From Desulfofundulus salinus (GTDB taxonomy: Bacteria; Bacillota; Desulfotomaculia; Desulfotomaculales; Desulfovirgulaceae): a DNA stretch of 43,990 nucleotides. The stretch spans positions 1,856,222 through 1,900,211 of the forward strand of contig NZ_RBWE01000001.1 of assembly GCF_003627965.1 (NCBI RefSeq). Direction: 5' to 3'. The notes beneath the pieces were generated by a model, which saw nothing but the letters and a program-made list of their open reading frames with translations, made no database searches and had not been told where the DNA came from. Made by a program: the position numbers and the translations under genes. The stretch's first letter is position 1. Every line of letters starts with the position of its first letter. Positions 1 through 43,990 of the stretch are shown here, in pieces.

Positions 1-34
1 CCCCTGTGTGCAGGGTTAATAAATAAGCCAGATT

Positions 35-592
35 ATGTCCCCACCTGATTGCAAGGTGGGGTTTATTTTACGCTTACACTGGATTGTGGGGGGCAAAGAT
101 GTAAGGGTGGAGTGGAACAGTAACGGCTCACATATTGATGCCGACTGGGTACAGTTGTGGCGCACGGATTCCACGTCAGGCATCTGGATGCCGGTGAAAG
201 ACATAACAGGCAGCGAAATAAACTCTTTTACGTGGACGGATACAATGGTTACTGCCGGCCTGAATTACAAGTACCAGATCCGGGCTTATAACACGTCTAA
301 CTGGTCCTGGGATGTGATCTGGGAATCGGATTGGGCAGTAAACCCCCGGCCCTTTAACGCCCCCGGCGGGCTAAAAGTAACTTACCGGGGGGACACTACG
401 GCAACTGTAACCTGGACACCGGTAAACGGGGCAGATCAGTATCAGGTTCAGGTCAGCACTGACGGGGGAGTTACCTGGCAGACATCAACCGTCAGCGGCC
501 CTCCCGTAACGGTCCCCAGGCCCTGCCAGGTGAGAGTTAAGGCCGGGACTCACGCAAGGAGCCAGTGGTCGGGTGTGCTTACGGTACAGTAA
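35..592 (+). CDS. FN3-like repeat protein, possible virion/adsorption protein
   Basis: The protein has 185 residues if ATG 35 is used. Two beta-sandwich-like repeats are visible, roughly residues 15-100 and 108-185. The second has fibronectin type III features (LKVTYRGDTTATVTWTPV, then YQVQVSTDGG), and both are rich in Trp and Tyr. I see no signal peptide, membrane helix or sorting motif. Two stops in frame (17-22) show that the ORF does not continue from the left, but the ATG sits inside a hairpin and has no clear ribosome site, so translation may begin later. It lies upstream of coat-like genes and a Zot-type ATPase, so a receptor-binding (pIII-like) role is possible. That role is inference from position only. 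Confidence 0.55.
   Translation: MSPPDCKVGFILRLHWIVGGKDVRVEWNSNGSHIDADWVQLWRTDSTSGIWMPVKDITGSEINSFTWTDTMVTAGLNYKYQIRAYNTSNWSWDVIWESDWAVNPRPFNAPGGLKVTYRGDTTATVTWTPVNGADQYQVQVSTDGGVTWQTSTVSGPPVTVPRPCQVRVKAGTHARSQWSGVLTVQ
39..61 (+). terminator. Hairpin at the left edge
   Basis: A 7-bp perfect stem (39-45 with 55-61) with a 9-nt loop is followed by a T-rich tract. It looks like a Rho-independent terminator of a gene ending left of the window. It overlaps the first codons of the following ORF, so that ORF's start at 35 is doubtful. Confidence 0.5.
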
Positions 593-713
593 AAGGTTAA
601 CTTGCTTCCAGGCTTGCATAATTGACCTGTAGCGCGAGATGTTTTGTCCTGAAGGTAATCACATTAACCCGGTAATTATCTCTTGCTACAGGGCAAATTA
701 GGAGGGAGGTGGG

Positions 714-1010
714 ATGAGTGTTTTTCAAACAGACGCTGGTGACGTTCTGAATAAATTGTGGATGGTTGTGCAATTTCTAGCCCCCATATATGCGATAGCC
801 TTTGGAATGCTTGGAGCACGTATGCTTATTGAATACGGGCTCGGGAAACTTATGGATAAGTTTTTCCCGGCAAAGTCCAAAACAACTGCCAAAACTAAAA
901 GTTCCACTACTACCAGCCAACGGCGCCGCCGGGCTTCAGTATATGTCAGCTCGGAAAGAAACCCCCAAATCAGGAGGACCAAAACAGGGGTTTATGTTTA
1001 CTATGATTAA
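714..1010 (+). CDS. Small membrane protein with basic tail, coat-like
   Basis: The protein has 98 residues, with a very strong ribosome site (AGGAGGGAGGTGGG) just before ATG 714. A polar N-terminus (about 1-15) is followed by one hydrophobic segment (about 16-40, WMVVQFLAPIYAIAFGMLGA) and then a Lys/Arg/Thr/Ser-rich tail with an RRRR run. This topology (short acidic N-terminus, single span, cationic tail) is that of inovirus coat proteins, whose tail contacts DNA, but the protein is longer than a typical major coat protein. A hairpin follows at 1021-1043, comparable to the terminator after the major coat gene in filamentous phages. No family is recognised. Confidence 0.65.
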   Translation: MSVFQTDAGDVLNKLWMVVQFLAPIYAIAFGMLGARMLIEYGLGKLMDKFFPAKSKTTAKTKSSTTTSQRRRRASVYVSSERNPQIRRTKTGVYVYYD

Positions 1011-1020
1011 TTCATCAGGT

Positions 1021-1043
1021 CCCGGGTAGAAAGAACACCCGGG
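1021..1043 (+). terminator. Hairpin after coat-like gene
   Basis: CCCGGGT (1021-1027) pairs with ACCCGGG (1037-1043) across a 9-nt loop. The following sequence is only moderately T-rich, so termination may be partial. It separates the 714-1010 gene from the next small ORF. Confidence 0.55.
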
Positions 1044-1128
1044 GCTTACTTTATTGCAAAAAGAATGCAGTTTTTATTCATTGTGCGAAGGCCTAACATA
1101 CCTCAAAATGGTATCAGGGGGTGTAATC

Positions 1129-1254
1129 ATGGGTGTCTTTGAGTTCTTCTTTGCGGCCACGGCAGGAATAGCGGCAGGGTTAGCCGTGGTGGTCATACCC
1201 TCCATGTATGTTTACAATAGGTATTTTAACTCCTCAAGGAGGAATAGGGCGTGA
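1129..1254 (+). CDS. 41-residue coat-like membrane peptide
   Basis: ATG 1129 follows a GGGGG-rich ribosome site. Longer versions starting near 1054 lack such a site. The product has 41 residues: MGVFEFFF, a 20-residue hydrophobic Ala/Val/Ile span, then YNRYFNSSRRNRA. Size, single span and an Arg-rich C-terminus are those expected of an inovirus major or minor coat protein. The stop overlaps the GTG of the next gene, so the two are probably translationally coupled. Homology cannot be shown by eye for such a short hydrophobic protein; the assignment rests on shape and on the Zot-type neighbour. Confidence 0.6.
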   Translation: MGVFEFFFAATAGIAAGLAVVVIPSMYVYNRYFNSSRRNRA

Positions 1255-1598
1255 TCTTTAAGCGAAAGAAAGAAGCGGTCGATGACGTTATACTGATAAA
1301 CGAAAACGAGATAAGGATTCTCGAAGTGACGGCACTGGACGAAAACTCCGTCCATGCCGGCAACCTTGTCCTGCCCCGGGCTGACGCGCAGGTAAGGTAT
1401 TACCCTGGGGGCGGTAGGGCGTTTATCTATGGGTACACCGGCCCTTACCTTGCCGAAAGTCAGAACATCGCGGATCTAGAAAAATCCGTTGTGCTGAAAA
1501 ACATGTTTAACTACGGATCAGCTTCTAAGCTGCAAAATATACAGTTCTATGTCATGCTAGCGGCCCTGATTATAACCATTTTTCTTTTACGTAATTAG
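1251..1598 (+). CDS. Tail-anchored membrane protein, unknown
   Basis: The protein has 115 residues from GTG 1251, which overlaps the previous stop by 4 nt and is preceded by AAGGAGG. A soluble N-terminal part of about 93 residues is followed by a C-terminal membrane span (FYVMLAALIITIFLL) ending at RN. No family is recognised. In the Zot cassette it could be a minor virion or assembly protein anchored in the inner membrane before particle extrusion, but this is inference. Confidence 0.65.
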   Translation: MIFKRKKEAVDDVILINENEIRILEVTALDENSVHAGNLVLPRADAQVRYYPGGGRAFIYGYTGPYLAESQNIADLEKSVVLKNMFNYGSASKLQNIQFYVMLAALIITIFLLRN

Positions 1599-1609
1599 GG
1601 GGGTAAAAG

Positions 1610-1951
1610 ATGGCCGAAGAAACTACCACCAGTGGGGGCAAGACCCTCCAGGATATAATGTCTAACGAGCTCTTTGCCAGTTCCCGGGGTGACCTGGTGG
1701 AAACCCTGCGGTTTATGGAGGGACACGGTACCCCTCTGAGTGAAATGCAGGTGCAGGGGGTAGCCCTCTTGCGCTACCTCCAAACCAGGAGAGGGGATAA
1801 AACTTACGAGCCTATTATCCAGACCATGACCAAGATGGCAAAAGATATTACTCCTCCCGGAGTGTTCGTCGAGGTCATCGAAAAGATGACACTGGGCGGT
1901 TTTGTGACCGGGAAAATAAACCTCCGCAAGGCTTTTGGAGGAGATAAATAA
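1610..1951 (+). CDS. Hypothetical protein of the Zot cassette
   Basis: The protein has 113 residues and is soluble and mostly helical in appearance. ATG 1610 is preceded by GGGGGG. It has no Cys cluster, nucleotide-binding motif or membrane span, and I recognise no family. Its TAA overlaps the ATG of the Zot-type ATPase by one base, so the two are probably co-translated and may work together, for example as assembly partner and motor. That is inference from the spacing. Confidence 0.65.
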   Translation: MAEETTTSGGKTLQDIMSNELFASSRGDLVETLRFMEGHGTPLSEMQVQGVALLRYLQTRRGDKTYEPIIQTMTKMAKDITPPGVFVEVIEKMTLGGFVTGKINLRKAFGGDK

Positions 1952-2658
1952 TGTATGTCTGGGTTTTCCAAGGCAACCTGGGGGAAGGTAAGACGTTCGG
2001 AATGAGTGTCCTGGCTCATTATTTCGCGGCCAAGGCCCGCCGGGCCGGGATACCGGTGGATCTGTACGCAAATTACGGGCTGAAAGGTGCCCGGCAGCTG
2101 AACCATTACACTGATTTTTACCGGGTGGCGAAAAGCCCAAACTCAATCTGCCTTTTAGACGAGGCCCACGTTAACCTTGACTCCCGGCTGTTCCACCGGG
2201 GGGCAAACATCTACATGACGCAGTTCTTTTTCTACCTCCGAAAGCTCCATTCCAGCCTTTTTATGACTACCCCTCACATTCGCAATCTGGATTCGCGAAT
2301 GCGGCAATTAACCAACATTCTTGTTGTCTGCCAGAGGGTAGGTGGGGGGTTTATGTATGACATATACGACTACCAGGCTGAAAGGCTCTTGAGGCGCAGG
2401 TTTATGCCCAAATATATCGTTCAGCAGTTGTTTGAGGTGGGGTTGTACGATACCCACGCCATCATCCGCAGCATTGAGTTTCCGGCCAACGAGCGGACCT
2501 TTGACAGCTTTTTGACAAAACTCATAGCGGTTAGAGACGGAGCGGATTTAAACGCCGTAATGGGGAAAACAGAGGACCCGGAAGAGATGGAAGAGGGTGA
2601 AGAGGTTGAACAAGAACCAGCACCAAGAAACAGAAAAAGAACGGCCCACGGCGTGTAA
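1951..2658 (+). CDS. Zot/pI-type P-loop ATPase
   Basis: The protein has 235 residues. Walker A is at residues 8-15 (GNLGEGKT) and Walker B near 66-71 (CLLDEAH). The later motif TTPHIRNLDSRMRQ matches the T-x(7)-D-x-R-x-R pattern of the zonular-occludens-toxin (Zot)/gene I family, which drives export and assembly of filamentous phage. The C-terminus is acidic then basic, with no membrane helix, whereas classical inovirus pI proteins have one. Membrane anchoring may therefore come from a neighbour such as the 1251-1598 product. Other small tailless viruses use distantly related packaging ATPases, so the exact virus type is open. Confidence 0.75.
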   Translation: MYVWVFQGNLGEGKTFGMSVLAHYFAAKARRAGIPVDLYANYGLKGARQLNHYTDFYRVAKSPNSICLLDEAHVNLDSRLFHRGANIYMTQFFFYLRKLHSSLFMTTPHIRNLDSRMRQLTNILVVCQRVGGGFMYDIYDYQAERLLRRRFMPKYIVQQLFEVGLYDTHAIIRSIEFPANERTFDSFLTKLIAVRDGADLNAVMGKTEDPEEMEEGEEVEQEPAPRNRKRTAHGV

Positions 2659-2773
2659 GTCCTTAGGAAATCCCTGGGGGACGGAACAACTTGACTGGCG
2701 CATGGTTGACGGTAAGTGGGTCAAGGATCCGGGGTGGTGGAGGAAGATCCCCCAGGCCAAAAGACGCACATAA
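2606..2773 (+). CDS. Possible small ORF overlapping the Zot gene
   Basis: A 55-residue reading frame starts at TTG 2606 in the +1 frame relative to the ATPase and runs past its stop to TAA 2771-2773. It is Trp/Lys-rich (GNPWGTEQLDWRMVDGKW). A GA-rich tract 5' of the TTG could serve as ribosome site. It explains the otherwise empty interval 2659-2785. No family is recognised; coding status is uncertain. Confidence 0.4.
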   Translation: MNKNQHQETEKERPTACKSLGNPWGTEQLDWRMVDGKWVKDPGWWRKIPQAKRRT

Positions 2774-2785
2774 TACCTTCGGCTA

Positions 2786-3112
2786 ATGTCTCTTAGGCGC
2801 AGGATACGGCCGGAACCGGAACGGAGTTATACGGGTTTCCGGCCTCATTATCTATTAAAAATGGCTTCGCATAATGCGGGAGGGGTAAATTTGATTAATT
2901 CCCCCGTCCGGGTACCGGAAGAAAACTTTACCCCCGGGGTGATTCGCAACGAGAAAAGAAAATACCCCCGGGTTAATCCGCCGAGGATATGCAGAAATTG
3001 TAAGCAAAACGACAACGGTTACTGCAATGTGTTTGGTAACTGGCATTACCGCCCTTCTGATTGCCTGTTTGCGGAAAAGTATGAAGGTGACCAGAGAATG
3101 GAGGAAGCATGA
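2786..3112 (+). CDS. Small Cys-cluster (zinc-ribbon-like) protein
   Basis: The protein has 108 residues. The C-terminal third carries C-x2-C-x6-C-x12-C (CRNCKQNDNGYC then DCLF), which could bind zinc or an Fe-S cluster. The N-terminus is strongly basic (MSLRRRIRPEPERSY), suggesting nucleic-acid binding. No good ribosome site precedes ATG 2786, so a later start is possible. The stop overlaps the ATG of the next gene (ATGA). Function is unknown. Confidence 0.55.
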   Translation: MSLRRRIRPEPERSYTGFRPHYLLKMASHNAGGVNLINSPVRVPEENFTPGVIRNEKRKYPRVNPPRICRNCKQNDNGYCNVFGNWHYRPSDCLFAEKYEGDQRMEEA

Positions 3113-3948
3113 TGCGGAAAATCCAAATCCGTGCTGACAGGATTCTCCGTCAGATAGCCCGGCGTCATAAGGATGAACTGTTCTTAACCGAGGTAAAGAA
3201 CGGGCCGACGCTATTTGGTGAAGGCCTCCTGATCATGGACGCCGTGGCCGTAAAAAAGTCCTGGAAGAAACCCTGCATCACAGGGTATGAAATAAAAACC
3301 AGCCGGCAGGATTTTCTACGGGATAACAAGTGGCCCTACTACCTGAAATACTGCCACCGCCTGTACTTTGCCTGCCCGGCGGGATTGATCGCGCCGGAGG
3401 AGGTGCCGGAAGATGTAGGACTTATCTACTACAACCCTGAAAAGGACTGTATCCACACCAAGAGGGCCGCCGCCTTCAGAGATATTGAGATACCTTGGAA
3501 AATGCTGTATTACATGCTCATATGCCGGTCCAAATCGGACAGGCACCCGTTTTTCAGCAGCCAGCGCGAATACTTGGAGGCATGGGTTCAGGATAAAGCC
3601 GAGCGAAAAGAGCTTGGCTGGCGGGTTAGAAACAAAATGACTGAAAAGATCGAGGAATTGACGAAAAGGGTAAGGGATCTAGAGTTTGAACTATCTTTGC
3701 AGAAAAGAGAAATCGAGGTTTTTAAAAGAGTTAAAGATATTCTGGCGAGATATGATGTCAACATCTACAACGGCGAGATAGAACGGAGCTTGGAGAATGT
3801 CCTGAGCCGCGGAACACCTCCAGTATTTCGGGACAAGCTGCGGGTAATCGCCCGGGAGGTGGAAAAACTCATGAAATTAACGGAAAGGATAACATGCCTG
3901 CCTGCGGAGCAATTAACATACAGCGCGATTAACGAAGGTGATCAATAG
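3109..3948 (+). CDS. MmcB-like nuclease-fold protein
   Basis: The protein has 279 residues. The N-terminal half (about 25-140) has a restriction-endonuclease-like core: a conserved Asp in LLIMDAVAVKKS followed by the E-x-K of GYEIKTSRQDF, then HRLYFACPAGLI and DVGLIYYN. This pattern is that of the MmcB/DUF-type PD-(D/E)xK proteins linked to DNA repair. The second half (about 175-230) is a charged coiled coil. It sits between the zinc-ribbon-like gene and the integrase with 4-nt and 1-nt overlaps, so it is part of the mobile element's operon. A role in element DNA processing is inference. Confidence 0.6.
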   Translation: MMRKIQIRADRILRQIARRHKDELFLTEVKNGPTLFGEGLLIMDAVAVKKSWKKPCITGYEIKTSRQDFLRDNKWPYYLKYCHRLYFACPAGLIAPEEVPEDVGLIYYNPEKDCIHTKRAAAFRDIEIPWKMLYYMLICRSKSDRHPFFSSQREYLEAWVQDKAERKELGWRVRNKMTEKIEELTKRVRDLEFELSLQKREIEVFKRVKDILARYDVNIYNGEIERSLENVLSRGTPPVFRDKLRVIAREVEKLMKLTERITCLPAEQLTYSAINEGDQ

Positions 3949-4817
3949 TGCAGGAGTTTCTTAATACCCTGGACGGCAGCACCGCCCGGGCATACCGGGA
4001 GGACCTGACCGACTTCGCCCGGTGGTTTGCCCATACCAACGGGCAGGATCCCACCCCGGAATTAGTGACCGGCATCGACCTGCGGGAGTACCAGGGGCAC
4101 ATGCTGGCGGTGCGCGGCCTTAAACCGGCCACCGTGAACCGCCGGCTGGCCGCCGTCCGGGCCTGGCTCCGGTGGGCCAGGGAGAACGGAATAATAGAGG
4201 ACCTGCCTTCCTTCCCCCGCCGGGCAGCCGAACCCAAAGGGGCTCCCCGGGCGCTATCCCGGGTGGAAGAGGCCCGTTTCCTTCGGGCCGTGGAGAGGGA
4301 AGGATCTCCCCGTGATCAGGCCCTGATTGCCCTCATGCTCCATGCCGGGCTGCGGGTGGGAGAGGCTGTCCGCACCCGCACCGCCGATGTAGAGATAAGT
4401 GAGCGCAAGGGTAAGGTGGTGGTCCGGGCGGGCAAGGGGATGAAAAGGCGGGAGGTGCCACTGTCAGCCGAGGCCCGGGCCATGATCCGGCCCTGGCTTT
4501 CCCAGGCCCGTGGGGAGTGGCTTTTCCCCGGCCTGGGTGATAAACACCTTTCCACCCGGGCCGCCCAGGACGTAGTGAAGAAATACGCTTACCTGGCGCG
4601 GCTGGACGTTGAACACGTTACCCCCCACGTCCTGCGGCATACCTTTGCCACCCGGCTTTTGCGCCAGGGGGTGGATATAGTGGTGGTTGCCGCTTTGCTT
4701 GGACATGCCCGCATAGACACCACCGCCAGGTACACCCGGCCCGGGTGGGCTGACCTGGAACGGGCCGTGGAAGGCTTACATGAATCCGTTAACAAAGGAG
4801 GCGTATCAAATGCGTAA
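3948..4817 (+). CDS. Tyrosine recombinase (XerC/D-like integrase)
   Basis: The protein has 289 residues, starting at GTG 3948, which overlaps the previous TAG. It has an N-terminal SAM-like core-binding domain (about 1-90) and a C-terminal catalytic domain. Catalytic residues are visible: Arg in HAGLRVGEA, Lys in RAGKGMKRREVP, HxxR in TPHVLRHTFATRLL, His in LLGHARIDTTARYTRP, with the nucleophile Tyr in the last. Length and motifs are typical of an active integrase. It probably catalyses integration of this element at the tRNA whose 3' end survives at 7249-7276. Confidence 0.9.
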   Translation: MQEFLNTLDGSTARAYREDLTDFARWFAHTNGQDPTPELVTGIDLREYQGHMLAVRGLKPATVNRRLAAVRAWLRWARENGIIEDLPSFPRRAAEPKGAPRALSRVEEARFLRAVEREGSPRDQALIALMLHAGLRVGEAVRTRTADVEISERKGKVVVRAGKGMKRREVPLSAEARAMIRPWLSQARGEWLFPGLGDKHLSTRAAQDVVKKYAYLARLDVEHVTPHVLRHTFATRLLRQGVDIVVVAALLGHARIDTTARYTRPGWADLERAVEGLHESVNKGGVSNA

Positions 4818-5319
4818 AGTATGTGCTGTCCTGTTAATTATGCTGGTGGCGGTTGCGGGTTGTGGCATTAAGAACGGCAACGGTACAAAAGATGGTGAGG
4901 GCAAAAAGGTAATCAAGGTGGGATTTATCGCTCCCCTGACAGGAGACAGGCGAGTACAGGGGGAAGCAGCCAGGAGAGGCTTTGAGCTTGCCATACAGCA
5001 GTATAAGGGTGACTTTAAAATTGTGCCTGTTATAGCTGATGACCGCAACAACGACATGACCTCTAAGGTTGCCAGAAAGCTTATCGAGCAGGACAAAATT
5101 GTAGCTCTTGTAAGTCCCCTGGCCAATCCTGCCCTGAACAACGATAAGGTGATCCTGCTAACCGGCACCCAACGGGACTTAGAACCTGATGCATTAACCA
5201 AGCTTACCTATGGCGTTACTAACCTGCTGCTCAACGCTATCAACAACGCGAACAGCGACAATCCGGTTAAAATTAAAAATGCACTAAACCAGGAGGCGAA
5301 AATCCTTGAGAGTAATTGA
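4810..5319 (+). pseudogene. Internally deleted LivK-type binding lipoprotein
   Basis: ATG 4810 follows AAAGGAGG and overlaps the integrase stop. The product starts with a lipoprotein signal (MRKVCAVLLIMLVAVAGC). It then matches the start of the LivK encoded at 10049 (VIKVGFIAPLTGD, then ADDRNN) up to about residue 125 (VILLTGT). It then jumps in frame to the C-terminal part (EPDALTKLTYGVTNLLLNAINNANSDNP) and ends in an unrelated tail. About 175 residues of the periplasmic-binding fold are missing, including the hinge and much of the ligand site. It cannot bind ligand normally. It may be a remnant, or a small lipoprotein kept for another use; the reading frame and ribosome site are intact. Confidence 0.75.
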
Positions 5320-5815
5320 GCATAACGGCAGACTGAAGGTGGACTGGCAGGCAGTACGGAACCGGAACAAAGGCTGTATATGCGTCGAAAAAGACTACCA
5401 ATTCCCCGGAGGGTTCTATTTACGGCATAAGGAAACCCCTTACTACCTGACCGCCAGCAGGTACGACATAGAATGCATGATCGAAAATGCCCTGGCCGCC
5501 CTGGGGCTGAATACCGGCCCGATCATCGTGCCCACCCGGGAACAGGCCGACATGATCAACATGATGATCCAGCCCACCATGGAGGTCCTGGACACCCGGT
5601 TACCCGGGGCAAACGGGTGGTTTTTAAACCTCCTGTGGGCCGTCCTGGGTAAGGTGAAAGTACATCCCCGGGCGGTAAATATTGCCGATGGTGCCCAGTC
5701 CGCCATAAATGGCCTGGAAGGGCAGGATGATATGCTGCAGCGGTTTCTTTTTGAGTTAACCCCGGAAGAAAGAGAGAAACTTTGGGCGGTGGTGAGTGAG
5801 TGGTGCCAGAGGTAA
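5306..5815 (+). CDS. Hypothetical protein in element cargo
   Basis: The protein has 169 residues from TTG 5306, preceded by AGGAGG at good spacing and overlapping the LivK remnant. It looks soluble: an N-terminal beta-rich part, a middle YDIECMIENALAALGL helix, then a C-terminal helical part (LTPEEREKLWAVVSEWC). It overlaps the start of the dCMP deaminase gene, so these are co-translated. No family is recognised. Confidence 0.6.
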   Translation: MRVIEHNGRLKVDWQAVRNRNKGCICVEKDYQFPGGFYLRHKETPYYLTASRYDIECMIENALAALGLNTGPIIVPTREQADMINMMIQPTMEVLDTRLPGANGWFLNLLWAVLGKVKVHPRAVNIADGAQSAINGLEGQDDMLQRFLFELTPEEREKLWAVVSEWCQR

Positions 5816-6219
5816 GACCGACATTTGATGAGATATACATGGACGTGGTGGACGTCATCTCCCGCCGGTCCACATGCCTGCGCAAAAAGGTGGGGGCGGT
5901 GATTGTGGTGGACCGGCGCATCCTCTCCCACGGTTACAAACACTGCATTGATACGGGACGTTGTTTGAAGGATTTAGCCGGCCGGGAAGACTACAAACCC
6001 TGCGTCCACGCCGAGCAGAACGCCATCTGCCTCTGTGCCAAGCGCGGCCTGGCTGTGAAGGGCGGGACCATGTATGTGAACGCGGATCCCTGCTTGACCT
6101 GCGCCAAGCTGATTGTCTCCTGTGCTATTTCCCGGGTGGTAGTGCGCCGGGAAGGGCATACGGACGAGGGAATAGAGTTTTTGTGGCGGCATGGTGTGAG
6201 GGTGGAGGAGTGGCGGTGA
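5800..6219 (+). CDS. dCMP deaminase (ComEB-like)
   Basis: The protein has 139 residues. It is a zinc-dependent cytidine/deoxycytidylate deaminase fold with HAEQNAI (zinc His and catalytic Glu) and PCLTCAK (two zinc Cys), plus the N-terminal RSTCLRKKVGAVIV motif. It converts dCMP to dUMP for dTTP synthesis. Such genes are frequent phage and mobile-element cargo. The start is GTG 5800 or 5803, inside the previous gene's end. A strong terminator follows immediately at 6222-6247, making this the last gene of the operon that begins at or before the integrase. Confidence 0.85.
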   Translation: MVPEVRPTFDEIYMDVVDVISRRSTCLRKKVGAVIVVDRRILSHGYKHCIDTGRCLKDLAGREDYKPCVHAEQNAICLCAKRGLAVKGGTMYVNADPCLTCAKLIVSCAISRVVVRREGHTDEGIEFLWRHGVRVEEWR

Positions 6220-6221
6220 GT

Positions 6222-6252
6222 AATCCCCGGGCTCAGGCCCGGGGATTTTTGT
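6222..6252 (+). terminator. Rho-independent terminator
   Basis: An 11-bp perfect stem (6222-6232 with 6237-6247) with loop TCAG is followed by T-rich sequence. It ends the integrase-deaminase transcription unit. Confidence 0.9.
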
Positions 6253-6416
6253 TTTGTTTGCTTTTGGGGCATATTATTGTATTATCGGATGTATAAGGGA
6301 GCTTGTGGAAGGTGGAGCATCATTTTAGGCGGAAAGCCAAAATTGCAAAATATAGATTGGTTGCATATACTAAAGTTACGAAACATAGAGATAATGGAAG
6401 AGAGGGGGCGGTGAAC

Positions 6417-6587
6417 GTGACTCAATTTGTCCAAAAAATTCATAGCATTAAACTGCCACCTCATCAAATGAGAGAACTTGGTTTGTCTGAAGGCTGGCAA
6501 AAAAAGGTTCCGGCTCAATACATTGAAAAGGTAGTAAAAACCGCTGAGAGGTTTAAAAAAGATCTAAGGGAGTTGTCCAAACGTTAA
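6417..6587 (+). CDS. Putative antitoxin of a Doc-type pair
   Basis: A short basic protein lies directly upstream of a Fic/Doc-type gene. The open frame runs from 6303, but the best ribosome site (AGAGGGGG) fits GTG 6417, giving 56 residues (MTQFVQKIHSIKLPPHQMRELGL to KDLRELSKR). It is followed within 30 nt by the toxin reading frame, the usual antitoxin-toxin order. No Phd-type motif is clear, so the antitoxin call rests on context. The region is more AT-rich than its surroundings. Confidence 0.5.
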   Translation: MTQFVQKIHSIKLPPHQMRELGLSEGWQKKVPAQYIEKVVKTAERFKKDLRELSKR

Positions 6588-6591
6588 AAAG

Positions 6592-7074
6592 GTAAAGTAT
6601 CTGAGCCTCGAAGAATTGTTGATTATTCATTATGTTGTGGCAGATGAGTATTTTAGTGAGTTTTACGGCAGGGATGGCGACGAAGAGAGAGGGGTTAAAG
6701 ACCCCTCTTTAGTGCTTTCCGCCCTCGGTGCTCCAAAACACACTTTTGATGGGAAGGAGCTGTACCCGGATATACTGTCCAAAGCTGCTGCTTTATTTCG
6801 TTCGATAGCCCAGAACCATGGCTTCTATAATGCCAACAAACGGACGGCGATGATGGCTACGATAATTTTCCTAGAAGAAAATGGCTATGAGGTTATTGCA
6901 CCAAAAAACAAGATGTATCGGTTAGCAATGAAAATAGTTATGGATAAACCAAGTGTCAATAATATTGCGCGGACTTTAAAAAAATATACCAGAGTCCCGG
7001 AGCGCAAGCCTAAGTCTAAGCTTGAGGTGTACTGGGATAAGATAATTAGCTTGATAGAAAACCTGCGCGATTGA
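6592..7074 (+). CDS. doc: Doc-like Fic-fold toxin, start codon unclear
   Basis: The core motif HGFYNANKRTAMMATIIFLEENGY matches the HxFx(D/N)(A/G)NKR active site of Doc, the Fic-fold kinase toxin that inactivates EF-Tu by phosphorylation. Translation from 6592 would give the family-like N-terminus KYLSLEELLIIHYVVADEYF, but its first codon is GTA, not a normal start. The first standard alternatives are TTG 6616 or 6619 (CTG 6601 is also possible), which remove the conserved KYLSLEE. The gene may use a weak start or may have lost its start. The C-terminus extends about 30 residues beyond the core. Confidence 0.7.
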   Translation, partial: VKYLSLEELLIIHYVVADEYFSEFYGRDGDEERGVKDPSLVLSALGAPKHTFDGKELYPDILSKAAALFRSIAQNHGFYNANKRTAMMATIIFLEENGYEVIAPKNKMYRLAMKIVMDKPSVNNIARTLKKYTRVPERKPKSKLEVYWDKIISLIENLRD

Positions 7075-7248
7075 AGATATAGCGAGGTTTGTTTAGCTTA
7101 AGTATCTTTTCCGCTTGCCGTCGCGGGCTCTAACTGTCCCGGTTTGGCCAGGTTCCTGGTCGGCGCTGCGCAGGAGTCGAGTGGTAAAGTGGCCCCCGAG
7201 GAAGTGACCCCGGGGGAGGTTAAGAAAAAGGATATTTTACGGGAATTC

Positions 7249-7276
7249 GCAGGTTCAAATCCTGTCATCCCGACCA
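7249..7276 (+). repeat. 3' end of a tRNA (tRNA-Pro type), likely attR
   Basis: The 28 nt contain a complete T-arm (5-bp stem, loop TTCAAAT), the 7-nt 3' acceptor strand CATCCCG, discriminator A and CCA. The matching 5' acceptor strand CGGGATG, D-arm and anticodon arm are absent upstream; instead unrelated sequence runs up to the T-arm. This is the expected scar of integrase-mediated insertion into the 3' end of a tRNA gene. The pairing partner CGGGATG is typical of bacterial tRNA-Pro. The intact tRNA should lie left of the window, on the same strand. Confidence 0.7.
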
Positions 7277-7296
7277 GTATTTTTTATGGCGGAATG

Positions 7297-7322
7297 AACC
7301 CGGGTCAAGCCCGGGTTTTGTT
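7297..7322 (+). terminator. Terminator after the tRNA fragment
   Basis: AACCCGGG (7297-7304) pairs with CCCGGGTT (7310-7317) across loop TCAAG, followed by TTTGTTTTT. It is probably the original terminator of the tRNA gene. Confidence 0.8.
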
Positions 7323-7342
7323 TTTGACGCTTGACAAACCTG

Positions 7343-8054
<712 letters not shown>

Positions 8055-8068
8055 TAAATTTCCTCAAA

Positions 8069-8091
8069 GCCCCCGGAATTTTACCGGGGGC
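8069..8091 (+). terminator. Terminator-like hairpin after adk
   Basis: GCCCCCGG (8069-8076) pairs perfectly with CCGGGGGC (8084-8091). The following ACATTTAACTT is only weakly T-rich. Confidence 0.7.
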
Positions 8092-8125
8092 ACATTTAAC
8101 TTAATTTTTGTGAAAGGAAATGGTT

Positions 8126-8866
8126 ATGCAGTGTTATGCCGGTCTGGCACACATTTACGATTTTTTATTGGCCGGGGTGGACTTTGAGGGCTGGGCCGAC
8201 TACCTGGAGGAAATTCTACTGCGATTTAACTATCACCCCCGCACGATCCTGGATCTAGCCTGTGGTACGGGGAACACCACCCTGCCCCTGGCCCGCAGGG
8301 GTTACCAGGTCATGGGATTGGATCTCTCCCCGGCCATGGTTGCCATTGCCAGGGAGAAGGCTGCAAAACAAGGGCTGGCGGTAAATTTCTTTACAGCCGA
8401 TATGCGTTCTTTTCAGCTTAAGGAACCGGTAGACTTGATTACCTGCTTTCATGATGGATTAAACTATCTAGCAGACTACAGGGACCTGGAAAGGACCTTT
8501 CAACAGGTGAGAAAAAACCTTACGCCAGGTGGAATGTTCGTTTTTGATTTAAATGCCATTCAGTGGTTGGCTGGCACCACCCCCGAAGTAACCGTAGTGG
8601 ACGAACCGAATTTCACCCTCGTCTGGCAGAGCTGTTACCGGTCTTTCGACTGCAGCTGGGAAATCCACCTCACCGCTTTTATCCGGGAGGGGGAATACTA
8701 CTATAAATTTACCGAACAACACCGGGAGTACGGCTACACGCCGGAGCAGGTACGGCAGGCCTTACAAGCCGCGGGTTTTAAGCATCTCGCTTCCTACGAT
8801 GCCTTTTCCTTTACCCCCATTCATACAGAAAGCCGGCGCCATTTTTATGTGGCCCAAAGGAGTTGA
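8126..8866 (+). CDS. Class I SAM-dependent methyltransferase
   Basis: The protein has about 246 residues. The Rossmann motif I is ILDLACGTGNTTLPLA and motif II is VMGLDLSPAMVAIAREKA, followed by FFTADMRSF and DLITCFHDGLNYL. This set places it in the class I small-molecule methyltransferase family. The substrate cannot be told from sequence. ATG 8126 is at good distance from GAAAGGAAATGG (ATG 8120 is the alternative). The next gene begins 4 nt after its stop, so the two are probably one operon. Confidence 0.85.
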   Translation: MQCYAGLAHIYDFLLAGVDFEGWADYLEEILLRFNYHPRTILDLACGTGNTTLPLARRGYQVMGLDLSPAMVAIAREKAAKQGLAVNFFTADMRSFQLKEPVDLITCFHDGLNYLADYRDLERTFQQVRKNLTPGGMFVFDLNAIQWLAGTTPEVTVVDEPNFTLVWQSCYRSFDCSWEIHLTAFIREGEYYYKFTEQHREYGYTPEQVRQALQAAGFKHLASYDAFSFTPIHTESRRHFYVAQRS

Positions 8867-8870
8867 TTGC

Positions 8871-9701
8871 GTGTCCGCACCAAACATCCCACGGGTGGTT
8901 TTTGCCATCATTGGCGGGTCAAGCACCTTTAGCTTAAATTTCCCTCAAGATCTGGGTGCTCCCGATGTCCAGGTTCTGGCTGAAAACCTGGTTTTCCCCA
9001 CTCCCTACGGTGACAGTCCTCCTTTAAAATTATTTACCCTGGGTGAGAAAAAAGTGTTGACGGTAAAAATGCACGGCTGGCGCCGGGGGATACACCGGGG
9101 TAAGGCCTCCCAACAACTATTCTGGGTGCTGAGGGAAGCAGGAGTAAAGAGAATTTTGGCCGAGGGCGGGGTAGGGTCCATCAACCACCTGCTTAAGCCC
9201 CGGGATATTCTGGTTGCCTCGGATTACCTGGACTTTTCCATGCGCAAAGACGTGGGCCTTGATGGTGAATTCTTGCTCACCATGCGCCAGCCCGTTTGTC
9301 CTGTCCTCCGGAATGCCCTGATTAACGCGGCTGAAAAAAATACCCCGGAAGGGGGGCGGGTCTTTGACCGGGGGATATATGCCGTTACCGACGGACGTCA
9401 TTTTGAAAGCCCGGCCGAGGTAGCCATGCTCGGACGTTTAGGAGCCGATATAGTGGGGCAGAGCATGTGCCCCGAGGTTTATCTGGCCAGGGAAATTGGT
9501 GCCTGCTACGGCAGGGTGGATATAGTGACCAACTACGCCGAGGGTGTGATCAGGGAATGGGAGCACTGGGAACTGGCCGACATTTTTTATCATGAAGCGC
9601 ACCGCATGGGGGACATTCTCCTGGAGGCTATGCGCCAAATCGATGACCGGCAGGAATGTGGTTGTGCAGATTTACGCCATCCCACCCTGCTCAAGGAATA
9701 A
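8871..9701 (+). CDS. Methylthioadenosine phosphorylase family enzyme
   Basis: The protein has 276 residues from GTG 8871, with AAAGGAG 9 nt upstream; the longer frame from 8799 overlaps the methyltransferase. Family motifs are IIGGSSTF (phosphate loop), HGWRRGIHRGKASQQLFWVLREAGVKRI, SDYLDFSMR and IVGQSMCPEVYLAREIGACYGRVDIVTNYAEG. These are those of MTA/nucleoside phosphorylases (MTAP/PNP class), which split 5'-methylthioadenosine or purine nucleosides with phosphate. Pairing with a SAM methyltransferase is consistent with a role in SAM by-product salvage, but this is inference. Exact substrate is uncertain. Confidence 0.75.
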   Translation: MSAPNIPRVVFAIIGGSSTFSLNFPQDLGAPDVQVLAENLVFPTPYGDSPPLKLFTLGEKKVLTVKMHGWRRGIHRGKASQQLFWVLREAGVKRILAEGGVGSINHLLKPRDILVASDYLDFSMRKDVGLDGEFLLTMRQPVCPVLRNALINAAEKNTPEGGRVFDRGIYAVTDGRHFESPAEVAMLGRLGADIVGQSMCPEVYLAREIGACYGRVDIVTNYAEGVIREWEHWELADIFYHEAHRMGDILLEAMRQIDDRQECGCADLRHPTLLKE

Positions 9702-9767
9702 ATTACCAGACAAAATACCCGGGTGCCTTTAATATAGTTTTAGTGTAATCGGGTTACAAGGAGGTGG

Positions 9768-9833
9768 ATGGGCAAGAGGAAAGGATTCCCTGCCACAATT
9801 AATAAATTGTCCAGAAATCTCCAAAAAACATGA
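9768..9833 (+). CDS. Possible 21-residue leader peptide
   Basis: ATG 9768 sits behind a near-perfect ribosome site (AAGGAGGTGG). The frame encodes 21 residues starting MGKRKGFPATINK and stops at 9831-9833, 11 nt before a strong terminator hairpin upstream of livK. This resembles an attenuation leader, but it is not enriched in Leu, Ile or Val. It could instead be a chance ORF. Confidence 0.35.
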   Translation: MGKRKGFPATINKLSRNLQKT

Positions 9834-9844
9834 AAAAAGCTATG

Positions 9845-9876
9845 TGGAGCGCCAATAAAGGCGCTCCAAAATTTTT
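9845..9876 (+). terminator. Terminator or attenuator upstream of livK
   Basis: TGGAGCGCC (9845-9853) pairs perfectly with GGCGCTCCA (9860-9868), followed by AAATTTTTAT. It lies about 180 nt before livK and 143 nt after the phosphorylase gene. It either ends that operon or attenuates the liv operon. The rest of the 9702-10048 interval holds no other clear gene. Confidence 0.8.
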
Positions 9877-10048
9877 ATCCTCCCACAAGGAGAGTTTAAA
9901 AGGATTTTTGAATATTTTGTGGAATTAACTTACCGTTTAGTTAAAAAATATGACTAACCCAGCCAAAACAAAAGGGAGGTGACGGTGCCCGGGAGGAAAC
10001 AAAAGCTTGTTTGGCAGCTCGCAATCTAAAAAGAAGGAGGTACGACCC

Positions 10049-11218
10049 GTGCGTAAGAAATTATGGTCTATCCTTTTAGTTGTGGTGCTCAGTCTGGTCC
10101 TGGCGGTTACGGGCTGTGGCGGCCAGGGTAAAACGGGAACCCAAGGCGCCTCGGGGGAAAAGGTAATCAAGATCGGGTTTATTGCCCCCTTGACCGGCGA
10201 TGTAAAAACCTTTGGTGAATCAGCCCAGAAAGGTTTTGACCTGGCTTTAGAACAGGCCGGATATAAGGCAGGGGATTATAAAATTGAAGTTTTTAAGGCC
10301 GACGACCGCAACGACGCCACAGAAGCCGTCAACGTAGCCACGAAACTGATCACCCAGGATGGCGTCAAGGCCATTGTAGGCTCCCTTACTTCCTTAACTA
10401 CCATCCCCATTTCCAAGTTTGCCAATGATAACAAGGTGGTCTTAATTAGCGGCACGGCCACCAGCCCCAAGGTTACTGTAGATGAGGGTAAGCGCAAAGA
10501 GTATATCTTCCGGGCCTGTTTCATTGACCCCACCCAGGGCACAGTGGCAGCAAAGTTTGCACTGGAAGAACTCAAGCTAAAAACTGCCGCCATCCTCTAT
10601 GACCAGGGTAACGACTATACCATTGGTCTGGCCAACAACTTCAAGGAAGCCTTCACTGCCGGCGGAGGACAGGTACTGGCCATGGAAGCCTATGCCAAGA
10701 ATGATACCGATTTCTCCGCAGTGCTGACTAACATTGCCAAGAAAAACCCGGACATTCTGTACCTGCCCGATTATTACCAGAAGGTCAGCCTGATAGGCAA
10801 ACAGGCCAGGGATAAAGGCATCAAGGCCGTATTTATCGGCGGTGACGGTTGGGACTCCAGCGACCTGGATTACACGACCATGGAGGGCGGTTATTTCACC
10901 AACCACTACTCCGCACAAGACCCCAGGCCGGAGGTACAAAACTGGGTCAAGCAATTTAAGGAGAAGTACAACCAGGAGCCCGACGCCTTTGCTACCCTGA
11001 CCTACGACGCCACCAACCTGCTGCTTAATGCCATTAAGACCGCAAACAGCGATGACCCGGCCAAGATCAAAGAAGCCTTGCAGAACACCAAGGACTTCTC
11101 CATCGTAAGCGGCGAAAAAGTTTCCTTCGACGAGAACGGCAACCCGATTAAGCCGGTAACCATACTCAAAATTGAGGGCGGCAAGCAGAAGTTCGTCACG
11201 GCCATCAAGCCCAATTAA
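10049..11218 (+). CDS. livK: Branched-chain amino acid binding lipoprotein LivK
   Basis: The protein has about 389 residues from GTG 10049, preceded by AAGGAGG. A lipoprotein signal ends in LAVTGC, so the mature protein is lipid-anchored outside the membrane. The type I periplasmic-binding fold follows: IKIGFIAPLTGDVKTFGESAQKGFDLALEQA, then KADDRNDATEAVNVATKLI, then VVLISGTATSP, then EPDAFATLTYDATNLLLNAI. It captures Leu/Ile/Val or related substrates for the permease encoded downstream. A remnant of a close paralogue lies at 4810 in the mobile element. Confidence 0.92.
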   Translation: MRKKLWSILLVVVLSLVLAVTGCGGQGKTGTQGASGEKVIKIGFIAPLTGDVKTFGESAQKGFDLALEQAGYKAGDYKIEVFKADDRNDATEAVNVATKLITQDGVKAIVGSLTSLTTIPISKFANDNKVVLISGTATSPKVTVDEGKRKEYIFRACFIDPTQGTVAAKFALEELKLKTAAILYDQGNDYTIGLANNFKEAFTAGGGQVLAMEAYAKNDTDFSAVLTNIAKKNPDILYLPDYYQKVSLIGKQARDKGIKAVFIGGDGWDSSDLDYTTMEGGYFTNHYSAQDPRPEVQNWVKQFKEKYNQEPDAFATLTYDATNLLLNAIKTANSDDPAKIKEALQNTKDFSIVSGEKVSFDENGNPIKPVTILKIEGGKQKFVTAIKPN

Positions 11219-11232
11219 AACAGCAACAGGAA

Positions 11233-11259
11233 GCGGGGAGGCGGGAAACCCCTCCCCGC
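11233..11259 (+). promoter_or_regulatory. Intercistronic hairpin between livK and livH
   Basis: GCGGGGAGG (11233-11241) pairs with CCTCCCCGC (11251-11259). There is no T-tract. Such hairpins after binding-protein genes usually stabilise the upstream message and lower permease expression; that role is inferred from position. Confidence 0.65.
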
Positions 11260-11293
11260 ATTCAGATTGGTTGACTGCAGGAGGTTTAGTGGA

Positions 11294-12178
11294 GTGGAGC
11301 ATTTCCTGGAACAGGTGTTGAACGGCTTACAACTGGGACTCATGTACGCCCTGATTGCCCTGGGCTACACTATGGTTTACGGAGTAGTGCAGCTGATTAA
11401 CTTCGCCCACGGTGACGTCTTTATGGTGGGGGCTTTTCTCGGCTACTTTGGCTTTGCCGTATGGGGGCTGCCCCTGCCCGTGGCCATACTTACGGCCATG
11501 GTGGCCTGTGCCCTGCTTGGGGTGATCATTGAACGGGTAGCTTACCGTCCCTTGCGTTACGCCCCGAAAATTGCCGCCCTGATTAGCGCCATTGGTGTAT
11601 CTCTCTTTTTAGAATACTTCAGCAGCCTTAAGTTCGTATTTGGCCCCAATTACCGGGTGGTGCCGCGACCTTTTCCTGAAGTGCACTGGAATATTGCCGG
11701 CCTCTCCGTCAGCAATATTCAAGTGATCGTTTTTGTGGTTGTTCTGTTCATGCTTATCCTGCTCCAAATACTAATTTACCATACGAAAACTGGCATGGCC
11801 ATGCGCACGGTAGCCGTGGATCATAACGCCGCCCGGCTGATGGGCGTAAATGTGGATACCACCATATCCATTACCTTTGCCATCGGGTCGGCCTTTGCCG
11901 CCCTGGGAGGCGTTTTATACGCCATTGCCTATCCCCAGATTCACCCCTTCATGGGTATCATGCCCGGTTTAAAGGCCTTTACCGCCGCCGTACTGGGCGG
12001 AATCGGGATTATTCCGGGAGCAGTACTGGGCGCGCTTATTATGGGTCAGGTGGAAACCCTGACTTCCGCGTATATCTCTTCCCAAATGCGAGATGCCATT
12101 GCCTTTGCCATTTTGATTCTGGTTCTCCTATTCCGGCCTACGGGGCTGTTGGGCCGTACGGAAGCAGAAAAAGTATAA
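11294..12178 (+). CDS. livH: ABC permease LivH
   Basis: The protein has about 294 residues from GTG 11294, nine nt after a GGAGG site. It is very hydrophobic, with about 8 membrane spans. Family motifs are LNGLQLGLMYALIALGYTMVYGVVQLINFAHGD at the N-terminus and GIMPGLKAFTAAVLGGIGIIPGAVLGALIMG near the C-terminus. It forms the inner-membrane channel with LivM. Its order in the livKHMGF cluster is canonical. Confidence 0.93.
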   Translation: MEHFLEQVLNGLQLGLMYALIALGYTMVYGVVQLINFAHGDVFMVGAFLGYFGFAVWGLPLPVAILTAMVACALLGVIIERVAYRPLRYAPKIAALISAIGVSLFLEYFSSLKFVFGPNYRVVPRPFPEVHWNIAGLSVSNIQVIVFVVVLFMLILLQILIYHTKTGMAMRTVAVDHNAARLMGVNVDTTISITFAIGSAFAALGGVLYAIAYPQIHPFMGIMPGLKAFTAAVLGGIGIIPGAVLGALIMGQVETLTSAYISSQMRDAIAFAILILVLLFRPTGLLGRTEAEKV

Positions 12179-12191
12179 CGTCATAAAGCAG

Positions 12192-13211
12192 GTGAAGGGG
12201 CAGATGAAATTATCACGCAACACGTTTATCTTTTTTGCAGGGGCAGCGTTCTCCTTTGCCCTGGTCAAGGCCATGCAATTTAGTGGGATGCTTACTCCCT
12301 ACTGGCAACTGGTGCTGGACCAGGCCCTGATTATTGTCATCGGTGCCCTGGGGCTTTCCATCATCTACGGCTTCACCGGGCAGTTTTCTTTGGGCCACGC
12401 AGCTTTTTACGGTCTGGGAGCTTATACAGCCGGAGCCCTGGACAAGGTCTATGGAAACGGCAATATGCTGTTTTTCTTCCTATCCCTCCTGGCCGGAGCC
12501 GCGGTAGCAGGTCTGGTAGCATTGCTGATCGGCCTGCCTATTTTAAGATTGCGTTCCGACTACCTGGGCATCGCCACCCTCGGGTTTGGAATTATTGTTA
12601 GAGTAGGCATGGAAAACGGCAACAAGCTGTTCCCGGTGCTGGGTGGAGCCACGGGGATGAGCGGCACACCCCAGGTAGCCCACTTTGATCTGATCTTTAT
12701 CTTGACACTGATTGTAATTCTGCTGGTGCGTAATTTCATTTTTTCCACTTACGGTCGTGCCTGCACCTCCATCCGGGAAGATGAAATTGCTGCCGATGTA
12801 ATGGGCATTGATACCACCCGTTACAAGGTCATGGCCTTTGTCCTGGGCTGTGCCTTAGCGGGCCTGGCCGGAGGCATTTACGCCCACCGTTATCCCTTTT
12901 TACACCCGGCCAGTTTTGATTTCCTGAAATCCTTTGACTTCCTCCTCATTGTGGTGCTGGGCGGACTGGGGAGTATGACGGGCACTATTGTCACGGCAGT
13001 GGGCTGGGTTTTCTTGCTGGAAGTTTTGCGTGTGGTCCTGGGACAAAACTTTATTGACTGGCGCGGAGTTATTTATGCCCTCATTCTAGTCGTTTCGATT
13101 ATCGTCAGACCCCAGGGTCTTTTCAGCGGCAAGGAATTGCGGTTATTAGTCCCTGATCATCTGAAAATGGTGACCAGAAAGGAGCACACCCATGCCGGTT
13201 CTGGAAATTAG
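12192..13211 (+). CDS. livM: ABC permease LivM
   Basis: The protein has up to 339 residues and about 9-10 membrane spans. The family motifs are LGLSIIYGFTGQFSLGHAAFYGLGAYTAG and GGLGSMTGTIVTAVGWVFLLE, with EDEIAADVMGIDTTRYKVMAF as the cytoplasmic coupling loop. It pairs with LivH. The start is GTG 12192 or ATG 12204; neither has a perfect ribosome site. The 3' end overlaps livG by 20 nt. Confidence 0.93.
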   Translation: MKGQMKLSRNTFIFFAGAAFSFALVKAMQFSGMLTPYWQLVLDQALIIVIGALGLSIIYGFTGQFSLGHAAFYGLGAYTAGALDKVYGNGNMLFFFLSLLAGAAVAGLVALLIGLPILRLRSDYLGIATLGFGIIVRVGMENGNKLFPVLGGATGMSGTPQVAHFDLIFILTLIVILLVRNFIFSTYGRACTSIREDEIAADVMGIDTTRYKVMAFVLGCALAGLAGGIYAHRYPFLHPASFDFLKSFDFLLIVVLGGLGSMTGTIVTAVGWVFLLEVLRVVLGQNFIDWRGVIYALILVVSIIVRPQGLFSGKELRLLVPDHLKMVTRKEHTHAGSGN

Positions 13212-13965
13212 TAATCTGTCCAAAGCCTTTGGCGGCCTCAAAGCAGTGAACAATTTTAACTTAAGACTGGATGAGGGAGAGATTGTCGGCCTCATCGGCC
13301 CCAACGGTGCGGGCAAAACCACAATTTTCAATTTGATCACCGGCCTTTATAAACCAACCGCTGGTACCATACATTTTTGTGGTGAAGATATTACAGGCTT
13401 ACCACCTTTTAAGATTTCCCAGCGGGGCATAGCCAGGACATTTCAAAATATTCGCCTCTTCAAAGGAAACACGGTGCTGGACAATGTGCGGGCAGTGTTT
13501 CATCCCCGCATTAAATATAACTTTTTTGATGCCCTTTTACGAACGCCCCGGTATAACGCTGAAGAAGCAAGGGTTACTCGGGAAGCAATGGAACTGCTGG
13601 AGGCATTAAACCTGGCCCACCGGGCAAATGAAAAGGCAGCCAACCTGGCTTACGGGGATCAACGGCGGCTGGAAATTGCCCGGGCGCTGGCCACGCACCC
13701 CAAGCTACTGCTCCTGGACGAGCCGGCGGCGGGAATGAACCCGGCAGAAGTAAAGCGCATGGTGGAATTAGTCCGCTACATCAAGGAGAGATTCAAACTG
13801 ACGGTATTACTAATTGAACACCAGATGAGTATGGTTATGAACCTGTGCGAGCGGCTTGTGGTCATGGACTTTGGACAAATTATTGCAACAGGTACGCCCC
13901 TGGAAATCCGAAACAACCCGGTGGTTTTGGAGGCCTACCTGGGCAAGGGGGCGACGGTGGCTTGA
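13192..13965 (+). CDS. livG: ABC ATPase LivG
   Basis: The protein has 257 residues. Walker A is GPNGAGKTT, the signature region is AYGDQRRLEIARAL (degenerate LSGGQ, as usual in LivG), and Walker B is LLLLDEPAAGM with the H-loop LIEHQMSMV. It powers branched-chain amino acid import together with LivF. ATG 13192 follows AAAGGAG inside the livM 3' end. Confidence 0.95.
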   Translation: MPVLEISNLSKAFGGLKAVNNFNLRLDEGEIVGLIGPNGAGKTTIFNLITGLYKPTAGTIHFCGEDITGLPPFKISQRGIARTFQNIRLFKGNTVLDNVRAVFHPRIKYNFFDALLRTPRYNAEEARVTREAMELLEALNLAHRANEKAANLAYGDQRRLEIARALATHPKLLLLDEPAAGMNPAEVKRMVELVRYIKERFKLTVLLIEHQMSMVMNLCERLVVMDFGQIIATGTPLEIRNNPVVLEAYLGKGATVA

Positions 13966-14684
13966 TCCTGGAAGTAAAAGACCTGGAAGTTTATTACGGT
14001 TCCATCCGGGCATTACAGGGGATTTCATTTTACGTCGAGAAAGGGGAAATAGTTACCCTTATCGGAGCCAATGGCGCGGGGAAATCCACCACCCTGCGTA
14101 CCATCTCGGGGCTGTTAATTCCCCGCCAGGGAGAAATATATTTCCAGGGCCAAAAAATAAATCGTACCCCGGCCCACCAGATAGTGAGATTGGGCATTTC
14201 CCATGTGCCGGAAGGGCGGCAAATATTCCCCAACCTCACCGTCATGGAAAACCTCTTAATGGGAGCATACACCCGCCGCAACCGGGCCGAGGTACAGGAA
14301 AGCCTGGAAGAAGTACTGAACCGTTTTCCCCGTTTACGGGAACGGGCCAAACAGCTGGCCGGCACCCTGTCCGGCGGGGAGCAACAAATGCTGGCCATGG
14401 GCCGGGGATTAATGAGCAAACCCACTTTGCTTATTCTTGACGAGCCGTCCATGGGCCTGTCACCCCTGCTGGTAGAAGAGATCTTTGAAATTATCAAGAA
14501 TATCAACCAGCAGGGAACTACTGTGCTCCTGGTGGAACAAAATGCCTATATGGCTTTGCAGATAGCTCACCGGGCGTACGTGCTGGAAACAGGCCGCATT
14601 GTCTTAAGCGGTACCTCAGCAGAAGTACAGGCCAACCCGCAAATACGGAGCGCCTATCTGGGCGAAGTAGAGGAGGAGGCTTAA
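13962..14684 (+). CDS. livF: ABC ATPase LivF
   Basis: The protein has 240 residues. TTG 13962 overlaps the livG stop (TTGA), so translation is coupled. Walker A is GANGAGKST, followed by the family-specific SHVPEGRQIFPNLTVMENL, signature TLSGGEQQMLAMGRGL and Walker B LLILDEPSMGLSPLL. Longer frames from 13845 are not supported because they run through livG in another frame. It is the last gene of the liv operon. Confidence 0.93.
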   Translation: MILEVKDLEVYYGSIRALQGISFYVEKGEIVTLIGANGAGKSTTLRTISGLLIPRQGEIYFQGQKINRTPAHQIVRLGISHVPEGRQIFPNLTVMENLLMGAYTRRNRAEVQESLEEVLNRFPRLRERAKQLAGTLSGGEQQMLAMGRGLMSKPTLLILDEPSMGLSPLLVEEIFEIIKNINQQGTTVLLVEQNAYMALQIAHRAYVLETGRIVLSGTSAEVQANPQIRSAYLGEVEEEA

Positions 14685-14724
14685 ATTGCCCCGCAGAGGG
14701 GTGTCATTTTAGGGTTAAATGCTT

Positions 14725-14753
14725 TTGAGATGTGGCCGCTGCTATGTTATACT
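14725..14753 (+). promoter_or_regulatory. trxB promoter
   Basis: A vegetative-type promoter: -35 TTGAGA (14725-14730), 17-nt spacer, -10 TATACT (14748-14753). It lies about 75 nt before the trxB start. Confidence 0.8.
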
Positions 14754-14828
14754 AAAGAGAAACAAATTATGTCAAAGTTATGCCGGGAATAGCTCTTAAT
14801 ACAGCCTTATTTTTCGGGGGTGTGCGTA

Positions 14829-15743
14829 ATGTACGATGTAGCCATTATCGGAGGTGGCCCGGCAGGCTTAACGGCCGGGATTTATGCTGCACGAGCAAAA
14901 CTGAAAAGCGTATTAATTGAACGGGGTATGACCGGTGGCCTGGCAGCCACCACGGAATTTATTGAAAATTATCCGGGTTTTAGCGAAGGCATTGGAGGAC
15001 CGGAACTGATGAGCCGGATGGAAGCCCAGGCCAGGCGCTTTGGCCTGGAAATCCTTAATTCCAATGTTGAGGACCTCAAAAAGGATAACCTTAACTTCAT
15101 AGTGAAAACAGAGGACGCGGAAATCAAGACCCGTACGGTCATCGTGGCCACCGGGGCGCAACCCCAAAGACTAAACGTCAGGGGTGAAGAAACTTTTCAT
15201 GGCCGGGGTGTTTCCTATTGTGCCACCTGTGACGGGGCCTTTTTTAAAGATAAACGCGTGGCGGTAGTGGGCGGTGGAGACGCCGCAGTAGAAGAAGCCA
15301 TGTTTCTGACCAAATTTGCTACCCGGGTGTTTATCATTCACCGGCGGGGTGAATTAAGAGCCACCAAAATCGTGCAAGAGCGAGCCCGGCAAAACCCGCG
15401 CATAGAATTCATCTGGCACAGTGTGGTGGACGAAATCATGGGCAAGGAAACTGTCACCGGTGTACGCATTAAAGACGTGCGCACCGGCCAAACCAGCGAA
15501 TTGCCCGTTGATGGGGTGTTCATTTACATTGGGTACAGCCCCAATTCTTCTATAGTGAAAGAGCTTGTTAAGCTGGATGAATGGGGCTATATCCTCACCG
15601 ACGCAAACATGCAGACCAGCTGTCCCGGCCTTTTTGCCGCGGGCGACGTCCGGCAAAAGTCTCTGCGCCAGGTAGTCACCGCCGTAGCTGACGGCGCCAT
15701 CGCGGCAGTCAGTGCGGAAAAGTATCTGGAACATAACCGCTAA
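14829..15743 (+). CDS. trxB: Thioredoxin reductase (TrxB family)
   Basis: The protein has 304 residues. It has the FAD-binding GGGPAGLTAGIYAARA at the N-terminus, the redox-active CATC in SYCATCDGAFF, the NAD(P)H-binding GGGDAAVEEAMFL, and the C-terminal CPGLFAAGDVRQKSLRQVVTAVADGA. It transfers electrons from NAD(P)H through FAD and a disulfide to thioredoxin. The NADPH-type HRRGELRATK is present. ATG 14829 is favoured over GTG 14820. In this setting some TrxB relatives use ferredoxin or F420, but the motifs look standard. Confidence 0.92.
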   Translation: MYDVAIIGGGPAGLTAGIYAARAKLKSVLIERGMTGGLAATTEFIENYPGFSEGIGGPELMSRMEAQARRFGLEILNSNVEDLKKDNLNFIVKTEDAEIKTRTVIVATGAQPQRLNVRGEETFHGRGVSYCATCDGAFFKDKRVAVVGGGDAAVEEAMFLTKFATRVFIIHRRGELRATKIVQERARQNPRIEFIWHSVVDEIMGKETVTGVRIKDVRTGQTSELPVDGVFIYIGYSPNSSIVKELVKLDEWGYILTDANMQTSCPGLFAAGDVRQKSLRQVVTAVADGAIAAVSAEKYLEHNR

Positions 15744-15759
15744 AAAAACAAAAAAGAAA

Positions 15760-15779
15760 GCTGTATCTATTGATACAGC
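15760..15779 (+). terminator. Hairpin after trxB
   Basis: GCTGTATC (15760-15767) pairs with GATACAGC (15772-15779), loop TATT. There is no T-tract, so it may be a weak terminator. The remainder of 15780-16117 holds no gene I can support; a TATAAT at 16089-16094 could be a -10 box for meaB. Confidence 0.5.
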
Positions 15780-16117
15780 GGAGAAAGGGAGAGGAGATTA
15801 GGTTGTTGTCAGCCTTTGCCCTTATTGTACCCATTACCCCGGGAGCGGAAAAGTTTTGCCGGCCAAACGGTTAGATTTACTTCCTTAGCGGAAGATAATA
15901 GCTCTTACAGTTCAGCGACCCCCTCGTTTCATGGCGGGCTCTATTTTTTTCCTCGCAGTTACCATTCGGCAGTTCATAAAAACCACCTGGCTGATACCTG
16001 TGGCATTCCAGCTGCCCCGGCTGGTAAATATTTTTTATAATTTTCTCTTTTCACATAACAATAGAGCCGTGGGGGTAGATTTTTCAGTTATAATAAAAAA
16101 GGGGGGAGGGGTACGAA

Positions 16118-17122
16118 TTGAAGGATGTGGCAAGCCTTATAGAAAGATTTCGGGCCGGCGACCCCAGAGCACTGGCCCGGGTAATCAGTTACCTGGAAAA
16201 TGAGGAGCCTGTTGTTGAACACATCATGGAACAGATTTATCCCCTAACGGGCCAGGCGTATATTGTGGGTATTACCGGTTCCCCGGGTGCAGGCAAAAGC
16301 TCTCTGGTGGACTGTCTCACCACCCTGTTGCGCCAGAAAGGGAAAACCGTAGGCATTGTTGCAGTGGATCCTACCAGCCCTTTCACCGGAGGAGCACTGC
16401 TGGGAGACCGCATAAGAATGCAAAACCACGCTACTGACCGGGGGGTATTCATACGGAGCATGGGCACCCGGGGAAGCCTGGGGGGGTTGGCTCATACCAC
16501 CGGCGAAGTGATTAAAGCTATGGATGCTTTTGGCTTTTCCTGGATCATTGTCGAAACAGTGGGGGTGGGCCAGGCCGAACTGGATATTATGCACCTGGCC
16601 GATACCACTGTGGTGGTGTTAACCCCAGGGGCCGGGGACGCCATTCAGACCATTAAGGCCGGCATTATGGAAATAGCCGATGTTTTTGCCATCAATAAGT
16701 GCGATTTACCGGGGGCAAACAAAATTGCGGCGGAAGTGGAAATGATGCTGGATATGCAGGGCGACCGTTTAACCTGGCGTCCTCCGGTGGTGAAGACTTC
16801 TACCCTGGATGGACGGGGAGTAGCTGAACTGCTTGCGGCCATTGAAAGCCACCGGCAGTACCTGCTCCAGGATAAAACCCTGGGGGAAAGACGCTTGTTC
16901 CGGGCACGAAACGAAACCCTGGAACTGGCACAATACCTCTGGCAGCGCATTATTACCCAGGAGCTGGATTATATTAATCCCATTCTTGATGCAGTTGCCA
17001 GGAGGGAAAAAGACCCTTACCGGGGAGCACGGGAGATAACCAGATACCTGCTGGAGAAATATCACCAAAAACTGGTATCAGAGATTGAAATAGATACCAA
17101 AGAAGGAAAGGTTGGGGTATAA
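16118..17122 (+). CDS. meaB: MeaB/ArgK-type GTPase chaperone
   Basis: The protein has 334 residues from TTG 16118, after GGGGGGAGGGG. It is a G3E-family P-loop GTPase: Walker A GSPGAGKSS, DPTSPFTGGALLGDRIRM, FIRSMGTRGSLGGL, IVETVGVGQAE and base-recognition NKCD. It protects and reactivates B12-dependent methylmalonyl-CoA mutase or a related mutase. No mutase gene lies in the window. The next gene follows 47 nt later. Confidence 0.92.
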   Translation: MKDVASLIERFRAGDPRALARVISYLENEEPVVEHIMEQIYPLTGQAYIVGITGSPGAGKSSLVDCLTTLLRQKGKTVGIVAVDPTSPFTGGALLGDRIRMQNHATDRGVFIRSMGTRGSLGGLAHTTGEVIKAMDAFGFSWIIVETVGVGQAELDIMHLADTTVVVLTPGAGDAIQTIKAGIMEIADVFAINKCDLPGANKIAAEVEMMLDMQGDRLTWRPPVVKTSTLDGRGVAELLAAIESHRQYLLQDKTLGERRLFRARNETLELAQYLWQRIITQELDYINPILDAVARREKDPYRGAREITRYLLEKYHQKLVSEIEIDTKEGKVGV

Positions 17123-17169
17123 TAATTATAATCTAACATTCTTTAGCGGAAAGGAGTGGATGTTGCCAG

Positions 17170-17853
17170 ATGAAGGTTACCTTTTTGGGCCACGCAGCCT
17201 TTCTCCTGGAGGGAGAGGCAACGGTATTGATTGATCCCTTTATTACTGGTAACCCGGTGACCACCGTCCGGGCAGAAGACCTGCACCCGGACCTGATCCT
17301 GGTCAGTCATGGCCATAGCGATCACCTGGGGGACGCAATTGAAATCGCTAAAAGATCCGGCGCAACGGTAGTTTCAGTTTTTGAACTGGCCAGTTATTGC
17401 AGCCGTCAAGGTGCACAGGCCCACGGCATGCATATTGGGGGCAGCCATCAATTTGGTCCGGTAAAAGTAAAGTTAACGCCCGCCTGGCACGGTAGCGGAC
17501 TGATTACCAACGGACCGGCTGAATATCTTGGCACCCCCTGTGGCTTTGTTCTTACCCTGGACGGAAATACCATTTACCATGCCGGAGACACCGGACTATT
17601 TGGGGACATGGCCATGGTGGGGCGCCTGCATCCCATTGATCTGGCCCTGTTGCCCATCGGGGATAATTTCACCATGGGCCCCGAAGACGCCCTGGAAGCA
17701 GTACACCTGATTAAGCCAAACCTGGTCATTCCGATGCACTATAATACCTGGCCCCTGATTAAGCAGGATCCGCAGGAATTCAAGCGGGTGGTGGAAGCAC
17801 AAACACCGGCGCGGGTAATCATTCTCGCCCCGGGAGAGAGCTATGAAGTCTAA
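17170..17853 (+). CDS. UPF0173 metallo-beta-lactamase-fold hydrolase
   Basis: The protein has 227 residues. The N-terminal MKVTFLGHAAFLLEG and metal motif SHGHSDHLGD (HxHxDH) are followed by YHAGDTGLFGDM and IPMHYNTWP. These place it in the UPF0173 (YtkL-like) metal-dependent hydrolase family. The substrate is unknown. ATG 17170 follows GAAAGGAG. The next small gene overlaps its 3' end by 11 nt. Confidence 0.9.
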   Translation: MKVTFLGHAAFLLEGEATVLIDPFITGNPVTTVRAEDLHPDLILVSHGHSDHLGDAIEIAKRSGATVVSVFELASYCSRQGAQAHGMHIGGSHQFGPVKVKLTPAWHGSGLITNGPAEYLGTPCGFVLTLDGNTIYHAGDTGLFGDMAMVGRLHPIDLALLPIGDNFTMGPEDALEAVHLIKPNLVIPMHYNTWPLIKQDPQEFKRVVEAQTPARVIILAPGESYEV

Positions 17854-18109
17854 TCACCAGCCGGACCCAGCCTGGATGCGGGAACAGGGACAAAAGCTCC
17901 TAACATTGTTTAACCAGGCCCTGAACCAGCTGCAGGCGCTCCCACCTGACCCGCAACTGGCCAATTACGCGGCCTTCCTTCACGGGCAGATTTATGGCCT
18001 GGCCATTGCCCTACATTTTCTCTTCCCAGGGCCCGGCAATCTGGGGGAAAAGGCCGCTTTAATGGTAAGACCCGTTCTTACCGAACACCGGTGTGAATGT
18101 GAAGGTTAA
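17843..18109 (+). CDS. Small hypothetical protein
   Basis: The protein has 88 residues, is helical, and ends in HRCECEG. ATG 17843 overlaps the upstream gene, with GGGAGAG as ribosome site. No family is recognised. A strong terminator follows at 18121-18156. Confidence 0.6.
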   Translation: MKSNHQPDPAWMREQGQKLLTLFNQALNQLQALPPDPQLANYAAFLHGQIYGLAIALHFLFPGPGNLGEKAALMVRPVLTEHRCECEG

Positions 18110-18120
18110 AGGGAAGGTTA

Positions 18121-18156
18121 AAGAGGAGGCTTACCGGAACGGTAGCCTCCTCTTTT
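18121..18156 (+). terminator. Rho-independent terminator
   Basis: An 11-bp stem (18121-18131 with 18144-18154) extended by ACCG/CGGT after a bulge, loop GAA, then a T-rich tract. It ends the meaB-UPF0173 unit. Confidence 0.9.
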
Positions 18157-18300
18157 CGTTTCTCTTTTTTCCTTTCTTTGAAATATTTGTCTAACAGCGT
18201 CACACCACCCGAGTTATCCTCATATTATAAACCAGAACGATGCACCCGGGTGTCGTTCAAAAACTAAAAATCTAATACCATACATAAGGAGGAATTTACG

Positions 18301-18468
18301 ATGCCCGATGTGGTGGAAAAACCGGAAGTGGGGACCAAGGCTACTAGCGTCACTGAAGTTTTTGCGGGTATTTTCTTGATTCTAATTGGCCTTTTGCTGA
18401 TCAGATTCGGGTTCTTCTTCGCCGGTGCTCTGGTTGCCGTGGTAGGACTGGTTGTCCTGGCCTTTTAA
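18301..18468 (+). CDS. 55-residue membrane protein
   Basis: ATG 18301 is preceded by AAGGAGG at ideal spacing. The product has a polar N-terminus (MPDVVEKPEVGTKATSV) and two hydrophobic segments separated by RFGFFFAG. It is too short for many gene finders. No family is recognised. It stands alone between two hairpins (18121 and 18513). Confidence 0.75.
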   Translation: MPDVVEKPEVGTKATSVTEVFAGIFLILIGLLLIRFGFFFAGALVAVVGLVVLAF

Positions 18469-18512
18469 AGCCAGCATGCTACCGGTGCCCATGAGGAACC
18501 TTTCCCTAACCA

Positions 18513-18538
18513 GGAGGGCTACACCAGTGTAGCCCTCC
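18513..18538 (+). terminator. Long palindrome after the small membrane gene
   Basis: A 26-bp perfect palindrome (GGAGGGCTACAC and its complement) without T-tract. It is a likely terminator or message stabiliser. Confidence 0.65.
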
Positions 18539-18570
18539 ACCCGCATCTTAGATGAAAGGATGTGCAGAGC

Positions 18571-19134
18571 GTGAGCTATGAAAAGCCCATCCACGAAGCT
18601 CTCGATGACCTGGTAGAAAAACTGGAAAACCTGCAGGCAGAAAAAAGCGGTCAGATTGAAGATACTGGAAAAGTGTCGGCCAGCCTGGACCGCCTGGCGG
18701 AATTAATTGCCGATCTTGAAGTACAGCGTTCACGGGAAAATAAACTGACCCAGAAGCTAGAAGTAGTCATTAATCAACTGGAGCGCCTGACCAAGGAACC
18801 TCTTTTTCGTTCCGAAGCCCCAAAAAAGGATCTGGAGCTCACACTGCGCAAGATTATCGCTGGCACCAGAACAGTCGGCCAGGTAATTGAAATCATCGCC
18901 AACAGTGTACAGATCATGTTTGATTCCATACTGAAAACCTTCAATGACTTCAAGGTAACTGCTAATCAAAATACTCGCAGCGGTAAGGGCAATTCTCTGG
19001 ATCTGGCCAGGGTTCTAGAGCCCATGAACACCTTTTTAAGAAGCCTGGCCACCAACATGGAAAAAAAAAGTAACGCCGAACCAACGGCAAGTTCGGAAGA
19101 TACCCCGAGTGTTAGCGGCAGCAAGCAGGCGTAG
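18571..19134 (+). CDS. Coiled-coil hypothetical protein
   Basis: The protein has about 187 residues from GTG 18571 (or 18562). It is strongly charged with heptad-like leucines between about 5 and 75 (LDDLVEKLENLQ, LAELIADLEVQRSRENKL), followed by a helical region and a Ser/Thr-rich tail. There is no membrane span. No family is recognised. The protease gene begins 13 nt later. Confidence 0.65.
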   Translation: MSYEKPIHEALDDLVEKLENLQAEKSGQIEDTGKVSASLDRLAELIADLEVQRSRENKLTQKLEVVINQLERLTKEPLFRSEAPKKDLELTLRKIIAGTRTVGQVIEIIANSVQIMFDSILKTFNDFKVTANQNTRSGKGNSLDLARVLEPMNTFLRSLATNMEKKSNAEPTASSEDTPSVSGSKQA

Positions 19135-19147
19135 GGAGATGGGGCCG

Positions 19148-20401
19148 ATGAAGCTTTTTGCCCAAGAAAAAATCTCAAACATAGTACTTTTTAAAAAACC
19201 CGCTTTTGACGGGAAGGAATTGCGCAGGGAATACCAGGACCTTCTCCGTAAACATGGTGCCACCCGCATTGAACCTCTGCCTTTGGTAAACGGCGTGGTT
19301 TGCAATTTTTCCTTGGGGATTCAGCTACAGGCCCTGAGAGAAGAGGAAGAAGTAGCTGTCCTGGAAGAAAATCTCCAGGTAAAATTGCACCCGTTCGAGG
19401 TACAGTCAAAAAATATCTTTCTGGAACAGGAGAGTTACCAGATCATCCCCTGGGGCATTCACCGCATTGGAGCCGACCAGCTCTGGTCCCAGGCCACGGG
19501 AGAAGGCATGAAAGTAGCCGTTTTAGATACGGGAATTGACCTGCACCACCCCGACTTACAGGAAAATATTGCTGGGGGCGTGAATTTTGTGGAACCCCAC
19601 CTTCCCCCCCAGGATGATAACGGCCACGGCAGCCATGTGAGTGGTACCATTGCGGCCGTAAAAAACAACTATGGTGTGGTCGGTGCCGCTCCCGGAGCCA
19701 AACTTTACGCCGTAAAGGTTCTCAACCACAAGGGCGAAGGTTATTTCGCTGATGTAATCCGGGCTCTTGGGTGGTGTCTGGAACAGGGCATCCAGGTGGT
19801 TAACCTGAGCTTCGGCTCCAACACTCCCAGCAAGGCCCTCCATGAGGCCATCCGCCAGGTAACCGACAAGGGAATGATCGTGGTGGCTGCAGCCGGCAAT
19901 GACGGTACCACCCGTTCGGTGGATTATCCCGCCGCCTATCCGGAAGTAGTGGCGGTAGGTGCGGTGGATGAACAAAATCGCCTGGCCTCCTTTAGCAGCC
20001 AGGGGCCGGAAATTAATCTTGTCGCCCCGGGAACACGTATACTTTCCACCGGAAACGGGGGGTTATTCTGGCGTTTAAGCGGTACCTCCATGGCTACTGC
20101 TCACGTCAGCGGGATAGTGGCCTTAATATGGTCCATGGCACCCCAACTAAACTCCGGTCAAATCCTGCGGACCCTTTATTCCTCGGCAGAAAGACTGTCT
20201 GATCTGACCCGTGAACAGCAGGGGGCAGGAATGGTACGGGCGGATCTGGCCGGCAAAAAACTAAGCCGGGGAAAAGAAGAAGAAGAACTGGAAACCCCGG
20301 CAATGGAAACAACCGGTGCCGATCAGGTACATGAACCAGGCCACCGCTTCCCACCACTGCACTTTGGCCCTTTGTTTCGGGAACCAGTGAGGGAACAATA
20401 A
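19148..20401 (+). CDS. Subtilisin-like serine protease (S8), intracellular type
   Basis: The protein has 417 residues. The catalytic triad is visible: Asp in AVLDTGIDLHHPDL, His in NGHGSHVSGTIA and Ser in SGTSMATAHVSG; the oxyanion Asn is in AAAGNDG. An N-terminal region of about 95 residues resembles an inhibitor-type propeptide. It has no signal peptide, so it is probably cytoplasmic or forespore-located. A C-terminal extension of about 60 residues is charged and of unknown role. ATG 19148 is chosen over 19139 for ribosome-site spacing. Confidence 0.88.
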   Translation: MKLFAQEKISNIVLFKKPAFDGKELRREYQDLLRKHGATRIEPLPLVNGVVCNFSLGIQLQALREEEEVAVLEENLQVKLHPFEVQSKNIFLEQESYQIIPWGIHRIGADQLWSQATGEGMKVAVLDTGIDLHHPDLQENIAGGVNFVEPHLPPQDDNGHGSHVSGTIAAVKNNYGVVGAAPGAKLYAVKVLNHKGEGYFADVIRALGWCLEQGIQVVNLSFGSNTPSKALHEAIRQVTDKGMIVVAAAGNDGTTRSVDYPAAYPEVVAVGAVDEQNRLASFSSQGPEINLVAPGTRILSTGNGGLFWRLSGTSMATAHVSGIVALIWSMAPQLNSGQILRTLYSSAERLSDLTREQQGAGMVRADLAGKKLSRGKEEEELETPAMETTGADQVHEPGHRFPPLHFGPLFREPVREQ

Positions 20402-20404
20402 GAA

Positions 20405-20433
20405 TTTGGGGTAGCTTCTAAAGCTACCCCAAA
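20405..20433. terminator. Bidirectional terminator
   Basis: TTTGGGGTAGCTT (20405-20417) pairs perfectly with 20421-20433. A- and T-runs on both sides suit the two convergent genes. Confidence 0.88.
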
Positions 20434-20440
20434 ATTTATT

Positions 20441-20680
20441 TTAGCTTTTACCCTGCTGATTCATTAACTGCATCACATTGGCCAGCAATTGATTTAGTGC
20501 CTGATTATCTTGCTCACTGAGGGATTGACGCATAAATTCCATGGCATTACTAAAAAAAACCATCAAAGCTGCCGGATCAACGCTGGCCTTTAACTGTTCC
20601 AGTGTGGCCGGATCGATGCTCTGGAACAGATTACGCAAGGGTTCGGGCAACATGCCCAAATCCAAAGGTGATTTTTCCAT
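20441..20680 (-). CDS. Small helical protein
   Basis: The protein has 79 residues, preceded on the minus strand by AAAGGAGGGG. It is Gln/Asn/Leu-rich and helical (LEQLKASVDPAALMVFF, NQALNQLLANVMQLMNQQGKS). No family is recognised. It is convergent with the protease gene and divergent from the helicase gene. Confidence 0.7.
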   Translation of the reverse strand: MEKSPLDLGMLPEPLRNLFQSIDPATLEQLKASVDPAALMVFFSNAMEFMRQSLSEQDNQALNQLLANVMQLMNQQGKS

Positions 20681-20772
20681 CTACTCTTCCCCTCCTTTAA
20701 TTTGATACTATATATATGTGTGTGCTTATTTTTTTGCCCCCACTACCAGAATTCGAAAAGGGGAGAGTGTGC

Positions 20773-23649
20773 GTGGTGCCTCATTCGGTGGTAGTTTGTG
20801 ATGTGGAAACAACGGGTTTGAATCCTCAACATAATGAAATCATCGAAATAGCTCTCCTCCGGCTGGAGGAAGGAGAAATAACCGGGCAGTTCCATAGCCT
20901 AGTCCGCCCGCGACAACGGGTCCCGGTTACTATCCGCCGTCTCACCGGTTTAAGTGAGGAACTTCTGGCCACTGCCCCGTCGCTGGATGAGGTGTTACCA
21001 TCAGTGATGGATTTCCTTGGCAAGAGTTCCCTGATGGGTCATAACGTATCCTTTGACCGGGATTTCCTGCAAGCCGCGGCAGGTACCCCGATCGCAGTTC
21101 AGCTTTTTGATACCCGGGAACTGGCCCGCATTCTTTTACCCAACGCCCCGGGTTTTCGACTGGCCGACCTTTGTCGGCTTTTGGGGATAGAACAAAGGCG
21201 TGCTCACAGGGCACTGGATGACGCCCTGGCTACGGTCTCCCTTTATCGCCGGCTGCTCCATAAGGCCGCGGAAATGGAGGGGCAGGTGTTGTTACACCTG
21301 GCCGCCTTTTTGCAACGGGCCGGATCGGCCTGGGCAAACGAAATAGCACAGCTGGCCTGGCAATCCTGCTCAAGGAAGATTACCCGTCCCGCCTTCTTTT
21401 TGCCCCCTGAACTGGAAGAAACACAGGAACCGGTTTGCCCGCGAAACCTTCCTCAATCCTCCCGGGAACTGGCCGCTTTGCTGGAGCCCGGCGGTCCCCT
21501 GGCTCTCCATCTGGAGAGTTATGAATACCGCCCGCAACAGGGACGCATGGTAGAGGCGGTAACCCGGGCCCTGGAGGAAAAAAAATTTTTGCTTATAGAA
21601 GCCGGCACGGGAACGGGAAAATCCATGGCCTACCTGATTCCGGCCTTTTACTGGTCCCTATCCCGGGGGCAGCGTGTCCTTATTGCTACGCGAACCATTA
21701 ACCTCCAGGAACAGCTATGGCAAAGGGACATCCCCCTGGTGAAAGAGGCCCTCGGCTGGTCCTGCCGCGCGGCATTACTTAAAGGCCGCCAAAATTATCT
21801 GTGCCTGCGGCGCTGGTTAAACACCCTGCAGGCCCGTGACTGGACTGCTGCGGAAGCAGCTTTCTATGCGCGCATACTGGTCTGGACACAGGAAACCTCC
21901 ACCGGGGACAGGAGCGAACTCAATCTTTCCAGTTTGGAGCAGGAACTCTGGCAGGAACTGTGTGCCGATAGTGAAGCCTGCCTGGGCTCCCGTTGCCGAT
22001 GGTTCGCCCGGGCCTGTTATGTTTCCCGGGTCCGAAACCAGGCTGAGAAAGCTAATTTGATCATTGTCAATCATTCTCTCCTCTTTTCTGATGTGCGGGC
22101 CGAAAACCGCGTACTTCCAGAATATGCCGCTCTGGTGGTGGACGAAGCGCATCATCTGGAAGACGCGGCCACTGAACAACTGGGGCGCGCAATTTCGCGC
22201 ACCGTGCTTTTCCGCTGGTTAAACAAGCTCAACCGGCTCCTGGTTCGCTTGAGCGAAATGGCACCACCCCGGGGCGATTCTTCCTGGCTTTCCAGCGTCC
22301 AAAAGGCCCGCGATGCCAGCCACAGGGCATTGCAGGGGGCGGAGTTGTTTTTTAACGCCTTGCAGCAGCTGGTAATCCGGCAAGCCTCTTTCCAAGGAAA
22401 AGAAAATAGACCCCGGTACGTTCTTCGCTTACAACCGGGCTTAGAGGGAGATATCACTGCCGAGCTGCAATCGGAACAGTCTAACCTCCTTTTTTATCTC
22501 AAGGACTTGCTGGCTGGCTTGAAAAAACTCATAGAGCACCTGGAGTTCAGCCAGATAGAAGATGAGAGCTGGGCCGACCTGACCTGGGAGCTATCATTCC
22601 ATGCCACAGATGGTACCAGGATGGTGGCGGACCTGGAATCCATTCTTCAGGGTACCCTGGAGAAAAACGTCTACTGGGTCGAAGTACATGAAGGAGGGGA
22701 AAAGACCAGTTGCAGCCTGCGGGCCGCACCAATTCAGGTAAATAAAATACTTTACGAGCACTTGTATCAAAGTAAAAAATCAATCATTTTCACCTCGGCA
22801 ACGTTAACGGTAGAAGAATCTTTTGATCATTTTATGGAACGTACAGGCCTGGACCTTATTCCTCCCGAACGTGTAGTAACCATGCAGGTAGACTCACCTT
22901 TTGTGTACGAATCCCAGTCCCTGCTATGCATTGTGAGAGGAATGCCCACCCCCGGAGAAGGAGCCGAAGATACATACTTCGCAACCCTGGCAAGTACACT
23001 CCTGGACCTGGCTGAAATTACGGGAGGTCGCATGCTGGTCCTTTATACCTCCCACCGGGCACTGCAGGAAACCTATCGCCGGTTAAAGCCCGCATGTGAA
23101 GAGAGGGATATCTGTCTCCTCGGCCATAATCTTGACGGCAACCACTGGCAACTGTTGGAGGAATTTCGCACTTCCGAAAGGGCTATCCTTATGGGGGCGT
23201 CCAGCTTCTGGGAAGGTGTGGACATTCCCGGACCGGCTTTAAGCTGTGTGGTCATGGTCAAACTCCCCTTTTGGGCTCCCCAGGTTCCGGTAGTGGCAGC
23301 ACGCCTGGAAGAGCTGGCCTCCCAGGGGAAGGATGGTTTCCGACATTTCAGCCTCCCCCAGGCCATTATTCGCTTTAAACAGGGCTTTGGCCGGCTAATC
23401 CGAACAACCCAGGACCGGGGTGTAGTGGTGGTTTTAGATGGACGCCTGCTGCACAAAAAATACGGCCGCCATTTTTTACATTCTCTACCTTTAAAAAGCC
23501 ACATCCAGGGAAACCGCCACCTAATTATGAGGCGGATTGCCCACTGGTTTGCCCACCCCGGCAGTCGGCCCGACTGGCTTGCGATCAATCAACCCGAAGA
23601 TATGGAGCGATTTGCTTCTTCCAGTCAAAAAAGGAAAATTAATTTCTAA
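20773..23649 (+). CDS. dinG: DinG-family helicase with exonuclease domain
   Basis: The protein has about 958 residues. Residues 1-165 form a DEDD 3'-5' exonuclease (VVCDVETTGL, GHNVSFDRDFL, HRALDDALAT), as in Gram-positive DinG/YpvA. The rest is an XPD-like superfamily 2 helicase: motif I EAGTGTGKSMAY, DEAH in LVVDEAHHLED, and C-terminal GASSFWEGVDIPG and QGFGRLIRTTQDRG. Cysteines in ADSEACLGSRCRWFARACYV (with a nearby Cys) could hold the Fe-S cluster of this family. GTG starts at 20773 and 20776 are both possible behind AAAGGGGAG. The role is DNA repair or structure resolution. Confidence 0.92.
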   Translation: MVPHSVVVCDVETTGLNPQHNEIIEIALLRLEEGEITGQFHSLVRPRQRVPVTIRRLTGLSEELLATAPSLDEVLPSVMDFLGKSSLMGHNVSFDRDFLQAAAGTPIAVQLFDTRELARILLPNAPGFRLADLCRLLGIEQRRAHRALDDALATVSLYRRLLHKAAEMEGQVLLHLAAFLQRAGSAWANEIAQLAWQSCSRKITRPAFFLPPELEETQEPVCPRNLPQSSRELAALLEPGGPLALHLESYEYRPQQGRMVEAVTRALEEKKFLLIEAGTGTGKSMAYLIPAFYWSLSRGQRVLIATRTINLQEQLWQRDIPLVKEALGWSCRAALLKGRQNYLCLRRWLNTLQARDWTAAEAAFYARILVWTQETSTGDRSELNLSSLEQELWQELCADSEACLGSRCRWFARACYVSRVRNQAEKANLIIVNHSLLFSDVRAENRVLPEYAALVVDEAHHLEDAATEQLGRAISRTVLFRWLNKLNRLLVRLSEMAPPRGDSSWLSSVQKARDASHRALQGAELFFNALQQLVIRQASFQGKENRPRYVLRLQPGLEGDITAELQSEQSNLLFYLKDLLAGLKKLIEHLEFSQIEDESWADLTWELSFHATDGTRMVADLESILQGTLEKNVYWVEVHEGGEKTSCSLRAAPIQVNKILYEHLYQSKKSIIFTSATLTVEESFDHFMERTGLDLIPPERVVTMQVDSPFVYESQSLLCIVRGMPTPGEGAEDTYFATLASTLLDLAEITGGRMLVLYTSHRALQETYRRLKPACEERDICLLGHNLDGNHWQLLEEFRTSERAILMGASSFWEGVDIPGPALSCVVMVKLPFWAPQVPVVAARLEELASQGKDGFRHFSLPQAIIRFKQGFGRLIRTTQDRGVVVVLDGRLLHKKYGRHFLHSLPLKSHIQGNRHLIMRRIAHWFAHPGSRPDWLAINQPEDMERFASSSQKRKINF

Positions 23650-23716
23650 AACTGTCACATTTCGGCCAGCGGCACATACTATATTAAGGACTAACAAAGT
23701 AAAGGGGTGAGTTGTC

Positions 23717-23782
23717 TTGCGCGTGTATTTCGTGCGGCTGCCATCCTTCATAAGAGCCCTTTTGCTGAGGGTTTGGAAATAG
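23717..23782 (+). CDS. spoVM: SpoVM-like sporulation micropeptide
   Basis: TTG 23717 follows AAAGGGGTGAG and encodes 21 residues beginning MRVYFVRLPSFI. This aligns without gaps to B. subtilis SpoVM (MKFYTIKLPKFL): M-basic-x-Y-x-hydrophobic-basic-LP-x-F-hydrophobic, and then a short amphipathic helix ending in Lys. SpoVM marks the curved forespore membrane and anchors SpoIVA for coat assembly. A strong terminator lies 6 nt after the stop. Homology of so short a peptide rests on the pattern and on other sporulation signs in the window. Confidence 0.8.
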   Translation: MRVYFVRLPSFIRALLLRVWK

Positions 23783-23787
23783 GATCG

Positions 23788-23816
23788 GGGACAGGCCAAA
23801 AACCTGTCCCTTTTTT
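23788..23816 (+). terminator. Terminator after the SpoVM-like gene
   Basis: GGGACAGG (23788-23795) pairs with CCTGTCCC (23803-23810), followed by TTTTTTG. Confidence 0.9.
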
Positions 23817-23839
23817 GTTCCCTTTTTTGTAATATTGTG

Positions 23840-23873
23840 ATCTCCGTCATTTTTCCAACGGAGATTTTTTTTA
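23840..23873 (+). terminator. Second tandem terminator
   Basis: ATCTCCGT (23840-23847) pairs with ACGGAGAT (23858-23865), followed by eight or more T's. It insulates the hdr operon from upstream transcription. Confidence 0.88.
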
Positions 23874-24004
23874 GACTTTAAAAAGGATTTACCATTTAGG
23901 CGTCGAAAGTATATCTTAAAAATCACATAGCATTTATTGTTTTAGTGAAATTAACCCCTATCATATTCGAAAAGGGGCAAGTTCATTACAAAAGAGGGGT
24001 TGAG

Positions 24005-24577
24005 ATGGAAACCATCAGACTCAACGAAAGTGAAGATAGGGATTTTATCGAACGTGTATCCCGGGAAAGCGGACAGGCAGTGGAAAATTGTTACCAGTGC
24101 GGCAAGTGTACCGCCGGCTGCCCGGTAGCATTCGCCTACGACTTAATGCCCCACCAGGTAATGCGTATGGTACAAATGGGATTAAAGGAAGAGGTGCTCC
24201 GTTGCCAGAGCATCTGGCTCTGCGCCTCCTGCGTTACCTGTACGGCCCGTTGTCCCCGGAATATTGACGTGGCGATGGTAATGGATACCTTGCGGATTAT
24301 GGCCCGGCGCAAGGGCATGATACCCCCGGGCAGGGGCCGCAACGTAGCCCTGTTCAACAACAATTTCCTGAGGTCCATTCAAAAGTACGGGCGGTTGTTT
24401 GAATTTGCCACCATGGCCATGTTCAATCTTAAAACCGGCCAGCCTTTCCGGGAAGCCGATACGGGGCTAACTATGTTAAGGCGGGGCAAGTTAAAGTTAT
24501 CGGTAACCAAGCCACGGGGCCTGGAAGAAATCAACCGTATTTTTGAAAAAGTACGCCAGGCGGAAAAGGAGGTTTAA
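24005..24577 (+). CDS. hdrC: HdrC-like iron-sulfur subunit
   Basis: The protein has 190 residues from ATG 24005, after AGAGGGGTTGAG. Two 4Fe-4S binding motifs are visible: CYQCGKCTAGCP (about 29-40) and CASCVTCTARCP (about 76-87). This is the HdrC arrangement, which passes electrons between HdrA and HdrB. It opens the hdrCBA-mvhD-flxCBA operon; the next gene starts 2 nt after its stop. Confidence 0.92.
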   Translation: METIRLNESEDRDFIERVSRESGQAVENCYQCGKCTAGCPVAFAYDLMPHQVMRMVQMGLKEEVLRCQSIWLCASCVTCTARCPRNIDVAMVMDTLRIMARRKGMIPPGRGRNVALFNNNFLRSIQKYGRLFEFATMAMFNLKTGQPFREADTGLTMLRRGKLKLSVTKPRGLEEINRIFEKVRQAEKEV

Positions 24578-24579
24578 AC

Positions 24580-25437
24580 GTGAAGTTTGCCTATTACCCC
24601 GGTTGCAGTTTGGAAACCAGCGGGAAGGAATACGATCTTTCCACCCGGGCAGTAAGTAAACACCTTGGTATTGAACTTACGGAGGTCCCCGACTGGAGCT
24701 GCTGCGGGGCCACTGCCGGACACAGCACGAGCCACCTTCTAGCCCTGGCCTTGCCCGCCCGCAATCTGGCCCTGACCGAAGAAACAGGTCTCGACGTAAC
24801 CGCACCCTGTGCTGCCTGTTACCAGCGCCTGGCCCTGGCCTGCCACGAATTGAAACAAAACCCGCAGTTGCGGGAAAAAGTCAATGAAATTACAGGGCGG
24901 CCTTTTCACGGCAAGATTAAGGTGATATCCATCCTGGAAGTGATCAGTTCCGTTGGTTTGGAGCAGATCCGGGCCCAGGTAGTGAAGCCTTTAAAAGGGC
25001 TAAAAATTGCCGCTTATTACGGCTGTCTTTTGGTGCGGCCCCGGGCCATCCAGATCGACGATCCCGAAAACCCGCAAATTATAGAGCAAATCATGCAGGC
25101 CGCCGGGGCGGATACGGTGGACTGGTCGCACAAGACCGAATGCTGTGGGGCTTCCCTGGCGGTAAGCAATGAAGAGGTAGCCATTCCCATGGTTTCCCGT
25201 ATTCTGAAGGCGGCGGCACTCTCCGGTGCCAATTGCCTGGTGTGCGCCTGCCCCCTGTGCCACTTCAACCTTGACATGCGCCAGTTAAAGGTTAACCGAC
25301 TGCGGGGAACCAATTATTACTTGCCAGTATTTTATTTTACCCAGCTTTTGGGAGTGGCCATGGGGTTGAATCCGCAGGACTTGAGCCTGCACACCCATTT
25401 TGTAGATACCGGCCAGGTACTTAAACTGGTTGGTTAG
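24580..25437 (+). CDS. hdrB: HdrB-like catalytic subunit (CCG domains)
   Basis: The protein has 285 residues from GTG 24580, behind AAAAGGAGG. It carries two Cys-rich CCG domains: [29 protein letters not shown] in the first half, then [30 protein letters not shown] in the second. In HdrB these bind two non-cubane 4Fe-4S clusters that reduce a disulfide. In a bacterium without CoM/CoB the substrate is probably another disulfide such as that of DsrC; the substrate is inference. Confidence 0.92.
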
Positions 25438-25465
25438 ACTATCACCGACAAGGAGCGATAGAAGT

Positions 25466-27448
25466 ATGCAGCATATCGGCGTCTTTGTCTGCTGGTGTGG
25501 TTCAAACATCGGCGCGGTGGTAGACATACCCCGGGTAGTGGAAGCTGTTTCCAAATTTCCGGGGGTAGCGTATGCCACCGACTACAAGTACATGTGCTCT
25601 GAACCCGGGCAGGAAACCATTATCCAGGCAGTGCGGGAATACCGCCTGGACCGGGTGGTGGTAGCCTCCTGCTCTCCCCGTCTCCACGAAGCTACCTTCC
25701 GCAAAACCCTTGCCCGGGCTGGATTGAACCCCTATCTTTTAGAAATGGCCAATATCCGGGAACAGTGTGCCTGGGTACATCAGCGGGAACCGGAAAAAGC
25801 CACCCAAAAAGCCATTGAATTAATCCGCCGGGCCGTATCCAAGGTAAGCAAGCTGGAGCCCCTTTTTGAATCCATCATTCCCGTCACCAAGCGGGCGCTG
25901 GTCATCGGAGGCGGCATTGCCGGTATTCAGACCGCCCTGGACATTGCCGACGCCGGTTACCAGGTCATCCTGGTGGAAAGGGAGCCTACCATTGGCGGGA
26001 AAATGGCCATGCTGGATAAAACCTTTCCCACCCTGGATTGTTCGGCCTGAATTAGCACGCCCAAGATGGTTGCTGCGGCGCAGCACCCTAATATAACCCT
26101 GTTTACTTACGCCGGGGTAGAAAAGGTAGAAGGCTATATCGGCAATTTCGAGGTTACCATCAGGCAAAAAGCCCGCTTCGTCGATCATAGCAAATGCACC
26201 GGATGCGGCACCTGCTGGGAAAAATGCCCCACCAAGGTGGTAAGCGAGTACAATCTGGGACTGGGAATGCGTAAGGCCATTTACATCAGCTTTCCCCAGG
26301 CCGTGCCCAATAAACCGGTTATCGACCGGCAACACTGCAGGCAATTTACCAGGGGTAAATGCGGCGTTTGTCAGAAGGTTTGCCCGGCACAGGCAATCGA
26401 TTACCAGCAGGAAGACCAGTTTATTAAGGAACAGGTGGGGGCTATTGTTGTGGCCACCGGTTACGACTTGTTTGAATGGGAACAGGTCTACGGCGAGTAT
26501 GGTTACGGGCGCTATCCCGATGTAATCAGCGGGCTGCAATTTGAAAGGTTGAACAACGCTTCCGGGCCTACAGGGGGTAAGATTTTAAGACCCTCCGATG
26601 GGAAGGAACCGAAAAACGTAGTTTTCATAAAGTGTGTAGGTTCCCGGGATGCAGCCAAAGGGAAGGAATACTGCTCCCGGACCTGCTGCATGTACACGGC
26701 CAAACACGCCCACCAGGTGCTGGAAAAAATCCCAGGTTCAAAGGTCTACGTTTTTTACATGGATGTCCGTACCCCCGGTAAAGCCTACGAGGAATTTTAC
26801 CTGCGCACGGTCCATGAAGGTGCCCGGTATATCCGCGGCCGGATATCCAAAATTTACCCCGAAGGTAACCACCTGGTGGTCATGGGTGTGGACACCCTTT
26901 TGGGCCGGCCGGTAGAAGTAGCCGCGGATCTGGTGGTGCTGGCCACGGCCATGGTACCCAGCAAAGGATCGGCCGAAATTGCCCGCATTGTTGGCTTTTC
27001 CACCGACCAGGATGGATTCTTTATGGAGAGCCACCCCAAACTGCGGCCGGTGGAAACCAATACCGCGGGAGTCTTCCTGGCCGGAGCCTGCCAGGGACCT
27101 AAAGATATCCCCGATACCGTTGCCCAGGCCAGCGCGGCCGCGGCAAAGGTATGTGCATTGTTCTCCCGTAGCGAGATGGCCGTGGATCCCATGATTGCCC
27201 ACGTCAACCAGATCCTTTGTTCCGGTTGCCTGGAATGCAAAAACGTCTGTCCCTACCGGGCCATTGAAAGGGCAACGGTCAGCGAACGGGTGGGCAGTAA
27301 AACAGTGGAACGCACGGTGGCCAATGTTAACACCGGACTGTGCCAGGGATGCGGCGCCTGCACCGTAGCCTGCCGGGCCGGGGCAATCAACGTCAAAGGC
27401 TTTACCAATGAGCAGTTGCTGGCGGAGGTGGACGCGCTGTGTCTGTAA
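25466..27448 (+). CDS. hdrA: Selenocysteine-containing HdrA, electron-bifurcating flavoprotein
   Basis: The reading frame has 660 residues, continuous if the UGA at 26048-26050 (codon 195) is read as Sec. Upstream the frame ends LDCSA; downstream it resumes [15 protein letters not shown], so the UGA replaces the Cys of the conserved DCSAC-I-TPKM motif. A hairpin at 26071-26085 is suitable as SECIS. Domains: N-terminal CWC-containing part, FAD Rossmann GGGIAGIQ (about 148), ferredoxin motif [12 protein letters not shown] (244) with a further Cys set (291-306), and C-terminal [12 protein letters not shown] plus [11 protein letters not shown]. It bifurcates electrons at FAD. ATG 25466 has AAGGAG; the frame from 25430 is not supported. 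Confidence 0.9.
26048..26050 (+). other. UGA read as selenocysteine in hdrA
   Basis: An in-frame TGA is the only stop in a 1983-nt frame, at the position of a conserved Cys. Sec at this Cys is established for HdrA of some Methanococcus species. Confidence 0.88.
26068..26088 (+). promoter_or_regulatory. Bacterial SECIS hairpin of hdrA
   Basis: TGCTGC (26071-26076) pairs perfectly with GCAGCA (26080-26085), loop GGC. Two further G-C pairs follow after a mismatch. The apical loop starts 27 nt after the UGA and contains G's, matching the spacing and loop type used by SelB in bacteria. Confidence 0.75.
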
Positions 27449-27909
27449 CAGAACAATGGGAACCTAAAATTATTGGCTTTTGCTGTAACTGGTGCAGTTA
27501 TGCCGGCGCCGATCTGGCGGGCGTTAGCCGTTTGAACTATCCCACATCAATCCGGGTGATCCGGGTGCCCTGCTCGGGAAGGGTTAATCCTGTTTTCATC
27601 TTGCGTGCCTTCCAGAGGGGTGCCGACGGTGTGCTGGTAAGCGGGTGACACCCGGGGGACTGCCACTATGTTAGTGGCAACTATCATACACGGCGACGCT
27701 ACCTTATTTTTAAGCGTCTGCTGGAATACGTTGGCTTTGAACCGGGACGCTTCCAGGCCCGCTGGATCAGCGGCTCCGAAGGGGCTAAATTTGCCCAAAC
27801 AGTGGAAGATATTACGGCACAAATTAAAGCCCTGGGACCGAATAGCAAGATGAGACAGAAACCATTGCCGAAACCTATTGATGTTTCCACCGGGGTGAGG
27901 GTGGAGTGA
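27439..27909 (+). CDS. mvhD: Selenocysteine-containing MvhD/FlxD electron-transfer subunit
   Basis: The protein has 156 residues if UGA 27646-27648 (codon 70) is read as Sec. The first half is [19 protein letters not shown] and ends GADGVLVSG; the second resumes [17 protein letters not shown]. In the MvhD/FlpD family the junction is VxGCHPGDCHY, so Sec replaces the first Cys of the 2Fe-2S ligand set. A perfect 8-bp hairpin (27661-27679) follows. GTG 27439 overlaps the hdrA end by 10 nt. It connects HdrA to the Flx subunits. Sec at this position is known in methanogen VhuD. Confidence 0.9.
27646..27648 (+). other. UGA read as selenocysteine in mvhD
   Basis: The TGA interrupts the family motif exactly at the Cys before HPGDCHY. 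The frame is open for a further 86 codons with family-like sequence. Confidence 0.88.
27661..27679 (+). promoter_or_regulatory. Bacterial SECIS hairpin of mvhD
   Basis: TGCCACTA (27661-27668) pairs perfectly with TAGTGGCA (27672-27679), loop TGT. The loop begins 21 nt after the UGA and contains a G, as in SelB-recognised hairpins. Confidence 0.8.
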
Positions 27910-28877
27910 GTGAACAAATGAAAATCCAAGAAAATTTAAGGGAAACAGCCCGGAAATTGTTAGCCGGTGGGGAGGCCAGCCTGGTGATCGGTTATGCCCC
28001 GGGCAGTGAAGTAAGCCGGGTAGTTCCCGCCTTCATCAGCCGGGAAGAAGAGGTAAACCGTCTGGTCTGGAATCCCCTCTGTATCAATAATCTGGCTAAA
28101 TACCTGCTGGATTACCGTTATGAACCGGGGAAAGTGGCGGTGGTAGTCAAGGGCTGTGATTCCAGGGCCATCATTCGCCTGCTGCAGGATAACCAGATCA
28201 TCCGGGAAAAGGTGATCATCCTGGGCATCCCTTGCTCAGGCCTGATCAACCCCGATTTGGTGGCAGCCCGCCTTGACCCGGGAGCACAAATTACGGCAGC
28301 AACCGTCAGTAAGCAAGACTTTTCTTTACAGACGGGGGAGGGAACTTTCACTTTTACCCGGGACGAGGCCCTGCTCGAGAAGTGCCGGGACTGTGAACAC
28401 CACACCCCGGTAATTGCCGATTTTATGCTCGGGGAAGAAATACCGCCTAACGATCCGGGGGATCCCTTTATCGCAGTAAAAACGCTGGAAGAACTACCGG
28501 TAGAAGAAAGGAGCGCATACTGGGATAAGCAGTTCAGCCGGTGCCTGCGGTGTTATGCCTGCCGCAATGTATGCCCGGCTTGCACCTGCCGGGAATGTGT
28601 CTTTGACCAGGCGGAACCGTGTTGGGTGGCCAAAGCCAATAACCTCTCGGAGAATACTGCTTTTCACCTCATCCGGGCCTTTCACGTGGCCGGACGATGC
28701 GTGGATTGTGGTGAATGCGACCGGGTATGCCCGGTAAATATACCCCTTTCGCTCCTCAACCGGAAGATATTAAAGGACATCAAGGACCTGTTCAACGTCC
28801 CCACTCCGGGTACCAGTCTGGAAGAACTGCCGCCCTTAGGGACATTTACCAATTCCGATCCCGATGAATTTATGTAG
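27906..28877 (+). CDS. FlxC-like 4Fe-4S protein
   Basis: The protein has 323 residues from GTG 27906, overlapping the mvhD stop. The N-terminal two-thirds (VAVVVKGCDSRAI, IILGIPCSGLINPDLV) resemble the F420-hydrogenase beta/FrhB-type domain; Cys ligands include EKCRDCEHHTP. The C-terminus has two ferredoxin-type motifs: CLRCYACRNVCPACTC and CVDCGECDRVCPVNIP. It probably relays electrons between the NAD(H)-reactive FlxA/FlxB and HdrA. The letter FlxC is assigned by position and domain content relative to known flxABCD-hdrABC clusters. Confidence 0.75.
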   Translation: MSEQMKIQENLRETARKLLAGGEASLVIGYAPGSEVSRVVPAFISREEEVNRLVWNPLCINNLAKYLLDYRYEPGKVAVVVKGCDSRAIIRLLQDNQIIREKVIILGIPCSGLINPDLVAARLDPGAQITAATVSKQDFSLQTGEGTFTFTRDEALLEKCRDCEHHTPVIADFMLGEEIPPNDPGDPFIAVKTLEELPVEERSAYWDKQFSRCLRCYACRNVCPACTCRECVFDQAEPCWVAKANNLSENTAFHLIRAFHVAGRCVDCGECDRVCPVNIPLSLLNRKILKDIKDLFNVPTPGTSLEELPPLGTFTNSDPDEFM

Positions 28878-28890
28878 AGGGGGACGCCCG

Positions 28891-29931
28891 ATGAAAGCAT
28901 ACACCATTACCAGGGATAATTTAGGGGCCTGGCTCGATGCCCTGGCCAGGGATTATACCTTGATCGCTCCCGTCAGGGAAGAAGAAACCGTTTCTTTATT
29001 TAAACCCGTAAGTGGCTTTGCAGAGATAAACCTGGGTTATACCAATAGCACGGTATCTCCAAAGGGTTGGCTTTTCCCCCAGACCGAAGAAATGTTTTTC
29101 TTTTCCACCGGCGATGGTCAGATTACCCTCGCGGACGCGCAAACTCCCGGACCGGCCGTACTCTTTGGCCTTCGCCCCTGCGACATTAAAGGGATCCTGG
29201 TTCTAGATCCGGTTTTTAATGGTGCCTACCAGGACTGCTATTACCAGAAGCGCCGCCAGAATACCATTCTGGTGGGTCTATCCTGTACCCGGGTGGAACG
29301 CCACTGCTTTTGTACCTCCATGGGAGGAGGTCCCACCGACGGGGGGGGAGCCGACCTTTTATTAACAGAGATGGACGGTGGCTATGGCCTCGAGGCACTA
29401 ACTTCCCGGGGGGAAGAGTTGATTCATCGCTATCAAGACTACTTTATCCCTGACCGGGATAACCGTGTAACCGCCGCCAGGGAAGAGCTGGGTAAAAAAT
29501 TAGCAGGCCAGTTTACCCGTGCCGTAGACACCACGGGCGTAAAGGAATTTCTGGATGAAAATTTTGAATTGCCTTACTGGGGTGAGCTTGCCCGTCGCTG
29601 CCTGGGGTGCGGCATCTGCACCTATATCTGCCCGACCTGTCACTGCTTCGATATCTTCGACCAGAGCCCGGATGGGGAGTCGGGAGTGCGGTCGCGCTGC
29701 TGGGATTCCTGCATGTTCAGCCACTTTACCCGTATGGCCGGCGGACACAACCCCCGGCCTACCAAAAAGGAACGGGTGCGCAACCGTTTTTTGCACAAAC
29801 TGAAATACCACCGGGACCGCTATAACCTGGATGGATGTGTCGGTTGTGGCCGCTGCGTCACCAGGTGTCCGGTAAATATTGACATCCGCCAGATCATTGC
29901 CGACCTGCAGGAGGTGGCCCGGCATGAGTAA
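28891..29931 (+). CDS. FlxB-like 4Fe-4S protein (AsrA/hydrogenase-beta type)
   Basis: The protein has 346 residues from ATG 28891, after AGAGGGGGA. Motifs are FGLRPCDIKGILVLD and GLSCTRVERHCFCTSMGGGP, typical of AsrA and sulfhydrogenase beta subunits. The C-terminus has CLGCGICTYICPTCHCFD and CVGCGRCVTRCPVNIDIR. It transfers electrons between FlxA and the Hdr module. The 3' end overlaps the next gene by 8 nt. It could in principle belong to an anaerobic sulfite reductase, but no AsrC is present and the Hdr context favours Flx. Confidence 0.8.
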   Translation: MKAYTITRDNLGAWLDALARDYTLIAPVREEETVSLFKPVSGFAEINLGYTNSTVSPKGWLFPQTEEMFFFSTGDGQITLADAQTPGPAVLFGLRPCDIKGILVLDPVFNGAYQDCYYQKRRQNTILVGLSCTRVERHCFCTSMGGGPTDGGGADLLLTEMDGGYGLEALTSRGEELIHRYQDYFIPDRDNRVTAAREELGKKLAGQFTRAVDTTGVKEFLDENFELPYWGELARRCLGCGICTYICPTCHCFDIFDQSPDGESGVRSRCWDSCMFSHFTRMAGGHNPRPTKKERVRNRFLHKLKYHRDRYNLDGCVGCGRCVTRCPVNIDIRQIIADLQEVARHE

Positions 29932-30775
29932 CTGCCATTGTCGCAACCCTTTAAAGCCCTACCCAGCCACCATCGTGAAAATTATCGATGAAACCCCGGA
30001 CGTGAAAACCTTCCAGATGGTGTTCGATGACCCGTCGGTAATGGAAAGCTTCCGGCAAAAGCCGGGCCAGGTGGCCCAGCTCTCAGTGTTTGGTGTGGGG
30101 GAGGCTACCATTTCCATTACTTCCTCACCCACCAGAAAGGGCATACTGGAGTTTAGCGTGAAAAAGGTGGGCATGCTGACCGGTGCCCTGCATCGCCTGG
30201 AACCGGGCAGCAAGGTGGGTATCCGCGGTCCTTACGGCAACCACTTTCCGTACGAGGTAATGAAAGGCAAGGATCTCTTGTTCATTGGCGGTGGCATTGG
30301 CCTGGCTCCCCTGAGGGCACTCATCGATTTCGTACTGGCCGAGGAAAACAGGGGGGACTACGGAAAGGTAGATATTATCTACGGTGCCCGGTCCATGGAT
30401 GACCTTTGTTTTAAATACGATATCCTGGATCGCTGGCCCAAAATGCCGGGCACTACCGTCTACACCACCATTGACCGGGCCGAGCCGGGCTGGGAGGGGC
30501 ATGTAGGGTTTGTCCCAGCCTACCTTGAGGAAATCAATCCCTCCCCGGAAAACAAGTATGCCATTACCTGTGGTCCGCCCATCATGATCAAGTTTGTGCT
30601 CCAGGCCCTGGAAAAGATGGGTTTTTCCGACGACCAGGTGGTCACCACCCTGGAACTAAAGATGAAGTGCGGCATTGGCAAATGCGGCCGTTGCAACATC
30701 GGCAGCAAGTACGTGTGCCTGGACGGGCCCGTATTTTACTTGAGTCAGCTAAAACAGCTGCCGCCGGAATTTTAA
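29924..30775 (+). CDS. FlxA-like FAD/NAD(H) oxidoreductase
   Basis: The protein has 283 residues from ATG 29924. It is of the ferredoxin-NADP reductase type: FAD-binding SITSSPTRKG, GIRGPYGNHFPY, the NAD-binding LLFIGGGIGLAPLRALI, and a C-terminal 2Fe-2S set CGIGKCGRCNIGSKYVCLDGPVF. This is the AsrB/dihydroorotate-dehydrogenase K/FlxA pattern. It oxidises or reduces NAD(H), giving the complex its pyridine-nucleotide port. It is the last gene of the seven-gene operon. Confidence 0.88.
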   Translation: MSNCHCRNPLKPYPATIVKIIDETPDVKTFQMVFDDPSVMESFRQKPGQVAQLSVFGVGEATISITSSPTRKGILEFSVKKVGMLTGALHRLEPGSKVGIRGPYGNHFPYEVMKGKDLLFIGGGIGLAPLRALIDFVLAEENRGDYGKVDIIYGARSMDDLCFKYDILDRWPKMPGTTVYTTIDRAEPGWEGHVGFVPAYLEEINPSPENKYAITCGPPIMIKFVLQALEKMGFSDDQVVTTLELKMKCGIGKCGRCNIGSKYVCLDGPVFYLSQLKQLPPEF

Positions 30776-30957
30776 CATGCGCTTAGGCTCCGGCCCCTGT
30801 CCGGGCCAGCGAAACGGCCTCTCAAAAGCGGGCAGGCAGTAGCCCGGCACACCCGGGAAAATCGGCCCTTTACTGTGAAAACCCCGGGATGGCTAAGGGC
30901 GGGCGGTCGTCCGGCCTCCTGCAAGAACGGGGCGACGGCCGCTCAAGGTTTAAATAG
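30776..30957 (+). ncRNA. GC-rich structured non-coding stretch, unidentified
   Basis: This 180-nt stretch after flxA has no supportable ORF and is much more GC-rich than the flanks. Several local stems are visible: GGCCC/GGGCC near 30797-30812, CGGGC/GCCCG near 30828-30846, and an imperfect GCGG-CGTC / GACG-CCGC pairing near 30905-30944. A strong terminator follows at 30975-31008. It could be a small RNA gene ending at that terminator or a long 3' UTR. It does not match tRNA-Sec, SRP, RNase P, tmRNA or a riboswitch I know. Confidence 0.35.
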
Positions 30958-30974
30958 CAGTTTTTGGTAAAAAC

Positions 30975-31008
30975 AAAAGACACCGTCTTTCAAAGACCGG
31001 TGTCTTTT
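30975..31008 (+). terminator. Terminator closing the hdr-flx region
   Basis: AAAAGACACCG (30975-30985) pairs with CGGTGTCTTTT (30998-31008); the loop can extend the stem with TCT/AGA. T-rich sequence continues downstream. Confidence 0.9.
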
Positions 31009-31053
31009 TCTCCACATATAATATTGCAGGTCTTTTTTTCCAGGGTGATAAGG

Positions 31054-31146
31054 ATGGCAAAGGCGTCACGTTGGCGCATTTATGTGGGGCTGTTTCTTTT
31101 AAGTGCGGGAGGGATATTGCTGGGCATAACCCTGTTGCTGCGCTAA
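31054..31146 (+). CDS. 30-residue membrane peptide
   Basis: ATG 31054 encodes a basic start (MAKASRWR) followed by one hydrophobic span and ends TLLLR. AGGG lies 8 nt upstream. No family is recognised; coding status is moderate. Confidence 0.45.
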   Translation: MAKASRWRIYVGLFLLSAGGILLGITLLLR

Positions 31147-31185
31147 AAAAGGATTTCGCCATAATCCCGTAGAAGTTTAAATGGT

Positions 31186-31581
31186 CTAACCTTGATCGCT
31201 GAAACCTACCCCCAGTATGCCTCCCAGGGCACCCGCCACGAGGGCCAGGATCAATTTTTGGAACAGGGAAACGGGCATGACCTGGGAGGGAAGTACGGTG
31301 GTGGCTAGAAGCCAGGAAACGAGGAAAAAAAGTACGGCCACCCCTAAACCGTGAAGCAAACCCCGATTCCCGGCCCGGCTGGCAGCGGACCAGGCTCCCA
31401 CCAGCACACTGAAGAAAAATAGACCTGCGGCAAACCAGGGCAGGCTGCTTTCAGAGAGGCTGGTAAAATAATAACCCGCGCCTATTAAAGCGCTGCCCAG
31501 AAAGGACACCGCCAGCCCCCAAAAAGCCCCCCGCAACACTTCCCAGAGGCTAAAGGAACCGGGAGTTTCCTGATTGAGCAA
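31186..31581 (-). CDS. TIGR04086/YrzE-like membrane protein
   Basis: The protein has 131 residues and four predicted membrane spans, with short polar ends. The pattern LRGAFWGLAVSFLGSALIGAGYYF, then GNRGLLHGLGVAVLFFLVSWLL, then LILALVAGALGGILGV resembles the TIGR04086 family common next to protein-export genes in Firmicutes. The minus-strand ribosome site is AGGTGATC-like. The function is unknown. It is divergent from the radical SAM gene. Confidence 0.75.
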   Translation of the reverse strand: MLNQETPGSFSLWEVLRGAFWGLAVSFLGSALIGAGYYFTSLSESSLPWFAAGLFFFSVLVGAWSAASRAGNRGLLHGLGVAVLFFLVSWLLATTVLPSQVMPVSLFQKLILALVAGALGGILGVGFSDQG

Positions 31582-31663
31582 GGTTGATCACCTCCGTTTT
31601 TTATTTTCCATCTATAGTAGGTGACCGTGGATAATATGACTAATTATGGTCGGGAGAGGAAAA

Positions 31664-32269
31664 ATGGCAGGACAAATTGTGGCTTATCCACTGAGGCAAA
31701 ATTTATATCTCAATATCACCAACCGATGTACAAATAACTGCCTTTTTTGCATCCGCCGCACCTCCGAGGGTGTTGGCTATGATCTCTGGCTCAAACAGGA
31801 ACCATCCCCGGAAGAGGTGCTTGCCGCGGTACAAGACCCCACCTGCTACCAGGAAATAGTTTTTTGTGGTTACGGGGAACCGCTAATGCGTTTGGAAGTG
31901 GTCAGGGAGGTATCAGAACAGCTAAAAAAAAGGGGGACGCAAATTAGAATCAATACCAACGGGCAGGCGAATCTAGTCTATCAAAAAAACGTGGTCCCGG
32001 AATTAAAAAACCTGGTAGACACCATTTGTATCAGCTTAAACGCACAATCGGCCGACCGCTACCTGGAAATTTGCCGGCCCATATATGGGGAGAAAGCCTA
32101 CCAGGCCGTGCTGGATTTTGCCCGCTGTTGTGTCGGGCAAATTCCCAGGGTGGTCCTTTCGGTAGTGGAATGGCCGGGAGTGGACGTAGAAAAGTGCCGG
32201 GAAATTGCCCGCAAGCTGGGAGCAGAATTCCAGCTGCGGCGGTTTTCCGGTACGCTCAAACAGGCATGA
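31664..32269 (+). CDS. TatD-linked radical SAM protein
   Basis: The protein has about 201 residues from ATG 31664, after GGGAGAGG; ATG 31646 has no ribosome site. The radical SAM cluster is C-TNN-C-LF-C in NITNRCTNNCLFCIRRT, followed by VFCGYGEPLMRLEVV and IRINTNGQANL. It matches the small radical SAM family encoded near or fused to TatD nucleases in Clostridia. No TatD gene is adjacent here. The reaction is unknown. Confidence 0.85.
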   Translation: MAGQIVAYPLRQNLYLNITNRCTNNCLFCIRRTSEGVGYDLWLKQEPSPEEVLAAVQDPTCYQEIVFCGYGEPLMRLEVVREVSEQLKKRGTQIRINTNGQANLVYQKNVVPELKNLVDTICISLNAQSADRYLEICRPIYGEKAYQAVLDFARCCVGQIPRVVLSVVEWPGVDVEKCREIARKLGAEFQLRRFSGTLKQA

Positions 32270-32316
32270 GCCAGAGGCAATCCCAGCGCCCCTGGCTTTT
32301 GGTCGAACGCCCGTAA

Positions 32317-32511
32317 CTAGGGCCTTTTGCCTGGCGCATCATCCGCCCTTTCTGCAGACTTTTCTTCGGGAGAACCGGGGGGAGTGGGATCATCAACAAA
32401 ATCGTGTTCCCACTGGCCATCGAAGTTAACCATGGTGGCCGAACCGGTGGCCTCCGGGATAAAGGCATCGCCTTTAGCAAAAGGGTGCTTTTTTTTCTTT
32501 TTCGTCACCAT
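32317..32511 (-). CDS. Small Lys-rich hypothetical protein
   Basis: The protein has 64 residues, starting MVTKKKKKHPFAKGDAF, with AAGGAGGG at ideal spacing on the minus strand. The C-terminal half is acidic and Pro-rich. No family is recognised. Confidence 0.6.
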   Translation of the reverse strand: MVTKKKKKHPFAKGDAFIPEATGSATMVNFDGQWEHDFVDDPTPPGSPEEKSAERADDAPGKRP

Positions 32512-32692
32512 TTTTCCCTCCTTACTTAATAAAAGATTTAAGAAAGGTGGTCGTCCCCCGTCGTTAGAACGTTTAGGGCCCGACGCATAGTACTGATTTT
32601 ATATCATCACCGGCTGTTCCTGCTCTTATACGAATATAACCCGGGGATAATAAAAAACGGCTATCTGGTAAAGGAAGGGGGTGAAAAATCCT

Positions 32693-32905
32693 TTGACGGC
32701 ACAAACGACATTGATAAAGATTGAAGGGATGTCCTGCAACCATTGCAAGGCAGCAGTAGAAAGGGCTTTAAAGCAAATTGACGGCGTAAAGGACGTTTTT
32801 GTTGATCTGGACAATAAAAGGGCCATGGTTACCCACGATCCCAAGGTAACCATGGAGGTACTGGCCAGGGCAGTTGAAAAGGCGGGCTATAACGTGCTTC
32901 CATAA
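32693..32905 (+). CDS. copZ: CopZ-like heavy-metal-binding protein
   Basis: The protein has about 70 residues from TTG 32693, after AAGGGGGTGA; GTG 32681 overlaps the ribosome site. It is an HMA ferredoxin-like fold: metal motif GMSCNHCKAAVERAL, then VFVDLDNKRAMVTHDPKVT and EKAGYNVLP. It chaperones Cu(I). No copper ATPase lies nearby. A terminator follows. Confidence 0.9.
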   Translation: MTAQTTLIKIEGMSCNHCKAAVERALKQIDGVKDVFVDLDNKRAMVTHDPKVTMEVLARAVEKAGYNVLP

Positions 32906-32923
32906 CTTTAGTTTTGCCAGTAT

Positions 32924-32954
32924 CCGGAGGTAACATATTGTCGCCTCCGGTTTT
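32924..32954 (+). terminator. Terminator after copZ
   Basis: CCGGAGG (32924-32930) pairs with CCTCCGG (32944-32950), followed by TTTT. Confidence 0.85.
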
Positions 32955-33078
32955 CTGTTTGAACCTCCTGTCGTAAGAAGAGAATATTTGATGGAATAAA
33001 GTTACAGTTATTAGCAGGAAAAACCAGGACACAGAAAGAAATGGGATTTAACAGATAACAGGAGAAGGAGCGATTCAG

Positions 33079-34239
33079 ATGTGGAACCCACTACCTGCAC
33101 TGAAGCGCCAGAGTGCCTTGGCCGTTTTGTGGCAAGTAGGGGCCCGCATCCTGGAAGCCCTGGGGGCCGATGAACAGGCCCTGCGCTGGATTGATCGGGC
33201 CATGCGGCTTGAACCCAGACAAGCAACACTCCACCTGCACGCAACCAGGCTGTGCCTGAAACGGGGCCGCCTGGACCGGGCAATCCTGCACTGGAAAAAA
33301 GTGGCCGGTGAACAGGGTAAAACCAGCCTCTTGTACTGGCTTAACCGGACCAACCAACGGGCTTTTAATGCCTCCCGGTTGATACAAAAGACCGGTACTT
33401 ACTCCCTGGAAGAAAAGGAGAAAAATCCTGCTCCTCCCGTTAAAGAGAGAAAGAATTCCCTGCCCCGCTTTTTAGGTCGGTTTGGAGATCTTTTCCAGAG
33501 GCGGCCCGACACGCCGCCTCTGGATGAAATAGGCGTGCAACTACTGGAAATAGGGAGGGCCGAACATGCTCTGGCCGTGTTCAGGCAGGTTCTGCTCTGT
33601 CAGGGAGCCAGTCCTGAACTATACCTGAATATGGGGCTGGCGGCCAGCAAGCTGGGCCGGCATGAAGAGGCCCTGGAATATTACCAGCGGGCACAGGCCG
33701 GGGGATTAAATAACGTAGAAATTATGAACAACAAGGGATACAGCTTGTCCCATTTGGGGCGATATGAGGAGGCCATTGCCTGTTATGAACTGGCCAAAGA
33801 AATGTGCCCGGGTGACGCCACCGTGCTTTCCAATCTGGCCTCCTGCTACCATCGGGCACAGTTTTATCAAAAAGCCCTTTCCTGTTATGAAAACGCCCTG
33901 CGTTGTAGCTCCAATGACGCCACAACCTTGAACAACTATGCCTTGTGTTTAGATGAAGTAAGCAGGCACGAGGAAGCCCTCCAGCTCTACGACCGGGCCC
34001 TGACCATGGATCCGGATAACCAAACAATTCTTCTGAACAAGGCAGCATGTTTAGTGAAGTTGAAACGCTACGACGAGGCCATGGCCATATGTGACCAGAT
34101 ACTGGCCCGGCAACCCGGCTGCCCGGAAAGCTGGGGCATGCGGGGAAACGTGCTGAACGAGATGGGGCGCACCTCGGAAGCCGTGGAATGTTACAACCGG
34201 GCTTTGGGCCTGTCCTGCGGAAAATTTGTAGGCAGCTAA
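33079..34239 (+). CDS. Tetratricopeptide repeat protein
   Basis: The protein has 386 residues from ATG 33079, after GAGAAGGAG. It has about two TPR-like units at 20-90, a low-complexity linker (about 110-145), then about six regular TPRs from residue 150 (for example LYLNMGLAASKLGRHEEALEYYQRA). There is no signal peptide or span, so it is a cytoplasmic scaffold. The partner is unknown. It stands alone with its own terminator. Confidence 0.88.
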   Translation: MWNPLPALKRQSALAVLWQVGARILEALGADEQALRWIDRAMRLEPRQATLHLHATRLCLKRGRLDRAILHWKKVAGEQGKTSLLYWLNRTNQRAFNASRLIQKTGTYSLEEKEKNPAPPVKERKNSLPRFLGRFGDLFQRRPDTPPLDEIGVQLLEIGRAEHALAVFRQVLLCQGASPELYLNMGLAASKLGRHEEALEYYQRAQAGGLNNVEIMNNKGYSLSHLGRYEEAIACYELAKEMCPGDATVLSNLASCYHRAQFYQKALSCYENALRCSSNDATTLNNYALCLDEVSRHEEALQLYDRALTMDPDNQTILLNKAACLVKLKRYDEAMAICDQILARQPGCPESWGMRGNVLNEMGRTSEAVECYNRALGLSCGKFVGS

Positions 34240-34265
34240 ATTTCATATAATCTCTTTCGCCTTTT

Positions 34266-34312
34266 ACGGCGGTCTTCCCGCATCGCCCGGGGATGACCGC
34301 CGTCTTTGTTTT
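34266..34312 (+). terminator. Hairpin after the TPR gene
   Basis: ACGGCGGTC (34266-34274) pairs with GACCGCCGT (34295-34303), 20-nt loop, followed by CTTTGTTTTC. Confidence 0.8.
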
Positions 34313-34433
34313 CGTTGCCGGGTTTCTTTTTTTGTCTTTGTCCCGCCGGAAGTAGAAGGACGTTCGGGAAGGGTGGCGAAATAGTTTAAATCCAGGTAGT
34401 TGAGTTATACTACTCGGTGGAGGAATTAAACAT

Positions 34434-34817
34434 ATGTACCGATTAACTGTAATTAAGCGCTTTGCAGCCGCCCACCGCCTGGTCAATTACCAGGGTCAGT
34501 GTGCCCGACTGCACGGACACACCTGGACCGTAGAGGTTTCGGTGGGGGGAGAGAAACTGGACTCTTGCGGTATGCTCATTGACTTTCGAGCCTTAAAGGA
34601 ACTGGTAGGCAAGATAGTAGGGGAACTGGATCATAGCTATTTAAATGATTTACACCCGTTTAATGAACTTAATTTTAACCCCACCGCGGAAAACCTGGCC
34701 AGACACATTTTTTATAAACTGAAGTCGTTGCTGCCCCCCGATTTGACCATGAGCGAAGTACGGGTTTGGGAATCCCCCGATGTCTGTGCCAGCTACCGGG
34801 AGGATGTCATACCGTGA
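34434..34817 (+). CDS. queD: 6-carboxytetrahydropterin synthase QueD
   Basis: The protein has 127 residues from ATG 34434, after GGTGGAGG. Zinc His ligands are in FAAAHRL and LHGHTW, with the catalytic Cys in QGQCARLHGH, and the C-terminal VRVWESPDVCASY. It makes 6-carboxytetrahydropterin from dihydroneopterin triphosphate, early in queuosine synthesis. Its stop overlaps the queC start by 4 nt. A TATACT at about 34407 may be its promoter -10; no preQ1 riboswitch is seen. Confidence 0.93.
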   Translation: MYRLTVIKRFAAAHRLVNYQGQCARLHGHTWTVEVSVGGEKLDSCGMLIDFRALKELVGKIVGELDHSYLNDLHPFNELNFNPTAENLARHIFYKLKSLLPPDLTMSEVRVWESPDVCASYREDVIP

Positions 34818-35488
34818 AAAGTATCGTTTTGCTTTCCGGTGGCCTGGATTCCACCGTTTCCATGGCCCAGGCCTTACGCGAAGGCCAGGTAGAGCTTTGC
34901 CTGACCATGGATTACGGCCAGCGGGCGGCCGCAAGGGAAATTGCCGCTGCCTCCGCCCTGGCTGCTTATTATAAACTGGCCCACCGGGTAATCCAGCTGC
35001 CCTTTCTGGGTGAGGTTACCACTACCTCCCTGGTGAACAAGGAAGAAACCATCCCGGAACCCGCGGAAGAATCTTTAAACGATCCCCAGCAGGCTACGGC
35101 TACGGCCGCCGCAGTATGGGTACCCAATCGGAATGGCCTGTTCATTAACATTGCCGCGTGTTTTGCGGAAGCTTTGGGCTGTGAGCAGGTGGTGACCGGT
35201 TTTAACCGGGAAGAAGCGGCTACTTTTCCTGATAACAGCCTTGATTTTTTAGAGGCCATCAACAACTCCCTGGCCTATTCCACGGCCAGCGGTGTGCGCG
35301 TAGTCAGCTACACCGCCAGACTAAATAAAGCGGAAATAGTGCGCCTGGGGCAACACCTGGGGGTACCGTGGCACCTGATCTGGAGCTGCTACTATGGTGG
35401 ACAGACCATGTGCGGGCGCTGTGAAAGTTGCCGGCGACTCGGTCGGGCCATGGCCGCCGCAGGGCTAGAGGATCAGGTCCGGAGGTGA
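34814..35488 (+). CDS. queC: 7-cyano-7-deazaguanine synthase QueC
   Basis: The protein has 224 residues from GTG 34814. The PP-loop is LLSGGLDSTVSMA and the C-terminal zinc site is CYYGGQTMCGRCESC. It turns 7-carboxy-7-deazaguanine into preQ0 using ATP and ammonia. VVTGFNREEAATFPDNS is the substrate loop. It is translationally coupled to queD (GTGA). Confidence 0.94.
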   Translation: MKSIVLLSGGLDSTVSMAQALREGQVELCLTMDYGQRAAAREIAAASALAAYYKLAHRVIQLPFLGEVTTTSLVNKEETIPEPAEESLNDPQQATATAAAVWVPNRNGLFINIAACFAEALGCEQVVTGFNREEAATFPDNSLDFLEAINNSLAYSTASGVRVVSYTARLNKAEIVRLGQHLGVPWHLIWSCYYGGQTMCGRCESCRRLGRAMAAAGLEDQVRR

Positions 35489-35493
35489 AATCC

Positions 35494-36054
35494 ATGCACG
35501 TTTATTTTGCTCCCCAGACCATCCTGTACGACGGTACACAACTTTCATCCCTTTGGGCCTACCGCTCCTTTGGCCTGTTAGGGGACAGTATTGTGGCCTT
35601 CAGGGGGCCCTGCCGCGTCCATTTCGATCACATGGTTGATCTGGAGGATGTACGGGCACAATCACCCATTTACGGTGATGATATGTTGCATTTCATTGTG
35701 GAACACTTTGATCACGATTTAGAAAGGGCGGTCCTGCGACAACGGCTGCTGGTGGCCATAATCCGAGAAATACTGGAGCAAAAGGGGCACGGCCTGCAAC
35801 GGGCAGGGGATGACTTATATTACCAGGAACGCAAGCTGTCCATTTCCATTGCTACCACCACGCCCGTATCCACCATGATTCATACGGCCTTAAATATAAC
35901 GGCGAAAAACACACCGGTACCGGCAGCCGGCCTGGTGGAACTGGGCTGGCCGGTGGCACTAATCCCGGAGTTGGCCAGGGAGATTGGCCGGGCCTATGCT
36001 GACGAAATGCAGGGCGTGAAACGTTCCAGATGTAAAGTAAGGGGGGTGGGTTAG
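35494..36054 (+). CDS. DUF366 family protein in the que operon
   Basis: The protein has 186 residues from ATG 35494, after GGAGGTG. It matches the pattern of the DUF366 family (LSSLWAYRSFGLLGDSIVAFRGPCRV, HFIVEHFD, RKLSISIATTTPVSTMIHTALNI). It lies between queC and queE with minimal spacing. DUF366 is common in archaea and Clostridia; a role in deazapurine or pterin metabolism is inferred from the operon. Confidence 0.8.
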   Translation: MHVYFAPQTILYDGTQLSSLWAYRSFGLLGDSIVAFRGPCRVHFDHMVDLEDVRAQSPIYGDDMLHFIVEHFDHDLERAVLRQRLLVAIIREILEQKGHGLQRAGDDLYYQERKLSISIATTTPVSTMIHTALNITAKNTPVPAAGLVELGWPVALIPELAREIGRAYADEMQGVKRSRCKVRGVG

Positions 36055-36795
36055 GTGTCCTCCCCGGTTGCCCCCCTGGTTGAAATTTTCTCATCCATCC
36101 AGGGCGAGGGTATCTGGGTGGGTTGCCGGCAAATTTTTTTGCGCTTTGCCGGCTGTAACCTGACCTGTAGCTATTGTGACACACCCAGAGACATACCCCG
36201 GCACTGCCGCTGGGAAGCCCGGCCGGGCAGCCGAGAATTTCTTTTGTTACCCAACCCCCTCACTCCCCAGGAGGTGGCCTTGAAGATCAGGAAATTAAAT
36301 CCAGCCATCCATCACTCCATCAGTCTAACGGGGGGAGAGCCGCTGCTCCATACATCCTTTCTTTTGGAGCTCATTCCCCTCCTTAAGGGAACCCGGCAGG
36401 GTATTTATCTAGAAACCAACGGCACTTTACCGGATAACTTGGAAAGGATACTTCCCCTGGTGGACATTATCGCCATGGATATCAAATTACCGGGAACTGC
36501 CAACATAAACCCCTGCTGGCAGGAACACAGGGCATTTCTAAAGCTGGCCCGCGGGAAACATGTATTCGTGAAGCTGGTAGTGGATGAAGACAGCAAACCG
36601 GAAGAAATAGAAAGGGCCTTGGACTTGATCTGCAGCGTGGGGGATATCCCCCTGGTGATCCAGCCGGTGACAACCCCTGAAGGTAAAACCCGGTTAAAAC
36701 CGGAAATAGCAATCACCTGGCAATCCCGGGCTCTGGAAAGACTGACCGACGTCAGGGTCATCCCCCAGACGCACAAATTTTTGGGTCACTTGTAA
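36055..36795 (+). CDS. queE: 7-carboxy-7-deazaguanine synthase QueE (radical SAM)
   Basis: The protein has 246 residues from GTG 36055. The N-terminal EIFSSIQGEGIWVGCRQIFLRFAGCNLTCSYCDTP carries the radical SAM C-x3-C-x2-C; LTGGEPLLH follows. It converts 6-carboxytetrahydropterin to 7-carboxy-7-deazaguanine. It is between DUF366 and folE in the operon. Confidence 0.94.
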   Translation: MSSPVAPLVEIFSSIQGEGIWVGCRQIFLRFAGCNLTCSYCDTPRDIPRHCRWEARPGSREFLLLPNPLTPQEVALKIRKLNPAIHHSISLTGGEPLLHTSFLLELIPLLKGTRQGIYLETNGTLPDNLERILPLVDIIAMDIKLPGTANINPCWQEHRAFLKLARGKHVFVKLVVDEDSKPEEIERALDLICSVGDIPLVIQPVTTPEGKTRLKPEIAITWQSRALERLTDVRVIPQTHKFLGHL

Positions 36796-36813
36796 TGTCA
36801 GGAGGGAGAGGTA

Positions 36814-37374
36814 ATGATTGATACCGAAAAGATTGAAAAAGCGGTACGCATGATTTTAGAAGCCATCGGCGAGGACCCTGACCGGGAGGGACTTAGGGAA
36901 ACGCCGGCCCGGGTAGCCAGAATGTACAAAGAAATTTTTTGTGGTTTGTGGGAAGATCCGGAATTACACTTAGAGAAAATATTTACCGAGGAACATGAAG
37001 AAATGATCCTGGTGAAGGACATCCCCATATATTCTATGTGCGAGCATCACCTGTTACCCTTCTTTGGCAAGGCCCATGTAGCCTATATACCCAGGCGGGG
37101 TAAAGTAACGGGGCTTTCCAAGCTGGCGCGGGTGGTGGAGGGATTTGCCAAACGCCCTCAATTACAAGAACGCCTGACCACCCAGATCGCCGACAGCATT
37201 ATGCGCCGGCTAAATCCGCAAGGTGTGCTGGTTGTAATTGAGGCGGAACACATGTGCATGACTCTGCGGGGAATCCGTAAGCCTGGCTCGAAAACCATTA
37301 CCTCGGCAGTCCGTGGTTCCTTCCAAAGAAGCGAGGCCACAAGGGCAGAAGCCCTGGCCCTTATTAAAGGCTAG
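36814..37374 (+). CDS. folE: GTP cyclohydrolase I
   Basis: The protein has 186 residues from ATG 36814, after GGAGGGAGAG. The zinc site is [19 protein letters not shown] with [22 protein letters not shown] is the N-terminal motif. It makes dihydroneopterin triphosphate from GTP, the substrate of QueD. With queD, queC and queE the operon encodes the full GTP-to-preQ0 route. Confidence 0.95.
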
Positions 37375-37403
37375 CTAACCAATACCTTTGGAGGTCAAAA
37401 CCG

Positions 37404-37580
37404 ATGAAAGAAAAAGAAGGCAAGCTGGAATTAATAGCCACCAAAAGCTTTACTCCTTATCCGGAAATGTACAGGGTAATTGATTTCTTAAATAAAAACC
37501 TGAAGCATAAAAAAGTAATGTTTGGTTTAACCAAAGATCCCGAGAAAGGTAAGATGATTATTTCAATTTATGAAATATAA
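37404..37580 (+). CDS. YpmA/DUF4264-like small protein
   Basis: The protein has 58 residues from ATG 37404, after TTTGGAGG. The pattern LIATKSFTPYPEMYRVIDFLNKNLK, then VMFGLTKDPEKGKMIISIYEI, matches the YpmA (DUF4264) family of Firmicutes. The function is unknown. It is between folE and surE, probably in the same transcript. Confidence 0.8.
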   Translation: MKEKEGKLELIATKSFTPYPEMYRVIDFLNKNLKHKKVMFGLTKDPEKGKMIISIYEI

Positions 37581-37592
37581 GCGGAGGGTACC

Positions 37593-38360
37593 ATGATTGT
37601 TTTGCTCAGCAATGATGACGGCATTCATGCCCCCGGTTTAAAAGCCCTGGCCGAGAGCCTGCAGGGATTGGGTGAGCTTTATATCGTGGCTCCGGACCGG
37701 GAACGCAGCGCCACCGGCCACGGGATTACCGTTCACCGCCCCCTGCGCCTGGAAACGGTTAGTATTCCCGGTATTAAGGCCAGGGCCTGGGCCGTGGACG
37801 GCACACCGGCCGATTGTGTGAAGCTGGCCGTGGAGGATCTGTTGCCCGATCCCCCGGCCCTGGTGGTTGCCGGCATTAACCAGGGACCTAACCTGGGCAC
37901 CGATGTCCTTTATTCCGGGACGGTTTCCGCAGCCATCGAAGGAATTATCAATGGTTTTCCGGCCCTGGCCATTTCCTTAACCACCTATGGCAGCCATGAT
38001 TTTACTACGGCTGCGGAAGTGGCCCGGAAGATGGTCAACCTGACTATGCAAAAGGGCCTGCCCCGTGGAACATTATTAAATATTAATGTACCGGCAGCTA
38101 AGCCCCGGGGCATACGCTTTACCCGCCTGGGCAACCGGCGGTATGTGAATATTTTCCACAAACGTACCGATCCCCGCGGACGCATTTATTATTGGATGGC
38201 CGGAGAACCGCTGGACCTGGATGAAAACGGCGATGACACGGACGTGCAGGCCATAAAACAAAATTTTATCTCCATCACGCCAATCCAGCTGGACCTGACT
38301 GATTACCAGTCATTGCAAATTCTTCGCCAGCAGTGGGGGGAGGTAACCTTTAATTTTTAA
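37593..38360 (+). CDS. surE: 5'/3'-nucleotidase SurE
   Basis: The protein has 255 residues from ATG 37593, 13 nt after the YpmA-like gene, with GCGGAGGG as ribosome site. Metal-binding NDDG is at residues 8-11, followed by GTPADCVKLA, GINQGPNLGTDVLYSGTVSAAIEG. It removes phosphate from nucleoside monophosphates. The stop overlaps the end of spoVB on the other strand by 4 nt. Confidence 0.95.
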   Translation: MIVLLSNDDGIHAPGLKALAESLQGLGELYIVAPDRERSATGHGITVHRPLRLETVSIPGIKARAWAVDGTPADCVKLAVEDLLPDPPALVVAGINQGPNLGTDVLYSGTVSAAIEGIINGFPALAISLTTYGSHDFTTAAEVARKMVNLTMQKGLPRGTLLNINVPAAKPRGIRFTRLGNRRYVNIFHKRTDPRGRIYYWMAGEPLDLDENGDDTDVQAIKQNFISITPIQLDLTDYQSLQILRQQWGEVTFNF

Positions 38361-39913
38361 CGGCGCCAGCCCAGGAAGGAGGCCAGGCGTCGTAAATCAT
38401 GGCTGTGCACCCCACCGGAAAGAAACAACAAAAGTAAATAGGTCGCGGCCCCCAGGAAAAGCACAATCAAAAGGCCGGCACGGGATAAATCATCGGAACC
38501 CAGCATAAAGTTACGGACATACCACATAACCACCGCCATGCCCGCGGTGGCCACGAGTGGTTTACCCAGGCAATAACCAAAATCCACCCTTAGAGCGATG
38601 ATTTTCTTTAAGTCCCGGTAATTCAACAGGGACATAATGATATAGGCGGCACACAGGGAGAGGGCGGTACCCCTGATGCCCAGCGTGGGAATGGCTGTAA
38701 GGTAGTAAATGCCGGCTACCTTAAAAGCAGAGGCAATAATCAGGTTGCGCAATGGCCTTTCGGCACGACCCAATCCCTGTAAAATCCCCGTGGTAGTCTG
38801 CTGCAGGTAAAGAAACGGCCCCCCCAGGGCCAGGGTGCCCAGAGCCACGCCGGCGTCGGCATAGCCGAAAATTGCATGACATAACTCCCTTGGCAAAAGG
38901 AAAAAGACCGCCGTGGCGGGCAATCCGGCCAGCATGGTCAGACGCAAAGCTTCTTCCGTACGGCCACGCACCAATGAAAGGTCATTTTGCGCCAGGGCAT
39001 CACTTATGGCCGGAACCAGAGCCGTGGCTAAAGAAATGGTCACAATACTGGGGGTAAACAGGAGGGATTCGGCAATTCCAACAAATTGACCGTATACTCC
39101 AGTAGCCTCATTTATGGTCATACCTGCTGCCTGGAGGCGCCGGGGAATCAGCATGGCATCCACCGATAAAAAGGCAGTGGAAACAAAACGGGTCAGGGTC
39201 ACGGGTACGGCCAGATCGAAAATCCGGCCGGTAACCTTCAGTGCCGGTTCCGGACAATAAACGGCAAAAGGGGAAAGGAAAGGGCGTTTTTTGAAATAGA
39301 TGGCCAGCATGAACAGAAAACCGACAAATTCTCCCAACACCACCCCCAGGGAAATACCCATGGCTGCATACTCGATTCCCCGGGGAAGCATGAACCAGGC
39401 AATTCCCAAACCGGCAATCACCCGGACCAGCTGTTCCACCACCTGGGTTACGGCCGTAGGGGTCATCTGCTGCAGTCCCTGGAAAAAGCCGCGAAAAGCC
39501 GAGCAAAGGGATACGATGATAATGCCCGGGACCAGACTAAGAAAACAGTAGTACACCTTCGGGTTGGGGAAGACGTACTTTTGCAATAGGGGTGCGCCCA
39601 GCATGAGCACCAGGGTAAAGAATAGACTGCTGGCTACAATACACCAAAAGGCGATGGAGAAAACCCGGTAGGCCCCCCGCAGGTTACCCCGGGCCACCTC
39701 TTCGGCCATCAGTTTGGCAATAGCCACCGGAATTCCGGCTGTAGCCAGAACCAGCACCAGGACGTAGATGGGATAGACCATGTTAAAAAGACCAACCCCC
39801 TCCGGGCGGATCAGCCGGATCATCAAAATCTGATAAACAAACCCGATCAGCCGGTTGCACAGGCTGGCCAGCAAGAGGATAAAAGCACCATAGACAAAGG
39901 ATTGCCGGGACAT
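38357..39913 (-). CDS. spoVB: Stage V sporulation protein B, MOP-superfamily flippase
   Basis: The protein has 518 residues and about 14 membrane spans. The N-terminus MSRQSFVYGAFILLLASLCNR, then the PEGVGLFNMVYPIYVLVLVLATAGIPVAIAKL and GIPVAIAKLMAEE motifs, match SpoVB/YkvU-type MOP transporters that act in spore cortex synthesis, probably as a lipid-linked oligosaccharide flippase. It is convergent with surE. The upstream region carries a palindrome and a TGTCGAA motif. Confidence 0.9.
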   Translation of the reverse strand: MSRQSFVYGAFILLLASLCNRLIGFVYQILMIRLIRPEGVGLFNMVYPIYVLVLVLATAGIPVAIAKLMAEEVARGNLRGAYRVFSIAFWCIVASSLFFTLVLMLGAPLLQKYVFPNPKVYYCFLSLVPGIIIVSLCSAFRGFFQGLQQMTPTAVTQVVEQLVRVIAGLGIAWFMLPRGIEYAAMGISLGVVLGEFVGFLFMLAIYFKKRPFLSPFAVYCPEPALKVTGRIFDLAVPVTLTRFVSTAFLSVDAMLIPRRLQAAGMTINEATGVYGQFVGIAESLLFTPSIVTISLATALVPAISDALAQNDLSLVRGRTEEALRLTMLAGLPATAVFFLLPRELCHAIFGYADAGVALGTLALGGPFLYLQQTTTGILQGLGRAERPLRNLIIASAFKVAGIYYLTAIPTLGIRGTALSLCAAYIIMSLLNYRDLKKIIALRVDFGYCLGKPLVATAGMAVVMWYVRNFMLGSDDLSRAGLLIVLFLGAATYLLLLFLSGGVHSHDLRRLASFLGWRR

Positions 39914-39991
39914 GTTCTGCCACCTCTTGCTATATGTATGTTCGTGCCCAGGTGCCTATGTGGCCAACCTTGTCAAGCCCGCCAGAATGTC

Positions 39992-40009
39992 TGTCGAAAA
40001 AATTTTTCG
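39992..40009. promoter_or_regulatory. Palindrome with 0A-box-like TGTCGAA upstream of spoVB
   Basis: TGTCGAA (39992-39998) matches the core of Spo0A boxes and overlaps a 15-nt palindrome CGAAAAA-A-TTTTTCG (39995-40009), about 80 nt upstream of spoVB. It could bind Spo0A or another dimeric regulator. It is a short match, so it may be chance. Confidence 0.35.
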
Positions 40010-40057
40010 TATTTCCAAAGGATTTTGCGAGTATGGCGTAGAATAATAGAGGTTTAA

Positions 40058-40117
40058 GCAACGCAATTACCCCAACGTGCGTTGCATAAAAGTGCACCCC
40101 TGGTGGGGCTGTTTTTT
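40058..40117 (+). promoter_or_regulatory. Leader hairpins upstream of the EF-G-like gene
   Basis: An 8-bp perfect hairpin (40058-40065 with 40078-40085) is followed by a short CCCC/GGGG hairpin (40097-40108) and a six-T run (40112-40117). This looks like a leader with a weak terminator, or the end of a small transcript. It lies about 100 nt upstream of the EF-G-like start. Confidence 0.45.
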
Positions 40118-40215
40118 GTGCCTAATCCAGATATGCCCAGTTCTGGCTACGATAGAGTATAGAATACAGACCTGGGGGGAAACCATTATTTACAAAAAAG
40201 GGAGGTAACGGGATT

Positions 40216-42234
40216 TTGAAAAACTACCAGACTTCTCAACTCCGTAACATCGGCGTGGTAGCCCACGGCGGCGCCGGGAAGACCTCTTTAGTAGAGGCAA
40301 TGCTTTTTAATACCGGGGCCATTACCCGACTGGGCCGGGTAGAAGATGGCACCACCACCGCCGATTACCATCCTGAGGAAATCAATCGCCAGGTAACCAT
40401 TCATACCAGCCTGGTGCCTTGCGAATGGCAAAATTGCAAGTTGAACATTTTAGATACCCCGGGCTACTCCGATTTTATCGGGGAAGTGCGCGGTGTACTG
40501 CGGGTGGTAGAGACTGCCCTGTTTGTAGTCTCCGCGGTCGACGGGGTAGAAGTACAGACCGAAGTCATCTGGGATCTGGTAGAACAGGGCAATCAATCCC
40601 GGATAGTCTTCATTAATAAGATGGACCGGGAAAACGCCAATTTCTACAAAGTGCTGGATGATCTGCAGGCCAAGTTTAATGCCAATTTTGCCCCCATTCA
40701 ACTGCCCATCGGCCAGGCCAATGATTTTACCGGGATTGTAGACCTGGTGGAACAAAAGGCCTACTCCTTTGAAAATGGTAAACCCAAGGAAGTAGCCGTT
40801 CCCGACAATCTGGCCTCAGAAATTTCCTCCTACCGGGAAAAGTTGATCGAGGCAGCGGTGGAAGCCGACGATGAACTGATGATGAAGTACCTGGAAGGGG
40901 AAGAATTAAGCAGCGAGGAAATTAAAGAGGGCCTGCAAAAAGGGGTTATTGCAGGCAAGGTAGTCCCCATTTTATGCGGATCGGCCACGAAAAACATGGG
41001 TGTAACCAACCTCATGGATTTCCTGGTGAAAAACTGTCCTGCCCCGCCGGTAGAGGAAGGAGCTCCCTTCTCCGGCCTGATTTTTAAGACCCTGGCCGAC
41101 CCCTACGTGGGCAAAATGAACTTTATCCGCGTTTTCACCGGAACCCTGAAGAGTGATAGCGTCGTGCTTAACAGCACCAAGGAAAAACAAGAGAAGATCG
41201 GACAGATCCTCTACGTACGGGGCAAAAACTCCACTCCCACCACCGAGGTGCCCACGGGCGATATAGCCGTGCTGGTCAAACTGCAGGACACCAGTACGGG
41301 CGACACCCTGTGTGATAAGGATCATCCCGTCAAGCTGGAGGGGATCAACTTCCCCGAACCAACCCTGACGGTAGCCATCCAGCCCAAGAGCAAAGGCGAC
41401 GAAGATAAACTGGGTGATGCCCTGTCCAAGTTGCTGGAGGAAGATCCCGCCGTCCGGGTGGAGAAAAACACGGAAACAAAGCAGACCCTGCTCACCGGTA
41501 TGGGAGAGTTGCACCTGGATATCCTGCTTGAGAGGTTAAAGCGCAAATACGGCGTGGATGTAACCATGGATTCCCCGAAAGTGCCCTACCGGGAAACCAT
41601 TCGCGCCGAAGTAAAGGTGGAGGGCAAGCACAAGAAGCAAACCGGCGGTCGCGGTCAATACGGTCACGTCTGGCTGCGCCTGGAGCCCCTGGCCGATGCG
41701 CCCTTCGAATTTACCGAAGAGATTTTTGGCGGGGCGGTACCAAAGCAATACATCCCGGCAGTAGAAAAGGGCGTGCGGGAGGCCATGCAGGAAGGCGTAC
41801 TGGCCGGTTACCCGGTTACCGGCGTGAAAGTGGTACTATACGACGGTTCCTTCCACCCGGTAGACTCCTCGGAACTGGCCTTCAAGATTGCCGCTTCCAT
41901 GGCCTTTAAGAAGGGACAACAACAGGCCAAGCCAGTACTGCTTGAACCAATCATGGAAGTGGAAGTCACTGTGCCTGAAAACTTCATGGGCGACATCATC
42001 AGCGACTTCAACACCAAGCGGGGACGCATTCTGGGCATGGAAGCGGCCGGGAAAAATTCCCGGGTAAAGGCTCTGGTGCCTCTGGCGGAAATGTATCGCT
42101 ATGCCATCGACCTGAAATCCATGACCCAGGGCCGGGGTTCCTTCCGCATGAAATTCTCCAGCTACGAAGAAGTGCCCGCCCGCTTAGCCGAGGAAATCAT
42201 CAAAAAGGCCAAAGCGGCGGAGGCAGAAAAATAG
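40216..42234 (+). CDS. Elongation-factor-G-like GTPase (EF-G2 type)
   Basis: The protein has 672 residues from TTG 40216, after AAAGGGAGGTAACGGG. GTPase motifs are AHGGAGKTSL (G1), DTPGYSDF (G3) and NKMD (G4). The switch I reads EEINRQVTI instead of the usual RGITI, which marks the EF-G2/FusA2-like subfamily rather than the housekeeping EF-G. Domains II to V follow (GGRGQYGHV, SFHPVDSSELAFK, TQGRGSFRM). It is outside the str operon, so it is probably a paralogue with a specialised ribosomal role. Confidence 0.9.
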   Translation: MKNYQTSQLRNIGVVAHGGAGKTSLVEAMLFNTGAITRLGRVEDGTTTADYHPEEINRQVTIHTSLVPCEWQNCKLNILDTPGYSDFIGEVRGVLRVVETALFVVSAVDGVEVQTEVIWDLVEQGNQSRIVFINKMDRENANFYKVLDDLQAKFNANFAPIQLPIGQANDFTGIVDLVEQKAYSFENGKPKEVAVPDNLASEISSYREKLIEAAVEADDELMMKYLEGEELSSEEIKEGLQKGVIAGKVVPILCGSATKNMGVTNLMDFLVKNCPAPPVEEGAPFSGLIFKTLADPYVGKMNFIRVFTGTLKSDSVVLNSTKEKQEKIGQILYVRGKNSTPTTEVPTGDIAVLVKLQDTSTGDTLCDKDHPVKLEGINFPEPTLTVAIQPKSKGDEDKLGDALSKLLEEDPAVRVEKNTETKQTLLTGMGELHLDILLERLKRKYGVDVTMDSPKVPYRETIRAEVKVEGKHKKQTGGRGQYGHVWLRLEPLADAPFEFTEEIFGGAVPKQYIPAVEKGVREAMQEGVLAGYPVTGVKVVLYDGSFHPVDSSELAFKIAASMAFKKGQQQAKPVLLEPIMEVEVTVPENFMGDIISDFNTKRGRILGMEAAGKNSRVKALVPLAEMYRYAIDLKSMTQGRGSFRMKFSSYEEVPARLAEEIIKKAKAAEAEK

Positions 42235-42260
42235 GCAGGAGCAAACCTCCTGCCTTACTT
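42234..42260 (+). terminator. Terminator after the EF-G-like gene
   Basis: GGCAGGAG (42234-42241) pairs with CTCCTGCC (42247-42254), loop CAAAC, followed by TTACTTTTT. Confidence 0.9.
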
Positions 42261-42281
42261 TTTCCTCAAAAAGTTTACGCT

Positions 42282-42306
42282 AAAAAAGCCTTCCCTTTGG
42301 GAAGGC
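42282..42306 (-). terminator. Terminator of tRNA-Trp
   Basis: On the minus strand GCCTTCCC pairs with GGGAAGGC across an AAA loop and is followed by TTTTTT. Confidence 0.9.
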
Positions 42307-42321
42307 CGCAATTTTACTGGC

Positions 42322-42397
<76 letters not shown>

Positions 42398-42422
42398 ACA
42401 ACCACCTATTCTTAGCATTGTT

Positions 42423-42451
42423 ATTATAAAATATTTTCAACAGCCCGTCAA
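42423..42451 (-). promoter_or_regulatory. tRNA-Trp promoter
   Basis: On the minus strand: -35 TTGACG, exactly 17 nt, -10 TATAAT, about 26 nt upstream of the tRNA. Confidence 0.85.
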
Positions 42452-42556
42452 GGACCATTTCAAAAGAGCTATTTGCGTTGTAAACATTTTTGCCCTCTGG
42501 GAGGCTAACGCCCATACCAGACATGGACGTTTTCCAAGGCATCGGAACTGAAGCGG

Positions 42557-43802
42557 ATGCTGGTTTTGCAGCGGGTTCTGGAAGGTCAGATTTCAACCTT
42601 TGAAGCTGCCCTGGTATTAGGCTTAAGTGAACGTCAGGTATACAGGTTAAAGGCCAAATTCCAGTCGCAGGGGCCTGCTGCCCTGGTCCATGGGAACCGG
42701 GGCCGCAAGCCGGTTCACGCTGTTCCCGAGGAGACCCGGCAGCAGGTCATCCAACTCGCCCAAACCATTTACAGGGGGTGCAATTATACTTTTCTTAGCG
42801 AGTTGCTCTGCGAACGGGAAGGAATCACCTTGAGTCCTTCTTCGGTGGGTCGCATCCTGAAAAGCGCCGGCATTCCGAGCCCGCGGAAGCACCGTCCGCC
42901 TAAACTGCACCGCCGTCGTCAGCGGAAACCCCAGTTTGGGATGCTGGTCTTGATCGATGGCAGCCATCATGATTGGCTCGAGGGAAGGGGACCAAAACTG
43001 GTTTTGCTTTTGGCGGTGGACGACGCCACCAGTATGATTTTGGCCGCCCTTTTCAGTCTAACGGAAGATTTCGAAGGTTACCGGCGTCTTCTTTTCGACC
43101 TGGTTACCCGTTATGGTATTCCTCTGGCCATTTACTCTGACCGGCACACCCTTTTCTTCCCCCCGGAAAAGGAAGTATCCCTTGAGCAGCAGTTGCTGGG
43201 AGAGGTTCGGCCGCTGACCCAAATCGGCCGCATTTTAAATGAGTTGGGGATTACCCCGCTCCCCCCAGGCAAAGGGGCGTGTTGAAAGGGCTTTTGGGAC
43301 TCTTCAGGAACGCCTGACCGTTGAGCTTCGCCTGGCCGGGGCATGTTCCCTCGAAGAGGCCAACGAGGTCCTTGAACGTTTTATTGAACGTTACAACCAG
43401 CGGTTTGCGGTACCCCCGGAAAGTTCTGCGTCTGCCTTTCGCCCCGTTCCTGCCCATTTGCGTTTGGAGCACGTTTTTTGCTGGAAGGAGCGCCGGGTTT
43501 TGAACCCCGGCTACACCATTCAGTACCAGAAACAGACCTACAGGGTGGTGAATACCAAAGGTGTTCCGGTCATTCCTTTGCGCACGGTGGTGGAGGTGCA
43601 CAGGCTCGCTGACGGCAGTCTCTTTGTTGGCTGGAACGGCCATATTTACCCCCTTGAACCGGTTCCGGCGAGTTCCTTGTCGCCGAAGAATAAAGAAGCT
43701 GGGAAAAAGGGCGGGCAGTCTATGGGCAGAAAACCCGCCCCCGACCACCCATGGCGCAGGCCATGGAAATCAAGTCAGATCAATCATGGCGTCAGTTTTT
43801 AG
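42557..43802 (+). pseudogene. ISNCY-type transposase with a frameshift
   Basis: Two frames together make one transposase. Frame 1 (42557-43285) has an HTH (EAALVLGLSERQVYRLKAKF) and the catalytic-core pieces IDGSHHDWLEG, DDATS and YSDRHTLFF. Frame 2 (from about 43251 to 43802) continues RSPQAKGRVERAFGTLQERL, with the catalytic Glu, and the C-terminal part GYTIQYQKQTYRVVN. The join needs a +1 shift in the C-rich tract at about 43250-43265. The N-terminus may also be displaced, since a second ATG at 42523 in another frame reads MDVFQGIGTE. The family is ISNCY/IS1202-like (DDE). The copy is probably inactive unless the shift is programmed. Confidence 0.82.
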
Positions 43803-43853
43803 CATGTTCTTTGGTGAGCCCCTGAGGCCTTCCTCTGGCGGCGCCGAAGGGGA

Positions 43854-43988
43854 GTCTTGACAGTCGGGGTCCCCTCACGTGGTACAATGGATTACTTGAC
43901 GGGGGCGTGCTACGTCTTTGTTGCATGTTCCCCGGAGCCGCCCCGTCGGCATTTTTAACTTAACCACGTGAGGGGTGGCTGTCAAGAC
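43854..43988. repeat. MITE-like pair of long inverted repeats
   Basis: A left arm (43854-43882) and a right arm (43964-43988) share GTCTTGACAG and CCCCTCACGTGG in inverted orientation, with a few changes between. They enclose about 81 nt of non-coding sequence. The whole is about 135 nt, the size of a miniature inverted-repeat element. It starts about 50 nt after the transposase frame ends, so the left arm could instead be the right terminal repeat of that IS. Confidence 0.6.
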
Positions 43989-43990
43989 CG

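Follow-up and report, generated by a model that had tools for sequence, protein, structure and literature searches.

A prophage-like element with a large serine recombinase that appears to split the host tRNA-Pro(CGG) gene in Desulfofundulus salinus and to carry its own replacement

In tRNA-dependent lysogeny, as described for the actinobacteriophages Fionnbharth, Gabriela, Gaia and others, the integrases are of the tyrosine family and the requirement for the tRNA has been shown (PMC10865867; this paper and the others cited here are represented by the sections available to us). Where the tRNA is not rebuilt (rows of Table 2 of that paper), the common core measures 8-17 bp. The tRNA of Fionnbharth has its own measured promoter and is not the host's own allele. 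The same paper speculates that a plasmid-borne tRNA can itself act as attB, names the Lactobacillus prophage Lj965 as a candidate, and asks in its Discussion how far tRNA-dependent lysogeny reaches beyond the actinobacteriophages. In Sinorhizobium meliloti, a host tRNA is replaced by a phage-borne isoacceptor resembling the tRNAs of unrelated bacteria; the 88 site-specifically integrated sequences described there have tyrosine integrases, one of which also resembles a serine recombinase (PMC11476347, PMC12429752). Two Mycobacterium surveys likewise assign tRNA sites to tyrosine integrases (PMC8092301, PMC10654092). The serine integrase system of Bxb1 uses an 8-bp common core and cleaves about a central dinucleotide, which alone sets polarity (PMC3642061). 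In the available sections of the open-licence literature that we searched, we found no serine-recombinase case of tRNA-dependent lysogeny (the integrase type of Lj965 aside).

The window analysed here is a stretch of 43,990 nucleotides of Desulfofundulus salinus (contig NZ_RBWE01000001.1; G000:C1:1856222-1900211). Very probably it holds the right-hand part of a prophage-like element in which a large serine recombinase (LSR) splits the single-copy host tRNA-Pro(CGG) gene in its T-arm beside adk, and which carries a spare tRNA that is predicted not to be a target. The element's left part, at G000:C1:1833835-1856221, comprises attL, the replacement tRNA, the serine recombinase, and repressor-like and DnaB genes. 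A 100-N assembly gap lies inside the element, just left of window base 1. The features are as follows (positions are those of the window, or of region L035 around the left junction):

1 to 7246: right-hand part of the element
1951 to 2658, + strand: Zot/protein-I-like ATPase (weak family matches)
3109 to 3948, + strand: MmcB-like DNA repair protein
3948 to about 4817, + strand: tyrosine recombinase, beside the Zot-like gene in related viral contigs too
5800 to 6219, + strand: dCMP deaminase-like gene, cargo near attR
6303 to 6587, + strand: small open reading frame without a family match, cargo adjoining attR
6616 to 7074, + strand: Fic/Doc-family gene, cargo adjoining attR
7230 to 7250, + strand: element-side arm of attR, half of the imperfect inverted repeat of attP
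7247 to 7254, + strand: TCGCAGGT, 8 bp common to both junctions, with the dyad centre AG|GT
7247 to 7276, + strand: 3' part of the putatively split host tRNA-Pro(CGG), its last 30 nt with CCA (the scar itself)
7413 to 8054, + strand: adk, host gene and the next gene after the scar (Pfam ADK, 1.2e-62)
L035 7667 to 7743: the element's complete tRNA-Pro(CGG), 54 bp inside the left junction
L035 7750 to 9441, - strand: serine recombinase (LSR), 563 aa, tail-to-tail with the element tRNA and 6 bp beyond its end

The sequence GCAGGTTCAAATCCTGTCATCCCGACCA occupies 7249-7276 on the + strand and has a single match in the window; none of 100 shuffled windows contained it, even with 3 mismatches tolerated. 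The tRNA-derived stretch is in fact 30 nt long (TCGCAGGTTCAAATCCTGTCATCCCGACCA, 7247-7276), because the blastn match of the right flank to the empty site begins at 7247. Neither ARAGORN nor Rfam (at its gathering threshold) reported a complete tRNA at 7249-7276, and the sole tRNA that they find in the window is a tRNA-Trp at 42322-42397. When joined to the host 5' part, the scar folds as tRNA-Pro(CGG). The gene that follows it, adk, flanks the site in the D. salinus genome, in relatives with an empty site and at other occupied sites. The first-pass annotation had read 7249-7276 as the 3' end of a tRNA-Pro, left as an attachment scar at the right border of an element next to adk, and each of these points is borne out. 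The scar is the attR of an integrated element of ~29.6 kb, and this element is not of the ordinary kind.

An intact tRNA ending in the same 28 nt had also been predicted on the left, but it is absent: the 25-nt 3' end has one exact occurrence in the whole genome, and the only other match within 3 mismatches belongs to a tRNA-Pro(TGG) 71 kb away on the opposite strand. This gene (at 1792198, minus strand, 3 mismatches in 25) was rejected as a partner. A search upstream for a tRNA-Pro with the same end leads instead to a broken 5' part sharing 8 bp with the scar, and then to a separate complete tRNA-Pro(CGG). Thus the earlier reading stands for the tRNA-Pro 3' end, the scar and the right border and falls for the intact left-hand tRNA; it had made its model of 3'-end rebuilding depend on a tRNA with this 3' end upstream, and by that clause the model fails. 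The host 5' part (56 nt, CGGGATGTAGCTCAGTTTGGCTAGAGCGCACGGTTCGGGACCGTGAGGTCGCAGGT; L035 7557-7612, equal to G000:C1:1833779-1833834) lies 29.6 kb to the left of the scar on the same strand, as seen in an Rfam search of the genome and in the left region. It ends after nt 56, where non-tRNA sequence (GCGTTCTCACGCATAATACCC) begins, and the broken left locus gave no tRNA call on its own. The two halves share only the 8 bp, and joined there they form a 78-nt tRNA-Pro(CGG) with all stems paired, including one G-U in the T-stem. As the halves are complementary and relatives have an intact tRNA at this locus, we read the integration as having broken the host tRNA-Pro(CGG) in its T-arm.

At E 1e-6 the rebuilt tRNA had a match in 108 of the 113 genomes of the order, and in 80 of the 80 that were of good quality. 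Six relatives of the same family (G061-G066) have the exact 78-mer intact; they carry the whole tRNA and not the scrap that the first-pass annotation had wondered about in element-free relatives; a seventh (G068) has a 96% copy. Within this family of 9 genomes, those without an intact copy are D. salinus itself and G067, both carriers of the element. In G062 and G065 the DUF3786 gene, the tRNA and adk follow one another without interruption. The left flank of D. salinus aligns to tRNA nt 56 and its right flank from nt 49, the overlap being the 8 bp. In G061 and G064 the left gene is present, adk is absent within 1.5 kb to the right of the tRNA, and something other than adk comes after it.

The same site shows further variation across the order. 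Unrelated genes follow an intact tRNA-Pro(CGG) where adk is expected in L051 (G061), in L053 (G064; 1869-2534) and in L052 (G094, reverse strand; about 2000-2870), so the interval between the tRNA and adk varies in other relatives too; one of these genes has, by eye, a helix-turn-helix-like sequence. Five contigs end inside tRNA-Pro(CGG) (C71 and C42 of G078, C181 of G045, C46 of G032 and C8 of G087), which matches expectation if repeated or variable elements often occupy the site. In G083:C237 a gap of Ns breaks the tRNA-Pro(CGG) beside adk (L088, about 1000-1230), with the anticodon arm repeated on its two sides, and this is either another occupied site or a misassembled one. Lone 3' ends of tRNA-Pro(CGG), with 91-92% identity and no 5' part within 2 kb, stand at G039:C12:16984-17042 (L090, nt 20-78) and at G099:C150:3020-3066 (L098, nt 32-78); they are either other attachment scars or decayed copies of the gene. 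Finally, in G090:C210 (L225, L226) a tRNA-Pro(CGG) gene occurs twice, as identical copies in the same orientation at a distance of 36 kb. By eye, the genes between them look to be of phage-tail type, and this is perhaps a conventional island that rebuilds this tRNA.

A search for the LSR in the 113 genomes at E 1e-20 gave one close relative besides that of D. salinus, in Desulfotomaculum copahuensis LMa1 (G067; 84% protein identity); this cut-off misses the LSR of G030, a genome that surfaced via its tRNA. The same species was the single match in a scan of the genome contigs, which detects close relatives only. Distant LSR matches in G019 and G039 had no tRNA in the stretch examined. The attL of D. 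copahuensis is the same as here: the host 5' part is followed by a complete tRNA-Pro(CGG) and by the LSR. Its attR, which is on a different contig, is the same too and leads on to adk; no tRNA was called at that attR. The viral contig IMGVR_UViG_3300034520_000280, whose record is possibly a fragment, is syntenic with the element and encodes an LSR 96% identical to that of D. salinus. There the LSR and the tRNA stand beside an uncut attP (L044/L076) in which both att halves are joined: the left half is the arm at 7230-7250 of the window and the right half is the arm of attL, which lies outside the window (L035 from 7613). The order attachment site, 54 bp, tRNA, LSR is thus found in all three elements, and each element with this LSR (3/3) has a complete tRNA-Pro(CGG) beside it. 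A Zot search in D. copahuensis gave no match, which suggests that the module travels with different cargo, an empty answer alone showing little. The attL pattern had no matches in viral contigs. One further viral contig that matched the attP pattern (L215) was taken as a chance hit, the match being inside a coding gene with no tRNA or LSR match in 8.9 kb.

The LSR has a Resolvase domain with a Pfam score of 91.1 bits (cut-off 23.3) and a Recombinase domain that is barely over its cut-off (22.8 against 21.1 bits). It matches the PHROG integrase family phrog_95 (E 4.2e-78), and its catalytic domain matches the TP901-1 integrase among solved structures (E 2.3e-8); identity to the 12 listed phage records is 24-26%. 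Pfam reported no zinc beta-ribbon at E 0.001 for this LSR and did report one for that of G030. The best dyad of attP is centred on AG|GT, with 13-14 of 20 arm pairs compared to 9-11 for the next best centre (viral attP and two rebuilt attP). A long protein with Resolvase and Recombinase domains and a partly symmetric attP with one dyad centre are both as expected for a large serine recombinase.

The element's tRNA is identical at 77 of 77 positions across the three elements. Between the elements of D. salinus and D. copahuensis the 54-bp spacer is 72% and the LSR DNA 77% identical, and the chance of an unconstrained 77-mer staying identical is about 1e-9. Compared to the host tRNA, the element's copy differs at 9 positions and one gap, and a 32-nt middle stretch is identical. 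Among the differences is a compensated flip in the T-stem, from GCAGG/CCTGT in the host to GCACG/CGTGT in the element, which keeps the fold and turns the crossover centre AGGT into ACGT (central GG to CG). By the logic of Bxb1, as given in the available sections of PMC3642061, the changed central dinucleotide should make the element tRNA a non-target, and thus immune to its own integrase.

Nine genomes of another family (f16) have the 77-mer of the element as a complete gene, with adk beside 7 of the 9 loci; of the other two, one lies where its contig stops and the other shows no adk match in 552 bp. The T-arm pattern AGGT/ACGT is matched in 22 genomes of f16, with ACGT in 20 and AGGT in 2, these being pattern matches not individually confirmed as tRNA-Pro(CGG). 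In f1, the genomes with an intact gene have AGGT in 7 of 7 cases. As f16 mostly has ACGT and f1 has AGGT, the element seems to carry the natural allele of a non-target lineage. The GG-to-CG change matches a natural variant of that other family, and may therefore have been inherited and not selected for immunity. All 42 tRNA genes found by Rfam in the D. salinus genome were typed, and those for proline are the TGG gene and the element's CGG gene only. That the element carries the sole CGG copy among these 42, together with the 77/77 conservation, lends indirect support to a requirement for this tRNA in viable lysogens. CCG accounts for 69 of the 223 proline codons in 12 window ORFs. A tRNA-Pro(TGG) could read CCG by wobble, in which case the cell might manage without the CGG tRNA.

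How could the replacement tRNA be expressed? A promoter-like sequence, TTGACT-17-GATAAT, lies upstream of the broken host half and is kept in relatives. A scan of L035 7400-7800 gave this 1 promoter-like site (0.2 expected) and no terminator-like site. As a simple consensus scan thus found none between attL and the element tRNA, transcription of that tRNA after integration probably starts from the host tRNA promoter. In the viral contig, the 400 bp scanned contained no promoter-like site aimed at the tRNA.

We propose the following mechanism, starting from the split halves, the empty sites, the uncut attP, the module in three elements and the T-stem flip, which are read directly from the sequences. 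The LSR would insert the element beside adk, in the T-arm of the tRNA-Pro(CGG) gene, of which the host has a single copy. Because attP and attB share only about 8 bp, the tRNA would be cut into a 56-nt 5' part at attL and a 3' part at attR and would not be rebuilt, and the element's complete tRNA-Pro(CGG) would take over the lost function. The T-stem flip would keep the fold of the replacement and, through the GG-to-CG change at the crossover, spare it as a target, while the host tRNA promoter, now reading into the element, would drive its expression. We infer that the LSR does the cutting, that the carried tRNA is needed for a viable lysogen, that it is immune, and that it has captured the host promoter.

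Several other explanations were weighed against this mechanism. A tRNA 3' end at the element border and a complete tRNA-Pro(CGG) at the left border could also result from canonical integration, in which the left-hand tRNA would have regained its 3' end from the element, with the scar as the displaced original. We regard this as extremely improbable: the left complete tRNA differs from the rebuilt host tRNA by the 9 positions and one gap given above, its start is 54 bp in from the junction, the host 5' part stops after nt 56 and runs into non-tRNA sequence, and the common core is only 8 bp. The left junction sequence and the empty sites together rule out 3'-end rebuilding. The complete tRNA might instead be a tandem paralogue of the host, of whose two copies the element struck one, since it has the same anticodon and shares the 32-nt middle stretch with the host gene; however, it sits between the halves of the broken gene, the viral contig has it at the same 54-bp distance from attP, and the empty-site loci L055 and L056 have no such copy within about 1.5 kb, which makes a paralogue hardly credible.

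The 100-N gap just left of the window raises the question of a wrong contig join, with two unrelated tRNA parts. Yet the two parts fit together exactly, relatives have these flanks in one unbroken stretch, the viral contig spans the gap region with the same gene order, and an independent assembly from another genus has the same two junctions (on two contigs), so that an assembly artefact is most improbable. The tyrosine recombinase at 3948 could be the integrase for the site, with the LSR as a passenger. Its gene is intact, of an integrase family and inside the element, and published tRNA-dependent lysogeny uses tyrosine integrases (PMC10865867, in its available sections). However, the LSR, the tRNA and the attachment site are found together in 3 of 3 elements, with an uncut viral attP, and this attP is a dyad with one centre. 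Moreover, D. copahuensis has the module and both junctions and gave no Zot match (which by itself shows little), and the tyrosine recombinase gene is kept beside Zot in L210-L212, where no tRNA was found in contigs of only 4-5 kb. We consider a role of the tyrosine recombinase at this site to be unlikely, and integration by the LSR remains our preferred reading.

The LSR element resembles tRNA-dependent lysogeny in several respects: attB overlaps a host tRNA gene, the core is short (8 bp), the tRNA is unrebuilt at attL and attR, and a complete spare of the same isotype is carried. As in Fionnbharth, the carried tRNA is not the host's own allele; in contrast to the promoter-bearing tRNA of Fionnbharth, no promoter was seen here, and the host tRNA promoter lies upstream. 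The enzymes differ as well, tRNA-dependent lysogeny having tyrosine-family integrases and the gene at the att site here encoding Resolvase and Recombinase domains, with a dyad attP. In contrast to the actinobacteriophage cases, the site is in the T-arm and the hosts are Desulfotomaculum relatives, not Actinobacteria. The carried tRNA also lacks the central dinucleotide, unlike a plasmid-borne tRNA that acts as attB, as speculated in the available sections of PMC10865867. Since the integrase is not of the tyrosine family, and since the element is known here from sequence, whereas the requirement for the tRNA was shown in the actinobacteriophages, we regard it as a predicted serine-recombinase counterpart of tRNA-dependent lysogeny and not as a member. 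The cases described in S. meliloti (as far as the available sections go) are similar in that an element-borne isoacceptor replaces the host tRNA gene, and differ in their tyrosine integrases.

The element shares with TP901-1, Bxb1 and phiC31 the Resolvase and Recombinase domains, short and partly symmetric att sites and a crossover at a central dinucleotide, and with Bxb1 also the 8-bp common core. Unlike these, its target is inside a tRNA gene and a spare is carried. A tRNA 3' end at one border is found in canonical tRNA-targeting phages and islands as well; here no intact tRNA is rebuilt at the other junction, and a whole replacement tRNA is present instead. The element is a clean candidate outside the Actinobacteria with a different class of integrase, and this tRNA is also the site of a second, unrelated serine recombinase. 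The case suggests a reason for the presence of one tRNA beside the integrase in some elements, a way for a recombinase that destroys its target to use a tRNA gene, and a way for the spare to stay safe from the element's enzyme. The set of LSR, attP and attB is testable. Island finders that rely on repeated tRNA 3' ends may miss such elements.

The second case is G030 (family f5, same order), where a different element appears to interrupt this tRNA locus. The 5' part of the tRNA (nt 1-33) is followed, after 96 bp, by a complete tRNA-Pro(CGG) of a different type; then come several genes, among them that of an LSR, and beyond these the 3' part (nt 15-77) and adk. The G030 LSR is about 560 aa long, has a zinc ribbon besides its Resolvase and Recombinase domains, and shows about 20% identity to the D. 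salinus LSR. The two tRNA parts share GTTTGGTAAAGCGCACG, 17 bp from the D-loop to the anticodon stem; they have drifted, and the dyad is weak (best 11/20, next 10). In a viral relative of this LSR (48%), a tRNA-Pro(CGG) lies about 100 bp from the LSR gene. Because the arrangement of the G030 type (LSR, att, tRNA) differs from that of the window element, the two cases look convergent. By eye, TTGCTT-17-TATAAT stands just upstream of the complete tRNA of G030, where the scan reported none; this spare may have its own promoter. We put forward tentatively, at a little below an even chance, that serine-recombinase elements evolved such a self-contained cut-and-spare module more than once, with a spare that is a natural allele of another bacterial family, immune through its T-stem flip, and promoterless, being expressed only once it stands behind the host tRNA promoter; integration and replacement would then be a single event. 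The points on the immune foreign allele and the lack of a promoter concern the window element.

We also surveyed 110 PF07508 loci of the order, 30 with flanks of about 1.5 kb and 80 with flanks of up to 2.5 kb, some cut by contig ends and all drawn from the best-scoring matches. As the strongest Pfam matches were sampled and the LSRs of D. salinus and G030 are outside the sample, the survey gives no frequency. No further split-tRNA case was found among the 110 loci. A complete tRNA was present at 5 (Leu-GAG twice, Ala-CGC twice and Arg-CCG), with no second, broken copy nearby in the stretch examined. In these loci (L121, L124, L145, L163 and L170) the LSR genes are close to complete host-like tRNAs, and in two of them, L121 and L124, the recombinase reading frame stays open into the tRNA 3' end. 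The use of tRNA 3' ends by serine recombinases may be commoner than supposed. Comparison with 59 tRNAs showed only a short tRNA-like piece at 3 of the 110 (L118, L132 and L134). The piece near the LSR of L118/L222 (6339-6362; G095) is a 24-nt 5' part of tRNA-Leu(GAG); a 33-nt 3' end of tRNA-Ser(GCT) stands near the LSRs of L132 and L134/L223 (16733-16765) and in L224 (G099, G100). No partner for the L118, L132 and L134 pieces was found in 12-20 kb.

As to its gene content, the ~30-kb element encodes a DnaB helicase, two SLT transglycosylases and several fibronectin-III proteins besides the Zot/protein-I-like ATPase. Among the element genes scanned, none was assigned to a capsid, portal or terminase family, and matches to tail families arise mostly via the fibronectin-III repeats. 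The Zot-like protein is 100% identical in viral contig IMGVR_UViG_3300034520_000280. Relatives of the element are present in IMG/VR, some as contigs of only 4-5 kb (L209, L210-L213), and in the short contigs L210, L211 and L212 the tyrosine recombinase is kept beside the Zot-like gene, with no tRNA found there. The element may be a larger type of Zot-bearing virus than the classical filamentous phages. Where D. salinus has the dCMP deaminase and Fic/Doc genes (5800-7074), the viral contig has several small open reading frames (L044 6990-11050), and the right end of the element looks like a zone of cargo exchange.
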